Below, one piece after another: positions 1 to 64,000 of a stretch of 64,000 bases of DNA (within the stretch, counting starts at the first letter, position 1; every line of letters starts with the position of its first letter). The stretch is taken from NCBI RefSeq assembly GCF_001465545.3, contig NZ_CP013480.3, positions 5,766,001 through 5,830,000 of the forward strand, in the 5' to 3' direction. Source of the DNA: Pandoraea norimbergensis (GTDB lineage Bacteria; Pseudomonadota; Gammaproteobacteria; Burkholderiales; Burkholderiaceae). The translations under genes and the position numbers were made by a program. The notes under the pieces were generated by a model, which was not told the origin of the DNA, did not search any database, and was given only the letters and a program-made list of their open reading frames with translations.

Positions 1-2
1 CT

Positions 3-770
3 GCACAACAAGCCGGCGACAACGTCGTCAACCTCGGGTGGTTTCACATCGCGCCGCAAGACTCCAGCAAGCCGATGACCACCAGCACCAATCAGGACGG
101 TCTCACCCCAACGCTCGTGCCGGCGAACTTTACCTCACCGGGCTCCGGCGCGAAGGTTAGCAATGCCGACACGCTCGGGCTCGTCATCACCCACTTCATC
201 ACCGACAACATCGCCTTGCAAACGGTGGCCGGGGTTCCTGCCAAATTCAAGCTCACCGGCCAAGGCGTGATTGCACCCCCGGGTCTTGCCGGCGCGCTCA
301 CGAGTATCGACCTCGGCGCACCGCAAAACAACCCGATCGTGCAAAGCGTTCGGCAATGGAGTCCGGCGCTGGTATTCCAGTATTACTTCGGCCAGGCTAA
401 TTCGACCTGGCGTCCTTTTCTCGGCGTCGGCGTGAGCTATACGTTCTTTACAAACGTCAGTCTCAATCCGAGTTTCGAATCAGCGCTGAATCAGAATTTC
501 GGTAGCGTGCTCGCTTTTACTTCCGGACATAACGGTCCGACGACGGTAGAAGCGAAATCATCGGCATCGTGGCAACCAGTTGTGAATGCCGGCGTCTCTT
601 ATGCGTTCGACAAGCACTGGGTCGCAAGCGCATCGGTTTCCTACATTCCGCTCAAGACCACGGCCAACATCAAGATCAAGGCACAGGACGGTACGGTGCT
701 TGCGTCCTCAGATGCCGAAATCAAGCTGAATCCGATTGTGACCTTCGTCTCGCTCGGCTACAAGTTCTAA
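3..770 (+). CDS. OmpW-family outer membrane protein (5' end outside window)
   Basis: Outer-membrane beta-barrel protein of the OmpW family, which forms a small eight-stranded barrel in the outer membrane. The reading frame is open from the first full codon, so the start and probably the signal peptide lie upstream of the window. The first visible residues (AQQAGDNVVNLGWFHI) match the mature N-terminus of the complete paralogue just downstream. About 255 residues are visible. Family features are the DADTLGL/NADTLGL-type strand, a FFTDNIA-like segment, WSPALVFQYYFGQ, and a terminal phenylalanine (LGYKF), the usual BAM recognition end. Its ligand cannot be told from sequence. Confidence 0.88.
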   Translation, partial: AQQAGDNVVNLGWFHIAPQDSSKPMTTSTNQDGLTPTLVPANFTSPGSGAKVSNADTLGLVITHFITDNIALQTVAGVPAKFKLTGQGVIAPPGLAGALTSIDLGAPQNNPIVQSVRQWSPALVFQYYFGQANSTWRPFLGVGVSYTFFTNVSLNPSFESALNQNFGSVLAFTSGHNGPTTVEAKSSASWQPVVNAGVSYAFDKHWVASASVSYIPLKTTANIKIKAQDGTVLASSDAEIKLNPIVTFVSLGYKF

Positions 771-830
771 AGCCAGCCTGCGGGACGCTAATTGCGTTCG
801 TAATATCGGAGTCCGGAGGTTTTTTCTCAA

Positions 831-864
831 AGCGTGCCTGACGTATAAGGGCACGCTTTTCTTT
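831..864 (+). terminator. Rho-independent terminator after first OmpW gene
   Basis: An 8-bp perfect stem, AGCGTGCC at 831-838 with GGCACGCT at 850-857, has an 11-nt loop and is followed by a T-rich tail (TTTCTTT). It separates the two tandem ompW-like genes, so the second one needs its own promoter. Confidence 0.8.
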
Positions 865-1038
865 CGTCCAGCGCTTTTTTCTAAGGGCATTCCATAAGTC
901 GATGCGTGGAAACAACACCTTTAGAGCGACACCTCCAGTCTCATGCTACCCGCGACTTTCCACGCTCGGCATAATGGCCCTGAATTTCATTTACCGAAAT
1001 TCTCGACAATAAAGAATCTTGAGCAGGAGACGAATCAA

Positions 1039-1791
1039 ATGAAGTTGAAGCATTTGACCATTGCTGCCGTGGCCATGCTGACGGCGTCGGGGGCCGCTTT
1101 CGCACAGAAAGCCGGCGATAACGTTGTCAGCCTCGGCTGGTTCCACCTCTCGCCGCAAGTTTCCAGCGATCCGTTGAAGGTAACGGGATCGAGCGTGCCG
1201 GGACTGGCTGCCGGCCTTAACGCCGCGCTTGGGGGCAATACCGGCGCCCAGGTGTCTGACGCCGATACGCTCGGCATCACGTTCGCGCATTTCTTCACCG
1301 ATAACATCGCCGTCGAAGGCGTGTTCGGTGTTCCGCCGAAATTCCATCTGTACGGCCAAGGCCGCCTGCAACTGCCTGGTAACGGCGCACTGGCGTCGGC
1401 CAAGCAGTGGAGCCCGGCCCTGTTGCTGAAGTACTACTTCGGTCAGGCCGACGACAAGTGGCGTCCGTTCGTGGGCATTGGTGCCAGCTACTTCTGGTAC
1501 TCGAACATCGAGCTCACGGATGGCTTCCAGGCACTGGCCAGCAACTCGCTCGCCCTCGGCCCGGGTGGCTCGACCACGGCAAAGCTGACCAACTCGTGGG
1601 CCCCGGTGTTCAACGCGGGTATCAACTACAACATGGACCAGCACTGGACGCTGTCTTTCTCCGTGTCGTACATCCCGGTGAGCACGACGGCCAAGCTGAC
1701 CACGACGCGCGGTCCGATCACCACGACCAGCGAAGCCAAGGTCAAGCTGAACCCGGTGGTCACGTTCCTGTCGCTCGGCTATCGCTTCTAA
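1039..1791 (+). CDS. OmpW-family outer membrane protein
   Basis: Complete OmpW-type porin, 250 aa. A frame open from 943 exists, but the ATG at 1039 is chosen because GGAG (GCAGGAGA) lies just upstream and the protein then begins with a clear Sec signal peptide (MKLKHLTIAAVAMLTASG) cleaved after AFA. The mature part has DADTLGITFAHFFTDNIA, QWSPALLLKYYFGQ and WRPFVGIGASY, and ends in LGYRF with a terminal Phe. It is clearly a paralogue of the gene ending at 770, but differs through the surface loops. It is flanked by intrinsic terminators on both sides, so it is probably monocistronic. Family members transport small hydrophobic compounds; the substrate here is unknown. Confidence 0.93.
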   Translation: MKLKHLTIAAVAMLTASGAAFAQKAGDNVVSLGWFHLSPQVSSDPLKVTGSSVPGLAAGLNAALGGNTGAQVSDADTLGITFAHFFTDNIAVEGVFGVPPKFHLYGQGRLQLPGNGALASAKQWSPALLLKYYFGQADDKWRPFVGIGASYFWYSNIELTDGFQALASNSLALGPGGSTTAKLTNSWAPVFNAGINYNMDQHWTLSFSVSYIPVSTTAKLTTTRGPITTTSEAKVKLNPVVTFLSLGYRF

Positions 1792-1851
1792 GTCACTGCC
1801 AGATCACGGCAGCGCGCTTCAAAGCGTCGCACCACGCTTCAGATGGATCAG

Positions 1852-1876
1852 AAAACGCCGCCTTGTGCGGCGTTTT
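1852..1876 (+). terminator. Rho-independent terminator after second OmpW gene
   Basis: Ten-bp perfect stem: AAAACGCCGC at 1852-1861 pairs with GCGGCGTTTT at 1867-1876 around a 5-nt loop. It sits 61 bp after the porin stop codon, and its T-run forms the 3' arm. Confidence 0.85.
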
Positions 1877-2089
1877 CGCATTTCCTCGCGGAAATTGGCA
1901 CCATCGCAATCGATCGATCGGTAAATATCTGCAACTTTCCCTTTTGGCCCGCTGTCTCTCATGGTGTACGCCCGCGAACGGCCACGCCATAATGGCCGCT
2001 CGCACCAGGTTTCCATCGGCATGACGCCGGCAAGTCCCCCCCGGACATGGCGCATGTCGCATTTCAATACCACCATCAGGGAGTCAGAA

Positions 2090-2467
2090 ATGGGAATTGC
2101 CTCGAAAGCGGAATCAGCACTGAATAACGGCCTCGACGATGCCCGCTATGCGGGACGCCGCACGGCACGCGCAGCACGTCTCGCAACCGGCGACGTTTCA
2201 GCACGTGTTCGCGACCTGCTCGACGATCTCGACCACGCCCTCTCCAACGCAAAATCGGCCTCCGACATTGAAGCGCTGCGCGCCGAAATCGGAGACAAGC
2301 TTCGTGAAGCACGTAGTGATTTTGGTGACAAAAGCGCCCATCTGCGCCGCCGCGCCAACGAAGTCTGGGAAGAAGCCGACGGCTATGTGCACGAACGCCC
2401 CTGGCAGACGCTCGGGACGGTAGCCGCCGTGGCCTTGGTACTCGGGTTTATCGCGGGACGTAGTTAA
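2090..2467 (+). CDS. DUF883 (ElaB/YqjD-like) membrane-anchored protein
   Basis: Small protein of 125 aa in the DUF883/ElaB/YqjD family. In E. coli, family members are inner-membrane proteins reported to associate with ribosomes in stationary phase. The start at 2090 is preferred over an earlier in-frame ATG at 1961 because CAGGGA lies 7-8 nt upstream and the family N-terminus begins here. Residues 20-95 are charged, Ala/Arg/Asp-rich and predicted helical, with coiled-coil-like LRAEIGDKLREAR spacing. The C-terminus has the family signature HERPWQTLG followed by one membrane helix (VAAVALVLGFIAG) ending in RS. A stand-alone gene between the porins and dgt. Confidence 0.88.
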   Translation: MGIASKAESALNNGLDDARYAGRRTARAARLATGDVSARVRDLLDDLDHALSNAKSASDIEALRAEIGDKLREARSDFGDKSAHLRRRANEVWEEADGYVHERPWQTLGTVAAVALVLGFIAGRS

Positions 2468-2522
2468 TCGCAGTGCGAGGGGCGGCCTCCCTCGCGGAGG
2501 CCGTGACTCACTCAACTGTCCA

Positions 2523-3659
2523 CTAGACTGTCGGCTCGATCGTGAAGAGCCTGCGGTATTCCTTGATCGCGTAGCGGTCGGTCATGCCCGCGACGTAGTG
2601 CGCAATCCAGCGCGGTTGATCAGCCTCGTTCTCGGGGCGGTAGTTCGGCGGCAGCAACCGAGGGTCCGAGAGAAACGCGGCAAACAGCTCCTGCACAATG
2701 CGCTGGGCTTTGGCCGCCATGCGCATCACCAGATAGTGGCGATACAGGTTCTCGAACAGAAAGCGCTTCAACTGGCCCGCCTGCTCCCGCATCTCGTCGC
2801 TGAACGCCACCAGCGGTCCGACACCCCGCACGTCGTCCATCGAGGCCGGTGAGGCATCCGCCACACGGCGGCGCGTCGTGGCGATCAGGTCGACGATCAG
2901 CGCGTTGATGATGCGTCGTGTCGTCTCATGCACGAGCCGGCGACCGGATATCTCCGGCCACTCGCGCTGCGCGTCAGCGCAATAGCGCTTCCAGAGCGGC
3001 ACGGCATCGAGCTGCTCCAACGACAACAACCCGGAGCGCACGCCATCGTCGATATCGTGATTGTTGTAGGCAATCTCGTCGGCGAGATTCGCAATCTGCG
3101 CTTCAATGCCCGGCTGGCGCCCCTTGAGAAAACGCTCACCTAGCTCACCCAGCTCTCGCGCATTCGCACGCGAGCAGTGCTTGAGAATGCCCTCGCGCGT
3201 CTCGAAGCACAGGTTCAGGCCGTTGAATCCCCCATAGTGCTCTTCGAGTTCATCGACAACGATCAGGCTTTGCAGGTTGTGCTCGAAGCCACCATAGTCG
3301 CGCATGCAGGCGTTCAGTGCGTCTTGTCCGGCGTGACCGAACGGTGTGTGGCCGAGGTCATGCGCCAATGCAATGGCTTCGACCAGGTCTTCGTTGACAC
3401 GGAGGTTGCGGGCGATCGAGCGCCCGATCTGGGCAACTTCGAGGCTATGGGTGAGGCGGGTGCGGAACAGGTCGCCTTCGTGGTTCACGAAGACCTGCGT
3501 TTTGTATTCGAGCCGGCGAAACGCCGTTGAATGGATGATGCGGTCGCGGTCGCGCTGAAACTCACTGCGTGTCGCCGGTGCCGCCTCGGCAAACCGACGT
3601 CCACGCGAATTCAGCGAACGGGCCGCGTATGGGGCCAGCGACGCTTCGTAATCGACCAT
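2523..3659 (-). CDS. dgt: Deoxyguanosinetriphosphate triphosphohydrolase-like protein
   Basis: HD-superfamily dNTP triphosphohydrolase (dNTP to deoxynucleoside plus triphosphate), 378 aa, cytoplasmic. Metal-binding residues are visible: H71 in [10 protein letters not shown], the HD pair H100-D101 in [12 protein letters not shown], and a later Asp in [11 protein letters not shown]. It lacks the long insertions of enteric Dgt and fits the shorter type-2 dGTPase-like subfamily, so substrate preference is uncertain. A strong GGGAGGG ribosome site lies upstream of the ATG. The start is 15 bp after the aroB stop, so it is the last gene of the pilMN-pilOQ-aroK-aroB-dgt operon. Confidence 0.94.
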
Positions 3660-3674
3660 CGCCAGCCCTCCCGC

Positions 3675-4751
3675 TTACACGTTGGCGCGCAGCGTCGCGC
3701 GCAGTTCGGCATCGGGCACACGCGTCATGAACGCTTCGCCCAGCCGATTAAGTAGCACGAAGCGGATATCACCGCCCTCGGCCTTCTTGTCGACCCGCAT
3801 CAGGTCGATATAGCGATCTTCGCCGAGCGCAGGGCCGGTCACCGGCAACTTGGCTGCCGCGACGAGAGCCTTGATGCGCGGCACCAGGGCTTCGTCGATG
3901 TAGCCGAGCCGCGCCGACAGATCAGCGCCCATCACCATGCCACAGCCGACTGCTTCGCCGTGCAGCCACTCGCCGTAGCCGAGACCCGCTTCGATGGCGT
4001 GTCCGAAGGTATGTCCGAAGTTCAGCGTGGCGCGCAATCCTTGTTCGCGTTCATCGCTGGCAACCACGGCGGCCTTGATCTCGCACGAGCGTTGCACCGC
4101 GTAAGACAGCGCCGCCGTATCGCGCGCATTCAACGCGTCGATATTGGCTTCGATCCAGTCGAAATACGCTTCATCGGCGATCGCACCGTGTTTGATGACT
4201 TCTGCGAGTCCCGCCGCCAACTCACGTTCCGGCAGCGTCGACAACGTGTCGATGTCAGCCAGCACGGCGCTCGGCTGCCAGAAGGCGCCGATCATGTTCT
4301 TGCCCAACGGATGGTTGATGCCCGTCTTGCCGCCCACCGACGAGTCGACTTGCGAGAGCAGCGTCGTCGGCACCTGCACGAACGGGACACCGCGCATGTA
4401 GCACGCTGCGGCAAAGCCCGTCATATCGCCCACCACCCCGCCGCCCAGCGCGATCAGTGTCGCCTTACGATCGGCTTGCGCGCCCAGCAGTTCGTCGAAA
4501 ATCAGATTCAGCGTCTGCCAGTTCTTGTACTTCTCGCCATCCGGCAGCACCGCCGTGACGACGCGTTTGCCGAGCCGCTGGAGGGTTGCGGCGACTTTCT
4601 CTGCATACAGCGGCGCCACGGTCGTGTTCGTCACGATGATCGCGTGCGTGCCGCGCACATGCGGCGCGAACAGGGCGTCCTGCGAGAGCAGGTCGGTGCC
4701 GATATGAATGGGGTAGGCGCGCTCGCCAAGTTCGAGTTTGAGGGTAATCAT
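3675..4751 (-). CDS. aroB: 3-dehydroquinate synthase
   Basis: Second step of the shikimate pathway: converts DAHP to 3-dehydroquinate using NAD+ and a divalent metal, in the cytosol. It has 358 aa, the usual length. NAD/substrate motifs [11 protein letters not shown] and [17 protein letters not shown] are intact. Metal ligands are in LAEVIKHG (Glu), [11 protein letters not shown] (His) and WLHGEAV (His). It lies 34 bp downstream of aroK on the same strand, the common aroKB pairing, and 15 bp before dgt. Confidence 0.97.
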
Positions 4752-4785
4752 GCCGCTGACTGGCTAGTTATCGTGGTCGGCAACA

Positions 4786-5553
4786 TCAGCGTGAGGCCGC
4801 GTCAGGTATTGGTGACACGGTCTTTCCCGCTGCGTCGCTGGGTAAGGGTTCGCTTGCGTGCGTGCTCGTGTTCGGCGTGTCAGTCTCGGCCGCCTCGCTG
4901 GCGTTCCCGACGCTTCCGGTGCCGGGACTTCCGATGCCTTCGCCGCGGCCTTCATTGTCTTCGCCCTGGGCATCAACAACATCAGCACCATCCACATGTG
5001 CATCTGCTTCAAGCTCATGGTGAGGCCCGATCGGCACAATGCCGGCGACCTCCAGTTGCATGAGCACCATGTTGACGAGCGCATTGACGCTTGGCCGGCC
5101 CGTCTCGATGACAAAGGTCGCACACTCGCGGTACAGCGCGTCGCGCTCCTGAAACAATTGTTCGAGGCGCGCGCGCGGATCCGCCGTTTGCAGCAACGGG
5201 CGGTTTTTGTCGCGACGTGTGCGCAGCCACAAGTCATGCGGCGTGGCGCGCAAATAGACGACAGTACCGCGCGACTTGATGCATTCGCGGTTTTCGGCGC
5301 GCAGCACGGCGCCCCCGCCGGTGGCGAGAACGATGCCGCTGCGCTGTGTGAGTTCGTCGATGGTATGCGCTTCGCGCTGGCGAAAGCCGTCTTCGCCCTC
5401 GTGCTCGAAGATGACCGGGATTCGCACGCCTGTGCGCGCTTCGATCTCGTGGTCGGAGTCATAGAACTGCCGTCCGAGACGTCGCGCGACGGCGCGTCCG
5501 ACCGTGGTCTTGCCCGCCCCCATCAATCCGACAAGTATTACGTTTTCCAGCAT
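4786..5553 (-). CDS. aroK: Shikimate kinase with an unusual acidic C-terminal tail
   Basis: Phosphorylates shikimate to shikimate-3-phosphate. The kinase domain covers about residues 1-175, with P-loop GLMGAGKT at 9-16, the shikimate-binding DSDHEIE segment, ATGGGAV and the lid [12 protein letters not shown] chose the ATG at 5553; a TTG 24 nt upstream (5577) is also in frame. The protein is 255 aa, about 80 longer than typical AroK. The extra C-terminus is low-complexity, rich in Asp/Glu/Gly/Ala/Ser/Thr, and looks disordered ([18 protein letters not shown] and onward). The 5' end overlaps the preceding secretin frame by 95 bp in a different frame. Confidence 0.93.
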
Positions 5554-8326
5554 GAATCGCTGATATTTGGGTTCCAATCCCTGATGATACCGGGATATGC
5601 GTCGGGCGTGCGGAACGCGTCGCCTCCAAAGACGCCGCCGTCAGCCTGGCGTGCCCCGCCGGAACGTCATTTGCCGGCGCCTTGGGGCGCGCTGCCGGGT
5701 GGTCCGGCTCGCCCCGGAATGCCTTGCGTCCGGGCATCGTCTCGCTACCGCCCGGTAACGGTGCGGACCTGCCGGGGGCGACATTGGCGTCCACGCCACC
5801 GGCCTCGGGCACCACGCTGGGCGTGATGAACACAAGCAACTCGGTGCGCCGGTCCTCCTCCGACCGGTTCCGGAATAGCGCACCCAGCAGGGGCACGTCA
5901 CCTAGCCATGGCACCTGGGCGCGCGAATCGCGCCGTTCCTCCTGATAGATCCCCCCGATGGCCACCGTTCCACCGTCTTCGACCTGCACCTGTGTCTTGA
6001 CGTGCCGGGTATCCACGGCGAAGCCGTCTGCGACCTCATGCCCGACGCTGTCCTTGCGCACATCCACGTCAAGAATGACCTGTCCGTCGGGCGTAATCAG
6101 CGGCGTGACCTCCAGACGCAGCGTGGCTTTGCGGAACTGTAGCGTCGACACGCTTCGCCGCCCGCTACGGGCCTGATAGGGCAATTCGGTTCCCTGCTCG
6201 ATGACCGCCTCCACCTTGTCTGCCGTCACCACCCTCGGACGCGACACCACACGCCCCCGCCCGCTGGTTTCCAGTGCCGACAGCTCTAGTTGTAGAAACC
6301 GCGTTGCAGATCGTCCGAACAGCGTAATGGCCAGACTTGGCGGCGCCACACCGGCGAGTGCCGCCGCAGGCAAGGCGCTGTCGAGTATGTCGACCAATCC
6401 CTGAGACCCCGTGCCGGTCGACGAGCCCTGCCTCCCCTTAGCTCCCTGCCCCCCATTAGCCCCATTAGCCCCATTAGCCCCATTAGCCCCATTAGCCCCA
6501 TTCGCCCCATTAGCCCCATTCGCCCCGTTTGCCGCTTTACCTGCCGCACTGCCACTTCGCTCCGAGGGGGGCCCGCCACCGCGCGAAGGCCCGGCGTTTC
6601 CGGCCTTCTGGGCATGGGTCCGCGCGTAATAGCCGGCGAGGTTGACGCCGAGAGACTCGCTGAACCGATCGTCCGCTTCGACGATGCGCGCCTCGATCAG
6701 CACCTGCCTGACTGGCACATCGATACGCGCGATAAACGCGCCGAGCGCGTCGAGGCGTTCCGGCAAGTCCGTCACGAAGAGCTGGTTGGTGCGAGGGTCT
6801 GCGATCAAACTGCCTCGCGATGACAACAGCCGCTGCGTTTTGCGATCCTTTTCGCCGATGATGATTTCGCGCAATTCCAATGCGCGCGGGTAATTCAGCG
6901 TGAAGCGCCGGCTGACGAGTGGTTGCATGGTCTCGCGCTTCGCGGCGGTTTCCAGTTGCGTCTGCTCGTCAGCGAGCAACTCGGCCTTCGGCGCAACCCA
7001 GTCCACACCGTGCAGCGATCGCACGCCCAGCCCTGCCGCCCTGATCAGCACTTCGAAGGCCGTCGCCGGGGAGACGTTTGCCATTTCCACCTCAAGCCGC
7101 CCCGCGACATGTTCGCCGAGCACTAGATTTCTTCCCGTCAGACGCGCGAACGCCTTCAGTGCAGCCACCGTATCCACGCCATGCAGCGTCACATTGATCT
7201 GCGTTTCGAGGTGCGGTCCGGGTGCATGTGTCGGTCCTGCCCAATCCGTGGCCACACCGTTGGCGACACGCCGGAAGGTCACCCGGCGCGCCCCGGCCTG
7301 CATCTTGCCAATGGGATCGGCAACATCAACTGCCAAGATGGGCGGCGCCGCCGGGTCTACCGCCATTGCAGCGGCCGCTTGCCCGGGACGCCCCGTCAAG
7401 GACGCCCGGAACACGTCGACCATGGCCGGCGGCATCTGCCAAGGTGTCGGCGTCTCTGGCAGCTCGGGCATCGGCACGGTCTCACTCACGACCCCAGCGG
7501 CTGACGTGCGATGCCAAACGTAGGTCGCTATCGTCACCTTTAAGGTTGCCTGCCCGTTTCCGTCATGCGCCGCCCCCGCCCCCGCCCCCGCCTCTACCCC
7601 CTGCAAATTCAGCCGTTCGATGACAAGATGACGTGGCGCCCGCTCGATCTCGGCAAGCAGGCCGATCAAACCCGCCACAGACCCCGTCACCCGCAACTCC
7701 GCTCGCTCGGTGTCGATATCGGCCTTCGTGTCGAATGCCCCCGGACGGGCCGTCTCCAATACCAGCCCAGCGCGCGCGACGAGCGACTCTAAGTCGGCAC
7801 GCCACATCGGTTCGGACCCTGCGTCCGCGCTATTCGCCCCAACTCGTGGTATCTGCCGCAGTGGTTGCTGCGGCTGTGGTACCTGCCGCCGTGGTACCTG
7901 CTGCATACCCTCGGGAAACCCGCCGACCGCCGCTGAAGCGCTATGCACAAGCGCCCCCGGAGGCACCTCCGATGGCGCCACCGGTACCAGTCGCTCCCAC
8001 GCCACCGTCTCGGCTTGCGCGTTTCGCAGCGTCGTCATCAACTGCGGCAATTGCTTCGCCTGCGACATCGCAAGATTCAGCGCCGTGCGCCCAGCCGCGA
8101 TGTCGTTACTCAGCGACGTGCGGACCGGTAACCCGATGAGCCACCACATCGACCAACTCAGCATCAGTGCCCCCAGCAGCACCCCAGCCCCAAGGCTCCA
8201 ACGCACGGGCAACGGCCATTCCTGTGGCGACACGGATGTCCATGCCGCGCAGTGTGTCCGGCAACGCTCGACAAGATCGGCAAGAAGATCGCGGACGTCG
8301 GCCGGCGATTGGCGGTCATTTGTCAT
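5459..8326 (-). CDS. PilO-PilQ-like fusion: type IV pilus alignment protein joined to secretin
   Basis: One uninterrupted 955-aa frame starting at the ATG at 8326 (overlapping pilN by 11 nt as ATGACAAATGA). Residues 1-270 look like PilO: a short cytoplasmic N-terminus, one membrane helix ([21 protein letters not shown]), then a periplasmic region ending in a PilO-like fold. About 120 Pro/Ala-rich residues follow where PilP would be expected, but I see no PilP core. Then come an STN-like domain ([19 protein letters not shown]), a NolW-like secretin_N segment ([15 protein letters not shown]), an (Ala-Asn-Gly)n tract, and the secretin core with [14 protein letters not shown] and [14 protein letters not shown]. 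The secretin part has no signal peptide of its own. The last 30 or so codons run into aroK and may not be functional. A separate start for the secretin cannot be excluded. Confidence 0.75.
6452..6533 (-). repeat. 9-bp tandem repeat encoding (Ala-Asn-Gly)9 in the secretin frame
   Basis: About nine copies of a 9-bp unit (CCCCATTAG on the plus strand, with CCCCATTCG variants) are read on the minus strand as Ala-Asn-Gly repeats. They lie in an insert between the secretin_N-like region and the secretin core. Because the unit is a multiple of 3, copy-number change alters protein length but not frame. Confidence 0.93.
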
Positions 8327-8975
8327 CGACGCCCTCCTCCTGGTCCCATACGGCGTCACCAGCAAACACCGGTTCAGCAATGGGCCGGGGCACGACACGC
8401 ACCGCGAAACGTCGTACAGCCGGCAACGACGCAGGGGGATTGGCGCCCATCAATTGCCGCGCCACGCTCTCCGGGATCAGACTCGATTCGACTTCCGCAA
8501 CTTTCTTGACCCACAGCAGGCTTCGCAAGCGCTTCTGCATCTCTCGCACACGGGACTGTGTTGTCGCGAAGCCACCGACGTTCAGTTGCCGGTCGTCGAT
8601 ATCGAGGCTCGCCAGACGCACGCCGTCGGCACACGCCCGCATGACGTCGAGGAGCCGGCCCGCCATATCCTGCCGGCGCGTGACCAGTGCCAGCACCACC
8701 CTCCGGTGTGCCCGAATACCCGCTAACGTGCGCCGCGTTGTGTCGAACGACGCTGTCTCTGCGTCAAGCCGCGATCGTGCCGCGTTCAACGCCAACAACT
8801 GCGCTTGCCCTTCTCGACGAGCATGAACGTCCCAAGCGATCGGCAGCAACGCCAGCAAGGCGCCCACCAGCGCGAGAGCCGCCCAGATTTGCCACTGCCG
8901 TCGAAAATCGCGCTGACGACGCTGTGCCAGCGTGGGTAGCAAATCGATTGGCGGGAGATAAGGCATCACTGCCAT
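8316..8975 (-). CDS. pilN: Type IV pilus inner-membrane assembly protein PilN
   Basis: Bitopic inner-membrane protein of the PilMNO alignment subcomplex; its N-terminal tail binds PilM and its periplasmic domain pairs with PilO. The expected N-terminal motif is present (PYLPPIDLLPTLAQRR, compare the family's IN(L)LPW/R motif), followed by one TM helix (IWAALALVGALLALLPIAW) and a periplasmic coiled-coil/ferredoxin-like region. The start at 8975 has GGGGG 7 nt upstream; an alternative ATG at 8966 forms TGATG with the pilM stop but lacks a ribosome site. 219 aa. It overlaps pilM upstream and the pilO part downstream, which implies translational coupling. Confidence 0.88.
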   Translation of the reverse strand: MAVMPYLPPIDLLPTLAQRRQRDFRRQWQIWAALALVGALLALLPIAWDVHARREGQAQLLALNAARSRLDAETASFDTTRRTLAGIRAHRRVVLALVTRRQDMAGRLLDVMRACADGVRLASLDIDDRQLNVGGFATTQSRVREMQKRLRSLLWVKKVAEVESSLIPESVARQLMGANPPASLPAVRRFAVRVVPRPIAEPVFAGDAVWDQEEGVDDK

Positions 8976-10051
8976 GGCAGCCCCCGCATCGACATGGCGC
9001 GCAACGCCAGACCACACGCCACTGCAAGCGACGCACGTTCCGCAAACGTCTGTCGCAGGCGCGCCGGTGCGTTCGCAGCGTCGAGTCGACCGAGCGGATC
9101 AAACGGCCGTACGGGGACACGGCACGCCGAGACGAGACCATCGCACATCGCCACGAAAGCGCCCGGCGTCACGCTTTGCGCCGCCACATGCAGCGAACCG
9201 GCGGGGACCGGCATTCTGCCGAGTAGCTCACAAACCACACTCGCCAATGCTTCCGGATTCCCATTCACGCCGTCGAAGCGCTCGCGCAGGTCGGCCACGC
9301 ACGTCTGCGCATCGAATACGGCCAGATCGATGTCGTGGTCGCTAACCTGGAGTAGCGCCATCGGCGATTGTGGTGATTTTGGTGATTGAGTCGAGATCGG
9401 CGTCTCATGCGCCGGCTCACCCATCGCTGGCCACGCCCATTGAAACGCCCGACGCCCGGCGGCATGCGCCACATCGACGGCATGGGCACGCAAGCCCGCC
9501 ATTTCCAAAGCCGCAAGGCGGTCGTCGACCAGCTCGGCCTCACAGGCATACAGCCGTAGGCGGTGACTCCCCGGTTCGGCCCAAGTCACTCCCACGCGCG
9601 AGCGCAAACCGGGCCTACCGTCGCCCGGCAACAGTAGCGCCGCATGCCGCTCGCACCAGGCGCGCAGGGCGCGCGCCGGCATATCCGGCGGGTACTCGAC
9701 GACGTGCGTCTTGAGCAGGTGCGCGGGTAGCGCCAGCACGACGGTGTCGCCTCGCAGGGACTCGGCACTCGTGCCGGCACGTTCGAGCAGCTCACCGAGG
9801 CGTCGCGCCGCGGCTTCGGGTTTGGCCAGCACTCCGCCGCGCAACACATCGTCGTCGAGCGCCGCCGTGCCGTAAGCGTCGAGGCGCAGCCGCGAAGGAC
9901 CGGCCACCCGCGCCAGGCGAACAAATTGCAGGGTTCCTGCGTCAAAGTGAATACCGCACCCACCACCGTCGAGACGCGGCATAAGCGCCGCGAAGGGCCG
10001 TGCAAAGGGGGATGTAATGTGGCGCAAGTTGCGCAGGGCCGCTTCGATCAT
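8966..10051 (-). CDS. pilM: Type IV pilus assembly protein PilM
   Basis: Cytoplasmic actin-like ATPase-fold protein that docks to the PilN tail in the pilus machine. The ATG at 10051 (361 aa) is preceded by GGGAGG at 7-nt spacing, so the longer upstream frame is not used. The start fits the family (MIEAALRNLRH). GGGCGIHFDAGTLQFVRLAR resembles the family's phosphate-1/strand region, and LRAWCERHAALLLPG and VGVTWAEPG follow. The sequence is divergent from well-studied PilM, so the call rests strongly on its place before pilN. First gene of the pil-aro operon, divergent from mrcA. Confidence 0.82.
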   Translation of the reverse strand: MIEAALRNLRHITSPFARPFAALMPRLDGGGCGIHFDAGTLQFVRLARVAGPSRLRLDAYGTAALDDDVLRGGVLAKPEAAARRLGELLERAGTSAESLRGDTVVLALPAHLLKTHVVEYPPDMPARALRAWCERHAALLLPGDGRPGLRSRVGVTWAEPGSHRLRLYACEAELVDDRLAALEMAGLRAHAVDVAHAAGRRAFQWAWPAMGEPAHETPISTQSPKSPQSPMALLQVSDHDIDLAVFDAQTCVADLRERFDGVNGNPEALASVVCELLGRMPVPAGSLHVAAQSVTPGAFVAMCDGLVSACRVPVRPFDPLGRLDAANAPARLRQTFAERASLAVACGLALRAMSMRGLPWQ

Positions 10052-10284
10052 GACGTGCCTCCCATGTGGATCGATGTCGATGCAATCGATCCTAGCCATG
10101 GAGGAAGCGGCCTCCAATCGGACGAGTCCGAATCTAGGCGCGGAAATCGCGGTTCGTTTCGCTTTCGGAATCCACGCCGCTTTTTTCTCATCTTTGTCCG
10201 AGTCACGACACGCCTGGAATCCCATTTCTGACATCTTCGGCAAAGAGGCACCGGCCGTTCGGGGGTCCTTCGCTAACCGTTCGT

Positions 10285-10290
10285 TATAAT
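10285..10290 (+). promoter_or_regulatory. Candidate -10 element for mrcA
   Basis: A perfect TATAAT lies 28 bp before the mrcA ATG in the pilM-mrcA divergent gap. No convincing -35 is found at 16-18 bp, so this is a partial promoter match only. Confidence 0.4.
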
Positions 10291-10317
10291 CGGCCCATTG
10301 TTTTTTTCGACTCCCCC

Positions 10318-12714
10318 ATGGCAAGCACACCCCAAACAGACACCCCACGCGACAAGCGCCCACCCAAGCCGCGCCGCTCGATCTGGCTGCGCATCGTTTT
10401 GTGGTTCGTCGGCCTGATCGCCGCGATGCTCGTCTGTGGCGCGTTGCTGGCGGGGTACATCCTGGTGGTCATGACGCCGCAGTTGCCGTCGCTCGACACC
10501 ATCGTCGACTATCGGCCGAAGATTCCGCTTCGCATCTATACCGCCGACGAAATTCAGATCGGCGAGTTTGGCGAGGAACGTCGTAACGTCGTGCGCTTTG
10601 CCGATATTCCGGATGTGATGAAGAAGGCCGTTCTCGCCATCGAGGACGATCGCTTCTATCAGCACGGCGGCGTCGACTTCATCGGGATCTTCCGGGCTGG
10701 CGTGGCCAACGTCGCCCGTGGCGGCTCGTCGCAAGGCGCCAGTACGATCACGATGCAGGTCGCACGCAACTTCTTCCTCTCGAGCGAGAAGACGTATACG
10801 CGCAAGATTTACGAAGCCCTGCTCGCCTACAAGATCGAGTCGCGCCTGACGAAGGATCAGATTCTCGAGCTGTACATGAATCAGATCTATCTGGGCGAGC
10901 GCGCGTACGGTTTCGCGAGCGCCGCCCGCGTGTATTTCGGCAAGGACATCAAGGACGTCACGCTTGCCGAAGCCGCAATGCTGGCCGGTCTGCCCAAGGC
11001 ACCGTCGGCCTATAACCCGATCGTCAACTACAAGCGGGCGCGCGTGCGTCAGGAATACATCCTCAAGCGCATGTACGACCTCGGTTACATCTCGAAAGCG
11101 GAATACGATCAGGCGATCTCGCAAGAGCTGGTCGTGCGCGGGCTCGGCAGCGAGTTCAGCGTGCATGCCGGTTATGTCGCGGAAATGGTGCGTCAACTGC
11201 TTTACGCCCAGTTCAAGGACGAGATCTATACGCGCGGCTTCAACGTCTACACGACGATCAATTCGGCCGATCAGGAAGCAGCCTATGAAGCCCTGCGCGC
11301 CGGGGTCATGGCCTACGAACTGCGTCATGGCTACCGTGGGCCGGAAGCCAATATCGATCTGCCGAGCGACCAGGACGACCGAGAACAGTTGATCGACGAC
11401 ACACTCGTCGAGCATCCGGACAGCGGCGACATGGTGGCGGCCGTGGTACTTGCCGCGTCGCCGCAGCAGGTCAAGGCGGTACTGCTCAATGGTGACGACG
11501 TGAGCGTGACGGGCGACGGTCTGCGTTTCGCCGCCGCCGGCCTGAGCGCCAAAGCGCAACCCAAGCAGAAGATTCGCCCGGGTTCGGTCATTCGCGTGAC
11601 GAAGGACGCCAAGGACAACTGGCGCATCGTGCAGATGCCCGACATCGAAGCAGCGTTTGTCTCGCTCGACCCGCAGAACGGCGCAATTCGCTCGCTCGTC
11701 GGCGGCTTCGACTTCAATCGCAACAAGTTCAATCACGTCACGCAGGCGTGGCGTCAGCCGGGGTCGAGCTTCAAGCCGTTCATCTACTCGGCTGCGCTGG
11801 AAAAGGGCTTCGCGCCGGCGACGATCATCAACGACGGTCCGCTCTACTTCACCGCGGCGCAAACGGGCGGTCAGCCGTGGGAGCCGAAGAATTACGGTGG
11901 TGGCTTCGAAGGTCCGATGCCGATGCGTGTCGCGCTGATGCGCTCACGAAACCTTGTATCGATCCGTATTCTGCAAAGCATCACGCCCGGGTACGCCCAG
12001 AAGTACATCGCACGCTTCGGGTTCGAAGCCGACAAGCACCCGGCGTATTTGCCGATGGCGCTGGGTGCCGGCATGGTCACCCCGTTGCAAATGGCGAGCG
12101 CCTACGCCGTGTTCGCTAACGGCGGCTTCCGCGTGAATCCGTTCATCGTGGCGCGCATCACGGACTCGAAAGGCAACGTGATCATGGAAGAGAAGCCGGC
12201 CACGGCGGGCGATGAAACGTTCCGCGCCATTCCGGCCCGCAACGCCTTCATCATGAACTCGATGCTGCACGATGTGGCGACGCGTGGCACGGCCGCCAAG
12301 ACGAACGTGCTCAAACGAAACGACCTCGCCGGCAAGACCGGCACGACCAACGATTCGCACGACGCCTGGTTTGCGGGATATCAATCGCAACTGGTGGGGG
12401 TGGCGTGGATCGGCTTCGATCAGCCGCGCAATCTGGGCGACCGTGAAACCGGTGGCGGTCTGGCACTGCCGATCTGGATCGACTACATGACCAAGGCTTT
12501 GCGTGGTGTGCCGGAATCGACGCGCCCGGTGCCCTCGGGAATCATTCAGGCGAACGGCGATTATTTCTACGACGACTATCCGCCGGGTCGCGCGATCAGC
12601 ACAGTGGGTCTGAGCGCAGACACCGCGCCGGATGGCACGACAACCAGTGCACCGCCGGGGCCGGTCGATACGCAGGAGCGCCAACGCATCCTGGATATGT
12701 TTAACAAGCCTTGA
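10318..12714 (+). CDS. mrcA: Penicillin-binding protein 1A (bifunctional peptidoglycan synthase)
   Basis: Class A PBP that polymerises glycan strands and cross-links peptides at the periplasmic face of the inner membrane; 798 aa. A basic cytoplasmic tail is followed by a TM helix at about 22-51. The GT51 transglycosylase domain has catalytic Glu109 in AIEDDRFYQHGG, then GASTITMQVARN and ELYMNQIYLGERAYG. The transpeptidase domain has S483-x-x-K486 (SSFK), S543-x-N545 (SRN) and K673-T-G-T676. All catalytic motifs are intact. It is divergent from pilM, the same neighbourhood (ponA-pilMNOPQ) known in many beta- and gammaproteobacteria, and is followed by a strong terminator. Confidence 0.97.
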   Translation: MASTPQTDTPRDKRPPKPRRSIWLRIVLWFVGLIAAMLVCGALLAGYILVVMTPQLPSLDTIVDYRPKIPLRIYTADEIQIGEFGEERRNVVRFADIPDVMKKAVLAIEDDRFYQHGGVDFIGIFRAGVANVARGGSSQGASTITMQVARNFFLSSEKTYTRKIYEALLAYKIESRLTKDQILELYMNQIYLGERAYGFASAARVYFGKDIKDVTLAEAAMLAGLPKAPSAYNPIVNYKRARVRQEYILKRMYDLGYISKAEYDQAISQELVVRGLGSEFSVHAGYVAEMVRQLLYAQFKDEIYTRGFNVYTTINSADQEAAYEALRAGVMAYELRHGYRGPEANIDLPSDQDDREQLIDDTLVEHPDSGDMVAAVVLAASPQQVKAVLLNGDDVSVTGDGLRFAAAGLSAKAQPKQKIRPGSVIRVTKDAKDNWRIVQMPDIEAAFVSLDPQNGAIRSLVGGFDFNRNKFNHVTQAWRQPGSSFKPFIYSAALEKGFAPATIINDGPLYFTAAQTGGQPWEPKNYGGGFEGPMPMRVALMRSRNLVSIRILQSITPGYAQKYIARFGFEADKHPAYLPMALGAGMVTPLQMASAYAVFANGGFRVNPFIVARITDSKGNVIMEEKPATAGDETFRAIPARNAFIMNSMLHDVATRGTAAKTNVLKRNDLAGKTGTTNDSHDAWFAGYQSQLVGVAWIGFDQPRNLGDRETGGGLALPIWIDYMTKALRGVPESTRPVPSGIIQANGDYFYDDYPPGRAISTVGLSADTAPDGTTTSAPPGPVDTQERQRILDMFNKP

Positions 12715-12782
12715 GGGGATTTATCCGGGAAAAGTGCTGATGTGCGCGGTGGGAAACACGCACTGACATACAGAAAATCAAG

Positions 12783-12820
12783 CGGCGCAGCGGTCTCTCA
12801 CGAGGTGCTGCGCCGTTTTT
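12783..12820 (+). terminator. Rho-independent terminator after mrcA
   Basis: Nine-bp perfect stem, CGGCGCAGC 12783-12791 with GCTGCGCCG 12807-12815, followed by TTTTT at 12816-12820. Confidence 0.9.
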
Positions 12821-12880
12821 GCGACTGGACAGTCAATTCCCCGGTGGAATCGAACGGTCGGCCGGACAGGCCGGGCAGCC

Positions 12881-13201
12881 TCAGTCAGCTTGCAGCGTCA
12901 CCGTCTCGCCGGCTTGCTGCGACGCGAAACGCGAGAGCGCCTCGAACAGCTCGGCGTCGTCACGGGTGTCGCGCCATTCGTCACCCTTCAGGCGATAGTG
13001 GTAGCCGCCCGAGCGCGCCGCCACCCAGATTTCGCTCATCGGCGTTTGCAGATTCACGATGATCTTGCTGCCGTCGTCGAACTCGAGCGTCAGCACGTTG
13101 CCCGTGCGCTCGCAATCGATGTCCACGTCGCTGTCTTCGACAGCCGCCTCCACCCGCGCCAGCACAGCCTCGGCGAGCGCCAGGAATTCACTTTCCGTCA
13201 T
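12881..13201 (-). CDS. cyaY: Frataxin homologue CyaY
   Basis: Iron-binding frataxin-like protein that modulates iron-sulfur cluster assembly on IscS/IscU, cytosolic. The ATG at 13201 is selected: GGAG sits 6 nt upstream and the 106-aa product matches the usual CyaY length. ATGs at 13225 and 13234 are in frame but lack a ribosome site. Family features: an acidic first helix ([14 protein letters not shown]), the core [16 protein letters not shown], and [18 protein letters not shown]. It is divergent from lptM-lysA, the classic cyaY/lptM/lysA arrangement. Confidence 0.95.
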
Positions 13202-13258
13202 GCTAAACTCCACGGTTTGCGTCATCGATTGCATGCCGCACCACGCGGCGATACCCCC

Positions 13259-13486
13259 ATGACAGCACCTATTCGAACCTGCGCGATTGTAGCCTCGATT
13301 GCCCTGCTGAGCGTATTAGCCAGCTGCGGCCAAGCCGGGCCCCTTTATTTGCCGGCTCGGCCGATCAAGCCGACTGCGCCGCCGGGTGCACCGCTGCCCC
13401 CGCCGCCGCTCGTGCCTGAGCCGCAGCGCGGTCCGTCGGTCGAAGTGCCGCCAGCAGCGTCGCTGCCCGCCGCCAAACCGGAGTAA
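13259..13486 (+). CDS. lptM: LptM-type small lipoprotein (YifL family)
   Basis: Lipoprotein of 75 aa. In E. coli, LptM assists maturation of the LPS translocon LptD/LptE at the outer membrane. A Sec/SPII signal ends in the lipobox LASC, and the family signature [10 protein letters not shown] follows immediately. The rest is a Pro/Ala-rich, probably disordered tail. It lies just upstream of lysA on the same strand and is divergent from cyaY, which supports the call. Confidence 0.9.
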
Positions 13487-13627
13487 GCTTGTCGGCACCG
13501 TTGTCGGGCACCTGACACCCGACAACGAACCCGACGGCCAGCGCTCCGGATTGCCGGACAAGCGCTTCCTACCTGTTTATATTGCGCGCCACGGCGCGTG
13601 CCCTTGCCGATTACCCGAGTTTCCGCG

Positions 13628-14890
13628 ATGTCCAACGCCTTCTTCTCTTACCGCGACGACGTACTCCATGCCGAGGGCGTGGCCCTGCCCGTACTCGCCG
13701 AGCGTTTCGGTACGCCTTTGTACGTGTATTCGAAGGCGGCTCTGACGTCCGCCTATCAGGCTTACGCCAAGGCTTGCGAAGGGCGTAACGCGGCAGTTCA
13801 TTACGCGGCCAAGGCCAACTCGAATCTGGCCGTACTCGGCGTGTTCGCCAAGCTGGGTGCTGGGTTTGACATCGTCTCGGCCGGTGAACTGGCACGCGTG
13901 ATTGCCGCCGGCGGTGACGCCGGCCGCGTGGTCTTCTCCGGTGTGGGCAAGCACGCCGACGAAATGCGTTATGCGCTCGACAAGGACGTGTTCTGCTTCA
14001 ACGTCGAATCGCGCCCCGAGCTCGACCGTCTGAACGAAGTGGCCGCCCAGATGAACAAGCGCGCGCGCGTGTCGCTGCGCGTGAATCCGAACGTAGACGC
14101 CAAGACGCACCCGTATATTTCTACCGGCCTGCGCGGCAACAAGTTCGGCGTGGCTTACGAAGAAGCGTTCGACGCTTACCGTGCCGCTGCGGCAATGTCG
14201 CATCTCGACGTGGTCGGCATCGATTGCCACATCGGCTCGCAAATCACGGAGATTTCGCCGTACCTCGACGCCATCGACAAGCTCCTCGATCTGGTCGAAA
14301 AGCTCGATGATGCCGGGATCTCGCTGCATCACATCGATGTGGGCGGCGGCCTCGGCATTCAGTACACAGATGAAACGCCGCCGGACATCACCGCGTTTGC
14401 CACCACGGTCATCGACCACATTGCCAAGCGCGGCCATGCGCATCGTCAGGTGCTGTTCGAGCCGGGCCGCTCGCTGGTCGGCAACGCTGGCGTACTGCTC
14501 ACGCGCGTGGAATTCCTCAAGCACGGTGAGACCAAGAACTTCGCCATCGTCGACGCGGCCATGAACGATCTCGCCCGCCCGGCCATGTACGAGGCTTATC
14601 ACGGCATCGATCCGGTGACGCGTCATGCAGCCGACGTGGTGACGTACGACGTGGTGGGCCCGGTGTGCGAAAGCGGCGACTGGCTCGGCCGTGACCGCGC
14701 GCTGGCCATTGCGCCGGACGATCTGCTGGCGATTCGCTCGGCCGGCGCGTACGGCTTCACGATGAGCTCGAACTACAACACGCGTCCGCGTGCGGCAGAA
14801 GTCATGGTCGATGGCGTCGATGTCCACCTCGTGCGCGAGCGCGAAACGGTCGAATCGCTGTTCGCCGGTGAACGTCTGCTGCCGGCCTGA
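13628..14890 (+). CDS. lysA: Diaminopimelate decarboxylase
   Basis: PLP enzyme converting meso-diaminopimelate to L-lysine, the last lysine-biosynthesis step. It has 420 aa. Lys62 in HYAAKANSN is the PLP Schiff-base lysine. GIDCHIGSQI, the phosphate loop GGGLGIQY, FEPGRSLVGNAG and the active-site CESGDWLG are all present. I chose the ATG at 13628; a GTG at 13598 is in frame, and neither has a strong ribosome site. It is followed by a strong terminator shared with the convergent ccsB gene. Confidence 0.96.
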   Translation: MSNAFFSYRDDVLHAEGVALPVLAERFGTPLYVYSKAALTSAYQAYAKACEGRNAAVHYAAKANSNLAVLGVFAKLGAGFDIVSAGELARVIAAGGDAGRVVFSGVGKHADEMRYALDKDVFCFNVESRPELDRLNEVAAQMNKRARVSLRVNPNVDAKTHPYISTGLRGNKFGVAYEEAFDAYRAAAAMSHLDVVGIDCHIGSQITEISPYLDAIDKLLDLVEKLDDAGISLHHIDVGGGLGIQYTDETPPDITAFATTVIDHIAKRGHAHRQVLFEPGRSLVGNAGVLLTRVEFLKHGETKNFAIVDAAMNDLARPAMYEAYHGIDPVTRHAADVVTYDVVGPVCESGDWLGRDRALAIAPDDLLAIRSAGAYGFTMSSNYNTRPRAAEVMVDGVDVHLVRERETVESLFAGERLLPA

Positions 14891-14976
14891 AGTTGCCTCA
14901 GCCAGCCTGAGCGGACCGATCCGCCGGTTTGCCAACGCCCACACTTACGGGCCGGCAAACCAAAGCGCCGCCCAAT

Positions 14977-15014
14977 AAAAAAGCCGCCTGCGCACATTGC
15001 GCGGCGGCTTTTTT
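14977..15014. terminator. Bidirectional terminator between lysA and ccsB
   Basis: Twelve-bp perfect stem, AAAAAAGCCGCC 14977-14988 with GGCGGCTTTTTT 15003-15014. A/T-runs on both sides make it work for lysA on the plus strand and for the resB-ccsB operon on the minus strand. Confidence 0.92.
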
Positions 15015-15076
15015 ACTTCACGTATCGATCGGCCGTGTACTGCGACTGCTGGCCGTATCGACACGTGGATGACGCG

Positions 15077-16261
15077 TCAGAGCTGTCCGTAGCTGTGCAG
15101 CCCCGACAGGAACATGTTCACACCGAGGAACGCGAACGTCGTGATCAGCAGGCCGGTCAGCGACCACCATGCAGCCACCACGCCACGCAGCCCCTTCATC
15201 AGGCGCATGTGCAGCCACGCCGCGTAGTTCAGCCACACGATCAGTGCCCAGGTTTCCTTCGGGTCCCAGCTCCAGTAACCACCCCACGCGTCGGCCGCCC
15301 ACAGCGCGCCGAGAATCGTGGCAATCGTGAAGAACGCGAAGCCCACGGCAATCGCCTTGTACATCACGTCGTCGAGCAGTTCGAGGGACGGCAGGCGTGA
15401 CGAGAAGAAACCACTGTCGATCGCCTTGCCCGCGGCAACGTTACGCTTTTGTTCGCCGGACTTGAGCAGATACGCCACCGCCACCATCGCCGCCAGCGCA
15501 AACGTGCCGTAGCCGATGAAGTTGGCCGGTACGTGGATCTTCATCCACCAGCTTTGCAGCGCAGGCACGAGCGGCTGAATCTCGTAGGCACTGCGTGCCA
15601 CGCTGTACCAGAGATTGAAGCCCACTGCGGCGCTGATGACCAACAGCACGAACGGGCCGAGGGCGCGCGTCGCATAGTGTTGCTCGTAGTACAGGTAGAA
15701 CAGCGACGTGATCAGGCAGAAGAGGACGAACACCTCATACAGGTTCGAGATCGGAATGTGCCCGACGTCGGCCCCCACCAGATACGACTCGTACCAGCGC
15801 ACCATCATGCCGGTGAACCCGAGCAACACCGCCGCCCAGCACAGTGCCGACCCGACACTCGCGCCGAACGGCGAGCGCGCCAGCAGGCCGCCCCAGTAGA
15901 ACAGTGTCGCCAGGAAGAACAGCGCGCTCATCCAGAGGATGGCCGACTGGCTCGAGAGGAAATACTTCAGGAAGAACGCCTGATCGGCACGGGCCAGATC
16001 GTGGTGATAGAGCCCGATGCCGGAGAGTGCAAGAATCGCGATACCCGCCATCAGCCAGCGCACCGAGCGCCAGTGCCAACCCAATACCGCGAAGGTCGGC
16101 ACCGAGAGCACCAGAATCGTGTGCTCGTAGTAATCCATAAAATGGCCGTAGCGATTGAGCGCGAAGCCCGCCCCAATCGCCAGCGCCAGTGCGAACAGCC
16201 AGTCACCGATACTGCGCCGGCGCAGCCACGAGACGTCTGAATAGCCTTGCGATAACTCCAT
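15077..16261 (-). CDS. ccsB: Cytochrome c biogenesis protein CcsB/ResC (haem handling)
   Basis: Polytopic inner-membrane haem-handling protein of system II cytochrome c maturation, partner of ResB. 394 aa from the ATG at 16261, which has AAGGTGAGAG just upstream; an ATG overlapping the resB stop (16276) has no ribosome site. The diagnostic WWD motif is present as WAADAWGGYWSWDPKETWALIVW. About eight membrane helices are evident, plus His residues in HVPANFIGYG and LHMRLMKG. It starts 11 bp after resB, so the two are co-transcribed. Confidence 0.94.
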   Translation of the reverse strand: MELSQGYSDVSWLRRRSIGDWLFALALAIGAGFALNRYGHFMDYYEHTILVLSVPTFAVLGWHWRSVRWLMAGIAILALSGIGLYHHDLARADQAFFLKYFLSSQSAILWMSALFFLATLFYWGGLLARSPFGASVGSALCWAAVLLGFTGMMVRWYESYLVGADVGHIPISNLYEVFVLFCLITSLFYLYYEQHYATRALGPFVLLVISAAVGFNLWYSVARSAYEIQPLVPALQSWWMKIHVPANFIGYGTFALAAMVAVAYLLKSGEQKRNVAAGKAIDSGFFSSRLPSLELLDDVMYKAIAVGFAFFTIATILGALWAADAWGGYWSWDPKETWALIVWLNYAAWLHMRLMKGLRGVVAAWWSLTGLLITTFAFLGVNMFLSGLHSYGQL

Positions 16262-16272
16262 GTCTCTCACCT

Positions 16273-18408
16273 TCATCGTTTTGTGACGATCGCGTCCAAC
16301 TCCGCCTTCGTGCGGGCGAATTCCTTGTCGAAATCCAGCGTACGACGTGTCGTCGACGCTGCCATCATGACCGAGCTGCCGCCGTCGGGGGTGTCTTTCA
16401 CCCACAGCCAGAGACGTCGTTCACGTACGTAAAACATCGAGAAGATACCGAGTACCAGCAGCAGACTGCCAAGATACACGATCTTCTTGCCGGGCGAGCG
16501 CGTGAGCTGGAAGACGCTCGCCTGGATCTGATCGAATGAGTCGAGTTGCAGGAACACCGGCGCGTCGTACAGGAAGTTGTCCGACAGTGCGTTGGTTGCC
16601 GTGTGCACAAAACGCTCGTTGTCCGGCGTCGGCGTCGCCGCCGGTTGACCGGCTTGCTCGCGCGCGACCTGCCAGAGTTGCCAGATCGTGCCGTCGAGAA
16701 TGCGTCGGAACATGTCGGCCGCACTCGATTGCTGCTCCTGCGGCACCTTCTCGCTCACGAACTCGGCAATCGCTTGCAACCCGCCCGTCGCGTGGCCATT
16801 CGCGCTGGCCGGAATGGCCCCGGCGAACAGGTCGAGCTCACGCTTGGCGCTTTCCTGCAATTGACCACGCAGCTCAGCAGACGTCTGCGAAGGCAGCGAT
16901 TGGGCAGCGAAGCGGCGCGCAGCTTCGACCCGGGCCCCGTCATCCTGAAGCGCTGCGCGCAGCAGCATCCATTGTTTGACGGAGCCGTCGTCGTCGGCCG
17001 GAATGCGCAAGTACTGGAACGGGCCGTCCGGGGTGTCGCGCACGCCCGTCATGAACACGCGCTGGCCGTCTTCCACCAGAATCGGCAGCATGTAGTTGCG
17101 GTATTCCTTCGCCTGCCCGCTGCGATCGCGCACCTTGTACTGCACCGACGGACCGACGTTGCGCAAGTCTTTGTTCAGATCGGTTTTCGCGCCCGAACCC
17201 AGTTGTGCACTCAGGTCGTCGCGGAACGATTTACGGGCCACGCCGCGAACATCTTGCTGCCCACTGCCATTGCTGATGTTCTCGACGTTGATCGCGCGGA
17301 AATCGCTGAACTCGACCGTGTATTCGTCTTTGGCTGCGGCGGCGCCCTTCAACTGCGTGGAGCCGCCGATGTCGCCCGAAAAGGCGAACGTCTTGTCAGA
17401 CGCGCCACGCATGGGGTAACCGGTGAGCTTGAGCTTGCTGCCGCCATCTTCGAAGCTCGACTGATAGATCGCGACGCCCTTGTAGATGAACGGCTCATTG
17501 ACCTTCACCGTGGCATCCATCGACTTGCCGGTCTCCGGGTCGGTCACCACGATGTCGCTCGCGAAGAGCTTGGGCATGCCCGTCGAGTAATAGTCGACGT
17601 GGAATTTCTTCAACTCGATGGAGAAGGGCAGGTCCTGCACAACCGAGCCGTCCTGAAAATTCAGAATCGCGGTCGTCGACTTGCCGCCTTCGGGCACGAA
17701 TGCATAGCCGCGGAACGCGGGGTTGCTCGACGACAGGCGGTGCTCCTCGGGAATCTGTGCGATGACCGCGTTGCCTTGCAGCGGCGACTTGCCGAACAGC
17801 GCCATCTGCATGCGCGTGAGCAGATCGCTGTCGACCAGGCCGCCGAGGCAGATGATCACGATGGCACTGTGCGCGAAGATGTAGCCGATCTTGTTGATGG
17901 CGCCGGCCTTCGCCGCGACCAGCGTCGCCCCGTCGCGATCTCGCACAACGAAACGGTAGCCGCGACGCCCCAGAAAACCCGTCAATCGCGGCAGCAGCTC
18001 GGCGCGTGGCGTCGGGCCGGAGAACTCACCCTTGTGACCGAAGGCGCGCAGGCTGCCTTCACGCACGTGGTCGCGCCAGCTGCGGATGTCCGCGATCATC
18101 TTCGGCGCGTTGCGGACGACGCACAGCGTCGTCGATGCCATCAGGAAGAAGAGGATCAGCAGAAACCACCACGAGCTGTAGACCTTATAAAGGCCGAGCG
18201 AGCGGAAAACGTCGGCCCAGAACGGGCCGAACTGATTGACGTAGTTGGGGTAGGGGTCGCCTTGCTTGAGCACGGTGCCAACAATGCTGGCGATCGCGAG
18301 CACGGTGAGCAGGCTGATGGCAAAACGCATCGAACTGACCAGTTCGACACCGTCGCGCACCCATCGCTGCGCGCTTTTGATCTGCATTCCCGAAGTACTG
18401 ATGCTCAT
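16273..18408 (-). CDS. resB: Cytochrome c biogenesis protein ResB
   Basis: Component of the ResB-CcsB synthetase that delivers haem across the membrane and attaches it to apocytochrome CxxCH motifs. 711 aa from the ATG at 18408. N-terminal helices (MRFAISLLTVLAIASIVGTVL; WWFLLILFFLMASTTLCVV), a third after INKIGYIFAHSAIVIICLGGL, a long periplasmic domain, and a final helix (IVYLGSLLLVLGIFSMFYV) followed by a cytoplasmic tail. The typical QGDPYPNYVNQFGPFW near the N-terminus is present. The c4 cytochrome just upstream is a likely client. Confidence 0.95.
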   Translation of the reverse strand: MSISTSGMQIKSAQRWVRDGVELVSSMRFAISLLTVLAIASIVGTVLKQGDPYPNYVNQFGPFWADVFRSLGLYKVYSSWWFLLILFFLMASTTLCVVRNAPKMIADIRSWRDHVREGSLRAFGHKGEFSGPTPRAELLPRLTGFLGRRGYRFVVRDRDGATLVAAKAGAINKIGYIFAHSAIVIICLGGLVDSDLLTRMQMALFGKSPLQGNAVIAQIPEEHRLSSSNPAFRGYAFVPEGGKSTTAILNFQDGSVVQDLPFSIELKKFHVDYYSTGMPKLFASDIVVTDPETGKSMDATVKVNEPFIYKGVAIYQSSFEDGGSKLKLTGYPMRGASDKTFAFSGDIGGSTQLKGAAAAKDEYTVEFSDFRAINVENISNGSGQQDVRGVARKSFRDDLSAQLGSGAKTDLNKDLRNVGPSVQYKVRDRSGQAKEYRNYMLPILVEDGQRVFMTGVRDTPDGPFQYLRIPADDDGSVKQWMLLRAALQDDGARVEAARRFAAQSLPSQTSAELRGQLQESAKRELDLFAGAIPASANGHATGGLQAIAEFVSEKVPQEQQSSAADMFRRILDGTIWQLWQVAREQAGQPAATPTPDNERFVHTATNALSDNFLYDAPVFLQLDSFDQIQASVFQLTRSPGKKIVYLGSLLLVLGIFSMFYVRERRLWLWVKDTPDGGSSVMMAASTTRRTLDFDKEFARTKAELDAIVTKR

Positions 18409-18575
18409 CCTGTTTCCGGCAACAAAAAAGGGCGGGAGCGCGTTTTTCACGCGCCCGCCACCCTGTGTATGCTAAACCAGTTCTATCCCGTCACCCTGCG
18501 GCGACGGAGCTGGTTTCGTTATAAGTCAGCGAATATACCCCGACGTTCACACGATGTCAGAGTAGACCTTACCGA

Positions 18576-19232
18576 TCAGCGCAAACCGGCGATGTAATCC
18601 GCGACTGCCTTGATTTCCTTGTCCGACAGTCGCGACGCAACGGCATGCATCGGCGCGTTGTTCAGACGCGTTTCGTCGCGGAAGGCCACGAGTTGTGCAG
18701 CGGTGTAATCGGCCCACTGGCCGCCGAGGCGCGGGTATTGCGACGGCATGCCGGCACCGGCCGGACCGTGGCAGGCAGCGCAGGCGGGCACGCCCTTCTC
18801 TGCAATACCCCCACGGAAAATCTTTTCGCCCAGCGGCACGGTGTCCTTGTTGCGCGCAGCGCCCGGTTTCTCGGTTTGCGACGCGAAATAAGCGGACACG
18901 TTGCGCATATCCTGATCGGACAACGCAGCGACCATACCGGCCATGATGGGATTGTTGCGCGCCGGTGTCTTGCCGGGCTGCGCCTTGAAGTCGGTCAGTT
19001 GCTTGTAGAGGTATTCAGCGTGCTGGCCGGCGATTTTCGGATAAGCACCACCGGTGCTGTTACCGTCCGCCGCGTGGCACGATGCGCAGACCTGACTGGC
19101 AATCGCCTGTCCCCGGTTCAAGTCTGGTTTGGCAGGCGCCTGAGGCTCGGCGGCTTGTCCTGCGCCGCTCAGTAGAAAGCATGCCAGCGCCAATGGTGTT
19201 GCAGCGAGAGACTTCCACACTCCTCGGTTCAT
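18576..19232 (-). CDS. Dihaem cytochrome c4
   Basis: Periplasmic electron carrier that feeds terminal oxidases, 218 aa. The ATG at 19232 has AAGG upstream. The signal peptide (residues 1-27) ends at GQAA. Two haem-attachment sites are C49-ASC-H53 and C151-AAC-H155, with axial Met candidates in NPIMAGMVAAL and APMHAVASRLS. Two similar halves show the internal duplication typical of c4. Located upstream of resB-ccsB on the same strand, which would mature it. Confidence 0.94.
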   Translation of the reverse strand: MNRGVWKSLAATPLALACFLLSGAGQAAEPQAPAKPDLNRGQAIASQVCASCHAADGNSTGGAYPKIAGQHAEYLYKQLTDFKAQPGKTPARNNPIMAGMVAALSDQDMRNVSAYFASQTEKPGAARNKDTVPLGEKIFRGGIAEKGVPACAACHGPAGAGMPSQYPRLGGQWADYTAAQLVAFRDETRLNNAPMHAVASRLSDKEIKAVADYIAGLR

Positions 19233-19363
19233 TCGCACACCTTATATCTGTTTTGTCGGGAAATCGGTCGTTCGAACTCACCGTCCGGCGCCGTGTTTCT
19301 CCTCCAACCTCACGGCGTGCGAGACGTTCGGACAAGCCTTGGCAAGGCCAAGGTTAACTTTCG

Positions 19364-19375
19364 TATTGTACAATA
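19364..19375. promoter_or_regulatory. Perfect 12-bp palindrome in cytochrome c4 / engB divergent gap
   Basis: TATTGTACAATA is a perfect palindrome in the 298-bp gap between the divergent cytochrome c4 and engB genes. It contains TACAAT, a possible -10 on either strand, but no good -35 is seen. A short AAAGTC/GACTTT inverted pair follows at about 19375. Otherwise the gap shows nothing I recognise. Confidence 0.3.
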
Positions 19376-19530
19376 AAGTCTTTCCCCGACTTTAGGGGAT
19401 TCCATGTAGAAGGCCGCAGAGCGGGGCTTCCCGGGCTTTGGCCGGCAGCGCCCCAACTCATCGTTCTGCGCCCCCTGCGCCCGCGTTGCCAGCCCATCCC
19501 CTGTGGCTGCGGCGCTCCCCGGTTCCTGTC

Positions 19531-20199
19531 ATGTCCCTACTTCATCAAGCCCGCTTCTTTACGACCGTCAATCATCTGCGCGATCTGCCGCCCACGGCAG
19601 TGCCCGAGGTCGCCTTCGCGGGTCGCTCGAACGCGGGCAAATCCAGCGCGCTGAACATCCTGTGCAACCAGAAGCGGCTGGCCTTCTCCAGTAAGACGCC
19701 GGGCCGCACGCAGCACATCAACTACTTCGAGATTGCCCACCTCGAGCATCTCTACGGCTATCTCGTCGATCTGCCCGGCTACGGCTACGCCGAAGTGGGT
19801 GGCGGCGTGAAAGTGCACTGGCAACAACTGCTTGGCGATTATCTGGTGCAACGTCCGCAACTGCGTGGACTAGTGCTGGTGATGGACTCGCGTCGACCGT
19901 TCACCGAACTCGATTGCGAACTGATCGACTGGTTCCTGCCGACCGGGCGCCCGATTCACGTGCTGCTGACCAAAGCCGACAAGCTCACCCGTCAGGAAGC
20001 CACGGTCGTCCTGCGCGACACCCAGAAGCGTCTGAATGCCCTTCAACGCACCGACGGTCTCCCGGCAGACGATCCCAACACGCTGCCCCAGTTCACCGCG
20101 CAGCTGTTCTCATCGCTCAAGCGCACAGGCGTCGAAGCCGCGCAACGCGTGCTCGAAGACTGGCTCGCCATTCCGCCGCGCGAATCCGCGAAGAAATGA
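19531..20199 (+). CDS. engB: Ribosome biogenesis GTP-binding protein EngB/YsxC
   Basis: Essential-type TRAFAC GTPase needed for late assembly of the large ribosomal subunit. 222 aa from the ATG at 19531. G1 GRSNAGKS at 31-38, G2 SKTPGRTQ, G3 DLPGYGYA and G4 LTKADKLT are intact. The ribosome site is weak. An in-frame extension to 19438 is Pro/Ala-rich and not family-like. The region after its stop holds a candidate minus-strand small RNA that converges on engB. Confidence 0.95.
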
Positions 20200-20471
20200 G
20201 CGTGTCTCAGTAATTTCGCCGTCCAGCACGATTCGACACCCCGCCACCAAAACCCAAAGGTAGATGACGCACGCGCCCGCCGGGCGCGACATATCGTCGC
20301 GGTCAACGGCGTGGTCGTTTGGGTCAACGTGAAGAAAATCAGGACGGCGGCCGCTGCCTCAACCGAACGGATGAGGGGCACGTGAAGATATCGGGATTGA
20401 CCGAAATGCCTGTACGCGCCCGATTTCCGGGGCGTTGGATGCAGTCATTGGTGCGATAAAGCGAGCGCACA

Positions 20472-20503
20472 TAAAAAAACCGCCGTGTAGGCACGGCGGG
20501 TTT
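20472..20503 (-). terminator. Intrinsic terminator, stronger on minus strand
   Basis: Stem CGCCGTG/CACGGCG extended by one CG pair, with a 4-nt loop. Read on the minus strand it is followed by TTTTTTT; on the plus strand only by GTTTAAA. The asymmetry points to a minus-strand transcript ending here. It may also weakly stop engB read-through. Confidence 0.75.
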
Positions 20504-20580
20504 AAATGAGCCTTATCGTAGAACGACAGGCGCCCGCTCAGGGAGGAGAAGCGGGGGACGCCACACACAGTGCGAACATC
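20473..20580 (-). ncRNA. Candidate small RNA between engB and hemB with anti-Shine-Dalgarno loop
   Basis: Read on the minus strand, this stretch has a stem CCCGCT/AGCGGG (20550-20555 with 20533-20538) whose loop contains CTCCTCCC, complementary to a Shine-Dalgarno sequence. An unpaired AT-rich stretch follows, then an intrinsic terminator (8-bp GC stem plus seven Ts). No credible protein is encoded. The 5' end is my estimate; no strong promoter match is seen. It points tail-to-tail at engB, the same position and orientation as Spot 42 next to yihA in E. coli. The engB-hemB gap is 558 bp; I see nothing in 20200-20470. Confidence 0.45.
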
Positions 20581-20584
20581 CGGT

Positions 20585-21756
<1,172 letters not shown>

Positions 21757-21834
21757 GTTGAGAAAACTTGAGCAGGCTTGAGGAAACACCGGCCACCGGT
21801 TGTGCGCATCCGCTCAAGTTCTCGCAGATGAAAC

Positions 21835-21874
21835 ACAAACAGCTAGTCCATCATCGGGCTAGCTGTTTGTTTTT
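21835..21874 (+). terminator. Rho-independent terminator after hemB
   Basis: Twelve-bp perfect stem, ACAAACAGCTAG 21835-21846 with CTAGCTGTTTGT 21859-21870, then TTTT. Confidence 0.9.
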
Positions 21875-21948
21875 GTAGCGGCGGAACAACCACCTTCGAG
21901 GTATTCAACGCAGCAGAGTCAACTTCGCAACCCCACCCCGTAATACCG

Positions 21949-23883
21949 TCAGGCGGCCGGACCGTACGCCTTATCGAGACTGCGCAGGAATTGATCGGCC
22001 GATTGCGCACCAATCACGCGTGAGCCTGCCACCTCAGCACCTTTGCCATCGAAGAAGATGATCCCGGGCGGACCGAACAATGCGAAGCGCTTGAGCAATG
22101 CCTGATCGTCGGCATTGTTTGCCGTAACGTCGGCTTGCACGAGCACCATCTGATCAAGGCGCGCCTTCACACGTGGATCGGTAAACACAAACCGCTCCAT
22201 CTCCTTGCAACTGATGCACCAGTCGGCGTAGAAATCGAACATGACCGGCCGTCCTGCTGCGGCAACGACCTGATCAAGTTCAGCAACACTTCGCACGCGC
22301 TGAAATTTCACACCTTCGGCGGCCTGTGCGCCCGCACTGGCACTCCCCGACGCAACCGTCGACAAACCGGCCAGCGGAGCGAGCGGGTCGCGGGCGCCTG
22401 CGGCAGCGCCCACCAATGCCACGGCCCCGAGCAGCGCAACAGCAACGCCGAGTCCTTTGAGCAAACGTCGCGCACCGCTCACACCATCGGGCAGGGTATC
22501 GAAGACGCGCATGAAGGTCGCAGCCACCAGCAACAACACGCCCCACCCGAGCAGCAAGACTTGCGTCGACAGCAGCGGGCGCACGATCCACAGCGCGACA
22601 CCCAGCAGCAGGAAACCGAAGAACCGCTTCACGCCATCCATCCATGCCCCGGCGCGCGGCAGCAACGTGCCTCCGCCGCCCGCCAGAATCACGAGCGGCA
22701 AGCCCATGCCCAACGACAGGGCGAAGAGCGTGGCGCCACCGAAGACGGCATCTCCGGTCTTGGCGATGAAGGCAAGCGCAGCCGCGAGCGGTGCTGTCAC
22801 ACAAGGGCTAACGATCAGGCCAGACAGAATACCCATCATGGCGGCACCCACCCATTGCCCCGATTTCTGCTTGCGGGCGGCGTCGTCGATTCGCTCACGC
22901 AGCGCCGTCGGCAATTGGATCTCGTACATGCCGAACATCGACAGCGACAAAATCACCATCAGCAACGCAAACAGGGCGAGCACCCAAGGTGCCTGGAGAA
23001 ACGCGATGAGGCCTTGCCCGAGCAATCCCGCCGCCACACCAATCACGGTGTTCACGATGGCCATACCGAGCACGTAGGCGATCGCCAGGCGCACTGCCTT
23101 GCCGCGACTGGCCTCCTGACCTGCGACGATCGACAACAGGATAGGTACCATCGGCAAGACACACGGCGTAAAGGCCAGACCCACGCCCAGTGCAAAGAAG
23201 ATGCCCAACGCCAGCAAGAAACTGCCGCCAGAGAGAATGCGCTCGGCTTCGCTGTAATCGTCACGTGCCGAGAGCCAGCCGCCACCCGAGCCACTGGGAG
23301 CGGTCGCAGTTACGTCGGCAGCAACTGTCGCGGGCTTGGCCCCAAGTAGCGCCTGTGTGGCGGGTCCGGCGGCAGATTGCGACGACATCGACGATGCCCC
23401 TGCACCGCCAGAGCTACCAACGGCTGACGAGATCTTGAACGGCTTGTCCATCGGCGGGTAGCACAACCCCTTGTCCGCACAGCCCTGCATCGTCACGGTC
23501 AGCGTGAACGGAGCTGTAGCGCCCTCGACAGGAATCCGGACGTCGATGGGCTCGTGATAGACCTCCATGTCCTTGCCGAAGGTCTCGTCATGCTTGACCT
23601 CACCCTTCGGGAATTCGGGGGTGCCGAGTTTGATGGCCGGGTTATCGGCAGCGAACGCAAAACGTTCGCGATAGAGGTAGTAGCCTTTGGCAACTTCAAA
23701 ACGCAGCAGCACTGCACCGGGTTGCTCGGACTTTGACACCTTGAATGCCACATCCGGGTCGAGAAAATCGTCTGCGGCGTGGGCGCGTCCGACGCCGATT
23801 GTCATCAGTAGCAACGCTGCGCAAAGCCACGCAAAGGCCCAGAACGGGAGCCTCCTTTGGCCGCCGATCATCGATTCAAACAT
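21949..23883 (-). CDS. dsbD: Thiol:disulfide interchange protein DsbD
   Basis: Moves electrons from cytosolic thioredoxin across the inner membrane to periplasmic DsbC/DsbG and cytochrome c maturation thiols. 644 aa from the ATG at 23883, which has GGGGGAAG upstream. The signal peptide is cleaved near AHA. The N-terminal DsbD-alpha domain carries CADKGLCYPP. The eight-helix beta domain carries Cys in FTPCVLPMVPI and SPCVTAPLA. The C-terminal thioredoxin-like gamma domain has the CISC motif in DFYADWCISCKEME. All six redox cysteines are present. It overlaps the cutA stop by 8 bp (ATGTTTGA), so it is translationally coupled. Confidence 0.96.
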   Translation of the reverse strand: MFESMIGGQRRLPFWAFAWLCAALLLMTIGVGRAHAADDFLDPDVAFKVSKSEQPGAVLLRFEVAKGYYLYRERFAFAADNPAIKLGTPEFPKGEVKHDETFGKDMEVYHEPIDVRIPVEGATAPFTLTVTMQGCADKGLCYPPMDKPFKISSAVGSSGGAGASSMSSQSAAGPATQALLGAKPATVAADVTATAPSGSGGGWLSARDDYSEAERILSGGSFLLALGIFFALGVGLAFTPCVLPMVPILLSIVAGQEASRGKAVRLAIAYVLGMAIVNTVIGVAAGLLGQGLIAFLQAPWVLALFALLMVILSLSMFGMYEIQLPTALRERIDDAARKQKSGQWVGAAMMGILSGLIVSPCVTAPLAAALAFIAKTGDAVFGGATLFALSLGMGLPLVILAGGGGTLLPRAGAWMDGVKRFFGFLLLGVALWIVRPLLSTQVLLLGWGVLLLVAATFMRVFDTLPDGVSGARRLLKGLGVAVALLGAVALVGAAAGARDPLAPLAGLSTVASGSASAGAQAAEGVKFQRVRSVAELDQVVAAAGRPVMFDFYADWCISCKEMERFVFTDPRVKARLDQMVLVQADVTANNADDQALLKRFALFGPPGIIFFDGKGAEVAGSRVIGAQSADQFLRSLDKAYGPAA

Positions 23884-24208
23884 GCAACTTCCCCCGAGTC
23901 TCATCCTCAACCCAGCGCGCGTACGCGGGTAACGACGCCGTCGCGGGCCACGCCACGATTTCCGGCACGTCGTAAGGATGGTGTTCCTTGATGAACTGCT
24001 CAAGCGCCGTGTAGCGCGCGGCGCTCGTCTTGATCATGAGTGGCACTTCAACACTCGTCTCGCGCTTGCCTTGCCAACGATAACTCGAGCGCACCGGAGC
24101 CATCTGCTGCACACAAGCCGCCAACTGCGCAGCCAGCATGCCGTCGATAGCTGCCTCGGCGCTGGCCTCGTCGGGAAACGTCGTCATGACGATAAGAAGG
24201 GCATCCAT
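23876..24208 (-). CDS. cutA: Divalent-cation tolerance protein CutA
   Basis: Small trimeric ferredoxin-like protein of 110 aa, named for copper tolerance in E. coli; its biochemical role is unsettled. The start at 24208 gives MDALLIVMTTFPDEASAE, matching the family. Signatures ACVQQMAPVRSSYRWQGK, VEVPLMIKT and HPYDVPEIVAWP are present. It is directly upstream of dsbD, the same cutA-dsbD pair as in E. coli. Confidence 0.95.
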   Translation of the reverse strand: MDALLIVMTTFPDEASAEAAIDGMLAAQLAACVQQMAPVRSSYRWQGKRETSVEVPLMIKTSAARYTALEQFIKEHHPYDVPEIVAWPATASLPAYARWVEDETRGKLHV

Positions 24209-24329
24209 AGTGTGCAATAGACCGGTCAAACGTAGCGATTGTTCACTGTACACCGGCCGCAAGCAAGCTGCGCAGGCGGGCCGTTATTCCGGAGATATCT
24301 GCCGCAGGCTTCGGACAACACCTCAAATG

Positions 24330-24360
24330 AAAAAAGCCAGGTCAATGACCTGGCTTCTCT
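24330..24360 (-). terminator. Terminator of the alpha ribosomal operon (after rplQ)
   Basis: Perfect stem AAGCCAGGTC/GACCTGGCTT around a 3-nt loop (24334-24356). On the minus strand it is followed by a T-run. Lies 41 bp after the rplQ stop and closes the long ribosomal run. Confidence 0.88.
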
Positions 24361-24401
24361 CTTACGGCTCACGGTACCCGAAGGTCCGTTGCGCAAGTCA
24401 C

Positions 24402-24794
24402 TTACTCAGCAACTTCCGGCGCTTCCGTATCAACTTCCGGACGGTCCAGCAGTTCGACGAACGCCATCGGAGCGTTATCGCCAACACGGAAACCCATCTT
24501 CAGGATACGCAGGTAGCCACCCGGACGGGTTGCAAAGCGCGGGCCGAGCACGTTGAACAGCTTCGACACCGAGTCACGATCACGCAGGCGGTTGAAAGCC
24601 AGGCGGCGGTTAGCCAGCGAGTCCTTCTTACCCAGGGTGATGAGGGGCTCGACGACCTTACGCAGTTCCTTGGCCTTCGGCAGCGTGGTCTTGATCGCTT
24701 CGTGTTCGATCAGCGAGTTCGACATGTTACGGAGCATTGCCAGACGGTGGCTGCTCGTACGATTCAGTTTACGCAAACCATGACGGTGACGCAT
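24402..24794 (-). CDS. rplQ: 50S ribosomal protein bL17
   Basis: Large-subunit protein near the tunnel exit, 130 aa. Typical N-terminus [17 protein letters not shown] and core [25 protein letters not shown]. The C-terminus is a short acidic tail ([13 protein letters not shown]). Last gene of the alpha operon, separated from rpoA by 156 bp that contains a hairpin. Confidence 0.98.
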
Positions 24795-24919
24795 TTCAAC
24801 TTTCCTTTAAACAGAGTTTTTCGACCAAGCTCTTCTATCGGCGACTATCACCGCGGGCCGGTGTCGTTACAAACGGCCGTATCGGATCGCTCCGACGCAC
24901 CGCACTTTTGTTGCAACAC

Positions 24920-24937
24920 GGCCGCCCGAAGGCGGCC
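24920..24937 (-). other. UUCG-loop hairpin in rpoA-rplQ spacer
   Basis: GGCCGCC-TTCG-GGCGGCC on the minus strand, a very stable UUCG tetraloop hairpin 13 bp after the rpoA stop. No T-run follows, so it looks like an RNA-stabilising or partial-attenuation element rather than a terminator. Confidence 0.55.
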
Positions 24938-24950
24938 ATGTCTTCACAAC

Positions 24951-25928
24951 TTACTTCTCGAGACCAGCCGGCGGCCAGTTTTCGAGCTTCATACCCAGCG
25001 TGAGACCACGCGAGGCCAGCACTTCCTTGATCTCGTTGAGCGACTTGCGACCCAGATTCGGGGTCTTGAGCAATTCGTTCTCGGTACGTTGGATCAGGTC
25101 GCCGATGTAGTAGATGTTTTCGGCCTTCAGGCAGTTGGCCGAACGCACCGTCAACTCGAGATCGTCCACCGGACGCAGCAAGATCGGATCGATCTGCGGC
25201 GCACGCGACGGCGCTTCGCTGGCGGCTTCCGTGCCTTCCAGCGCAGCGAACACCGACAGCTGGTCGACGAGGATGCGAGCCGATTGACGGATCGCTTCTT
25301 CCGGCGACACAACACCGTTGGTTTCGATGTTCATCACGAGCTTGTCCAGGTCGGTACGCTGTTCCACACGGGCCGATTCGACCGCGTAGCTCACACGCTT
25401 GACCGGCGAGAACGACGCGTCGAGGACGATACGACCAATCACCTTGGCCGAATCATCGCCATAACGGCGCACGTTACCCGGGACATAACCACGACCCTTT
25501 TCAATCTTGATCTGGACGTCGAGCTTACCGCCCTTGGCCAGATGTGCAATCACGTGATCGGGGTTGATCAGTTCGACGTCGTGCGGCAGTTCGATATCCG
25601 AAGCACGCACCACACCTTCACCATCCTTGCGCAGCGTAACGGTGACTTCGTCACGGTTATGCAGCTTGAACACAACACCCTTCAGGTTCAGCAGGAAGTT
25701 GACAACATCTTCCTGAACGCCGTCGATGGTGGAGTATTCATGCACGACGCCAGCGATCGTCACTTCGGTCGGCGCATAGCCGAGCATCGACGACAACAGC
25801 ACGCGGCGCAGCGCATTGCCCAAGGTGTGGCCGTAACCACGTTCGAACGGCTCCATCACAACTTTGGCGTGATGCTCACCGACTTCTTCAACCTCGATGA
25901 TCTTGGGCTTCAATAAACTGTTTTGCAT
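24951..25928 (-). CDS. rpoA: DNA-directed RNA polymerase subunit alpha
   Basis: Alpha subunit of RNA polymerase, 325 aa. The N-terminal domain (about 1-230) dimerises and scaffolds beta/beta'. The linker ([12 protein letters not shown]) leads to the C-terminal domain that contacts UP-element DNA and activators, with helix-hairpin-helix sequence [25 protein letters not shown] and [18 protein letters not shown]. The start at 25928 has AAGGAAACCT upstream; an earlier in-frame start at 25943 is not used. Lies between rpsD and rplQ, as in other proteobacterial alpha operons. Confidence 0.98.
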
Positions 25929-26030
25929 AGGTTTCCTTTTCAATACCCTCGGCTCGTTACACCGATAAGGCTGATGGGTGACAAACCTGCACGGAACGCA
26001 AACGCGCCGTGAGGCGCGTCAGCGTTTGGA

Positions 26031-26654
26031 TTAACGCGAATACAATTCGACGATCAGGCTTTCGTTGATGTCGCCCGCGATATCGCTACGTTCCGGCAGT
26101 GCCTTGAAAGTGCCTTCCATCTTCTTGGCGTCAACCGAAACCCAGATCGGGAAACCGACTTGTTCTGCCAGCGTCAGCGATTCTTGAATACGCACTTGCT
26201 TCTTGGCCTTTTCGCGCACGGTGATCACATCACCCGGCTTGACCTTGATCGACGGGATGTTGGCGACAACACCGTTCAGCACGACGGCCTTGTGGCCAAC
26301 CAGCTGGCGCGCTTCAGCGCGCGTCGAACCAAAACCCATGCGATAGACGACGTTGTCCAGACGCGACTCGAGCACTTGCAGCAGGTTTTCACCCGTGTTG
26401 CCCTTCAGACGATCGGCTTCCGCGAAATAACGACGGAACTGACGCTCGAGCACGCCGTAAATACGCTTGACCTTCTGCTTTTCGCGCAGTTGGTTGCCGT
26501 AGTCGGACGTACGAGCACCCGAGGTGCGGCCATGCTGACCCGGCTTGCTATCCAGCTTGCACTTGTCGGCGAGCGAGCGACGTGCGCTCTTCAGGAAGAG
26601 GTCAGTACCTTCACGACGGGAGAGTTTGGCCTTCGGGCCGATATAACGTGCCAC
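26031..26654 (-). CDS. rpsD: 30S ribosomal protein uS4
   Basis: Primary 16S rRNA-binding protein, 207 aa, non-zinc type (no CxxC cluster at the N-terminus). [20 protein letters not shown] and the S4 RNA-binding domain ([26 protein letters not shown]) are present. In E. coli S4 is the translational repressor of the alpha operon. Here rpsD is preceded by its own promoter-like sequence and two strong hairpins, suggesting a local control point. Confidence 0.98.
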
Positions 26655-26707
26655 GGTTGTTCCTTTATCTCAAAATTTGACGCAGCGGCGCCTTGTCCAC
26701 TACGCAA

Positions 26708-26772
26708 GTCCGGTACCAATGTACCGGACGGTGGTCTTAGAAATTGCTTCGCGCACGGCCGAGACCGTGCGC
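26708..26772 (-). promoter_or_regulatory. Two stable hairpins in the rpsD leader
   Basis: Between the promoter-like element and rpsD lie GCGCACGG/CCGTGCGC (26751-26758 with 26765-26772, 6-nt loop) and GTCCGGTAC/GTACCGGAC (26708-26716 with 26721-26729, 4-nt loop). Neither is followed by a T-run. They could form an S4-binding leader structure; this is inference. Confidence 0.5.
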
Positions 26773-26774
26773 GA

Positions 26775-26809
26775 ACCCGCGATTATAGCAGGATTTTCTA
26801 AAGCGTCTT
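26775..26809 (-). promoter_or_regulatory. Internal promoter upstream of rpsD (extended -10)
   Basis: On the minus strand TATAAT (26782-26787) is preceded by TGC, giving the extended -10 TGnTATAAT. A weak -35, AAGACG (26804-26809), lies at 16-bp spacing and overlaps the end of rpsK. It would start rpsD-rpoA-rplQ mRNA about 120 nt before rpsD. Confidence 0.6.
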
Positions 26810-27212
26810 AGATACGACGACGCTTCGGCGGGCGGCAGCCGTTGTGCGGGACCGGCGTCACGTCCGAAATGGCCGTGATCTTGATACCCAGCGCATTCAG
26901 TGCACGAACCGCGGATTCGCGACCCGGGCCCGGGCCCTTGATGCGAACTTCCAGGTTCTTCACGCCGTATTCCAGTGCCACGCGGCCAGCCGACTCAGCA
27001 GCAACCTGGGCAGCAAACGGGGTCGATTTACGCGAACCCTTGAAGCCCTGGCCACCCGAAGTCGCCCATGCCAGTGCGTTGCCCTGACGATCGGTGATCG
27101 TGATGATGGTGTTGTTGAACGAAGCGTGGACGTGCACGACGCCTTCAGCAACGCTCTTCTTAACCTTCTTGCGAACGCGCTGTGAAGCGGCGTTGTTCTG
27201 TTGCTTAGCCAT
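26808..27212 (-). CDS. rpsK: 30S ribosomal protein uS11
   Basis: Small-subunit platform protein, 134 aa, slightly longer at the N-terminus ([19 protein letters not shown]). [27 protein letters not shown] and the strongly conserved C-terminus [16 protein letters not shown] are intact. Its stop overlaps the -35 of the rpsD promoter. 18 bp after rpsM. Confidence 0.98.
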
Positions 27213-27230
27213 GAGTTTCCTATCCTCTGG

Positions 27231-27596
27231 TTACTTCTTCAGCGAGACGCCGGCCTTACGCGGGCCCTTGCGGGTACGCGCATTGGTACGGGTGCGCTGG
27301 CCGCGGACCGGCAGGCCCTTGCGGTGACGCAGACCACGATAGCAGCCCAAGTCCATCAGGCGCTTGATGCTCATGGTCACTTCACGGCGCAGGTCGCCTT
27401 CAACCGTCAGCTGACCGACTTGGTCACGCAGCTTTTCGAGATCGTTGTCGTCGAGGTCCTTGACCTTCTTCGAGAACGGCACACCAGCGGCTTCGCAAAT
27501 CTGGCGAGCGCGCGTGCGACCGACACCGTAAATAGCCGTCAGGCCGATTTCCGTGTGCTGGTGGTTCGGGATGTTAACCCCTGCAATACGAGCCAT
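27231..27596 (-). CDS. rpsM: 30S ribosomal protein uS13
   Basis: Small-subunit head protein that contacts tRNA and bridges to the 50S, 121 aa. [26 protein letters not shown] and the basic C-terminus ([28 protein letters not shown]) match the family. In E. coli the S4 repressor site lies just upstream of rpsM; here only 35 bp separate it from rpmJ, with no strong structure seen. Confidence 0.98.
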
Positions 27597-27631
27597 TCGT
27601 AATTCCCCAACTAAATAGCGTTAAAGGCCGA

Positions 27632-27748
27632 TTAGCCCTGACGTTGCTTGTGGCGTTGATCCGTGCTGCAAATCACGCGCACTACGCCTTTGCGCTTCAC
27701 AATCTTGCAATTGCGGCACAGACACTTAACAGATGCCAAAACTTTCAT
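27632..27748 (-). CDS. rpmJ: 50S ribosomal protein bL36
   Basis: A 38-aa protein, starting at the ATG at 27748 and ending with TAA at 27632-27634. Sequence begins [15 protein letters not shown]. Zinc ligands C11, C14, C27 and H33 are present, so this is the zinc-binding (C+) form. Located between infA and rpsM, its canonical position. Confidence 0.96.
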
Positions 27749-27767
27749 GACAATTCCCTCTCTCTAA

Positions 27768-27986
27768 TCACTTCGCCCGGAAGACGATCCGCGCACGCGA
27801 CAGATCGTAGGGCGTCAACTCAACCGTCACCTTATCTCCGGGAAGGATGCGGATGTAATGCATCCGCATCTTGCCGGAAATGTGTCCGAGTACTACATGG
27901 CCATTTTCCAGTTTCACCCGGAAGGTGGCATTGGGGAGGTTTTCAAGGACCTCACCCTGCATTTGAATAACGTCGTCTTTCGACAT
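27768..27986 (-). CDS. infA: Translation initiation factor IF-1
   Basis: OB-fold factor that occupies the 30S A site during initiation, 72 aa. Family core [31 protein letters not shown] and [26 protein letters not shown]. Placed between secY and rpmJ, as in many betaproteobacteria. Starts 12 bp after the secY stop. Confidence 0.98.
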
Positions 27987-27998
27987 GATCCCAGATGA

Positions 27999-29336
27999 TC
28001 AGCGAAGCGTCATGTTATTGCCGCCCTTGAAATTCGCCTTACGGAGCAGCGACTCATACTGTTGCGACATCACATACGACTGCACTTGCGCCATGAAATC
28101 CATCGTGACCACGACGATGATCAGCAGTGACGTTCCGCCAAAATAAAACGGGACGTTCCAGCGCAACACCAGGAACTCGGGCAGCAGACACACCAGGGTG
28201 ACATAAGCTGCACCGGCCAGCGTCAGACGCGTCAAGATCTTGTCGATGTACCGTGCCGTCTGGTCGCCCGGACGGATACCCGGCACAAACGCGCCGCTCT
28301 TCTTCAGGTTCTCGGCTGTTTCTTTGCTGTTGAACACCAGTGCGGTGTAGAAGAAGCAGAAAAACACGATTGCCAAAGCGTAGAGCATCACGTAGATCGG
28401 CTGACCCGGCGACAACTTGGCCGCGATGTCCTTGAGCCAACGCGTATTGTCACCTGCGCCGAACCAGTTCGCGATCGTTGCCGGGAACAGGATGATCGAC
28501 GACGCAAAGATCGGCGGAATCACACCAGCCATATTCAGCTTGAGCGGCAGGTGCGATGCTTGACCACCGTACACCTTGTTGCCCACCTGACGTTTGGCGT
28601 AATTCACCAGAATCTTGCGCTGACCCCGTTCCACAAACACGACGAAGAACGTCACGAGCACAACGAGCGCACAGATCACGATCGCCGAGAACGGACCAAT
28701 CGAACCCGTACCGACAAGCTCAAACAGGCCGCCCACAGCATTCGGCAAACCGGCCGCGATACCACCAAAGATGATGATCGAAATACCGTTACCGAGGCCG
28801 CGTTCAGTGATCTGCTCACCGAGCCACATCAGGAACATCGTGCCGGTTACGAGCGTGATCACCGTCGTCAGGCGGAACATCATGCCTGGATCAACGACGA
28901 GTCCCGGCTCGCTTTCCAACGTCACCGCGATTGCAGCTGCCTGGAAGAGCGCAAGCACCACCGTGAAATACCGGGTGTACTGCGTGATCTTGCGTTGGCC
29001 GGCTTGGCCTTCCTTACGCAAGGCTTCCAATTGTGGCGAAACCATCGCCAGCAACTGCATGATGATCGACGCCGAGATGTACGGCATGATCCCGAGCGCG
29101 AAGATCGTGAAACGCGACAACGCACCGCCCGAGAACATGTTGAACATGCCCAGGATCCCGCCCGACTGGCGCTGGAACAGCTGCGCCAGCTGATCGGGGT
29201 CGATGCCCGGCACCGGGATATGCGCACCAATACGGTAGACGATCAACGCCAGCAGCAGGAAAACCAGCCGCCGGCGCAGATCCGCATACTTCGGGCCCTG
29301 CGTACCAGGCTTAGCGAGATTAGGAGACTTGGCCAA
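27999..29336 (-). CDS. secY: Preprotein translocase subunit SecY
   Basis: Central channel of the SecYEG translocon, inner membrane, 445 aa, ten membrane helices. The N-terminus ([27 protein letters not shown]), the plug region ([22 protein letters not shown]) and the cytosolic loops with the conserved RKI and RPG segments are typical. Starts 23 bp after rplO, part of the spc operon. Confidence 0.98.
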
Positions 29337-29359
29337 TGATGGCTCCGGGATGTCCTAAC

Positions 29360-29794
29360 TTACTCTGCGACCGAACCGCCAGCCGCCTGAATTGCCGTGA
29401 GCGCACCCTTGGTGACGCCCAGACCCTTCACAACGACCTTGCGGGTGATCTCGCCAGCGGCGATGATCTTGGCCGACAACGACAGCTCGCTCACCAGACC
29501 GGCCTGCTTCAGAACCAACAGATCGATTTCGTCGACCGGCAGGTTGTTCAGGTCCGACAGGCGAACTTCGCCCACGAAACGACGCGTCAGCGACTTGAAG
29601 CCACGCTTCGGCAGACGACGTTGCAGCGGCATTTGACCGCCTTCGAAGCCCACCTTGTGGAAGCCGCCCGAACGCGACTTCTGACCCTTGTGACCACGGC
29701 CGGCGGTTTTACCCAGACCCGAACCGATGCCACGGCCAACGCGGCGCTTGGCGTGTTTAGCGCCTTCTGCCGGCTTAATCGAATTCAATTCCAT
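29360..29794 (-). CDS. rplO: 50S ribosomal protein uL15
   Basis: Large-subunit assembly protein, 144 aa. It has the glycine/arginine-rich N-terminal extension ([28 protein letters not shown]) that threads into 23S rRNA and the core [20 protein letters not shown]. Followed by secY, preceded by rpmD. Confidence 0.98.
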
Positions 29795-29805
29795 TTTGCC
29801 CTCGC

Positions 29806-29991
29806 TCAGTCGACGATCTTCACAAGGTACGAGACCTTGTTGATCATGCCCCGCACAGCGGGCGTGTCCTGCAACTCATACGTCGAATTGAGGCGACGCA
29901 GGCCGAGACCGCGAACGGTTGCACGATGTTCTTCGCGCGTACCGATCAGGCTCTTGACCAGCTTGACTTTCACAGTTTGTTGCTGCGACAT
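29806..29991 (-). CDS. rpmD: 50S ribosomal protein uL30
   Basis: Small large-subunit protein, 61 aa from the ATG at 29991 (an in-frame ATG at 30000 is less likely). [27 protein letters not shown] and the [12 protein letters not shown] ending are diagnostic. Lies between rpsE and rplO. Confidence 0.97.
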
Positions 29992-30002
29992 ATTGATCAC
30001 CC

Positions 30003-30521
30003 TTAGCCGAGGATCTCTTCCACCGACTTGCCACGCTTAGCGGCGATGTCAGCAGGAGTCGATTGTTTCTTCAGGCCGTCGAGCGTGGCGCGGACCAGGT
30101 TGTACGGGTTCGTCGAGCCAAGGCTCTTCGTCACCACGTTGGTCACGCCCATCACCTCGAACACCGCACGCATCGGGCCACCAGCGATAACGCCGGTACC
30201 GTCTTTCGCCGGCGACATCAGGACGCGCGAGGCGCCATGCTGGCCGAGAACGTTATGTTGCAGGGTGCCATTCTTCAGGGCGACCTTGAACATATTGCGG
30301 CGGGCTTGTTCCATTGCCTTTTGAACGGCAACCGGGACTTCCTTCGCCTTGCCTTTGCCCATGCCGATGCGGCCATCGCCGTCACCAACCACGGTCAACG
30401 CGGCAAAACCGAGAATACGACCACCCTTCACCACTTTCGTGACGCGGTTGACCGAAATCATCTTCTCGCGAAGGCCGTCGTCGCGTTCGTCAGCCTGAAC
30501 TTTCGCTTGCATCTTTGCCAT
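30003..30521 (-). CDS. rpsE: 30S ribosomal protein uS5
   Basis: Protein of the mRNA entry and decoding region, 172 aa. The double-stranded RNA-binding motif ([19 protein letters not shown]) and the loop [20 protein letters not shown], where E. coli spectinomycin-resistance changes fall, look wild type (VTKVVKGGR intact). Eleven bp before rpmD. Confidence 0.98.
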
Positions 30522-30534
30522 GACGGATCCTTAC

Positions 30535-30900
30535 TTAGAACTTGAGGCCGGCTTCACGGGCAGCGTCGGCCAAAGCCTTGACGCGACCGTGATAGCGGAA
30601 GCCCGAGCGGTCGAAAGAGACGCTTTCGATGCCGGCAGCCTTCGCCTTTTCGGCGATACGACGGCCGATCAGCGCAGCAGCAGCAGCGTTTCCGCCCTTG
30701 CCTTCCTTGTCGCCCAGTTCCTTGCGCACTTCGGCTTCCAGCGTCGAAGCGCTGGCCAGCACTTGCGTGCCGTCTTCCGAGAAAACTTGCGCGTAAATGT
30801 GCACGTTGGTGCGATGCACGGAAAGGCGATGCACCTTTTGAGCTGCCAGCTTGATACGAGTCTGGCGAGCGCGGCGCACACGTGATTGTTTCTTGTCCAT
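30535..30900 (-). CDS. rplR: 50S ribosomal protein uL18
   Basis: 5S rRNA-binding protein of the central protuberance, 121 aa from the ATG at 30900. Sequence [34 protein letters not shown] and [20 protein letters not shown] are typical. Between rplF and rpsE. Confidence 0.98.
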
Positions 30901-30911
30901 GTTTCGCACCC

Positions 30912-31445
30912 TTACTTCTTCTTGGTTTCCTTGAGGATCACCACTTCGTCCGCATAGCGGACACCCTTACCCTTGTAGGGCTCGGGCGGACGGTAACCGC
31001 GAACTTCCGCAGCCACTTGTCCGATGCGTTGTTTATCAACGCCTTTGATGATGATCTCCGTTTGCGTCGGGGTTTCCGCCTTAACACCTTCCGGCATGGC
31101 GTGCACAACATCGTGCGAGAAACCCAGCTCAAGCTTCAGGTTGTTACCTTCAGCCTTGGCGCGATAACCCACGCCAACGAGTTGCAGCTTCTTCTCGAAA
31201 CCCTTGCTCACACCAGTCACCATATTGTTGACCAGTGCACGTTCCGTACCATACAGCGCATTCGCTTCACGGCTTTCATCGGCCGGGGCGAAGGTGATGG
31301 TGGCGTCTTCAATCTTGACGTTCACGAGGGTGTTGATGCCGCGGGTCAACGAACCCAGGGCGCCCTTGATCGTCAGCACATTGCCAGTCAGCGTTGCGTC
31401 AACGCCCTTCGGCAGTGCAATAGGACTCTTACCTACGCGAGACAT
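30912..31445 (-). CDS. rplF: 50S ribosomal protein uL6
   Basis: Large-subunit protein near the factor-binding site, 177 aa. N-terminal [15 protein letters not shown] and C-terminal repeat [19 protein letters not shown]. Two similar beta-sheet halves as in the family. Eleven bp before rplR. Confidence 0.98.
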
Positions 31446-31460
31446 TTAAACTCTCCTCGG

Positions 31461-31856
31461 TTAGGCGACGTAGCAGATGACTTCGCCGCCCACGCCGGTG
31501 GCGCGTGCTTTGCGATCGGTCATCACGCCCTTCGGGGTCGAGACGATTGCAACGCCGAGGCCATTCATGACCTGCGGGATGTCGTTGCGGCTCTTGTACA
31601 CACGCAGACCCGGACGCGACACGCGCTCGAGGCGCTCAATCACAGGACGGCCAGCGTAGTACTTCAGTGCAATGTTCAGCACCGGCTTGGTTTCTTCTGC
31701 CTCAACCGCGAAGTCTTCGATGTAGCCTTCGTCCTTCAGGACTTTGGCGATCGAGACCTTCAGCTTGGACGAGGGCATCTTCACGGATGCCTTCTCAACC
31801 ATCTGAGCGTTGCGGATGCGGGTCAGCATATCGGCGATAGGATCGCTCATGCTCAT
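31461..31856 (-). CDS. rpsH: 30S ribosomal protein uS8
   Basis: 16S rRNA central-domain binder, 131 aa. [15 protein letters not shown] and the C-terminal motif [22 protein letters not shown] (here [16 protein letters not shown]) are present. In E. coli S8 is the translational repressor of the spc operon, acting near rplE. The start could be Met1 or Met3. Confidence 0.98.
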
Positions 31857-31869
31857 GGTGCTTCTCCTA

Positions 31870-32175
31870 TTACCAGCTAGCTTTGGTCACGCCCGGGATT
31901 TCGCCACGGAAGGCGATTTCACGGATCTTGTTACGGGCCAGGCCGAATTTGCGGAAGGTTCCGCGCGGACGGCCGGTCAGTTCGCAACGATTGCGTTGAC
32001 GCGTCGGGTTGGCGTTACGCGGCAGCTGTTGCAGCGCCAGACGTGCTTCATAACGCTCGTCTTCCGACTTGCTGGTGTCTTCGATGATCGCTTTGAGGGC
32101 GTCGCGCTTGGCAGAAAATTTCTGCGCCAGACGGGCGCGTTTCTTTTCGCGTTCGATAAGTGCCAGTTTAGCCAC
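31870..32175 (-). CDS. rpsN: 30S ribosomal protein uS14 (zinc-free long form)
   Basis: Small-subunit head protein, 101 aa. It lacks the CxxC-CxxC zinc ribbon, so it is the long non-zinc form. Conserved [36 protein letters not shown]. Between rplE and rpsH. Confidence 0.98.
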
Positions 32176-32182
32176 GATTACC

Positions 32183-32722
32183 TCAGTTACGGAACGGGAA
32201 TTTGAACGCCGACAGAAGAGCCTTGGCTTCTTCGTCAGTCTTCGCGGTGGTGGTGATGCTGATGTTCAGCCCACGCAGCGCGTCGATTTTGTCGTACTCG
32301 ATTTCGGGGAAGATGATCTGTTCCTTCACACCGATGTTGTAATTGCCACGACCGTCGAACGCACGACCCGAAATACCGCGGAAGTCACGCACGCGCGGCA
32401 GAGCCACGGTGATGAAACGATCCAGGAATTCGAACATACGCTCACCGCGCAACGTCACCATCGTACCGATCGGGTAACCTTCGCGGATCTTGAAACCGGC
32501 GATAGCCTTGCGAGCCTTCGTCACCACCGGCTTTTGGCCGGCAATTTTCGTCAGATCGCCAACGGCGTGTTCAATGATCTTCTTGTCAGCAACCGCTTGG
32601 CCAAGGCCCATGTTCAGGGTGATCTTGGTGATACGCGGCACTTCCATGACAGACTTGTAACCGAACTGAGTCGTCAGAGCGGCAACAACTTTGTCTTTGT
32701 AGAACTCTTGCAAACGGGCCAT
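32183..32722 (-). CDS. rplE: 50S ribosomal protein uL5
   Basis: 5S rRNA-binding protein that touches P-site tRNA, 179 aa. [31 protein letters not shown] and [14 protein letters not shown] are diagnostic. Seven bp upstream of rpsN. In E. coli the S8 regulatory site lies in the rplX-rplE region; the 19-bp gap here is small. Confidence 0.98.
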
Positions 32723-32741
32723 TTTCTATACTCCCTGCGAC

Positions 32742-33053
32742 TTAGGCACCGACGACCGTAGCACCGGTCGTCTTGAGGAAGCGGACCTTCTTGCCGTCTT
32801 CGACCTTGATGCCCACACGCGACGGCTTGCCATTGGCATCCACCAGCGCCACGTTCGAAACGTGGATCGGCATCGTCTTGTCGACCACGCCACCTTGCGT
32901 GCCCTTCATCGGGTTCGGCTTGACGTGCTTCTTAGCAACGTTCACGCCCTCGACGACCAACTTGTCGCCATCAATGGCCAGGACCGTGCCACGCTTGGCC
33001 TTGTCCTTACCCGTCAGCACGATGACCTGGTCACCCTTGCGAATCTTGTTCAT
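32742..33053 (-). CDS. rplX: 50S ribosomal protein uL24
   Basis: Assembly initiator that binds the 5' part of 23S rRNA, 103 aa. KOW motif near residues 5-30 ([21 protein letters not shown]). The [17 protein letters not shown] segment is typical. Eleven bp after rplN. Confidence 0.98.
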
Positions 33054-33064
33054 GTGTCGGCTCC

Positions 33065-33433
33065 TTACAGCACTTCCGGGGCCAGCGACACGATCTTCAT
33101 GAAGCGTTCGGTACGCAGTTCACGCGTAACCGGTCCGAAGATACGGGTGCCGATCGGCTCGAGCTTGGTGTTCAGCAGCACGGCGGCGTTGCCGTCGAAT
33201 TTGACCAGCGAGCCGTCTTGGCGACGCACGCCCTTGGCGGTACGCACGACCACTGCATTGTAAATTTCGCCCTTCTTGACGCGACCACGCGGCGCAGCGT
33301 CTTTCACGCTGACCTTGATGATGTCGCCAATGCCGGCGTAACGACGCTTGGAGCCGCCCAGCACCTTGATGCACATCACTTCGCGCGCACCGGTGTTGTC
33401 GGCCACTTCGAGCCGGGTTTCAGTTTGAATCAT
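33065..33433 (-). CDS. rplN: 50S ribosomal protein uL14
   Basis: Large-subunit interface protein, 122 aa from the ATG at 33433; the open frame continues 66 nt upstream but the family start is [42 protein letters not shown] is diagnostic. First gene after a strong promoter at 33639-33674, so it heads the spc operon as in E. coli, with an approximately 200-nt leader. Confidence 0.98.
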
Positions 33434-33636
33434 GGTGTTATCTTCCCAACTTAATCCGACACCAGGGCGTCGGTCAGTCTTGGTCCCCGTCAGCATCAAA
33501 GGATGCCGTTTGGGTTGAGTCGTTCAAAAGTGGACAACCTTGCTACCTCAACACGACTCGTAGAGGATACGAATCAGTCTCGGAAGCCATCCACTCCCTT
33601 GCGAAACCAAAGACCGGTTTTGGCGAAAGAAGCGGA

Positions 33637-33670
33637 AAGTCCGGAATTATACATCGATAATTCCGGACTT
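33637..33670. repeat. 14-bp perfect inverted repeat overlapping the spc promoter
   Basis: AAGTCCGGAATTAT (33637-33650) and ATAATTCCGGACTT (33657-33670) are separated by 6 nt. In RNA reading through from rpsQ this is a long hairpin followed by TTTCC, terminator-like; in DNA it carries the -10 of the spc promoter. Confidence 0.85.
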
Positions 33671-33674
33671 GCAA
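33639..33674 (-). promoter_or_regulatory. spc operon promoter (upstream of rplN)
   Basis: On the minus strand -35 TTGCAA (33669-33674), a 17-bp spacer, and -10 TATAAT (33646-33651, 6 of 6). The predicted start is near 33639, giving an approximately 205-nt leader before rplN. The rest of the 264-bp rpsQ-rplN gap shows no gene. Confidence 0.8.
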
Positions 33675-33697
33675 GTCAGCCTTCGCTTCAGCGCGCC

Positions 33698-33970
33698 TTA
33701 GATGATGCGGGCGGCTTCCACGAGACGGGAAACCGTCCAGGCCTTGGTCTTCGACAGCGGACGAGTTTCTTGAATCTCGACCGTATCGCCTTCCTTGATC
33801 TGGTTGGTTTCATCGTGCGCGTGATACTTCTTCGAACGCACAATGTACTTGCCGTAGAGCGGGTGCTTCATTTGACGCTCGACCAGCACGGTAACCGTCT
33901 TGTCCATCTTGTCGCTGACAACCTTACCCACGAGGGTACGCTTCAGCGAGGTCTTAGCGGTATCGTTCAT
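33698..33970 (-). CDS. rpsQ: 30S ribosomal protein uS17
   Basis: 16S rRNA 5'-domain binder, 90 aa. [40 protein letters not shown] and [15 protein letters not shown] are typical. It overlaps the rpmC stop by 4 nt (ATGA) and is the last gene of the S10 operon. The next gene is behind the spc promoter. Confidence 0.98.
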
Positions 33971-34161
33971 TTCTGGCTCGCCTTCTCAGTCAACACGGTA
34001 CGCACACGCGCGATGTCCTTGCGCACCTTCTTCAGCTGGCTGGTGTTGCTCAGCTGTTGGGTGGCCGCTTGCATGCGAAGACCGAATTGGGCCTTCAGCA
34101 GATCCGACAGCTCGTTGTTCAGAGCGACGGGATCCTTGGCACGAAGTTCGGATGCTTTCAT
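33967..34161 (-). CDS. rpmC: 50S ribosomal protein uL29
   Basis: Protein at the tunnel exit where SRP and trigger factor dock, 64 aa from the ATG at 34161. [10 protein letters not shown] and the two-helix core [35 protein letters not shown] match. Its stop overlaps the rpsQ start. Confidence 0.98.
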
Positions 34162-34175
34162 TTCAATCTCTCCAA

Positions 34176-34592
34176 TCAAGCGCCAAGGCGACGGACGAAG
34201 AACGTCGTCTGAATCGGCAGCTTAGCGGCAGCCAGGCGGAACGCCTCGCGTGCCAGTGCTTCATCAACACCGTCCATCTCGTACAGCATCTTGCCCGGTT
34301 GAATCTCGGCGACGTAGTACTCAGGGTTACCCTTACCGTTACCCATACGCACTTCGGCCGGCTTTTGCGAGATCGGCTTATCCGGGAAAATACGAATCCA
34401 GATACGGCCACCACGCTTGATGTGACGGGTCATGGCGCGACGAGCGGCTTCAATCTGACGAGCCGTCAGACGACCGCGACCGACCGCCTTGAGACCGAAT
34501 TCGCCGAACGACACTTCGTTGCCACGGGTGGCGACGCCAGTGTTACGGCCCTTCTGCTCTTTACGATACTTTCTGCGTTTCGGTTGCAGCAT
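34176..34592 (-). CDS. rplP: 50S ribosomal protein uL16
   Basis: Large-subunit protein next to the A site, 138 aa. [17 protein letters not shown] and [27 protein letters not shown] are diagnostic. It contains the conserved Arg of the [17 protein letters not shown] region. Two bp after rpsC. Confidence 0.98.
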
Positions 34593-34594
34593 GA

Positions 34595-35398
34595 TTATTC
34601 TCCAGTCTTGGCGTCGCCTTCAGGCTTGCCAGCCGGACGGCGTGCACCACCGCGCTTCGCACCGGCCTTATCGCCAGCGTCGTCACGACGGGGGCGACGG
34701 TCGCCCGGACGCGCGTTGCGGCGCGGACGCTTTTCTTCGGCCGGCTCTTCAGCCACCGGAGCGTCGTTGCGGCCCAGCGTGTCACCCTTGTACACCCACA
34801 CCTTGATACCGATGATGCCGTAGGTCGTCTTCGCTTCCGAGGTCGCGTAGTCGATGTCGGCGCGCAGGGTGTGCAGGGGCACACGGCCTTCGCGATACCA
34901 TTCGGTACGGGCGATTTCGATACCGTTCAGACGGCCAGCGCTCATGATCTTGATGCCTTGGGCACCCAGACGCATCGCGTTCTGCATCGCGCGCTTCATT
35001 GCGCGACGGAACATGATACGGCGCTCAAGCTGCTGAGCGATCGAGTCGGCGATCAGTTGAGCATCGGTTTCCGGCTTGCGGATTTCTTCGATGTTCACGT
35101 GAACCGGCACGCCCATGCGCTTTTGCAGTTCGGCCTTGAGGATTTCGATGTCCTCGCCCTTCTTACCGATCACAACGCCCGGACGCGAGCTGAAAATCGT
35201 AATGCGGGCATTACGGGCCGGACGCTCGATGATGACGCGGCCAACCGAAGCGTTCTTCAGCTTCTTCTTCAGGTAATCGCGAACGCCGATGTCTTCCTGC
35301 AACATCTGAGCGAAATTCTGGTTGTTCGCGTACCAACGCGAAGACCAGTTACGACTGACGGCCAAGCGGAAGCCAGTCGGATGAATTTTCTGTCCCAT
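34595..35398 (-). CDS. rpsC: 30S ribosomal protein uS3
   Basis: mRNA entry-channel protein with KH domain, 267 aa, longer than E. coli S3 (233). [22 protein letters not shown], the KH loop ([14 protein letters not shown]) and [27 protein letters not shown] are typical. The C-terminal approximately 50 residues are Arg/Gly/Asp/Glu-rich and low complexity ([18 protein letters not shown]), a lineage-type extension probably exposed on the head. Confidence 0.98.
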
Positions 35399-35407
35399 CG
35401 TGACCCC

Positions 35408-35737
35408 TTAGTTACCCAGCGTCACAGTGATGTGACAGGATTGCTTCTCGATGCGGTTACCACGGCCCTTGGCGCGCGCGGTGAAACGCTTGAGCGAGGT
35501 CGCCTTGTCAACGAAGATGCCCTTAACGCGCAGCTCGTCGATGTCAGCACCTTCATTGTGCTCGGCGTTGGCGATTGCCGACTCGAGCACCTTCTTGATG
35601 ATGACAGCGGCCTTCTTCGGCGAGAAGGTCAGGACATTCAGTGCACGTTCGAGCGGCAGGCCACGAATCTGGTCAGCGACCAGACGCGTCTTCTGCGCCG
35701 AGATACGAGCACCGCGATGAATTGCTTTCACTTCCAT
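35408..35737 (-). CDS. rplV: 50S ribosomal protein uL22
   Basis: Protein lining the exit tunnel with a long beta-hairpin, 109 aa. The hairpin segment ([26 protein letters not shown]), where macrolide-resistance changes fall in E. coli, shows no deletion or duplication. Nine bp before rpsC. Confidence 0.98.
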
Positions 35738-35748
35738 GGTCGGGCCCC

Positions 35749-36024
35749 TTATTTCTTCGCCTTCTTGTCGGCCGCATGGCCTTTGAAGGTACGGGTGAGT
35801 GCGAACTCACCCAGCTTGTGGCCGACCATGTTTTCCGTCACGTACACCGGCACGTGTTGACGGCCGTTATGCACGGCGATCGTCAAACCGATGAAATCGG
35901 GCAGAACGGTCGAACGACGCGACCAGGTTTTGATCGGCTTTTTGTCCCGCGATGCAGCAGCCGCTTCCACTTTCTTCAGCAGATGAGCGTCGCAAAACGG
36001 ACCTTTTTTAACAGAACGAGTCAT
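35749..36024 (-). CDS. rpsS: 30S ribosomal protein uS19
   Basis: Small-subunit head protein, 91 aa. [59 protein letters not shown] core is fully conserved. Between rplB and rplV with short spacers (11 bp each). Confidence 0.98.
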
Positions 36025-36035
36025 TTGCTAGCTCC

Positions 36036-36863
36036 TTAACGCTTCTTGCGACGCTGAACAATCATGCTGTCGGTGCGCTTGGTCGAGCGGGTACGCTTAC
36101 CCTTGGTATGCTGACCCCACGGGCTGACCGGATGACGACCAGCAGCCGTACGACCTTCACCACCACCGTGCGGGTGATCCACCGGGTTCATCGCCACACC
36201 GCGAACGGTCGGGCGAATACCGCGCCAACGCTTTGCACCGGCCTTGCCCAATTGGCGCAGGCTGTGCTCTTCGTTACCGACTTCACCGATGGTGGCGCGG
36301 CACTCAATGTGCACGCGACGGATTTCACCCGAACGCAGACGCACCTGAGCGTACACACCTTCACGTGCCAGCAGCATTGCCGAGGTACCTGCAGCACGAG
36401 CGATTTGCGCGCCCTTGCCCGGCAGGATTTCGATGCCGTGGATCGTGGTACCGACCGGAATGTTGCGGATCGGCAGTGCATTGCCAGCCTTGATCGGCGC
36501 TTCCGAGCCGCTCACCACTTGCTGGCCGACGGTCAGACCGCGCGGAGCAATGATGTAACGACGCTCGCCGTCGGCGTAGCAAAGCAGTGCGATGTTCGCG
36601 CTGCGGTTCGGGTCATATTCCAGACGCTCAACCTTCGCCGGAATGCCGTCCTTGTTACGACGGAAATCGACGATACGGTAATGTTGCTTATGACCGCCAC
36701 CCATGTGACGGGTGGTGATGTGACCGTTGTTGTTACGGCCGGCGGTCTTGCTCTTGGTATCCAGCAGCGGGGCGAACGGCTTGCCCTTATGCAGATCCTT
36801 GTTGACGACCTTGACCAGGGCACGGCGGCCCGGCGATGTCGGCTTAGTTTTGACGAGTGCCAT
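36036..36863 (-). CDS. rplB: 50S ribosomal protein uL2
   Basis: Core 23S rRNA-binding protein near the peptidyl-transferase centre, 275 aa. [38 protein letters not shown] and the conserved [11 protein letters not shown] loop with its essential His are present. Confidence 0.98.
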
Positions 36864-36865
36864 GA

Positions 36866-37180
36866 TTACTTGGCCTCCGCTTCAAAATTGATTTCCTGAC
36901 CCGGCTTCAGGCTGACGTAGGCCTTCTTCTCATGGTCGCGACGACCCATGAAACGGCCAAAGCGCTTTTGCTTGCCCTTGCGGTTCAGGATTTGCACCGA
37001 CTCGACTTCCACCTTGAAGAGAAGCTCAACAGCAGCCTTCACTTCTTGCTTGTTCGCGTCACGTGCAACTTGGAACACCACTTGCTCGTTCTTGTCGGCC
37101 ACCAGCGTCGCCTTTTCGGAGATCACCGGCGCGAGCAGGACCTGCATCAGACGATGGTCGTTTTTACGCACGTCGCTCAT
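36866..37180 (-). CDS. rplW: 50S ribosomal protein uL23
   Basis: Tunnel-exit docking protein for trigger factor, SRP and SecYEG, 104 aa. [24 protein letters not shown] and the trigger-factor Glu region are typical. Its start overlaps the rplD stop by 4 nt. Confidence 0.98.
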
Positions 37181-37797
37181 GACAGCATCTCCTCAATCTT
37201 GGCGATCGCGCCCTTCGTCAGCAACACCTTCTTGAAGTAGATGAGCGACAGCGGGTCGGCGAAACGCGGCTCGGTGACAGCGAAGTGAGCCAGATTGCGC
37301 GAGGCCAAGAACAGGTTCTCGTCCACGGTATCCGTGATCAGCAGCACCGAATCGAGGCCCATGGCCTTGATCTTTTCAGCGAGCAGTTTGGTCTTCGGTG
37401 CATCAATCTTGATGTCGTCGACCACTACCAGACGACCTTCACGGGCGAGCTGCGACAGAATCGAGCACACACCGGCGCGGTACATCTTCTTGTTGATTTT
37501 GTGGGTGAAGTTTTCTTCCGGCGAATTCGGGAAGATACGGCCACCGCCGCGCCACAACGGGCTCGACGACATACCGGCACGAGCGCGGCCCGTACCCTTC
37601 TGACGCCACGGCTTCTTGGTCGTGTGCTTGACCTGTTCACGGTCTTTTTGCGCACGATTGCCGCTGCGGGCGTTGGCTTGATAAGCCACAACCACTTGGT
37701 GGATCAGCGCTTCGTTGTAGTCACGACCGAACACGACGTCCGACGCGTTGACCGCAGCGCCTTCCTGACCTTGCTCATTCAGGAGCTTCAGTTCCAT
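37177..37797 (-). CDS. rplD: 50S ribosomal protein uL4
   Basis: Exit-tunnel protein, 206 aa. The tunnel loop [25 protein letters not shown] is conserved. In E. coli L4 represses its own S10 operon by acting on the leader upstream of rpsJ. In this window the S10-type promoter and leader lie before rplC instead, so any such control would differ in location. Confidence 0.98.
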
Positions 37798-37799
37798 TG

Positions 37800-38456
37800 T
37801 TACGCTCCCTTCGCGAGTTTGGCCTTGACAGCCGTGGTCACGAAAACCTTGCCTTCGTTGGCGCCCGGAACGGCACCCTTCACGAAGAGCAGGCCACGTT
37901 CAGCGTCAATGCGCGCGATTTCGAGATTCTGCACCGTCGTCGTCGCGTCACCCATGTGACCCGTCATGCGCTTACCCGGGAACACACGACCCGGATCCTG
38001 CGCCATACCGATCGAACCCGGAACGTTGTGCGAACGCGAGTTACCGTGCGAGGCACGGCCCGAAGCGAAGTTGTAACGCTTGATCGTACCGGCGTAACCC
38101 TTACCGATCGACACGCCTTGCACGTCGACCTTCTGGCCTACTTGGAACAGATCAACGCCAACGGCTGCGCCCGGCTGCAATTCAGCAGCTTTAGCAGCTT
38201 CGACGCGGAATTCCTTCAGGATTTCACCGGCTTCGACACCCGCTTTCGCGTAGTGACCGGCGGCGGCTTTGGTCACGCGCGTGGCGCGACGCTTACCGAA
38301 AGTAACTTGAACGGCGGTATAGCCGTCCGTTTCATCCGTCTTGATTTGCGTCACGCGGTTGTTAGACACGTCGAGCACGGTAACGGGAATCGAATCGCCG
38401 TCGTCCGTGAAAATACGCGTCATGCCAACCTTGCGACCGACAAGGCCAAGGCTCAT
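37800..38456 (-). CDS. rplC: 50S ribosomal protein uL3
   Basis: Assembly initiator reaching to the peptidyl-transferase centre, 218 aa. The ATG at 38456 has GGAG at 6-nt spacing and gives the family start [16 protein letters not shown]; starts at 38468 and 38501 are rejected. The conserved [27 protein letters not shown] loop holds the Gln that is N5-methylated in E. coli. First gene after the S10 promoter. Confidence 0.98.
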
Positions 38457-38547
38457 GATTTTCTCCATTCCCGACTGCGATTGGCCGGGGCTAAATGACA
38501 AAAGGATGGACCACGGATGTGGGCCATCTTTTCAAAACTACACTTGA

Positions 38548-38583
38548 GCCCGCCATTATAGACGAGCTTTTATCGCTTGACAA
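38548..38583 (-). promoter_or_regulatory. S10-operon promoter located between rpsJ and rplC
   Basis: On the minus strand -35 TTGTCA (38578-38583, 5 of 6), a 17-bp spacer, and -10 TATAAT (38555-38560, 6 of 6). Predicted start near 38548, leader about 92 nt to rplC. Confidence 0.85.
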
Positions 38584-38600
38584 GTGTTGCTAAATCGCAT

Positions 38601-38638
38601 AACAAAAGCCCCACCAGATCCAGCATTGGCGGGGCTTT
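38601..38638 (-). terminator. Terminator/attenuator after rpsJ
   Basis: Twelve-bp stem with one mismatch (38605-38616 with 38627-38638), followed on the minus strand by TTTTGTT. Lies 25 bp after the rpsJ stop and just before the S10 promoter, so tuf-rpsJ transcripts can end here. Confidence 0.8.
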
Positions 38639-38662
38639 CGAGAGCAAAGTCGCCCGTAAGCC

Positions 38663-38974
38663 TTACTGCAGCTTGATCTCGACGTCGACACCAGCCGGCA
38701 GGTCCAGCTTCATCAGCGCGTCGACGGTCTTGTCCGTCGGATCGACGATGTCCATCAGGCGTTGGTGCGTGCGGATTTCGAGCTGATCGCGCGACGTCTT
38801 GTTGACGTGCGGCGAACGCAGGATGTCGAAACGCTCGATGCGCGTCGGCAGGGGCACCGGGCCCTTGACGATAGCGCCCGTGCGCTTGGCGGTTTCGACG
38901 ATTTCAGCAGCCGACTGGTCGATCAAACGATAGTCGAAGGCCTTCAGGCGGATACGGATTTTTTGGTTCTGCAT
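38663..38974 (-). CDS. rpsJ: 30S ribosomal protein uS10
   Basis: Small-subunit head protein that also pairs with NusB in antitermination, 103 aa. [34 protein letters not shown] and the loop [17 protein letters not shown] are conserved. Unlike in E. coli, it is cut off from rplC by a terminator and a new promoter, so it is transcribed with tuf. Confidence 0.98.
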
Positions 38975-39093
38975 GGAAATTCTCCAAAGAGCGTGGCAGC
39001 CCTCGTTCGGGTGCCGGGTAAATCACAAAGAGCAAACAGACATTCGGTGGCAGGCGCCGGACTCGCCGGCACTTGCCACCTCAAAATCCGCTA

Positions 39094-40284
<1,191 letters not shown>

Positions 40285-40369
40285 TTCCGAATCCTCAGAT
40301 ACTGAATAGACGATTTAAACAGAGTGACGGGCGCTGCATCACATGACGCAGACACCCTTCAAAACGAAT

Positions 40370-42472
<2,103 letters not shown>

Positions 42473-42589
42473 TTTAAGCCTCTTTCAATGTAGCCGCCAT
42501 TTTTGAGGGGGCTACTAACACAAACGGGCGAGGCGCAATTTCTCATGCGCACCCGCCCCGGTTTCTGCTCTAGGTACTGCCTGCCAGCG

Positions 42590-43060
42590 TCAGAAGCGGA
42601 AGTGCGAGAAGGCCTTGTTGGCTTCAGCCATGCGGTGAACTTCGTCACGCTTCTTCATCGCACCGCCACGGCCTTCCGAGGCTTCGATCAGCTCGCCTGC
42701 CAGACGCAGGGCCATCGACTTTTCGCTACGCTTCTTCGCGGCCTCACGCAACCAACGCATCGCCAATGCCATACGACGCGACGGACGCACTTCGACCGGA
42801 ACTTGATAGTTTGCACCGCCAACACGGCGGCTCTTCACTTCAACCACCGGCTTCACGTTACCGAGAGCCGTGTTGAAGATTTCCAGCGGATCCTTGCCCG
42901 CCTTGGTTTGGATCTGCTCGAAAGCACCATAAACGATGCGTTCTGCCACCGACTTCTTGCCGGCAAGCATCAACACGTTCATGAATTTAGCGACATCAAC
43001 GTTGCCGAACTTCGGATCGGGCAACACTTCGCGCTTGGGGACTTCGCGGCGACGCGGCAT
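42590..43060 (-). CDS. rpsG: 30S ribosomal protein uS7
   Basis: 16S rRNA head-assembly protein, 156 aa from the ATG at 43060 (family start [16 protein letters not shown]). NKAFSHFRF is the conserved C-terminus. In E. coli S7 represses translation from the rpsL-rpsG spacer; that spacer is 126 bp here. Confidence 0.98.
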
Positions 43061-43186
43061 AATTTCTTCCTTAATTGTTTCAGTCGGAGCCAGGCTCCAG
43101 GCCACCTACTAGCCCTTCTCAGGCCGAGTGACCACTTACTCAGTGACGATTCAACACCATCACCGAACGTATGTCCGTGAGGCTGC

Positions 43187-43561
43187 TTAGGCCTTCGGAC
43201 GCTTCGCGCCGTACTTCGAACGGGCTTGCTTACGGTCCTTGACGCCTTGCGTGTCGAGGCTACCGCGCACCATGTGGTAACGCACACCCGGCAAGTCCTT
43301 CACACGACCGCCGCGAATCAGCACGACCGAGTGTTCCTGCAGGTTGTGGCCTTCACCGCCGATGTACGAGATGACCTCGAAACCGTTGGTCAGGCGCACC
43401 TTGGCAACCTTACGCAGTGCCGAGTTAGGCTTCTTGGGCGTCGTCGTGTACACACGGGTGCACACACCGCGACGCTGCGGGCAGTCCTGCAGGGCCGGGC
43501 TCTTGCTCTTGATTTGAGCAGAGGTGCGCGGCTTGCGGACCAATTGGTTAATCGTTGGCAT
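43187..43561 (-). CDS. rpsL: 30S ribosomal protein uS12
   Basis: Decoding-centre protein, 124 aa. Lys43 ([13 protein letters not shown]) and Lys88 ([13 protein letters not shown]), the two main streptomycin-resistance positions, are wild type. First gene of the str operon, 159 nt downstream of the predicted promoter start. Confidence 0.98.
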
Positions 43562-43657
43562 TGTGATTTCCTAAATGTGTCAAAAGCATGACAACCAAGG
43601 CGGGCTACCATGCAGATTTACTGCGCACTTCCCGGTAACTCCTGCGGATTACCCGCA

Positions 43658-43692
43658 CCTAACCGCTTGATGCGTAAGCATTTTGGGTTAGG
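43658..43692 (-). promoter_or_regulatory. Hairpin in the rpsL leader
   Basis: CCTAACC (43658-43664) and GGTTAGG (43686-43692) form a 7-bp stem with an inner TGCGTAAGCA-like segment in the str leader RNA. No T-run follows. Possible regulatory structure, not a terminator. Confidence 0.45.
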
Positions 43693-43719
43693 CACGCGCC
43701 TACCGCCGGAAAAACCGGA

Positions 43720-43755
43720 GCCTGCGACTATACATGGGGGATGTGCAAGTGTCAA
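43720..43755 (-). promoter_or_regulatory. str operon promoter (upstream of rpsL)
   Basis: On the minus strand -35 TTGACA (43750-43755, perfect), a 17-bp spacer, and -10 TATAGT (43727-43732, 5 of 6). Expected start near 43720. It drives rpsL-rpsG-fusA and probably tuf-rpsJ. Confidence 0.9.
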
Positions 43756-43881
43756 TGCAGCCGCATGCGTTTTCGCTCGGTAAGTCGTTGATTGTTAACG
43801 GCTCCGTGGAGTGCCTCCCCCACCGGCGCCAAGTGCCCGTCCATTCGCCGAGACAGGATTCAGGCATTGCGACCGATATGT

Positions 43882-43912
43882 ATGCAGACTAAACTGCATT
43901 ACGACGCTGCAT
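43882..43912 (+). promoter_or_regulatory. Candidate MocR operator: ATGCAG / CTGCAT / CTGCAT
   Basis: ATGCAG at 43882-43887, CTGCAT at 43894-43899 and CTGCAT at 43907-43912 form one inverted pair and one direct pair spaced 13 bp, 37 bp before the regulator's start. MocR-type regulators typically bind such paired repeats near their own gene. Confidence 0.5.
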
Positions 43913-43948
43913 AGCGAAAAATCTCCATACATTCTACCGACATCCGCC

Positions 43949-45343
43949 ATGGACGCCTCCCACGACACCCTGCGCGCCACCTTCTGGAAGCCCGCGCTGC
44001 TAGCCGGCAAAGGCCCGCGTTATCTGCGCCTCGCCAGCTTCATCGAGCAGGCCGTCGCGGATGGCCGGCTGCGTCCCGGCGACCGGTTACCCGCGCAGCG
44101 TGAGCTCGCCTCATGGCTCGGCATCGACTTCACCACGGTCACGCGCGCCTACAACCGGGCCCGCGAACGTAACGCCATCGAGGGGCGGGGGCCGCTGGGC
44201 ACGTTCGTGAGCACACCGCGCGTCACCTTCGAGCAAGTGCTCGATCTGGGCATGAACATTCCCCCCGCGCCGTCCGACCTTTTCCTTGGAGAATTGCTCC
44301 AGCAAGGGATCGATGAGGTGCTCACCCACACCGACGCTTCCATGCTCATGGCATACCAGTTGGGCGACGGCGGCATTGCCGACCGGCAGGCTGGCGCACT
44401 CTGGCTGGCCCCCATGCTCGGCGAACTCGACGCGTCGCAGGTCTGCGTATGCCCCGGTGCACAGGCCACTTTGGCTGCGCTAATACTCACCGAGACTGCG
44501 CGCGACGAAACTATTCTGTGCGAGCCGATCGTGTATCCGGGCATCCGGAGCGCCGCCCGCACACTGGCGCGCAAGCTCGTCGCGGTGGCGACCGACGACG
44601 ACGGCATGCTGCCCGACGCACTCATCGCCGCCGCCCGTGATCACAAGGCCCACGTCGTCTATCTGAATCCGACGCTGCAAAATCCGACCGCACGCACCAT
44701 GCCCGAGGCCCGCCGGCGCCAGTTGCTCAATGTCGCCGAGACGCTCGACCTGACGGTGATCGAAGACGACCCTTACTGGCGCCTTGCCCACCGGGCCCCG
44801 CCGCCGCTCGCGCGCCTCGCGCCCCACCGCGTGCATTACATTGCGACGCTGTCGAAATGCCTCACACCCGGCTTGCGCACGGCCTACTTGCGCCTCGCCG
44901 ACGCCCGTCGGCGCGACGCGTTCCTCGGCACACTGAACGCGTTTGCTCTGATGGCGCCGCCGTTGATGACCGGGCTGGCCACCCAGTGGATTCACAACGG
45001 CATGGCTGACCGTATTCTGGCCGGCGTGCGTAGCGCCGCCGCGCAACGCCAGGCCATCGCCGCCGAGGTGCTGGGCGACATTGGCGCAGTTTCTGAACAG
45101 GGCATCCATCGGTGGCAGTCATTGCCCGCCCCATGGACCGCGCGAGAATTGACGATGGCAGCGCGCGCCGAGGGGCTGGCCGTCACCCCGGCCGACGCGT
45201 TCTGCCTGACCCCCGATGCCCCTAACGCCATTCGTATTTCGCTGGGCGGGGTACGAGATCCCGAACGTCTCGCCAGCGCGCTCAAGCGACTGAAATCGCT
45301 CCTGAGCGAAGCGCCGCCCAGCGTGCACGCCGCGATTGTTTAG
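43949..45343 (+). CDS. MocR-type transcription regulator (GntR helix-turn-helix plus aminotransferase-like domain)
   Basis: Fusion regulator of 464 aa. Residues about 20-85 form a GntR winged helix (GRLRPGDRLPAQRELASWLGIDFTTVTRAYNRARE). The rest is a class-I aminotransferase fold with the PLP lysine in TLSKCLTPGLRTAYLRL and the NPTLQNPTARTM loop. Such proteins use PLP or its amino-acid adducts to control pyridoxal, GABA or amino-acid genes. The ATG at 43949 is chosen because the N-terminal extension in frame is not family-like; the ribosome site is weak. It is divergent from rpsL. The target is unknown; neighbouring genes do not reveal one. Confidence 0.9.
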   Translation: MDASHDTLRATFWKPALLAGKGPRYLRLASFIEQAVADGRLRPGDRLPAQRELASWLGIDFTTVTRAYNRARERNAIEGRGPLGTFVSTPRVTFEQVLDLGMNIPPAPSDLFLGELLQQGIDEVLTHTDASMLMAYQLGDGGIADRQAGALWLAPMLGELDASQVCVCPGAQATLAALILTETARDETILCEPIVYPGIRSAARTLARKLVAVATDDDGMLPDALIAAARDHKAHVVYLNPTLQNPTARTMPEARRRQLLNVAETLDLTVIEDDPYWRLAHRAPPPLARLAPHRVHYIATLSKCLTPGLRTAYLRLADARRRDAFLGTLNAFALMAPPLMTGLATQWIHNGMADRILAGVRSAAAQRQAIAAEVLGDIGAVSEQGIHRWQSLPAPWTARELTMAARAEGLAVTPADAFCLTPDAPNAIRISLGGVRDPERLASALKRLKSLLSEAPPSVHAAIV

Positions 45344-45471
45344 GCCCTTTGCGTCGAGTTGAACAGAAACCCCAACGCATTACGCCGGAACCGACAAACG
45401 CAATCTGCGCTAGTGGGAACACTGCGAAGCACCACGGGATAGGCCCGTGGTACTGACCGGGATGACCCCTT

Positions 45472-46677
45472 ATGCACGTTGGAAAATGGCTGACGGCGGC
45501 ATTAGCCGCCACAACGGGGATGCCGATCAATACGGCCCCCACTTCCGATTTTGCCGATGCGTTTGTCACCGGCGAGCACCCGCCGGCCTCCGACGCGGAC
45601 CCTCCGGCCACGGCCAGACCTTCTGCAATGCGGCGTGCCAGCGTCCCGGCTTACGCGCCAACCGCGGCGCCTGCCTTCAGGTCGACCTTGGCGCCGACAT
45701 CGGCCATCACTTCCGCCAACGCCGCCGCCCCGGCTTCGGCATCCCCATCCTCAAGCACGACCGCGACCCCACAACACTTCGACTGGTCGCGTCCACCGAT
45801 CACGCGCGCGGCGTATTTGGCTGAACAGCTAGCGGATGTCCGGCCGGTCTGCGTCGTCGGCAGCCGGATGGACAGCGGCGATTGCCTGCTCGACATTCCT
45901 GCGGGAGAAAGGACCTATGTTCGCGTCAGCGAATTGATGCGACGCGGCTGCGAGAAGGCGCTGCCTCAGCACGTGCAGACAGCGCTGTCCGCCAGCCAGC
46001 GCGACGCAGACACCCTTGAAGCAGGCTTCGAAGCCCGCTTCGCCAGCGAATCGCAGGGCCGCTACGCCGCAAAGGCCATCGCGCAGCGCCTGGATGAGCG
46101 CATCGCCGGCCTGCCGCCGACGCTACGCGAGGCGCTGGCGGCGGACACCGCGTATATCGAAGTGCCGCGTCTGACCTTTCAGCGCGTCGTACGCGGCACG
46201 CAGGAAGCCCAGCGGAACAACCTGTTCCTGCGCATTCCTGACCGCGATGTGCCAGTACCCACCGGCGAGGCGCTGACCGACGAAGCCACGCTGGGGGCGT
46301 TCATCCGTATTCCGGGGCAAGGCGGCATCCGCACGTTTGTCGTCTCGCTGGGCACGCAGGCCACAATCGAGCCGGTGCAGCACGACCCCATCACCTACAC
46401 GGGCCTGCATCTGGATCACCTGTTTGGCGAAGTCCCCGAGTACTACGTCATCAGCCGCATTCACATGCAAAAACTCGCCGTGGGCGACGATCTCGTGCAC
46501 ACCCTGTCGAAACGACTCCACGAGGGTCATCGGCGCTACTGGGACTTCGCGTACGGCAAGACCCGGGAACAGGCCGCCCGCAACTCGCATGCCGACGTTC
46601 GGCAACCACCCTGCGAGCCCCGCCCCCGACGGCTGTCGCGCACGCAACTGCTGTTCAGGCGGGTCTCGTTGGGTTGA
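45472..46677 (+). CDS. Unrecognised protein with low-complexity Ala/Pro/Ser N-terminus
   Basis: 401 aa, no family recognised. Residues 1-25 are weakly signal-like (GKWLTAALAATTG). Residues 30-105 are Ala/Pro/Ser/Thr-rich and probably disordered. Residues 110-370 look folded, with RTYVRVSELMRRGCEKALPQHVQTALSA, LREALAADTAYIEVPRLTF, and LHLDHLFGEVPEYYVISRIHMQ. The C-terminal 30 residues are Arg/Pro-rich. GGATGA lies upstream of the ATG. It stands alone between the MocR regulator and a HAD gene and is followed by a weak terminator. The shape (disordered leader, then a domain ending abruptly) would suit a secreted effector or a truncated toxin, but that is only inference. Confidence 0.7.
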   Translation: MHVGKWLTAALAATTGMPINTAPTSDFADAFVTGEHPPASDADPPATARPSAMRRASVPAYAPTAAPAFRSTLAPTSAITSANAAAPASASPSSSTTATPQHFDWSRPPITRAAYLAEQLADVRPVCVVGSRMDSGDCLLDIPAGERTYVRVSELMRRGCEKALPQHVQTALSASQRDADTLEAGFEARFASESQGRYAAKAIAQRLDERIAGLPPTLREALAADTAYIEVPRLTFQRVVRGTQEAQRNNLFLRIPDRDVPVPTGEALTDEATLGAFIRIPGQGGIRTFVVSLGTQATIEPVQHDPITYTGLHLDHLFGEVPEYYVISRIHMQKLAVGDDLVHTLSKRLHEGHRRYWDFAYGKTREQAARNSHADVRQPPCEPRPRRLSRTQLLFRRVSLG

Positions 46678-46721
46678 CATCCATGTACTCGGCTCCGGGT
46701 AGCACCGCGAAAAAAAGCCAT

Positions 46722-46750
46722 AAAAAAGCGCCACCGGGGCGGCTTTCCCC
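46722..46750 (+). terminator. Weak intrinsic terminator after the 401-aa gene
   Basis: AAAGC-GCC pairs with GGC-G-GCTTT with a one-base bulge; the short T-run is interrupted by Cs. Weak. Confidence 0.45.
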
Positions 46751-46901
46751 CTTGATGCGCACCCGCCCTGTCAAATACCGTAGCCGAAGGTGTCGCAAAC
46801 GGCGTATCCCGTGTCACCCGGCGCGTTTTATTTGATGCCGCGAATTCGTACACTCCGAGACTTCGTCTGTCACGACGCCTCTCCTCCTATTCCTATATCC
46901 C

Positions 46902-47624
46902 ATGCAGGCGAGTTTCGAAAAAGACAGCATTCTGGTACTCGACGTCGACGGCACGCTCACGGATTCGGTGCGTATCCACCAGCGCGCACTGCTGGGCGCC
47001 ATGGAGTCGCTGGCCTTCGAGGCACTGAATACCGACTGGGGCAGCTACCCGCATCACACGGATACGGGAATTCTGATCCATGCACACGCCGAGAATGGCC
47101 GCGCACTGCCGCAGCCGCACGATCTCGCACGCTTCGAGCATGAGATCGACGAACGCTTCACGGCGCTGCTCAACGCCCACGGGCTGGCGGAAATCCCCGG
47201 CGCACGCGCCTTCGTCGAAGCCGCGCACCGGTCGCGCTGGGGCGTGGTGTTCGCCACCGGCGGCATCCGGCAGGTCAGCCATCGCAAGCTGCGCTCAGTC
47301 GCCATCGACTACACCGACGCCATGCTCATCACCGCGTCGGAATACAGTTCACGCGAGCAACTGGTGAGCGAGGCCATCAAGCGTGCGCAGGCAGGTTACG
47401 GCATCACGAATCCGCGCGCGATCGTGTCGATCGGCGACGGCATGTGGGATCTGAAGGTGGCGCGCACGCTCGGCATCGACTTCGTCGGCATTGGCTCGAA
47501 GCGTCAGCGCTCACCGCTTTACGCCGAGGGCGTGCCGGTCTACGACGATATGTGGGAAGCCATGCACTGGCTCAATCCGGGTGCCGGCCGCGCGTCAGGT
47601 ATTCGCTTGGCGTCACGCCCATAA
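46902..47624 (+). CDS. HAD-superfamily hydrolase
   Basis: Predicted phosphatase of 240 aa. Motif I is DVDGTLTDS (nucleophile Asp), motif II lies in VVFATGG, and motif IV is SIGDGMWDLKVA. A helical cap sits between motifs I and II, as in phosphoglycolate-phosphatase-like enzymes. The substrate is unknown. No good ribosome site is seen before the ATG. Its last 53 bp overlap the 3' end of the convergent AraC gene. Confidence 0.88.
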   Translation: MQASFEKDSILVLDVDGTLTDSVRIHQRALLGAMESLAFEALNTDWGSYPHHTDTGILIHAHAENGRALPQPHDLARFEHEIDERFTALLNAHGLAEIPGARAFVEAAHRSRWGVVFATGGIRQVSHRKLRSVAIDYTDAMLITASEYSSREQLVSEAIKRAQAGYGITNPRAIVSIGDGMWDLKVARTLGIDFVGIGSKRQRSPLYAEGVPVYDDMWEAMHWLNPGAGRASGIRLASRP

Positions 47625-48363
47625 GGCGGCGGAACATCGTGGAGAAGGCGCTCGGCGTGTCGTAGCCGACTTCGAGCGCCACCTGCGTGATGGGCCGCCC
47701 GGCCCCCAGCAGCGGCAATGCGCCGAGCAGCCGCATGTGTTGCCGCCATTCCCGAAACGGCAAGCCGAACTCCGTCATGAAACGGCGCTCCAGCGTGCGG
47801 CTCGACGCGCCGACTTCGGACGCCCAGTCCTGCAAGCTGCGCATGTCGGCCGGCGTGGCCAGATAAGCATCGAAGATCTTGCGCAAGCGAGTATCGACCG
47901 GCACCTGCAAGTGCAGCGGCGTGTCGCTCTTCCATTCGATTTCCTGCAACAGCAGGGCGATGACCAGACCGTCCTTGCCGTCGGCCGCCCAGTCCTTGGG
48001 TAACGCCATAGCGCGCAGAATCAGCTCGCGCAGCAACGGGGTGACACGGATGGCCACCGGCGTGTCGGGGGCGCTCAGACCGCAGCGCGCCACGTCGACG
48101 TACATCGTGCGCATTTCGACTTTGCCCCGCATACGGACTTCATGCGAGACGTTCCCCGGAATCCACAACGCGCGTTGCGGCGGTATTACCCAGAACGACG
48201 TATCGGTGCGCACTTCCATGATCCCGGCACGCGCGAACATCAATTGCGCACGCCGGTGGCTATGAGGCGTCACGATAAAACCGTCCGGATAATCTTTCGC
48301 CAGCGCGCCGACGGGGCGGTCGTGACCTGGACCATCCAGGGTTACCGCACTTGAGATCGGCAT
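47572..48363 (-). CDS. AraC-family transcription regulator with cupin sensor domain
   Basis: 263 aa. The N-terminal half is a cupin/AraC-binding fold (TPHSHRRAQLMFARAGIMEV, VIPPQRALWIPGNVSHEVRM). The C-terminal half has two helix-turn-helix units (DWASEVGASSRTLERRFMTEFG and ITQVALEVGYDTPSAFSTMFRRLMGVTPSEYL). The overall shape is like YdeO/NimR-type regulators. Ligand and targets are unknown. Convergent with the HAD gene; the 155-bp gap upstream has no clear promoter. Confidence 0.92.
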   Translation of the reverse strand: MPISSAVTLDGPGHDRPVGALAKDYPDGFIVTPHSHRRAQLMFARAGIMEVRTDTSFWVIPPQRALWIPGNVSHEVRMRGKVEMRTMYVDVARCGLSAPDTPVAIRVTPLLRELILRAMALPKDWAADGKDGLVIALLLQEIEWKSDTPLHLQVPVDTRLRKIFDAYLATPADMRSLQDWASEVGASSRTLERRFMTEFGLPFREWRQHMRLLGALPLLGAGRPITQVALEVGYDTPSAFSTMFRRLMGVTPSEYLTRGRHPD

Positions 48364-48518
48364 CGGGCCATTTTTCGGCGTTATAGGCGACCACGCCAGC
48401 GTAACACCGCCGACACACGCTCACCAAGCCGATTGCCCTCGATTGCCGCCGCCGTTGCCTTACCGCGTCATGGAAGCGGTTTCGATCGGCCCAACCCCGT
48501 GCCGCAGCGTCACAGTCC

Positions 48519-48920
48519 TCAGAAAGGCTTCACGATGACCATGACGACGATGACGGCCATCGACACCAGCGTAATGGGCAGCGCCCGCTGAAAAAGCGAT
48601 GGCGAGGGTTGCATCACGCCGTCTCGCTCCAGCCTGCGCAGCGTGGCGGACAAACGCCCGTGCAGCGCCGAGATCACCAGCACGAAAACCAGTTTGACCA
48701 TCAACCACGGCGCGCTCCACCAATTCGCCATCACCGCCAGCGTCGGGCCGCTCAGCCACACGACGATGAGCGCCGGCGACGCCAGCCGATAGTCGGCCTG
48801 CCGCGCGATGCGGCGCCAGTCGGGCTGCGCCAGACGTCCACCGAGCGACATCGCCACCAGCCCGGCAATCAACAAAATCACGGCAATCAGATGTACGGCC
48901 TTGATCCACAGATAAAGCAT
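48519..48920 (-). CDS. Small four-helix membrane protein, CopD/HemJ-like
   Basis: 133 aa with four predicted membrane helices. The start MLYLWIKAVHLIAVILLIAGL resembles HemJ (UPF0093) and CopD family proteins, with a conserved His in the first helix, a Lys after WSAPWLMVK and a His in ISALHGRLS. HemJ oxidises protoporphyrinogen IX; CopD imports copper. The match is partial, so neither function is assigned. Confidence 0.75.
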   Translation of the reverse strand: MLYLWIKAVHLIAVILLIAGLVAMSLGGRLAQPDWRRIARQADYRLASPALIVVWLSGPTLAVMANWWSAPWLMVKLVFVLVISALHGRLSATLRRLERDGVMQPSPSLFQRALPITLVSMAVIVVMVIVKPF

Positions 48921-49069
48921 CGATGTCTCCTCAGTCGTTTTCGATTATTTCTTAATTGACAAGAGTTGCTTGACGAATGTCGTGTTTATTGTTGAGTCGC
49001 GCATCAATAGACTGTAACTGTCGACGATGAATTACACATCGCCCCCTTCAAAAGACAGGAGAAAACATC

Positions 49070-49378
49070 ATGAAGCGCACTCTTATTACCTCGGCTCTGG
49101 TTTCCGCAATGCTTGCTGTGTCGGCCGGTTCGGCCTTTGCCAGCGACGCCTTCGACGGCCCTTCGGAGTTCTCGTGGGTCCCGCAAACCAGCGTTCTGAC
49201 GCGCGCTCAAGTCCGTGAAGAACTGGTCCAGGCCCAGAAGGCCGGCCTCGTGGTTCAGCACGACAGCGTCTACCCGAAGGCAGCGCCGAGCGCCCAACCG
49301 GTCTCGAGCAGCGCCCCGGTCACCATGGGTTCGGTCGGTGGCTCGCAACGCGCCGGTTCGACCTACTTCGGTTCATAA
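49070..49378 (+). CDS. DUF4148 exported protein
   Basis: Small exported protein, 102 aa, of a family abundant in Burkholderiaceae. Signal peptide MKRTLITSALVSAMLAVSAGSAFA, then the DUF4148 motif LTRAQVREELVQAQKAGLV. The C-terminus is Ser/Gly/Ala-rich. AGGAG is well placed before the ATG. Function unknown. Confidence 0.92.
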   Translation: MKRTLITSALVSAMLAVSAGSAFASDAFDGPSEFSWVPQTSVLTRAQVREELVQAQKAGLVVQHDSVYPKAAPSAQPVSSSAPVTMGSVGGSQRAGSTYFGS

Positions 49379-49573
49379 GCTAAATTGCCGCGCCGCCCGT
49401 CCCCCTCAGGGGACCGCGGCGCGGTGCGCGTTCTGCGCACGACGACGCGTCGGCATCGTCCCGACGTTCAGCGTGTTCTCCGGTCTCGTATGGCGGGCGC
49501 TGGAAGTTTCAGCCAGCCCGGCATCACCGCAGGCTCCTGTCGCTGTGCGTAGTGGTTCAACGCACAGGACTTT

Positions 49574-49602
49574 GCCCGTCGCTCCGGCGACGGGCTTTTT
49601 TA
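49574..49602 (+). terminator. Rho-independent terminator after the DUF4148 gene
   Basis: Nine-bp perfect stem GCCCGTCGC (49574-49582) / GCGACGGGC (49587-49595), then TTTTTT. It lies about 195 bp after the stop; the stretch between contains no gene. Confidence 0.9.
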
Positions 49603-49618
49603 GCACAGTCTGCCAATG

Positions 49619-49652
49619 AAAAGCCCGCCCAGGAATTGGGGCGGGCTTTTTT
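49619..49652. terminator. Bidirectional terminator before the dienelactone hydrolase gene end
   Basis: Twelve-bp perfect stem AAAAGCCCGCCC (49619-49630) / GGGCGGGCTTTT (49639-49650). Serves the minus-strand hydrolase gene ending at 49672 and backs up the preceding terminator. Confidence 0.88.
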
Positions 49653-49671
49653 GTATCGCTATGGCAACGGC

Positions 49672-50382
49672 CTACTTCGACAGCCACGTCGAGAGGAATG
49701 CGAGCGAACGGCCGTGGGCTAGCGCCGCCGACGGCTGATGGTACGAGCCACGCGACCAGCAGTTGAAGCCGTGGTCGGCCTGCGGATACACGAAAACTTC
49801 GGTATTCGGGCGCGACTTCACGGCCTCGGTCACGGCCGTGACGATATCCGGCGTGATGTGACTATCGAGCGCGCCATAGTGGAATTGCGTCGGTACGTTG
49901 AGGCTGGTGGCTTCGCCGAGATAGTTGTGAATGCCTCCGCCGTAGTACGGCACGGCGGCATCGACCAGACCGCGCGCCGCGGCCAGATACGACACCAGTC
50001 CGCCGAAGCAGTAACCGACCGCAGCCACTTTCGCGCCCGCGTCGAGTTTGCCGCGCAGTGCCGTGACGCAGGCGCCGACGTCGGCGACGGCCTTCTCCAC
50101 GTCGACCGACTTGCGCAATTCCATCGCGCGAGCCATGTCGTCACCCGAATAGCCGAGTTCGACGCGCGGGGCGGCGCGCCAGAAGATGTCCGGCGCGATC
50201 ACGACGTAGCCATCCGACGCGTACTGGTCGGCCACACCGCGAATGTGTTCGTTTACACCGAAGATTTCTTGCACCAGCACGATGCCCGGTGCGTTAGCCG
50301 TCTTGCCCGACGGCGGCAATGCCAGATAGGCATCGAAAGTGCCGTCGACGGTTTCGACGCGGATCCATTGACTGTTCGACAC
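49672..50382 (-). CDS. Dienelactone hydrolase family protein
   Basis: Alpha/beta hydrolase, 236 aa, cytosolic. Catalytic Cys in VGYCFGGLVSY, Asp in HYGALDSHI and His in YPQADHGFNCW form the Cys-Asp-His triad typical of carboxymethylenebutenolidase. That enzyme opens dienelactone in chlorocatechol degradation, but many family members have other substrates, and no ring-cleavage genes are adjacent here. Confidence 0.92.
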   Translation of the reverse strand: MSNSQWIRVETVDGTFDAYLALPPSGKTANAPGIVLVQEIFGVNEHIRGVADQYASDGYVVIAPDIFWRAAPRVELGYSGDDMARAMELRKSVDVEKAVADVGACVTALRGKLDAGAKVAAVGYCFGGLVSYLAAARGLVDAAVPYYGGGIHNYLGEATSLNVPTQFHYGALDSHITPDIVTAVTEAVKSRPNTEVFVYPQADHGFNCWSRGSYHQPSAALAHGRSLAFLSTWLSK

Positions 50383-50684
50383 GGGAGTGACTCCTCACGA
50401 AAAAGGGGGAAAGCCTGCGCTCGCGACCCGCCGACCGGCCGGTTCACCGGCAGCCGTGGGGAACGGCTACCTCGGGTGGCGGCTGTCGCGCGCAGAAAGG
50501 CCGGACCAGTATAGGCATTTTTCGTGATGCGCACCGGGCATGCCCACGCCCGTGGCATAAGGCTCAGCGGGCGACGACGCGTGCCCCGGCGCTCAGCCGG
50601 GAGCCATCGCGCCCGATCGCGACGTAGCGACCCTCGCCCGTCGTTTCAGTCGTCGAACCCATGCAGCACCGGCATTGCGCCGGG
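50383..50684. other. Intergenic stretch, no gene seen
   Basis: 302 bp between the dienelactone hydrolase start and the DUF302 stop. A TATACT on the minus strand at 50508-50513 could be a -10 for the hydrolase but has no -35 partner. The open frames here are not protein-like. Confidence 0.5.
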
Positions 50685-51092
50685 TCACGCCTTGAGCGCA
50701 GCCTCAAGCAGCTTCGCAACACCACCGAAGCCCGCCACTTGTGCGGCATCGATACCGTACAGCGCGCTCAACGCGGGACCGGGGTTCAGGAAATCCACCC
50801 GCACCTCATCGGCGGAAGCCGCCCAGACCATCACCTTGAGGGGCAACTCCAGCCCGGCATGCGGGTTGGCCGCCATGACCGGCGTACCGCCTTTCGGGTT
50901 ACCGAACAACACCAGCCGCGTCGGTCGCAGCGACAGCCCCGCCGATGCTGCGGCAGCACTCTGATCGATGTCTGCAAAGATCGTCATGCCGTGCTGCTTG
51001 AGTGTGTCGATCACGCGCGCGAGCGTCGCGTAGAAATCCACCGGGCTGCGCAGCGACGTGACGGCGACCGGGCGAACGAAATCGGAAGTCAT
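50685..51092 (-). CDS. DUF302 domain protein
   Basis: 135 aa from the ATG at 51092, which has AAGGAG at 7-nt spacing. The family core is seen in DFYATLARVIDTLKQHGMTIFADID, RLVLFGNPKGGTPVM, and LPLKVMVWAASADEVRVDFLNP. Family function is unknown; the fold is a small alpha/beta dimer. Confidence 0.9.
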   Translation of the reverse strand: MTSDFVRPVAVTSLRSPVDFYATLARVIDTLKQHGMTIFADIDQSAAAASAGLSLRPTRLVLFGNPKGGTPVMAANPHAGLELPLKVMVWAASADEVRVDFLNPGPALSALYGIDAAQVAGFGGVAKLLEAALKA

Positions 51093-51279
51093 GAAGCGCT
51101 CCTTCTCAGAGATCCACGGCAGCATGCGGCACGAATTCGCACGCGGCTGCCAACCTGCATCGCTCCACACATTACACCTTACACACGGTTACCACTGACC
51201 GGCGCGCAGCACTCCGCGCGATACGCTTGGTGCATGCGTTCGATATCTCAGTGAACGCCTTTGCTATGGAGTCCAAATT

Positions 51280-51789
51280 ATGAAGATCACCATCCGCCAT
51301 CTCACGGGTGTCGTTGCCATGACGATGGTGTTAGCGGCAACTGCCACGACGGCCGCTCACGCAGCGCCGGCCAATATGTCGAATAGCGCGAATACCTCAG
51401 ATTTACCACCGCAAATCGTCCTCGCGCAGAACGGCCCGCAAGGCAACGACATGCCGCCTCCCGGTGCCGGACCGCAAGGCCCCGGCGGCCCGCGCGGCCC
51501 GGGTCCGATGGGCCCCCGTTCACCGGGCGGTCCAGCGTTCGGCGCCATGCGTACGATCGACGAAATCGCCCACCTGTATCGTGTTGGCGGTCACCCCGAA
51601 AACGTATTGCCGTTCTATCGCGAGACGTTGACGCAAACGCGCGATCCGATGCTGCGTCACCATTTGCGCGAAGCCATCGCGCGTGAAGAACTGAAGCCGT
51701 CCGATACAAACGCGGCCATCTCGACGCTGCGCGCGCAGTTGAGCGAAGATCTCGCCGCGCTGTCGTCGCCCGACGGCAAGCGCAGATAA
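51280..51789 (+). CDS. Exported protein with Gly/Pro-rich linker, function unknown
   Basis: 169 aa. The signal peptide ends at TTAAHA. Residues 50-85 are a collagen-like Gly/Pro tract (PPPGAGPQGPGGPRGPGPMGP). The C-terminal part (IDEIAHLYRVGGHPENVLPFYRETLTQTRDPMLRHHLREAIA) is helical and charged. GGAG lies before the ATG. I do not recognise the family. It could be a metal- or acid-stress periplasmic protein, but nothing in the sequence proves it. Confidence 0.78.
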   Translation: MKITIRHLTGVVAMTMVLAATATTAAHAAPANMSNSANTSDLPPQIVLAQNGPQGNDMPPPGAGPQGPGGPRGPGPMGPRSPGGPAFGAMRTIDEIAHLYRVGGHPENVLPFYRETLTQTRDPMLRHHLREAIAREELKPSDTNAAISTLRAQLSEDLAALSSPDGKRR

Positions 51790-51821
51790 GTCACCCGCTT
51801 CGATGACGGCGGCGCCGCACG

Positions 51822-52754
51822 TCAATCATGCGAGGCAGACATGATGCGTTCGTTCCACTGCGGCAACCAGTCGAGCAGAAACTGCGCGAAACCTTCCGCA
51901 GCGGGTGACGCGGCACGCGATACCGGCCGATACACGCACACCTGACGAATCGTCTCGGGCGCGACGACACGTTGCATCACCAGACCGAAGGTATTGGCGA
52001 GCGCAGCCACGTAGCCGGGCGTCAGCGTGGACGCGAGTCCCTGCGCCGCAATACCGAGCGCCGTCGTCACGTTATCGACGACATCGATAGGCGTGATGCG
52101 TGCGTCGGGCGGAGCGCTCGCGCGCATTTGCTCGACGCTGCGCTCGTGGTCGCGCCCGGCGGCCACGAGTGGCGTGTCGCGCAGGTCTTGCCAGCGCAGT
52201 CGTTTGCGCTTGGCAAGCGGGTGCGACGGCGCGCACCACAACACCCACGGACTATCGAACGCCGGTGCCCCGGCGACATGCGCGCCGGTCGCACGATTGG
52301 GGCCGATGGCAAGATCGAGATCGCCATTGGCGACATGGTCGATGAGCGCGTCGACCGGGGTATCGACCACACGCACGACAACCTTCGGACGCAACGCCGC
52401 GTAATCGCGAATCGCTGCGGGCAGCGCCATGCCCGCGAGCACGAGCGGTGCGCCCACGCGCACGATCCCGGCGGCCCGATTGCGCAAATCGTCGGCGGTT
52501 TTCTCCGCCGCCTGCACATGACGCAATACCGATTCGGCGGATGCAAGAAAGTCGCGTCCGGCACTGGAAAGCGCGACGCGTCGCGTCGTGCGATCAAAGA
52601 TGCGGAAGCCGAGCACGGATTCAAGCTCGGCCACGAGTTGGCTCACCGCCGACGACGTGAGACCCAGCCGCTTGCCGGCTTCGGCAAAGCTGTGCAGCTC
52701 GGCAATGGCCACCAGTGCTTCGAACTGGCGCAGCGTGACACGGGTCAGGGGCAT
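51822..52754 (-). CDS. LysR-family transcription regulator
   Basis: 310 aa. N-terminal helix-turn-helix LRQFEALVAIAELHSFAEAGKRLGLTSSAVSQLVAELE, linker helix, and a periplasmic-binding-like effector domain (from about residue 95). It is divergent from the aromatic aminotransferase gene. The divergent promoter contains a 49-bp element that recurs before the hpaH operon at 63722, so this protein is the likely regulator of both. The effector could be an aromatic acid; that is inference. Confidence 0.93.
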   Translation of the reverse strand: MPLTRVTLRQFEALVAIAELHSFAEAGKRLGLTSSAVSQLVAELESVLGFRIFDRTTRRVALSSAGRDFLASAESVLRHVQAAEKTADDLRNRAAGIVRVGAPLVLAGMALPAAIRDYAALRPKVVVRVVDTPVDALIDHVANGDLDLAIGPNRATGAHVAGAPAFDSPWVLWCAPSHPLAKRKRLRWQDLRDTPLVAAGRDHERSVEQMRASAPPDARITPIDVVDNVTTALGIAAQGLASTLTPGYVAALANTFGLVMQRVVAPETIRQVCVYRPVSRAASPAAEGFAQFLLDWLPQWNERIMSASHD

Positions 52755-52761
52755 GGGGTTT

Positions 52762-52810
52762 CGATTATCAAGTTTCGCTTACGAATCGACCAAAATCGAT
52801 TGATTGTTCC
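52762..52810. promoter_or_regulatory. Shared operator element, copy A
   Basis: 49 bp in the LysR/aminotransferase divergent gap. Its reverse complement matches 63722-63770 with 4 mismatches. It contains ATCAATCGATT-type half sites. A separate 10-bp inverted pair AAATCGATTG (52793-52802) and CAATCGATTT (52829-52838) also lies here. Confidence 0.7.
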
Positions 52811-52832
52811 GTAACGGGCCGTCGCCCACAAT
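52804..52832 (+). promoter_or_regulatory. Candidate promoter of the aminotransferase gene
   Basis: TTGTTC (52804-52809), a 17-bp spacer, then CACAAT (52827-52832). The same TTGTTC and spacing occur at the hpa operon, which supports it. The -35 overlaps the shared element. Confidence 0.5.
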
Positions 52833-52917
52833 CGATTTCAAAAATCCACTGCGATTTCTTTGATCCCTTTGCGTCGAGATTCTGCGACGCCCCCTGCGAG
52901 GCCCCATGCAAGGTCCC

Positions 52918-54117
52918 ATGTTTTCTCACGTCGATGCCTACCCCGGCGACCCCATCCTTGGTCTGAACGAAGCGTTTGGTCAGGACCCCCGGCCGCATAA
53001 GGTCAACCTGTCGATCGGCATCTATTTCGACGATGCCGGCCGCCTGCCCGTGATGGGTGCCGTGCGCGAAGCGGAAACCGGCGTGCTGGCCGACATTGGT
53101 CCGCGCCCGTACCTGCCAATGGCAGGCTCTGCCGCCTACCGCGACGCCGTGCAGGCCCTCGTCTTCGGCGACACCTGCGCCGCCCGCCGCGAGCAGCGCA
53201 TTGCCACCTTGCAGACCCTCGGTGGCGGTGGCGCGCTGCGCGTGGGCGCCGACTTCCTCAAGCGCTACTTCCCCGACGCCACCGTGTGGATCAGCGACCC
53301 CAGCTGGGACAACCATCGCGTCGTGTTCGAGAGCGCCGGGTTCCCCGTGCAGGCGTATCCGTATTACGACGATGCCACCGGCGGCCTGCGTTTCGACGCG
53401 ATGCTCGATACGATCGCCAAACTGCCGCCGCGCAGCATCGTGCTGCTGCACGCGTGCTGTCATAACCCGACGGGCGTCGATCTCACCCCGGCGCAGTGGC
53501 AGACCCTCATACCGGTGCTGCGCGAGCGCGGCCTCATCGCTTTCGTCGACATGGCGTATCAGGGCTTCGGCGATGGACTCGATGCCGACGCCTTCGCCGT
53601 GCGCGCACTCACCGAGTCGGGCGTACCGACCGTCGTGGCGAATTCGTTCTCGAAGAACTTCTCGCTGTACGGCGAACGTTGCGGCGCGTTGTCGGTTGTC
53701 TGCGCTTCGACGCAGGAGGCGTCACACGTCTTCGGTCAACTCACCGGCACGGTGCGGGCGAATTACAGCAATCCGCCGACCCACGGTGCACGGCTTGTCG
53801 CACAGGTGCTCACGACGCCCGCGCTGCGTCAATCGTGGGAAAAGGAACTCGACGGCATGCGTACGCGCATCGCCTCGATGCGCGCAGAAATTCACGCGCA
53901 GCTCGCGTCACATGTCAGCGACGAGAAGCGTTCGCGCTATCTCGCGCAGCGCGGCATGTTCACGTACACCGGCTTATCCGCAGCACAGGCAGACGCGCTG
54001 CGCGAAACCCACGGCGTCTACATCCTGCGCTCGGGGCGTATGTGTGTGGCGGGGCTCAACACGCGCAATGTCGGCACGGTCGCCAGCGCGATTGCGCAGG
54101 TGCTCACAGGCCATTGA
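52918..54117 (+). CDS. Aromatic/aspartate aminotransferase (TyrB-like)
   Basis: Class-I PLP aminotransferase, 399 aa from the ATG at 52918, which gives the TyrB/AspC-like start MFSHVDAYPGDPILGL; an ATG at 52906 with equal ribosome spacing is possible. PLP lysine is in SFSKNFSLYGERCGAL, phosphate and carboxylate binding in HACCHNPTGVD and FVDMAYQGFGDG, and the substrate Arg near the C-terminus. It would interconvert Tyr/Phe/Asp and 2-oxo acids. Divergent from the LysR gene and upstream of an MHS transporter. Confidence 0.92.
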   Translation: MFSHVDAYPGDPILGLNEAFGQDPRPHKVNLSIGIYFDDAGRLPVMGAVREAETGVLADIGPRPYLPMAGSAAYRDAVQALVFGDTCAARREQRIATLQTLGGGGALRVGADFLKRYFPDATVWISDPSWDNHRVVFESAGFPVQAYPYYDDATGGLRFDAMLDTIAKLPPRSIVLLHACCHNPTGVDLTPAQWQTLIPVLRERGLIAFVDMAYQGFGDGLDADAFAVRALTESGVPTVVANSFSKNFSLYGERCGALSVVCASTQEASHVFGQLTGTVRANYSNPPTHGARLVAQVLTTPALRQSWEKELDGMRTRIASMRAEIHAQLASHVSDEKRSRYLAQRGMFTYTGLSAAQADALRETHGVYILRSGRMCVAGLNTRNVGTVASAIAQVLTGH

Positions 54118-54250
54118 GAGGGCACGGGGGCGTTGGCGCCCCCGACAAAGCATCACCAGAAACAATCATCGGAAACACGGAGCGCATGCCTCCGCCAAAC
54201 GCATGCCGAATCCATAACTACATCACGACATCACGTCGACTGGAGACACC

Positions 54251-55549
54251 ATGACAACAGCCACCGCCGCCGGCGCGCGTTCTGACGCGCACCAAGGCGA
54301 CCACATTGCCAAGCACCCTTGGCGTGCGGTCATTTCCGCGTCCATCGGTAATGCGCTCGAATGGTTCGATCTGGTGGTGTACGGCTTCTTTGCCGTGACC
54401 ATTGCGAAGCTGTTCTTCCCGACGCACGACGACACGACGTCGTTGCTGCTCACGCTGGGCACCTTCGGCGTGTCGTTCTTCATGCGTCCGCTGGGTGCAA
54501 TCGTCATTGGTGTCTATGCCGACAAGCAGGGGCGGCGCGCGGCGCTCACGCTGACCATTCTGATGATGATGGTCGGCACGGCGATCATCGCGTTCATGCC
54601 GACGTACGCCTCCATCGGCGTGCTCGCCCCGGTAGGGATCGTGTTGGCGCGGATGATTCAGGGCTTTTCTGCGGGCGGTGAATTCGGCAGCGCGACGGCG
54701 TTTCTCGCTGAGCATGCCCCACGGCGTCGCGGCTTCTTCGCGAGCTTTCAGGTCGCGAGTCAGGGCCTGACGACGCTGCTCGCCGCCGGGTTTGGCGCGT
54801 TGCTCACCAGCACGCTGTCACCGGAACAAATGCAGAGTTGGGGCTGGCGGGTGCCGTTCCTGTTCGGTCTGTTGATCGGACCGGTGGCGTACTACATTCG
54901 CCGGCATGTCGATGAAACGCCGGAGTTCCTGCAAGCGGAGCCGACCGAGACACCACTGCGCGACACGCTGGAGCATCAGAAAATGCGCCTGCTGCTGGCC
55001 GTGGGGGCTGTCGTCGTCGCGACAGTGTCGACGTATCTTGTGCTGTACATGCCGACCTACGCGATCAAGCAGTTGGGGCTACCGGCATCGGTCGCGTTTG
55101 CCGCGACGGTAGCCACGGGGCTCGTGCAGATGTTTCTGTCGCCGGTGGTGGGTGCATGGTCTGACCGCGCCGGTCGCACGAAGCCGATGATGATTGCGGC
55201 GGCCGCGCTGCTGGTCTTGATCTGGCCGATGTTCTGGCTGCTCTCGACGTACCCGAGCTTCGGCATGATGCTCGCGCTGCAAACAGTGCTGGGGGTGCTG
55301 ATGACGGTGTACTTTGCGCCGCTGCCCGCACTGGCCTCCGAGATATTCCCGGTGAAGACACGCACCACGGGCCTGTCGCTGTCGTACAACCTGTCTGTGA
55401 CGTTCTTCGGTGGCTTCGCCCCGTTCATCCTCACGTGGCTCATCAACGTGACCGGCAGCAAACTGGCGCCGAGCTTCTACATGATGGCGGCTGCGGCAAT
55501 CGGGCTGCTCGCCCTGAGCCGGATTTACCGGCATACCGGGGTGCGGTAG
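54251..55549 (+). CDS. MHS-family MFS transporter
   Basis: Twelve-helix metabolite:proton symporter, 432 aa. Family signature after helix 2 GVYADKQGRRAALTLTI and the second half motif SDRAGRTKPMM; N-terminal ASIGNALEWFDLVVYGFFA is typical of the citrate/proline/dicarboxylate branch. The substrate is unknown; position suggests an amino acid or aromatic acid. Its last 39 bp are repeated at 56271-56309 beyond a toxin-antitoxin pair. Confidence 0.92.
   Translation: MTTATAAGARSDAHQGDHIAKHPWRAVISASIGNALEWFDLVVYGFFAVTIAKLFFPTHDDTTSLLLTLGTFGVSFFMRPLGAIVIGVYADKQGRRAALTLTILMMMVGTAIIAFMPTYASIGVLAPVGIVLARMIQGFSAGGEFGSATAFLAEHAPRRRGFFASFQVASQGLTTLLAAGFGALLTSTLSPEQMQSWGWRVPFLFGLLIGPVAYYIRRHVDETPEFLQAEPTETPLRDTLEHQKMRLLLAVGAVVVATVSTYLVLYMPTYAIKQLGLPASVAFAATVATGLVQMFLSPVVGAWSDRAGRTKPMMIAAAALLVLIWPMFWLLSTYPSFGMMLALQTVLGVLMTVYFAPLPALASEIFPVKTRTTGLSLSYNLSVTFFGGFAPFILTWLINVTGSKLAPSFYMMAAAAIGLLALSRIYRHTGVR
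55510..55548 (+). repeat. 39-bp direct repeat, copy 1 (3' end of the MHS transporter gene)
   Basis: The last codons of the transporter gene (encoding LSRIYRHTGVR) through the first two bases of its stop codon. Identical to 56271-56309. Confidence 0.92.
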
Positions 55550-55609
55550 GTTGACTTAGAGCTCGTTCAGTCGGTCGAGAAGATCCGGCAACGCGATCTT
55601 GATAGTGTC

Positions 55610-55894
55610 TCAGACCATGTCAAGATTGATTTCGAAGTAGCCGTGAGCGATGCGATTGCGCATGCCGCGCATCGCTCGCCACGGCACTTCTGAGTGCGCT
55701 TGGGAGAAGTCAGCGTGGCGGTCCATGATCTTGGTAGCCGCCTCGCCGATGATTATCAGACTCATCACTACAGCTTGTTGCGTGCGCTTGTCCTGAAGAA
55801 AGTCTTCCTTTGACAAACCATCGACAAAGTCGCAGGCATCGGTTGCTGCCAGCCGCATATGGTCGAGATAGTCGGGTAGACGTGTTTCACTCAT
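55610..55894 (-). CDS. HepT-like RNase toxin (DUF86), frame cut by TGA
   Basis: Type VII toxin of the HepT/MntA system, a HEPN RNase. Catalytic RX4HXY is present in MRNRIAHGYF. The frame stops at TGA (55610-55612) right after EINLDMV, where HepT proteins normally continue with Trp-Asp. Reading through the TGA gives DTIKIALPDLLDRLNEL and a TAA at 55556-55558, a normal C-terminus. This looks like a TGG-to-TGA nonsense change removing 18 residues. It overlaps mntA by 4 nt. Confidence 0.88.
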   Translation of the reverse strand: MSETRLPDYLDHMRLAATDACDFVDGLSKEDFLQDKRTQQAVVMSLIIIGEAATKIMDRHADFSQAHSEVPWRAMRGMRNRIAHGYFEINLDMV

Positions 55895-56181
55895 ACAGGA
55901 CGAGCCTCAGCGAGTACCTGTGCCCGAAATTTCAATGGGAGATCTGCTGGCGTCAGCACATCGACGTGCACACCCAGCATCGACTCCAATTCATCCTGCA
56001 AGCCGCCGAGATCGAAAAGTGTTGTGCCGGGCAAAGCATCCACCAGAAGATCGAGATCGCTGTCGTCGCGATCCGTTCCGCGCAGCACCGATCCGAACAC
56101 GCGTGGATTTACGGTGTGATAACGCTCAACCGCCTCGCGGACTGCGGCGCGCTTCAGTTGCAGCACCATGGATGGTCGCAT
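55891..56181 (-). CDS. MntA-like nucleotidyltransferase antitoxin
   Basis: Minimal nucleotidyltransferase, 96 aa from the ATG at 56181. The signature GSX10DXD is present as FGSVLRGTDRDDSDLDLLVD. In characterised pairs it AMPylates and silences HepT. The start codon of hepT overlaps its stop (ATGA). Located between two copies of a 39-bp direct repeat. Confidence 0.9.
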   Translation of the reverse strand: MRPSMVLQLKRAAVREAVERYHTVNPRVFGSVLRGTDRDDSDLDLLVDALPGTTLFDLGGLQDELESMLGVHVDVLTPADLPLKFRAQVLAEARPV

Positions 56182-56510
56182 GACGCACCTCGACAAAGAT
56201 GACTCGACAGCCGTCAATATAACCCATGCCCCGTACTCGACTTCATCACGGCTGCCGCTATCGGATTCGCCGCCCTGAGCCGGATTTACCGGCATACCGG
56301 GGTGCGGTAACACGACCCTGATTCGCTAATGCCAACGACCGAGGCCATTTCATACGGAATGGCCTCAGTTTTATCCCGCCCTTGAAGTGACATTTCACAG
56401 ATCACCGGGTGAATTGATCGTATCTCCATGGTCGCGTCGCAGAGTCGCTTCAGCCCGCGATTCCTCCATCGATTTCGCAGGCTTCCTCGAAACGAACCGG
56501 AGATCACGAC
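56182..56510. other. Gap containing a remnant of an MHS transporter 3' end
   Basis: 329 bp. From about 56237 a plus-strand frame reads VLDFITAAAIGFAALSRIYRHTGVR and stops at 56310, resembling the last residues of the MHS transporter at 54251-55549 but differing before the repeat. It has no start and is a gene fragment. The remainder (56311-56510) shows no gene. Confidence 0.75.
56271..56309 (+). repeat. 39-bp direct repeat, copy 2
   Basis: Identical to 55510-55548. The two copies enclose about 720 bp that carry hepT and mntA. Confidence 0.92.
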
Positions 56511-57362
56511 ATGTACGACTCGATTCAAACCGATCAGAGCAAATTTGTGGCTTTGGTCAGAAGATTCTCCCAACTGACCGGCAGGCCTGTTCCTCTTAAA
56601 GAAGCAGGACACGGGGCGTACTTCCTCGGAGATGCCGGGATGAAGAATCTGGCTGATATGGTTGACGGTATTCAGTCGTTCCAGAAACTGCACCCGGGCT
56701 TCGCTCAGATTATCAACGCACCCAAAACATCTTCTCCGATCAATTCAATGGCGCACGGCCTATTGATCGTCAATCAAATCGACAGCGAGAAGGTTCCGCC
56801 CGGGCTCGACAAGGTGGCAGAGGATAAGTGGCGGGAAGCGCAGAAAAATGACCGCCAGGCAGAAATGGATTCGTACATGCATCTGGGCGGGAGCATTACC
56901 CTCAAACAGGGACAGACAACCTTCGTCGATAGCAACGATCGAAAGGTGAGTATCGATTATTGGGTCGCGTTCATGCCCGGCCACATGACGATGCGTGTGA
57001 GAACAAACTTGCTGGTGGATAACCTGCCGACGCAGCGCAAGGAATATTCCGACGGCGAACTGACTCAATTCAAGGGTATTTCGGACCTTGAAAAGCAGGT
57101 ATTCACGAACTTCAAGTTTGTCCCGGCCGGGAAGCCCGAGGAAGTCGTCGAACCACTGATGGACGCCGCGCGTAGTTCGCAAGCGCATGACGTGCTGGCA
57201 GTGGCGGCTGGTCTGGACGGTCACACGCCGGCCACCGCAAAGCTCGATGCCCTGTTGCAATCGATGGGTGCCTTCACGCCCGAGAACAACGGCGTCGACC
57301 AGACCCTCACGCGCGTTACGTCGGCGCCGAAGGCATCGGTGTCGCTCGCCACACCGCATTAA
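56511..57362 (+). CDS. Unrecognised 283-aa protein
   Basis: No family recognised. No signal peptide or membrane helix. Segments such as YMHLGGSITLKQGQTTFVDSNDRK and KEYSDGELTQFKGISDLEKQVFTNFKFVPAGKPEEV look folded; the last 50 residues are Thr/Ala/Pro-rich. GGAG lies upstream of the ATG. The base composition is lower in GC than its neighbours by eye. It sits next to the repeat-bounded toxin-antitoxin segment, which suggests recent acquisition. The shape is compatible with an effector protein but this is not shown. Confidence 0.72.
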   Translation: MYDSIQTDQSKFVALVRRFSQLTGRPVPLKEAGHGAYFLGDAGMKNLADMVDGIQSFQKLHPGFAQIINAPKTSSPINSMAHGLLIVNQIDSEKVPPGLDKVAEDKWREAQKNDRQAEMDSYMHLGGSITLKQGQTTFVDSNDRKVSIDYWVAFMPGHMTMRVRTNLLVDNLPTQRKEYSDGELTQFKGISDLEKQVFTNFKFVPAGKPEEVVEPLMDAARSSQAHDVLAVAAGLDGHTPATAKLDALLQSMGAFTPENNGVDQTLTRVTSAPKASVSLATPH

Positions 57363-57508
57363 CGTCTTTACGGGGGCGCCTCACTTCGATCACCTTGCGT
57401 GATCCGCGCTAATTGCGCGGCGTCAACTGTGTAACACATACAACGGACACTCACGGCGGACTCGGCAACGCAGTCCGCCGCGCTCATGCCAGCCAACGTT
57501 GTGCAGAC

Positions 57509-58498
57509 CTACTGCGGATATAACCCGCGCACTCGCCCAAACAACCGCGCCAAACCGAGCAACGCATCGATATTCGGCGTCGCCACTGACAGCGTCTGCC
57601 CCATCTCGCGCACCACGCTCACCAACGCGTCGAGCTCAATCGGCCGGCCGGCTTCCACATCCTGCAACATCGACGTCTTGAACGCACCGAGCTTCGCCGT
57701 TACCGCATGGCGATCCTCCGGTGATTGCTCGATCACGCAACCAATCTTCCCGCCAATCATCGCCGCCTCGGCCATTGCCGCCGAACAGAACGCGCGCACG
57801 AGCGGATCGTCGAGCACACGGTCGATGGTCGCCCCCGTGATTGCTGACACCGGGTTCATCGTCAGGTTGCCCCACAGCTTGTACCAAATGTCCTGTCGCA
57901 CGTTCTCCGACGCTTTCACCTCGAAGCCCGCGCGCTCCAGCAGTCCGGCCAGCTTCTGCACACGGTCACTAGTCCCGCCGCCCGGCTCACCGATGATCAA
58001 CCCGCGCCCCATCTTGTGATCGACCAACCCCGGCTCCGGCGTGGCCGCGCTCGCATGCACCACACAGCCCAACACGTTCGCCAGCGGAATCGCTGCGCCG
58101 ATGGCGCCTCCCGGGTCGACACTCGTCAACGGTTCGTCGCCGAACGGCGCCACGCCCTTGCAGAACCACCACGGCACGCCGTTCATCGCCGGCAACACGA
58201 TCGTGTCCGGCCCGATCAGCGGCCCAATGGATGCTGCCACTTGTGTGAGCGCCGGCCCTTTGACCGCGATCACCACCAGATCCTGCACGCCAAGCTTCTC
58301 CGCCTCTTCCAACGGATGCGCTGCCGCCACCGGCGCGGCGGAAAGCGACTCGCCCTGCTTTACCCGCCAGCCGCGCTCACGCAGCGCCGCCAGCGTCGCG
58401 CCGCGCGCCAATGCGCTGACCCGCGCTTCGCCCGTCGCCGCCAGCTTCGTGCCGATCAGCCCGCCAATGGCGCCCGCGCCAATGATCGTTACCTTCAT
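57509..58498 (-). CDS. 2-dehydropantoate 2-reductase family protein
   Basis: NADPH-dependent ketopantoate-reductase fold, 329 aa from the ATG at 58498 (GGAG at 7-nt spacing). Rossmann motif GAGAIGGLIGTKLAATG at the N-terminus; catalytic Lys and Asn region in NLTMNPVSAITG. PanE makes pantoate for CoA. As the last gene of the hpa operon it may instead reduce another 2-oxo acid; pantothenate genes are not nearby. Confidence 0.9.
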   Translation of the reverse strand: MKVTIIGAGAIGGLIGTKLAATGEARVSALARGATLAALRERGWRVKQGESLSAAPVAAAHPLEEAEKLGVQDLVVIAVKGPALTQVAASIGPLIGPDTIVLPAMNGVPWWFCKGVAPFGDEPLTSVDPGGAIGAAIPLANVLGCVVHASAATPEPGLVDHKMGRGLIIGEPGGGTSDRVQKLAGLLERAGFEVKASENVRQDIWYKLWGNLTMNPVSAITGATIDRVLDDPLVRAFCSAAMAEAAMIGGKIGCVIEQSPEDRHAVTAKLGAFKTSMLQDVEAGRPIELDALVSVVREMGQTLSVATPNIDALLGLARLFGRVRGLYPQ

Positions 58499-58578
58499 TC
58501 GTCTGCTCCGTACCAAGAATTGCCGCGACGTGCCGGCATGACCGGGACATCTTCGGATGCCGCCACCGCTTACGTCAA

Positions 58579-59526
58579 CTACGCCTTATTTGCCGCGCGC
58601 CGGTAGTTCTCTTTGAAATGCTCCGGTACACGCTCATCGAAGCCCAGCGCAACACGGCGTACTTCCGGGCTATCGGTCGGCGCATGTCCCACGCCGAGCG
58701 CCGCCGCACGCGGCGCTTCGATGCCGACGACCCGGCCTGACAGTCGGCCCAGCCCGGTGATCTCGCACTCGACCAGATCGCCCGCATCGACCGAGCGCGA
58801 ATGGCATGGCGTGCCCATCAGGATCACGTCGCCCGGCATCAGCGTGATGTGACGCGCGATGTCCGCGATCACGTAATGCGGGCCCCAGATCGTCTCGCCG
58901 CCGATGTGCGCTTCCTGCACGACCAGTCCGTTGCGATACGTGCGCAATGTCTGCTCGAACAGATTCACGCCGCGCACGATGCCGGGACCGATCGGCAACA
59001 GCGTATCCGCGCCCTTCACACGCAGCATCGATCCCTGATCGGTATCGCGAAAGTCCTGCAACCCCATGTCGAGCGCCGGGCAGAAGCCTTCGATGTAATC
59101 CCACGCCTCGTCGGGCAATACGTTGCGGCACGTCCGGCTGATCACTACCGCGTACTCGCTCTCGTAGTTCAGATACTTGCAATCGGCAGGCTTGAGAATC
59201 TGCCCGCCATGGCCATTGAGCGAAGTCGGCGGCTTGGTGAAATACGTTGGCGTATCGGTCGGCTTCGGCTTGTTGCGCGTCTCCATGCTGCGCGAACGAT
59301 ACGAGATATGCACCGCGATGATCTTCGACGGGTCCACAGGCGGCAGATGCGCCACCGTTTGCGGATCAACGACGCGGCCGTCGTCGAGACGCAACTGACC
59401 GCGCAGCGAGCCGTCTTCGATCATCGTGCCCCAGAACGCGCTGCCGCCCAGCAAGATGCGCCGGCGCTCAACACGTGGTCCTCGCATGACTTCGGGGAGT
59501 GCTTTCAGCGGAAATTCGAAATCCAT
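58579..59526 (-). CDS. hpaG: FAH-family isomerase/decarboxylase, HpaG-like
   Basis: Fumarylacetoacetase-superfamily enzyme, 315 aa, single FAH domain. Metal ligands in NYESEYAVVI (two Glu) and CPALDMGLQDF (Asp). HpaG in E. coli is a double-domain enzyme that decarboxylates OPET and isomerises the product in the homoprotocatechuate pathway; here only one domain is present, so it may do one of the two steps. GAGGGAG precedes the ATG; it starts 12 bp after hpaD. Confidence 0.85.
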   Translation of the reverse strand: MDFEFPLKALPEVMRGPRVERRRILLGGSAFWGTMIEDGSLRGQLRLDDGRVVDPQTVAHLPPVDPSKIIAVHISYRSRSMETRNKPKPTDTPTYFTKPPTSLNGHGGQILKPADCKYLNYESEYAVVISRTCRNVLPDEAWDYIEGFCPALDMGLQDFRDTDQGSMLRVKGADTLLPIGPGIVRGVNLFEQTLRTYRNGLVVQEAHIGGETIWGPHYVIADIARHITLMPGDVILMGTPCHSRSVDAGDLVECEITGLGRLSGRVVGIEAPRAAALGVGHAPTDSPEVRRVALGFDERVPEHFKENYRRAANKA

Positions 59527-59538
59527 CGTGTGACTCCC

Positions 59539-60432
59539 TCAGGCCTGACGCGCGTTGCTGCTCGCGCTGTCATCGCCATCGAACCAGATATGCACGTTGC
59601 CGGTGCCGCGCGCGTTTTCGTAATCGGAGAGCACCACGCCCTTGCTTCGACATGCAGCGCCGCCCAACGCACCGACCATTTGCAGATAGTGCGCGCCGTG
59701 GGCTTCCCACGGACGCTTGCGATAGTCGCTGTCCCAGTCCGCCAGAATCTGGTCATGACGTCCCTCGCGAAACGCTTCGATCGCGCGCTTGTCGCTCTCG
59801 ATGTTCTCCGGGCGCGACACGTTGCTCTCGTGAAAAATGCGCGGATGCGTGGGCTTCCAGTCGATGCCGTTGAACTTGTGACTCAGCGCGCCGGACGCCA
59901 GCATCACCACGCGCAAATCGCTGCGGCGAATGGCCTCGCCGATCACTTCCCCCGATTGCAGGAAGTGTTCCGTCTCGCAGTTCTGGCACGAGCTCACGGT
60001 CACGATCGGCCACGCATCGAGGCGCATCTGCTTGATGACGTTGATCGTCGGATAGTGACGCGGCAAATCGGGATGCTGCACGGCACGCGCGCGCACGCCC
60101 TTCTCGCGCGCTACGGCTTCCACCGCGAGCGCCAGTTCCGGATGACCACGATAGTCATACGGCACGCCGTGCAGATACCACGGCATTTCGTCCGAGACGT
60201 ACATGCCGGAATAGCGCGCTCCGCCGTCGATCAAGTGATAGCCGGTCGTGAACCAGTGCGAATCGAAGATCAGCACGACATCCGGCTTCGCCGCCGCAAT
60301 TCGCTCGCGCACTCGCGTGTACCCGGCGATCAAATCCGAATCCGCGCCTGCGCCCTGCAAGACGCGGAATTCCTCGCACTGCATCAGGCCGGGATGGTGC
60401 GACACCAATGCCGCGCCGACGATCTGTCCCAT
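59539..60432 (-). CDS. hpaD: 3,4-dihydroxyphenylacetate 2,3-dioxygenase (LigB-type extradiol)
   Basis: Class III extradiol dioxygenase, 297 aa, iron-dependent, opening the ring of homoprotocatechuate. Metal/active-site residues are in VSHHPGL, IFDSHWFTTGYH and ASGALSHKF, and GTGNVHIWF resembles the HpaD C-terminal region. GAGGAG sits 6 nt before the ATG. The family includes related enzymes for other catechols, so the substrate rests on the neighbouring hpa genes. Confidence 0.86.
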   Translation of the reverse strand: MGQIVGAALVSHHPGLMQCEEFRVLQGAGADSDLIAGYTRVRERIAAAKPDVVLIFDSHWFTTGYHLIDGGARYSGMYVSDEMPWYLHGVPYDYRGHPELALAVEAVAREKGVRARAVQHPDLPRHYPTINVIKQMRLDAWPIVTVSSCQNCETEHFLQSGEVIGEAIRRSDLRVVMLASGALSHKFNGIDWKPTHPRIFHESNVSRPENIESDKRAIEAFREGRHDQILADWDSDYRKRPWEAHGAHYLQMVGALGGAACRSKGVVLSDYENARGTGNVHIWFDGDDSASSNARQA

Positions 60433-60490
60433 GGTGTTCTCCTCAATCTCTCTTGTTTTTTACGGAATGCCGCGATGCCATCAGCGATGA

Positions 60491-61966
60491 TCAGCGATGG
60501 CTGAAGCTCGCCTTGAACGGCTGTTTCGGCACGACGACATCCTTCACGTCGCAGAAGAACTCGAAGCTCCATTCGCCGCCTTCGCGGCCTACGCCCGAGC
60601 GCTTGATCCCGCCGAACGGCGCCGCGAGATCGCGAATGCCAAAACTGTTGACCCAGATGAAGCCCGTGCGCACGCGTTGCGCGATGGCGATGGCATGCGC
60701 CTCGTCGCCATAGCAGACGCCACCCAACCCGAAATCGGTGCCGTTGGCCATGTCAACCACATCGTCGTCGCTGCGGAACGTCTGCAACGTGAGCACCGGC
60801 CCGAAGACTTCCTGCTGCACGATCTCGTCGCGTTGACGCAAGTCGGTGAGCAGCGTTGGTGCGAAATACTGCGCGCCGAACGCATGACGCTTGCCACCCC
60901 ACAGCACGCGCGCGCCGCCAGCGACAGCACGCTCGACAAAACCCTCCACACGCTCAAGCTGACGCGGATGAATGATCGGCCCGACTTCCGTTGCCGCTTC
61001 ACGCGGATCGCCCACGACGAGGCTTTCGACCAGCGTACGCAGCGTCTCGGTGAAACGTTGCGCGACGTCGGCATGCACGAGCAGTCGTGTGCCCGCGAGA
61101 CACACCTGCCCCGCGTTGCGATACATCAGCGCGGCCGTGGCGGCGGCAGCGTCAAGATCGGCGTCGGCGAGCACGATGAAGGCCGACTTGCCGCCGAGTT
61201 CGAGGCTGCACGGCACCAGATTCGCGGCGGCCGTTTTCGCGATCCACTTCGCCGTCGTCACCGAGCCTGTGAACGAGATCCGTGCGAGCCGCGAATCGCT
61301 CACCAGCGCCGCCCCCGTCACCGCACCCGAGCCCTGCAACAGGTTGAATACGCCGGGCGGCAACCCCGCCTCTTCCGCACAGTCGGCCAATAGCGACGAC
61401 GTGAGCGGTGCCCATTCGGGCGCCTTGAGCACTACGGTGTTGCCGGACGCGAGCGCCGGACCGATCTTCCACGTCGCGAGCATCAGCGGCGAATTCCACG
61501 GCGTGATGATGGCCACCACACCGGCCGGGTCGTGCCGCACGAGATGGCGCGCCTGCGGGGTCTCGATCACGCGGTCCTGCAACGTCAGTGCATGCTCGGC
61601 AAACCAAGTGATGTTTTGCATCGCGCGCGGCACCACGCCGTGCGCCATGCGCGAGCGCAACACACCCGCATCGTGGCTCTCCAGCGTGGCGAACGCTTCG
61701 GCACGACGCCCGATCGCGTCGGCAAAGCGTTGCAGATACGGCTGGCGTGCAGCCGCGCCCAGCGCCGCCCAAGCAGGGAACGCCTGTGCTGCCGAGGTGA
61801 CGGCGGCGTCCACGTGCGCGAGATTGCCGCTGGCGATATGGCCGAGCAGCGATTGATCGATGGGGGAAACGCATTCGAACGTATCCGGCGACGCCACGCG
61901 TCGTCCGTCGATGAAATGATCTGGCGACACCGGAATACCGGCGACGTCAAAACGGGAAGCGCTCAT
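60491..61966 (-). CDS. hpaE: 5-carboxymethyl-2-hydroxymuconate semialdehyde dehydrogenase
   Basis: Aldehyde dehydrogenase of 491 aa, oxidising the ring-cleavage semialdehyde with NAD+. N158 (PWNS), Glu257 (LELGGKS) and the nucleophile Cys289 (GQVCLAG) are in place. The ATG at 61966 has GAGG at 7-nt spacing; the open frame goes further upstream but is not family-like. Between hpaI and hpaD. Confidence 0.9.
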   Translation of the reverse strand: MSASRFDVAGIPVSPDHFIDGRRVASPDTFECVSPIDQSLLGHIASGNLAHVDAAVTSAAQAFPAWAALGAAARQPYLQRFADAIGRRAEAFATLESHDAGVLRSRMAHGVVPRAMQNITWFAEHALTLQDRVIETPQARHLVRHDPAGVVAIITPWNSPLMLATWKIGPALASGNTVVLKAPEWAPLTSSLLADCAEEAGLPPGVFNLLQGSGAVTGAALVSDSRLARISFTGSVTTAKWIAKTAAANLVPCSLELGGKSAFIVLADADLDAAAATAALMYRNAGQVCLAGTRLLVHADVAQRFTETLRTLVESLVVGDPREAATEVGPIIHPRQLERVEGFVERAVAGGARVLWGGKRHAFGAQYFAPTLLTDLRQRDEIVQQEVFGPVLTLQTFRSDDDVVDMANGTDFGLGGVCYGDEAHAIAIAQRVRTGFIWVNSFGIRDLAAPFGGIKRSGVGREGGEWSFEFFCDVKDVVVPKQPFKASFSHR

Positions 61967-61997
61967 GCGATGCCTCGTTGGGGGAAAGTGGGGAAAT

Positions 61998-62774
61998 TCA
62001 ATCTGCCGAGTCGGCAAACTTGGCGGCGAGCGCACGGCTCGCATTGGCGAGCAGCGACGTGTCGATGCCGACGGCAATAAACGTCACGCCGAGGTCGAGG
62101 TAGTGGCGCGCCAGCGTCTCGTCAACACACAAGATGCCGGCCGGTTTGCCGGCAGCGCGAATGCGCGCGATGCCGTCTTCGATGGCCTTGCGCACGTCCG
62201 GATGCGTCGCCTGCCCGAGATAGCCCATCGACGCGGCCAGATCCGCCGGGCCGATGAACACCCCGTCGACGCCGTCGACCGACGCGATGGCATCGACCTG
62301 CGCGAGCGCTTCGGCGGTTTCCACCTGCACCAGTAGACACGCCGTGTCGTTCGCTGCATGCAGATAGTCGTCGTAGCGATTCCAACGCGACGAGCGGGCG
62401 AGCCCGCTGCCGACACCGCGCGTGCCCTGCGGCGGATAGCGCATGGCGCTGACCAGCGCCGCCGCCATGTCGGCGGATTCGACCATCGGCACGAGCAACG
62501 TCGTCGCGCCGATTTCGAGCACCTGCTTGATGAGTACCGCATCGCCCTGCGGCAGACGCACGACCGGATGCGACGGGTAAGGCGCGACCGCCTGAAGGGC
62601 CGCGAGCGTCGAGCGCAGATCGTTAGGCGCGTGCTCGCCGTCGATCACGATCCAGTCGAAGCCGCTGCCGGCGCACAGCTCGGCGGCGTACGGTGTGGCG
62701 AGTCCCATCCACAGGCCGATCTGGCGCTGCCGGTTGGCGAGCGCCTGCTTGAAGGCATTCGGGGGCGTTTTCAT
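61998..62774 (-). CDS. hpaI: 4-hydroxy-2-oxoheptanedioate aldolase
   Basis: Class II pyruvate aldolase, 258 aa, splitting 4-hydroxy-2-oxo-heptanedioate to pyruvate and succinic semialdehyde. Signature [12 protein letters not shown], the catalytic Arg in [15 protein letters not shown] (metal Glu) and [13 protein letters not shown] are present. 29 bp after hpaH. Confidence 0.92.
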
Positions 62775-62803
62775 GAGGTCGGTTCCGGAGTTCGGGGAGT
62801 CGG

Positions 62804-63607
62804 TCAGACGAAGCGCACACCGATCGCCCCCAAGGGGCCGTAATCGGCATGAAAGACATCGCCCGCCTTGCAGGCGACCGGTCGCGTGAACGACCCGGCG
62901 AGCACGATCTCGCCCGCCTGCAAGCCTTCGTCGAAGGCACCCAACTTGTTAGCAAGCCACGCGACACCGTTGGCCGGGTGATTCAGCACTGCGGCACTCA
63001 GGCCCGACTCTTCGATCACGCCATTGCGATAGAGCAACGCCCCCGTCCAGCGCAGATCGATGGCATCCGGTTTGACCGGGCGCCCGCCCAGCACGATGGC
63101 GGCATTGGCCGCGTTGTCGGCAATGGTGTCGAACACTTTGCGCGGTGTCTGCGTGTCGCGGTCGAACAGCTCGATGCGGCCGTCGATCAGCTCGAGCGCG
63201 GGTGTGACCCATGCCGTGGCGTCCAGCACATCGAACAGCGTGACGCCGGGGCCCTTGAGCGGTTTGGCCAGAATGAACGCTAGCTCCACTTCGAGACGCG
63301 GCACGATGAAGCGCCCCGCTTCGAGCGTTGCGCCATCGGCGACGAGCATGTCGTCAAGCAGCGTGCCGTGGTCGGGTTCGGTGATTTGCGCGGCCACCTG
63401 CATCGCGCGCGAGGTCAGTCCGATCTTGTGGCCGATCACACGCCGGCCTTCCGCGTATTTCAGCGCGAGCCACGCTTGCTGAATCGCGTAGCTGTCGGCA
63501 ATGGTGATGTCGGGATAGCGGCGCGAGAACTGCGTCACCGGCGTGCGGCTACGCTCGGCGTCGTGCAACTCGCGGGCAAGGGCTTGATGAATCGACGCAT
63601 CCAGCAT
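62804..63607 (-). CDS. hpaH: 2-oxo-hept-4-ene-1,7-dioate hydratase
   Basis: Hydratase of the HpaH/MhpD family, 267 aa. Metal-binding Glu residues are in [12 protein letters not shown] and [18 protein letters not shown] is the conserved active-site loop. GGAG precedes the ATG at 8-nt spacing. First gene of the six-gene operon hpaH-hpaI-hpaE-hpaD-hpaG-panE-like. Confidence 0.92.
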
Positions 63608-63699
63608 CTTGTATGTCTCCGTAGCGCCGCCGCTCGCTCGGACGCTTGGGGCGCGTAGAGCGCGATGTGGGCAGCGCGGTTCTTGTCTCGATGCGCTCT

Positions 63700-63728
63700 A
63701 TTCTTGCGGCTCGGCGCCTGCGGAACAA
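63700..63728 (-). promoter_or_regulatory. Candidate promoter of the hpa operon
   Basis: On the minus strand TTGTTC (63723-63728), a 17-bp spacer, then AAGAAT (63700-63705). The same -35-like hexamer and spacing occur at the aminotransferase. Leader about 86 nt to hpaH. Confidence 0.5.
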
Positions 63729-63770
63729 TCAATCGATTTTGGGCGATTAGTAAGCAAAACTGGATAATCG
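63722..63770. promoter_or_regulatory. Shared operator element, copy B
   Basis: 49 bp that match the reverse complement of 52762-52810 with 4 mismatches. It overlaps the -35 of the hpa promoter. Orientation relative to the catabolic gene is the same as in copy A relative to the aminotransferase. Confidence 0.7.
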
Positions 63771-63772
63771 TC

Positions 63773-64000
63773 GGCCGCCCCTCAGCCCCCTCTCGACTAC
63801 GCCGTTGCGGCCCGAAAGCCCCTACTGTCGCAATCCAGTCACAGCCTCAACTACCCGTTGAAATTCACGAACGGCATTCGGCATACCCGGCTTCTTCTCG
63901 TATTTCTTCGCTTTTATAGCCCTTTTCCGAGCAATGCGTCCGTTTTTGCGTACCGCTATGCGCACCACGCATGGCCACCCGGGAATACCGATTCCCGATC
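63773..64000. other. Upstream end of window, no gene seen
   Basis: About 230 bp without a recognisable gene. CGGGAAT (63980-63986) and ATTCCCG (63991-63997) form a 7-bp inverted pair with a 4-nt loop at the very end of the window. Confidence 0.4.

Follow-up and report, generated by a model that had tools for sequence, protein, structure and literature searches.

Two matching operators probably place an aminotransferase gene and an hpa-like operon under one LysR-type regulator in Pandoraea

Two closely similar 49-bp elements, 11 kb apart in the 64,000 nucleotides of Pandoraea norimbergensis DNA analysed here (contig NZ_CP013480.3, positions 5,766,001 to 5,830,000; the window), are with a probability of about 0.88 the sites of one LysR-type regulator, encoded next to the first of them, which would control the promoter of a TyrB-type aminotransferase gene at site A and that of an hpa-like operon at site B (Table 1). 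Judged from sequence, both targets appear to be under this one regulator in Pandoraea. What could have been a coincidence of sequence becomes a defined and testable two-operator LysR regulon, and the neighbouring genes suggest a catabolic route whose substrate may differ from the annotation. A literature search of titles and abstract openings, mainly outside subscription journals, returned no description of this LysR or its operator.

Table 1. Features of the two-operator region, in positions of the window
Feature	Position	Strand	Remarks
LysR-type regulator gene	51822..52754	-	divergent from aminotransferase gene; HTH_1 + LysR_substrate
Operator copy A	52762..52810	+	45/49 identical to B; outgroup-trained motif 55.7 bits
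Predicted aminotransferase promoter	52804..52832	+	TTGTTC 52804-52809, 17 bp, CACAAT 52827-52832
TyrB-type aromatic aminotransferase	52918..54117	+	NF006719 569.6 bits, cut-off 377
MFS metabolite/H+ symporter	54251..55549	+	downstream of aminotransferase
2-dehydropantoate 2-reductase-like (KPR-like) protein	57509..58498	-	NF005089 405.7 bits, cut-off 223
FAA-hydrolase-fold protein (HpaG-like)	58579..59526	-	PF01557; TIGR02303 155 bits, cut-off 276 (missed)
LigB-type (class III) extradiol ring-cleavage dioxygenase	59539..60432	-	PF02900; distant from HpaD
HpaE-like semialdehyde dehydrogenase	60491..61966	-	TIGR02299 477 bits, cut-off 638 (missed; best family HpaE)
HpaI, 4-hydroxy-2-oxoheptanedioate aldolase type	61998..62774	-	TIGR02311 387.2 bits, cut-off 368.8
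HpaH, 2-oxohept-4-ene-1,7-dioate hydratase type	62804..63607	-	TIGR02312 435.5 bits, cut-off 351.5
Predicted hpaH operon promoter	63700..63728	-	TTGTTC 63728-63723, 17 bp, AAGAAT 63705-63700
Operator copy B	63722..63770	-	no LysR gene beside; outgroup-trained motif 55.7 bits

Recomputation returned the match between A on the forward and B on the reverse strand that a preliminary description of the window had reported, and the promoter hexamers at both sites, their spacing and the LysR gene beside copy A alone were found as it had placed them. Site A is located between lysR, whose start codon lies 9 bases from the ATTATC of the site, and the divergent aminotransferase gene. Site B has no such arrangement; beyond it a TonB-dependent receptor gene starts about 380 bp away and is followed by rpoC/rpoB-like ORFs. 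The terminal 301 bp of the window, searched by BLAST over the whole 6.17-Mb genome, matched the second copy (E 1.5e-13) and nothing more at E 0.001. Presence at many unrelated sites, which the preliminary description had named as grounds for refuting its claim, was not observed: the element is not scattered, and a pattern with 22 fixed positions, allowing up to three mismatches, matched exactly sites A and B in the P. norimbergensis genome. The 16-base core alone has one additional copy with a single mismatch (genome position 5890554) and one with two mismatches in that genome. The former was rejected as a third operator, being core only, with a best full-motif score of -3.9 bits in the surrounding 20-kb stretch. 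It adjoins a DEAD-box helicase-like ORF and a different LysR-like ORF.

Conservation within the genus was followed in a co-occurrence sample of 32 Pandoraea genomes, which overlaps with the species loci fetched for comparison and hence does not form a second independent sample. LysR orthologs (88-100%) are present in 27 of the 32, P. norimbergensis counted, the dioxygenase is present in the same 27, and the element occurs in all 27 and as one weak match among the five genomes without LysR (genome G028). This co-occurrence supports the regulatory half of the preliminary description, by which the LysR probably acts at both sites. Exactly two sites were found in each of the 22 genomes with the aminotransferase (at least 85%), and site B is missing from none of the 27 operon carriers. 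At site A, 21-22 of the 22 key positions are retained both in the window and in 12/12 aminotransferase-bearing Pandoraea loci fetched, and at site B 21 or 22 in 18/18 Pandoraea sequences compared, the window included, with varying flanks; across these 18 the -10 hexamer of B is AAGAAT, with AACAAT in one. Two highly identical copies in a single genome are what a duplicated or mobile sequence with no regulatory role would also leave, but B is never lost from operon carriers, the genome has no more copies, the same site occurs in other genera, and A and B, compared by eye, retain copy-specific differences genus-wide while the flanks of B vary; this explanation was rejected as hardly credible.

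Outside Pandoraea, 65 of 78 loci had a LysR relative gene, and the site was found upstream of 64 of these 65 with 17-22 of the 22 key positions, a count that is partly circular because the 22-position pattern was chosen after A, B and some of the outgroups were known. Shuffled controls (1,300) had a mean of 10.3 and a highest value of 15 of 22. The motif built from the 64 outgroup sites alone is free of that circularity, and its next best score after those of A and B was 5.8 bits in seven stretches of the P. norimbergensis genome (172,002 bases, 4,000 shared). A hexamer of the form xAxxxT stood exactly 17 bp past the -35 in 58 of the 64 outgroup sites; any other spacing gave 0 to 10. One locus (L087) holds a LysR without the site, and no such site was seen by eye in the Sphingobium LysR-aminotransferase gap.

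The binding of the LysR is itself deduced by comparing sequences, which leaves room for some other, order-wide regulator of the element whose closeness to LysR would be incidental. This is very improbable: the pattern was matched in just 6 of 300 Burkholderiales genomes, P. norimbergensis counted (1 of the other 5 was examined), the element tracks the LysR gene in Pandoraea, and in most outgroups the site lies at the start of LysR itself. Four outgroup hpa loci carry the site (17-20 of 22) with no LysR in the stretch, and 4/4 of their genomes hold a 64-68% LysR elsewhere. Among 13 outgroup dioxygenase loci with no LysR in the stretch, 11 genomes carry LysR elsewhere and 2 have none; in these two the site, whose presence in LysR-less genomes would by the preliminary description refute its claim, was found in neither fetched stretch, one of which (L106) spans the hpaH promoter region.

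In some genera the LysR relatives face hpa genes; in a sister lineage, perhaps Paraburkholderia-like, they face an aminotransferase (LysR tree midpoint rooted, 11 of 17 Pandoraea rows left out). Most outgroup loci were found via the dioxygenase, which biases any count of LysR next to hpa genes; an unbiased family scan found that 9 of 15 LysR face an aminotransferase, 2 face hpaH and 4 neither. Aminotransferases linked to the LysR fall into one clade in Pandoraea and another in the sister lineage, with the own-genome paralog at the fork on a branch of zero length (5 of 12 Pandoraea rows left out of this tree). An alphaproteobacterial plasmid carries the same cluster, and there a LysR gene (45%) and another aminotransferase gene (39%) are divergently arranged.

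On the Pandoraea tree the aminotransferase gene changes between present and absent three times, with five loci lacking it; read as losses, these changes provide a natural experiment on operator decay. In a three-species clade without the aminotransferase, site A has 18-19 of 22 key positions and a broken -10, and lysR is retained at 88-90%. In ASV26, where the aminotransferase is missing, site A is truncated. In P. communis, where the loss is recent and a relic of the gene remains, site A has 21 of 22. Site B has 21-22 of 22 in all five Pandoraea lacking the aminotransferase. The P. communis site, well preserved with no working aminotransferase gene, agrees with site A serving lysR autoregulation only, the aminotransferase being a mere neighbour and B the sole catabolic target; the lysR start likewise lies no more than 10 bases from ATTATC in 49 of 64 outgroup sites (hand count), so that autoregulation is built in. 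The hexamers facing the aminotransferase are, however, conserved with that gene and broken in the three-species clade that lacks it and keeps lysR, and the LysR-site-aminotransferase arrangement also occurs at nine Burkholderiaceae loci with no close dioxygenase in the genome, which makes autoregulation as the only role of A very improbable.

The regulator scores 64.4 bits for Pfam HTH_1 (cut-off 26.6) and 110.9 bits for LysR_substrate (cut-off 28). In the textbook scheme LysR-type regulators bind at two places, a dyad around -65 and a further site at -35, and operators A and B fit such a dyad plus an activation site near -35, on geometry only; counted from an assumed start 7 bases beyond the -10, the dyad centre falls at about -64 at both. 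In A the dyad-like half spans about 52764-52785 with its centre at about 52775, and the distal half, AATCGATTGATTGTTC, overlaps the -35; ATTGATTGT is one half of both operators. A T-N11-A box is the usual, not universal, mark of LysR-type sites. The outgroup dyad CAAGCnnnGCTTG reads ATC-N11-GAT, that is T-N13-A, and the Pandoraea copies of it are imperfect and lack the strict T-N11-A form. In the two-site model preferred here, a LysR dimer would sit on the upstream dyad and make a second contact on AATCGATTGATTGT, beside and over the -35, and together with an aromatic inducer it would activate the -35/-10 promoter 17 bp on. At A this would drive the aminotransferase gene and perhaps that of the MFS carrier, and would also set the level of lysR, because the start codon of that gene directly adjoins the site. 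The operon driven at B would be hpaH-hpaI-hpaE-ligB-FAA-hydrolase-KPR.

By subfamily score the aminotransferase is assigned to the TyrB type, and its best PDB sequence match is 4wd2 TyrB (630 bits); the listed ORF begins at 52906 and homologs start at the second ATG, 52918. The MFS symporter gene is perhaps in one transcription unit with it, and the two are jointly absent in 5/17 Pandoraea loci. In the B operon, hpaH is the first gene and the KPR-like gene, which comes after the FAA-hydrolase gene in 17/17 Pandoraea loci, is probably the terminal one. The dioxygenase scores 133.9 bits against the HpaD family TIGR02298 (cut-off 315.95) and is 29-30% identical to plasmid proteins annotated hpaD or hpcB.

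The preliminary description had proposed breakdown of tyrosine and phenylalanine via a dihydroxyphenylacetate; on this reading a normal hpa operon would receive 4-hydroxyphenylacetate and homoprotocatechuate through the aminotransferase. The TyrB type, and HpaH and HpaI above their NCBIfam equivalog cut-offs, uphold part of this, and the best PDB match of the dioxygenase is a 3,4-dihydroxyphenylacetate 2,3-dioxygenase (8iq8), though at just 85 bits. The dioxygenase, HpaE and the HpaG-like protein are below their cut-offs, and in a search for the HpaB type only, HpaB (PF03241) was absent from P. norimbergensis and from 14/27 operon carriers (present in 14/32 Pandoraea genomes). In related clusters the second aldehyde dehydrogenase is nearer the alpha-ketoglutarate-semialdehyde (KGSA) type than SSADH in 5/5 tested, and some contain GlcD-type and KGSA-type dehydrogenases. 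The homoprotocatechuate route is thus possible though doubtful, and the B operon is best described, from its family scores, as an hpa-like variant. Two-site LysR control is common to both readings of the pathway.

Because the aldehyde dehydrogenase of the relatives is nearest the alpha-ketoglutarate-semialdehyde type, a C6-C3 catechol (DOPA, dihydroxyphenylpyruvate) is hinted at as substrate rather than homoprotocatechuate. A speculative and, as a whole, unlikely reading is that the regulon serves an undescribed C6-C3 catechol meta-cleavage pathway. The aminotransferase would convert L-DOPA, or D-2-hydroxyacid dehydrogenases of the relatives dihydroxyphenyllactate, to 3,4-dihydroxyphenylpyruvate, whose ring would be cleaved by the divergent LigB-type enzyme; the hpa-like enzymes would process the longer side chain to pyruvate and alpha-ketoglutarate semialdehyde, not succinate semialdehyde, and the KGSA-type dehydrogenase of the relatives would oxidise the former semialdehyde. 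If so, the LysR would couple side-chain entry to ring cleavage.

BenM, CatR and NahR are LysR-type regulators with divergent catabolic targets. The LysR described here resembles them in its HTH_1 and LysR_substrate domains, in its divergent target and in operators with a dyad near -65 plus a second site at -35; it differs in having a remote second operator, 11 kb off and without a regulator gene beside it, and in an outgroup dyad that departs from the textbook T-N11-A. The two-operator circuit is in this sense new in detail and ordinary in kind. With the 4-hydroxyphenylacetate (homoprotocatechuate) pathway the B operon shares a hydratase and an aldolase of the same type and plausibly the same order of chemistry, but its LigB-type dioxygenase is distant, its HpaE and HpaG score below threshold, and it has an extra KPR-like gene. 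HpaR is reported to be a MarR-family regulator that controls the hpa meta operon negatively in E. coli W and Yersinia (PMC7180172); HpaR and the present LysR are each tied to an hpa meta-cleavage operon and belong to different protein families. HmgQ is a LysR-family local regulator that comparative genomics has predicted for tyrosine breakdown through homogentisate (PMC5343134), and is in that like the present LysR. In the passages that describe it, HmgQ belongs to Gammaproteobacteria (Azotobacter, Shewanellaceae) and to homogentisate genes, with no link to an hpa-like operon.

The 49-bp pair reported in the preliminary description at sites A and B is real in position and orientation, with 45 bases identical, and at both sites a TTGTTC hexamer is indeed followed after 17 bp by a -10-like hexamer, promoter-like and directed toward the catabolic gene. 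BLAST of the single 6.17-Mb contig, in which the window spans 5766001-5830000, gave no third copy, and only A and B in this genome were matched by the pattern of 22 fixed key positions with up to 3 mismatches. A copy of the 16-base core with 1 mismatch occurs elsewhere in the genome and was rejected as a third operator, the remaining motif being absent there. Site A is flanked by the LysR gene on one side and by a TyrB-type aminotransferase gene on the other, an MFS symporter coming next. Site B is followed by genes for HpaH, HpaI, an HpaE-like dehydrogenase, a LigB-type dioxygenase, an FAA-hydrolase-fold protein and a KPR-like protein, in that order. Its far side holds a TonB-dependent receptor gene and rpoC/rpoB-like ORFs, and no LysR gene was seen among the ORFs there. 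The receptor gene, about 380 bp past B, adjoins the hpaH promoter in 17 of 17 Pandoraea loci; the gap between them holds in three species a conserved AT-rich piece that, by eye, might be an iron-regulator site. At A and at B the dyad is centred about 64 bp upstream of the predicted start, and the element's other half overlaps the -35. A dyad at about -64 with the second half over the -35 is the geometry of LysR activators, and from the sequence we infer binding and activation by LysR at both sites.

Coordinates of the features discussed (L, fetched loci; G, genomes compared)
Feature	Sequence	Position	Strand
LysR gene	window	51822-52754	-
lysR start and ATTATC of site A	window	52751-52770	
Site A	window	52762-52810	+
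Aminotransferase gene	window	52918-54117	+
hpaH operon	window	57509-63607	-
Site B	window	63722-63770	-
TonB-dependent receptor gene	L028	4153-6354	
Aminotransferase relic, P. communis	L045	12877-12996	
Site ahead of hpaH	L057	6712	
Site ahead of hpaH	L060	7442	
Site ahead of hpaH	L065	7454	
Site ahead of hpaH	L091	14226	
LysR paralog and site copy	L114 (G285)	5859-8430	
Second LysR, example	G004:C4	101729	

The LysR (88-100% identity) was found in 27 of 32 Pandoraea genomes, and the dioxygenase (88-100%) in the identical set. The proposed check of co-occurrence bore the element out, as the left-half pattern, on which the genus-wide count is based, was present in all 27; G028 has a left-half match with 2 mismatches and neither LysR nor dioxygenase. 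The aminotransferase (at least 85%) is carried by 22 of the 32 genomes, each with exactly two sites. Among the five carriers without it, A is kept in G010 and degraded in G008, and B alone was seen in G011, G024 and G029. A tree of seven concatenated proteins shows three changes in aminotransferase presence, which we read as losses. In P. eparura, P. terrigena and P. cepalis A is down to 18-19 of 22 positions, its -10 being CACCAT or CACCAG instead of CACAAT, and in Pandoraea sp. ASV26 it ends after its first bases, as if by deletion. B scores 21-22 of 22 in all five species and stands in the alignment as a conserved island amid variable flanks. Decay or truncation of A after the loss, with B intact, fits maintenance of A for the aminotransferase and of B for the operon. 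P. communis, with A still at 21 of 22 next to an aminotransferase relic of 41 residues, is neutral here, as expected of a recent loss. A second LysR, 48-50% identical to that of the window, occurs in 10 of the 32 genomes.

Outside the genus, 65 regions upstream of LysR from 78 loci were scored, a set differing slightly from the 65 of the tree below. All except L087 (8) had 17-22 of 22 key positions, against a mean of 10.3 and a maximum of 15 in 1,300 shuffled regions, the pattern having been fixed after some of these sequences had been seen. The independent test was a motif built solely on the 64 outgroup sites. Scanned over the window plus six further stretches of its genome (172,002 bases, 4,000 counted twice), it gave A and B 55.7 bits and the runner-up 5.8. 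An xAxxxT hexamer follows the -35 after 17 bp in 58 of the 64 and after 18 bp in 10, other tested spacings giving 0-1. The outgroup dyad is in many cases CAAGCnnnGCTTG, that is ATC-N11-GAT, and so departs from a strict T-N11-A box. By hand count, the lysR start lies at most 10 bases from ATTATC in 49 of 64 sites, so the lysR promoter should overlap the operator, and the complement of ATTATC, GATAAT, is a good -10. With such an overlap autoregulation would be likely and a leaderless lysR mRNA possible.

The dioxygenase scan gave 126 relatives, of which 80 were kept (17 Pandoraea and 63 others); loci L097 and L150 are of one genome, Cupriavidus sp. amp6. A LysR relative (56-69%) lies within 50 of the 63 non-Pandoraea stretches, often divergent at the operon head, and 11 of the 13 genomes behind the other stretches carry a 58-68% LysR elsewhere. 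Four of these 13 stretches (L057, L060, L065, L091), all from genomes with LysR elsewhere, have a site of 17-20 of 22 ahead of hpaH. The regulator is here remote from the hpa site, an arrangement shared with Pandoraea that may have evolved independently. Presence of the element in genomes without the LysR, which would speak against the link, was not seen in the stretches of the two LysR-less genomes (L101 and L106, the hpaH promoter region being included in L106 only). Among 249 Burkholderiaceae genomes, 15 outside Pandoraea had the LysR at E 1e-105 or better. In nine it stands opposite a 69-71% aminotransferase with the element between and a KPR-like gene (57-60%) further along, a class II aldolase lying between aminotransferase and KPR-like gene in both loci inspected (by Pfam in one); these nine have no close dioxygenase (top match 29-30%). 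In G435 and G476 it faces hpaH (dioxygenase 74% and 69%), and in four neither gene. On a quick, midpoint-rooted LysR tree the Pandoraea proteins group with the aminotransferase-linked LysRs and L148 (SH-aLRT 92). The 65 non-Pandoraea rows face hpaH (30), hpaE (9), the aminotransferase (9) or other genes (17), a sample skewed toward hpa because most loci came through the dioxygenase. L148 (G456) has a 70% LysR with the site and no aminotransferase or hpa genes in its stretch, with transposase-like ORFs seen by eye. In G285 a 53% LysR paralog lies about 1.6 kb from a 3-mismatch site copy upstream of an aldehyde dehydrogenase gene; the pair may represent a sister regulon.

The assignment to tyrosine/phenylalanine breakdown through dihydroxyphenylacetate, resting on the lower-pathway enzymes, is less certain than the regulatory link: HpaH and HpaI pass their cut-offs, whereas the dioxygenase, HpaE and HpaG-like proteins fall below theirs. 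The closest PDB sequence to the dioxygenase is DHPA dioxygenase (85 bits), its closest named relatives being from Pandoraea (96-99%). The window's genome has no HpaB, which was found in 14 of 32 Pandoraea genomes, including 13 of the 27 carriers. Of the 63 non-Pandoraea stretches, 13 contain a second aldehyde dehydrogenase, 34-37% identical to HpaE. Five such enzymes were examined, from three of these loci, L156 of G476 and the alphaproteobacterial Sphingobium plasmid pTomTYG64a (L162). Their top families are alpha-ketoglutaric-semialdehyde (KGSA) or 2,5-dioxovalerate dehydrogenase (highest scores 506-537 bits, below the cut-offs of 750-770), followed by HpaE and betaine-aldehyde dehydrogenase (390-427) and last by SSADH (342-361). 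The five look like one orthologous family and thus count as a single hint. The clusters of L070, L054, L111, L156 and the plasmid have GlcD-type dehydrogenases inside or close by; near the L156 cluster there is also a YdiJ-type D-2-hydroxyglutarate dehydrogenase, which scores above its cut-off. The plasmid has the cluster (dioxygenase 63.5%), an annotated D-2-hydroxyacid dehydrogenase, a TonB-dependent receptor, and a LysR transcribed away from a different aminotransferase (39%); by eye, no operator copy was seen in the gap between these last two genes. In Cupriavidus sp. amp6 the dioxygenase has an aminotransferase (72%) in its neighbourhood. Taken together, the KGSA-like, GlcD/YdiJ-type and D-2-hydroxyacid dehydrogenases and the aminotransferase neighbours suggest a catechol substrate with a three-carbon side chain, an idea carried over from relatives, since the second aldehyde dehydrogenase is missing from the window's own cluster and from all 17 Pandoraea loci.

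No description of a two-operator regulon of this LysR was found in the literature searched. The regulator is of the usual LysR type and its proposed regulon has two operators; the nearest concept is the predicted HmgQ regulon (PMC5343134), which differs from it in genes and taxa.
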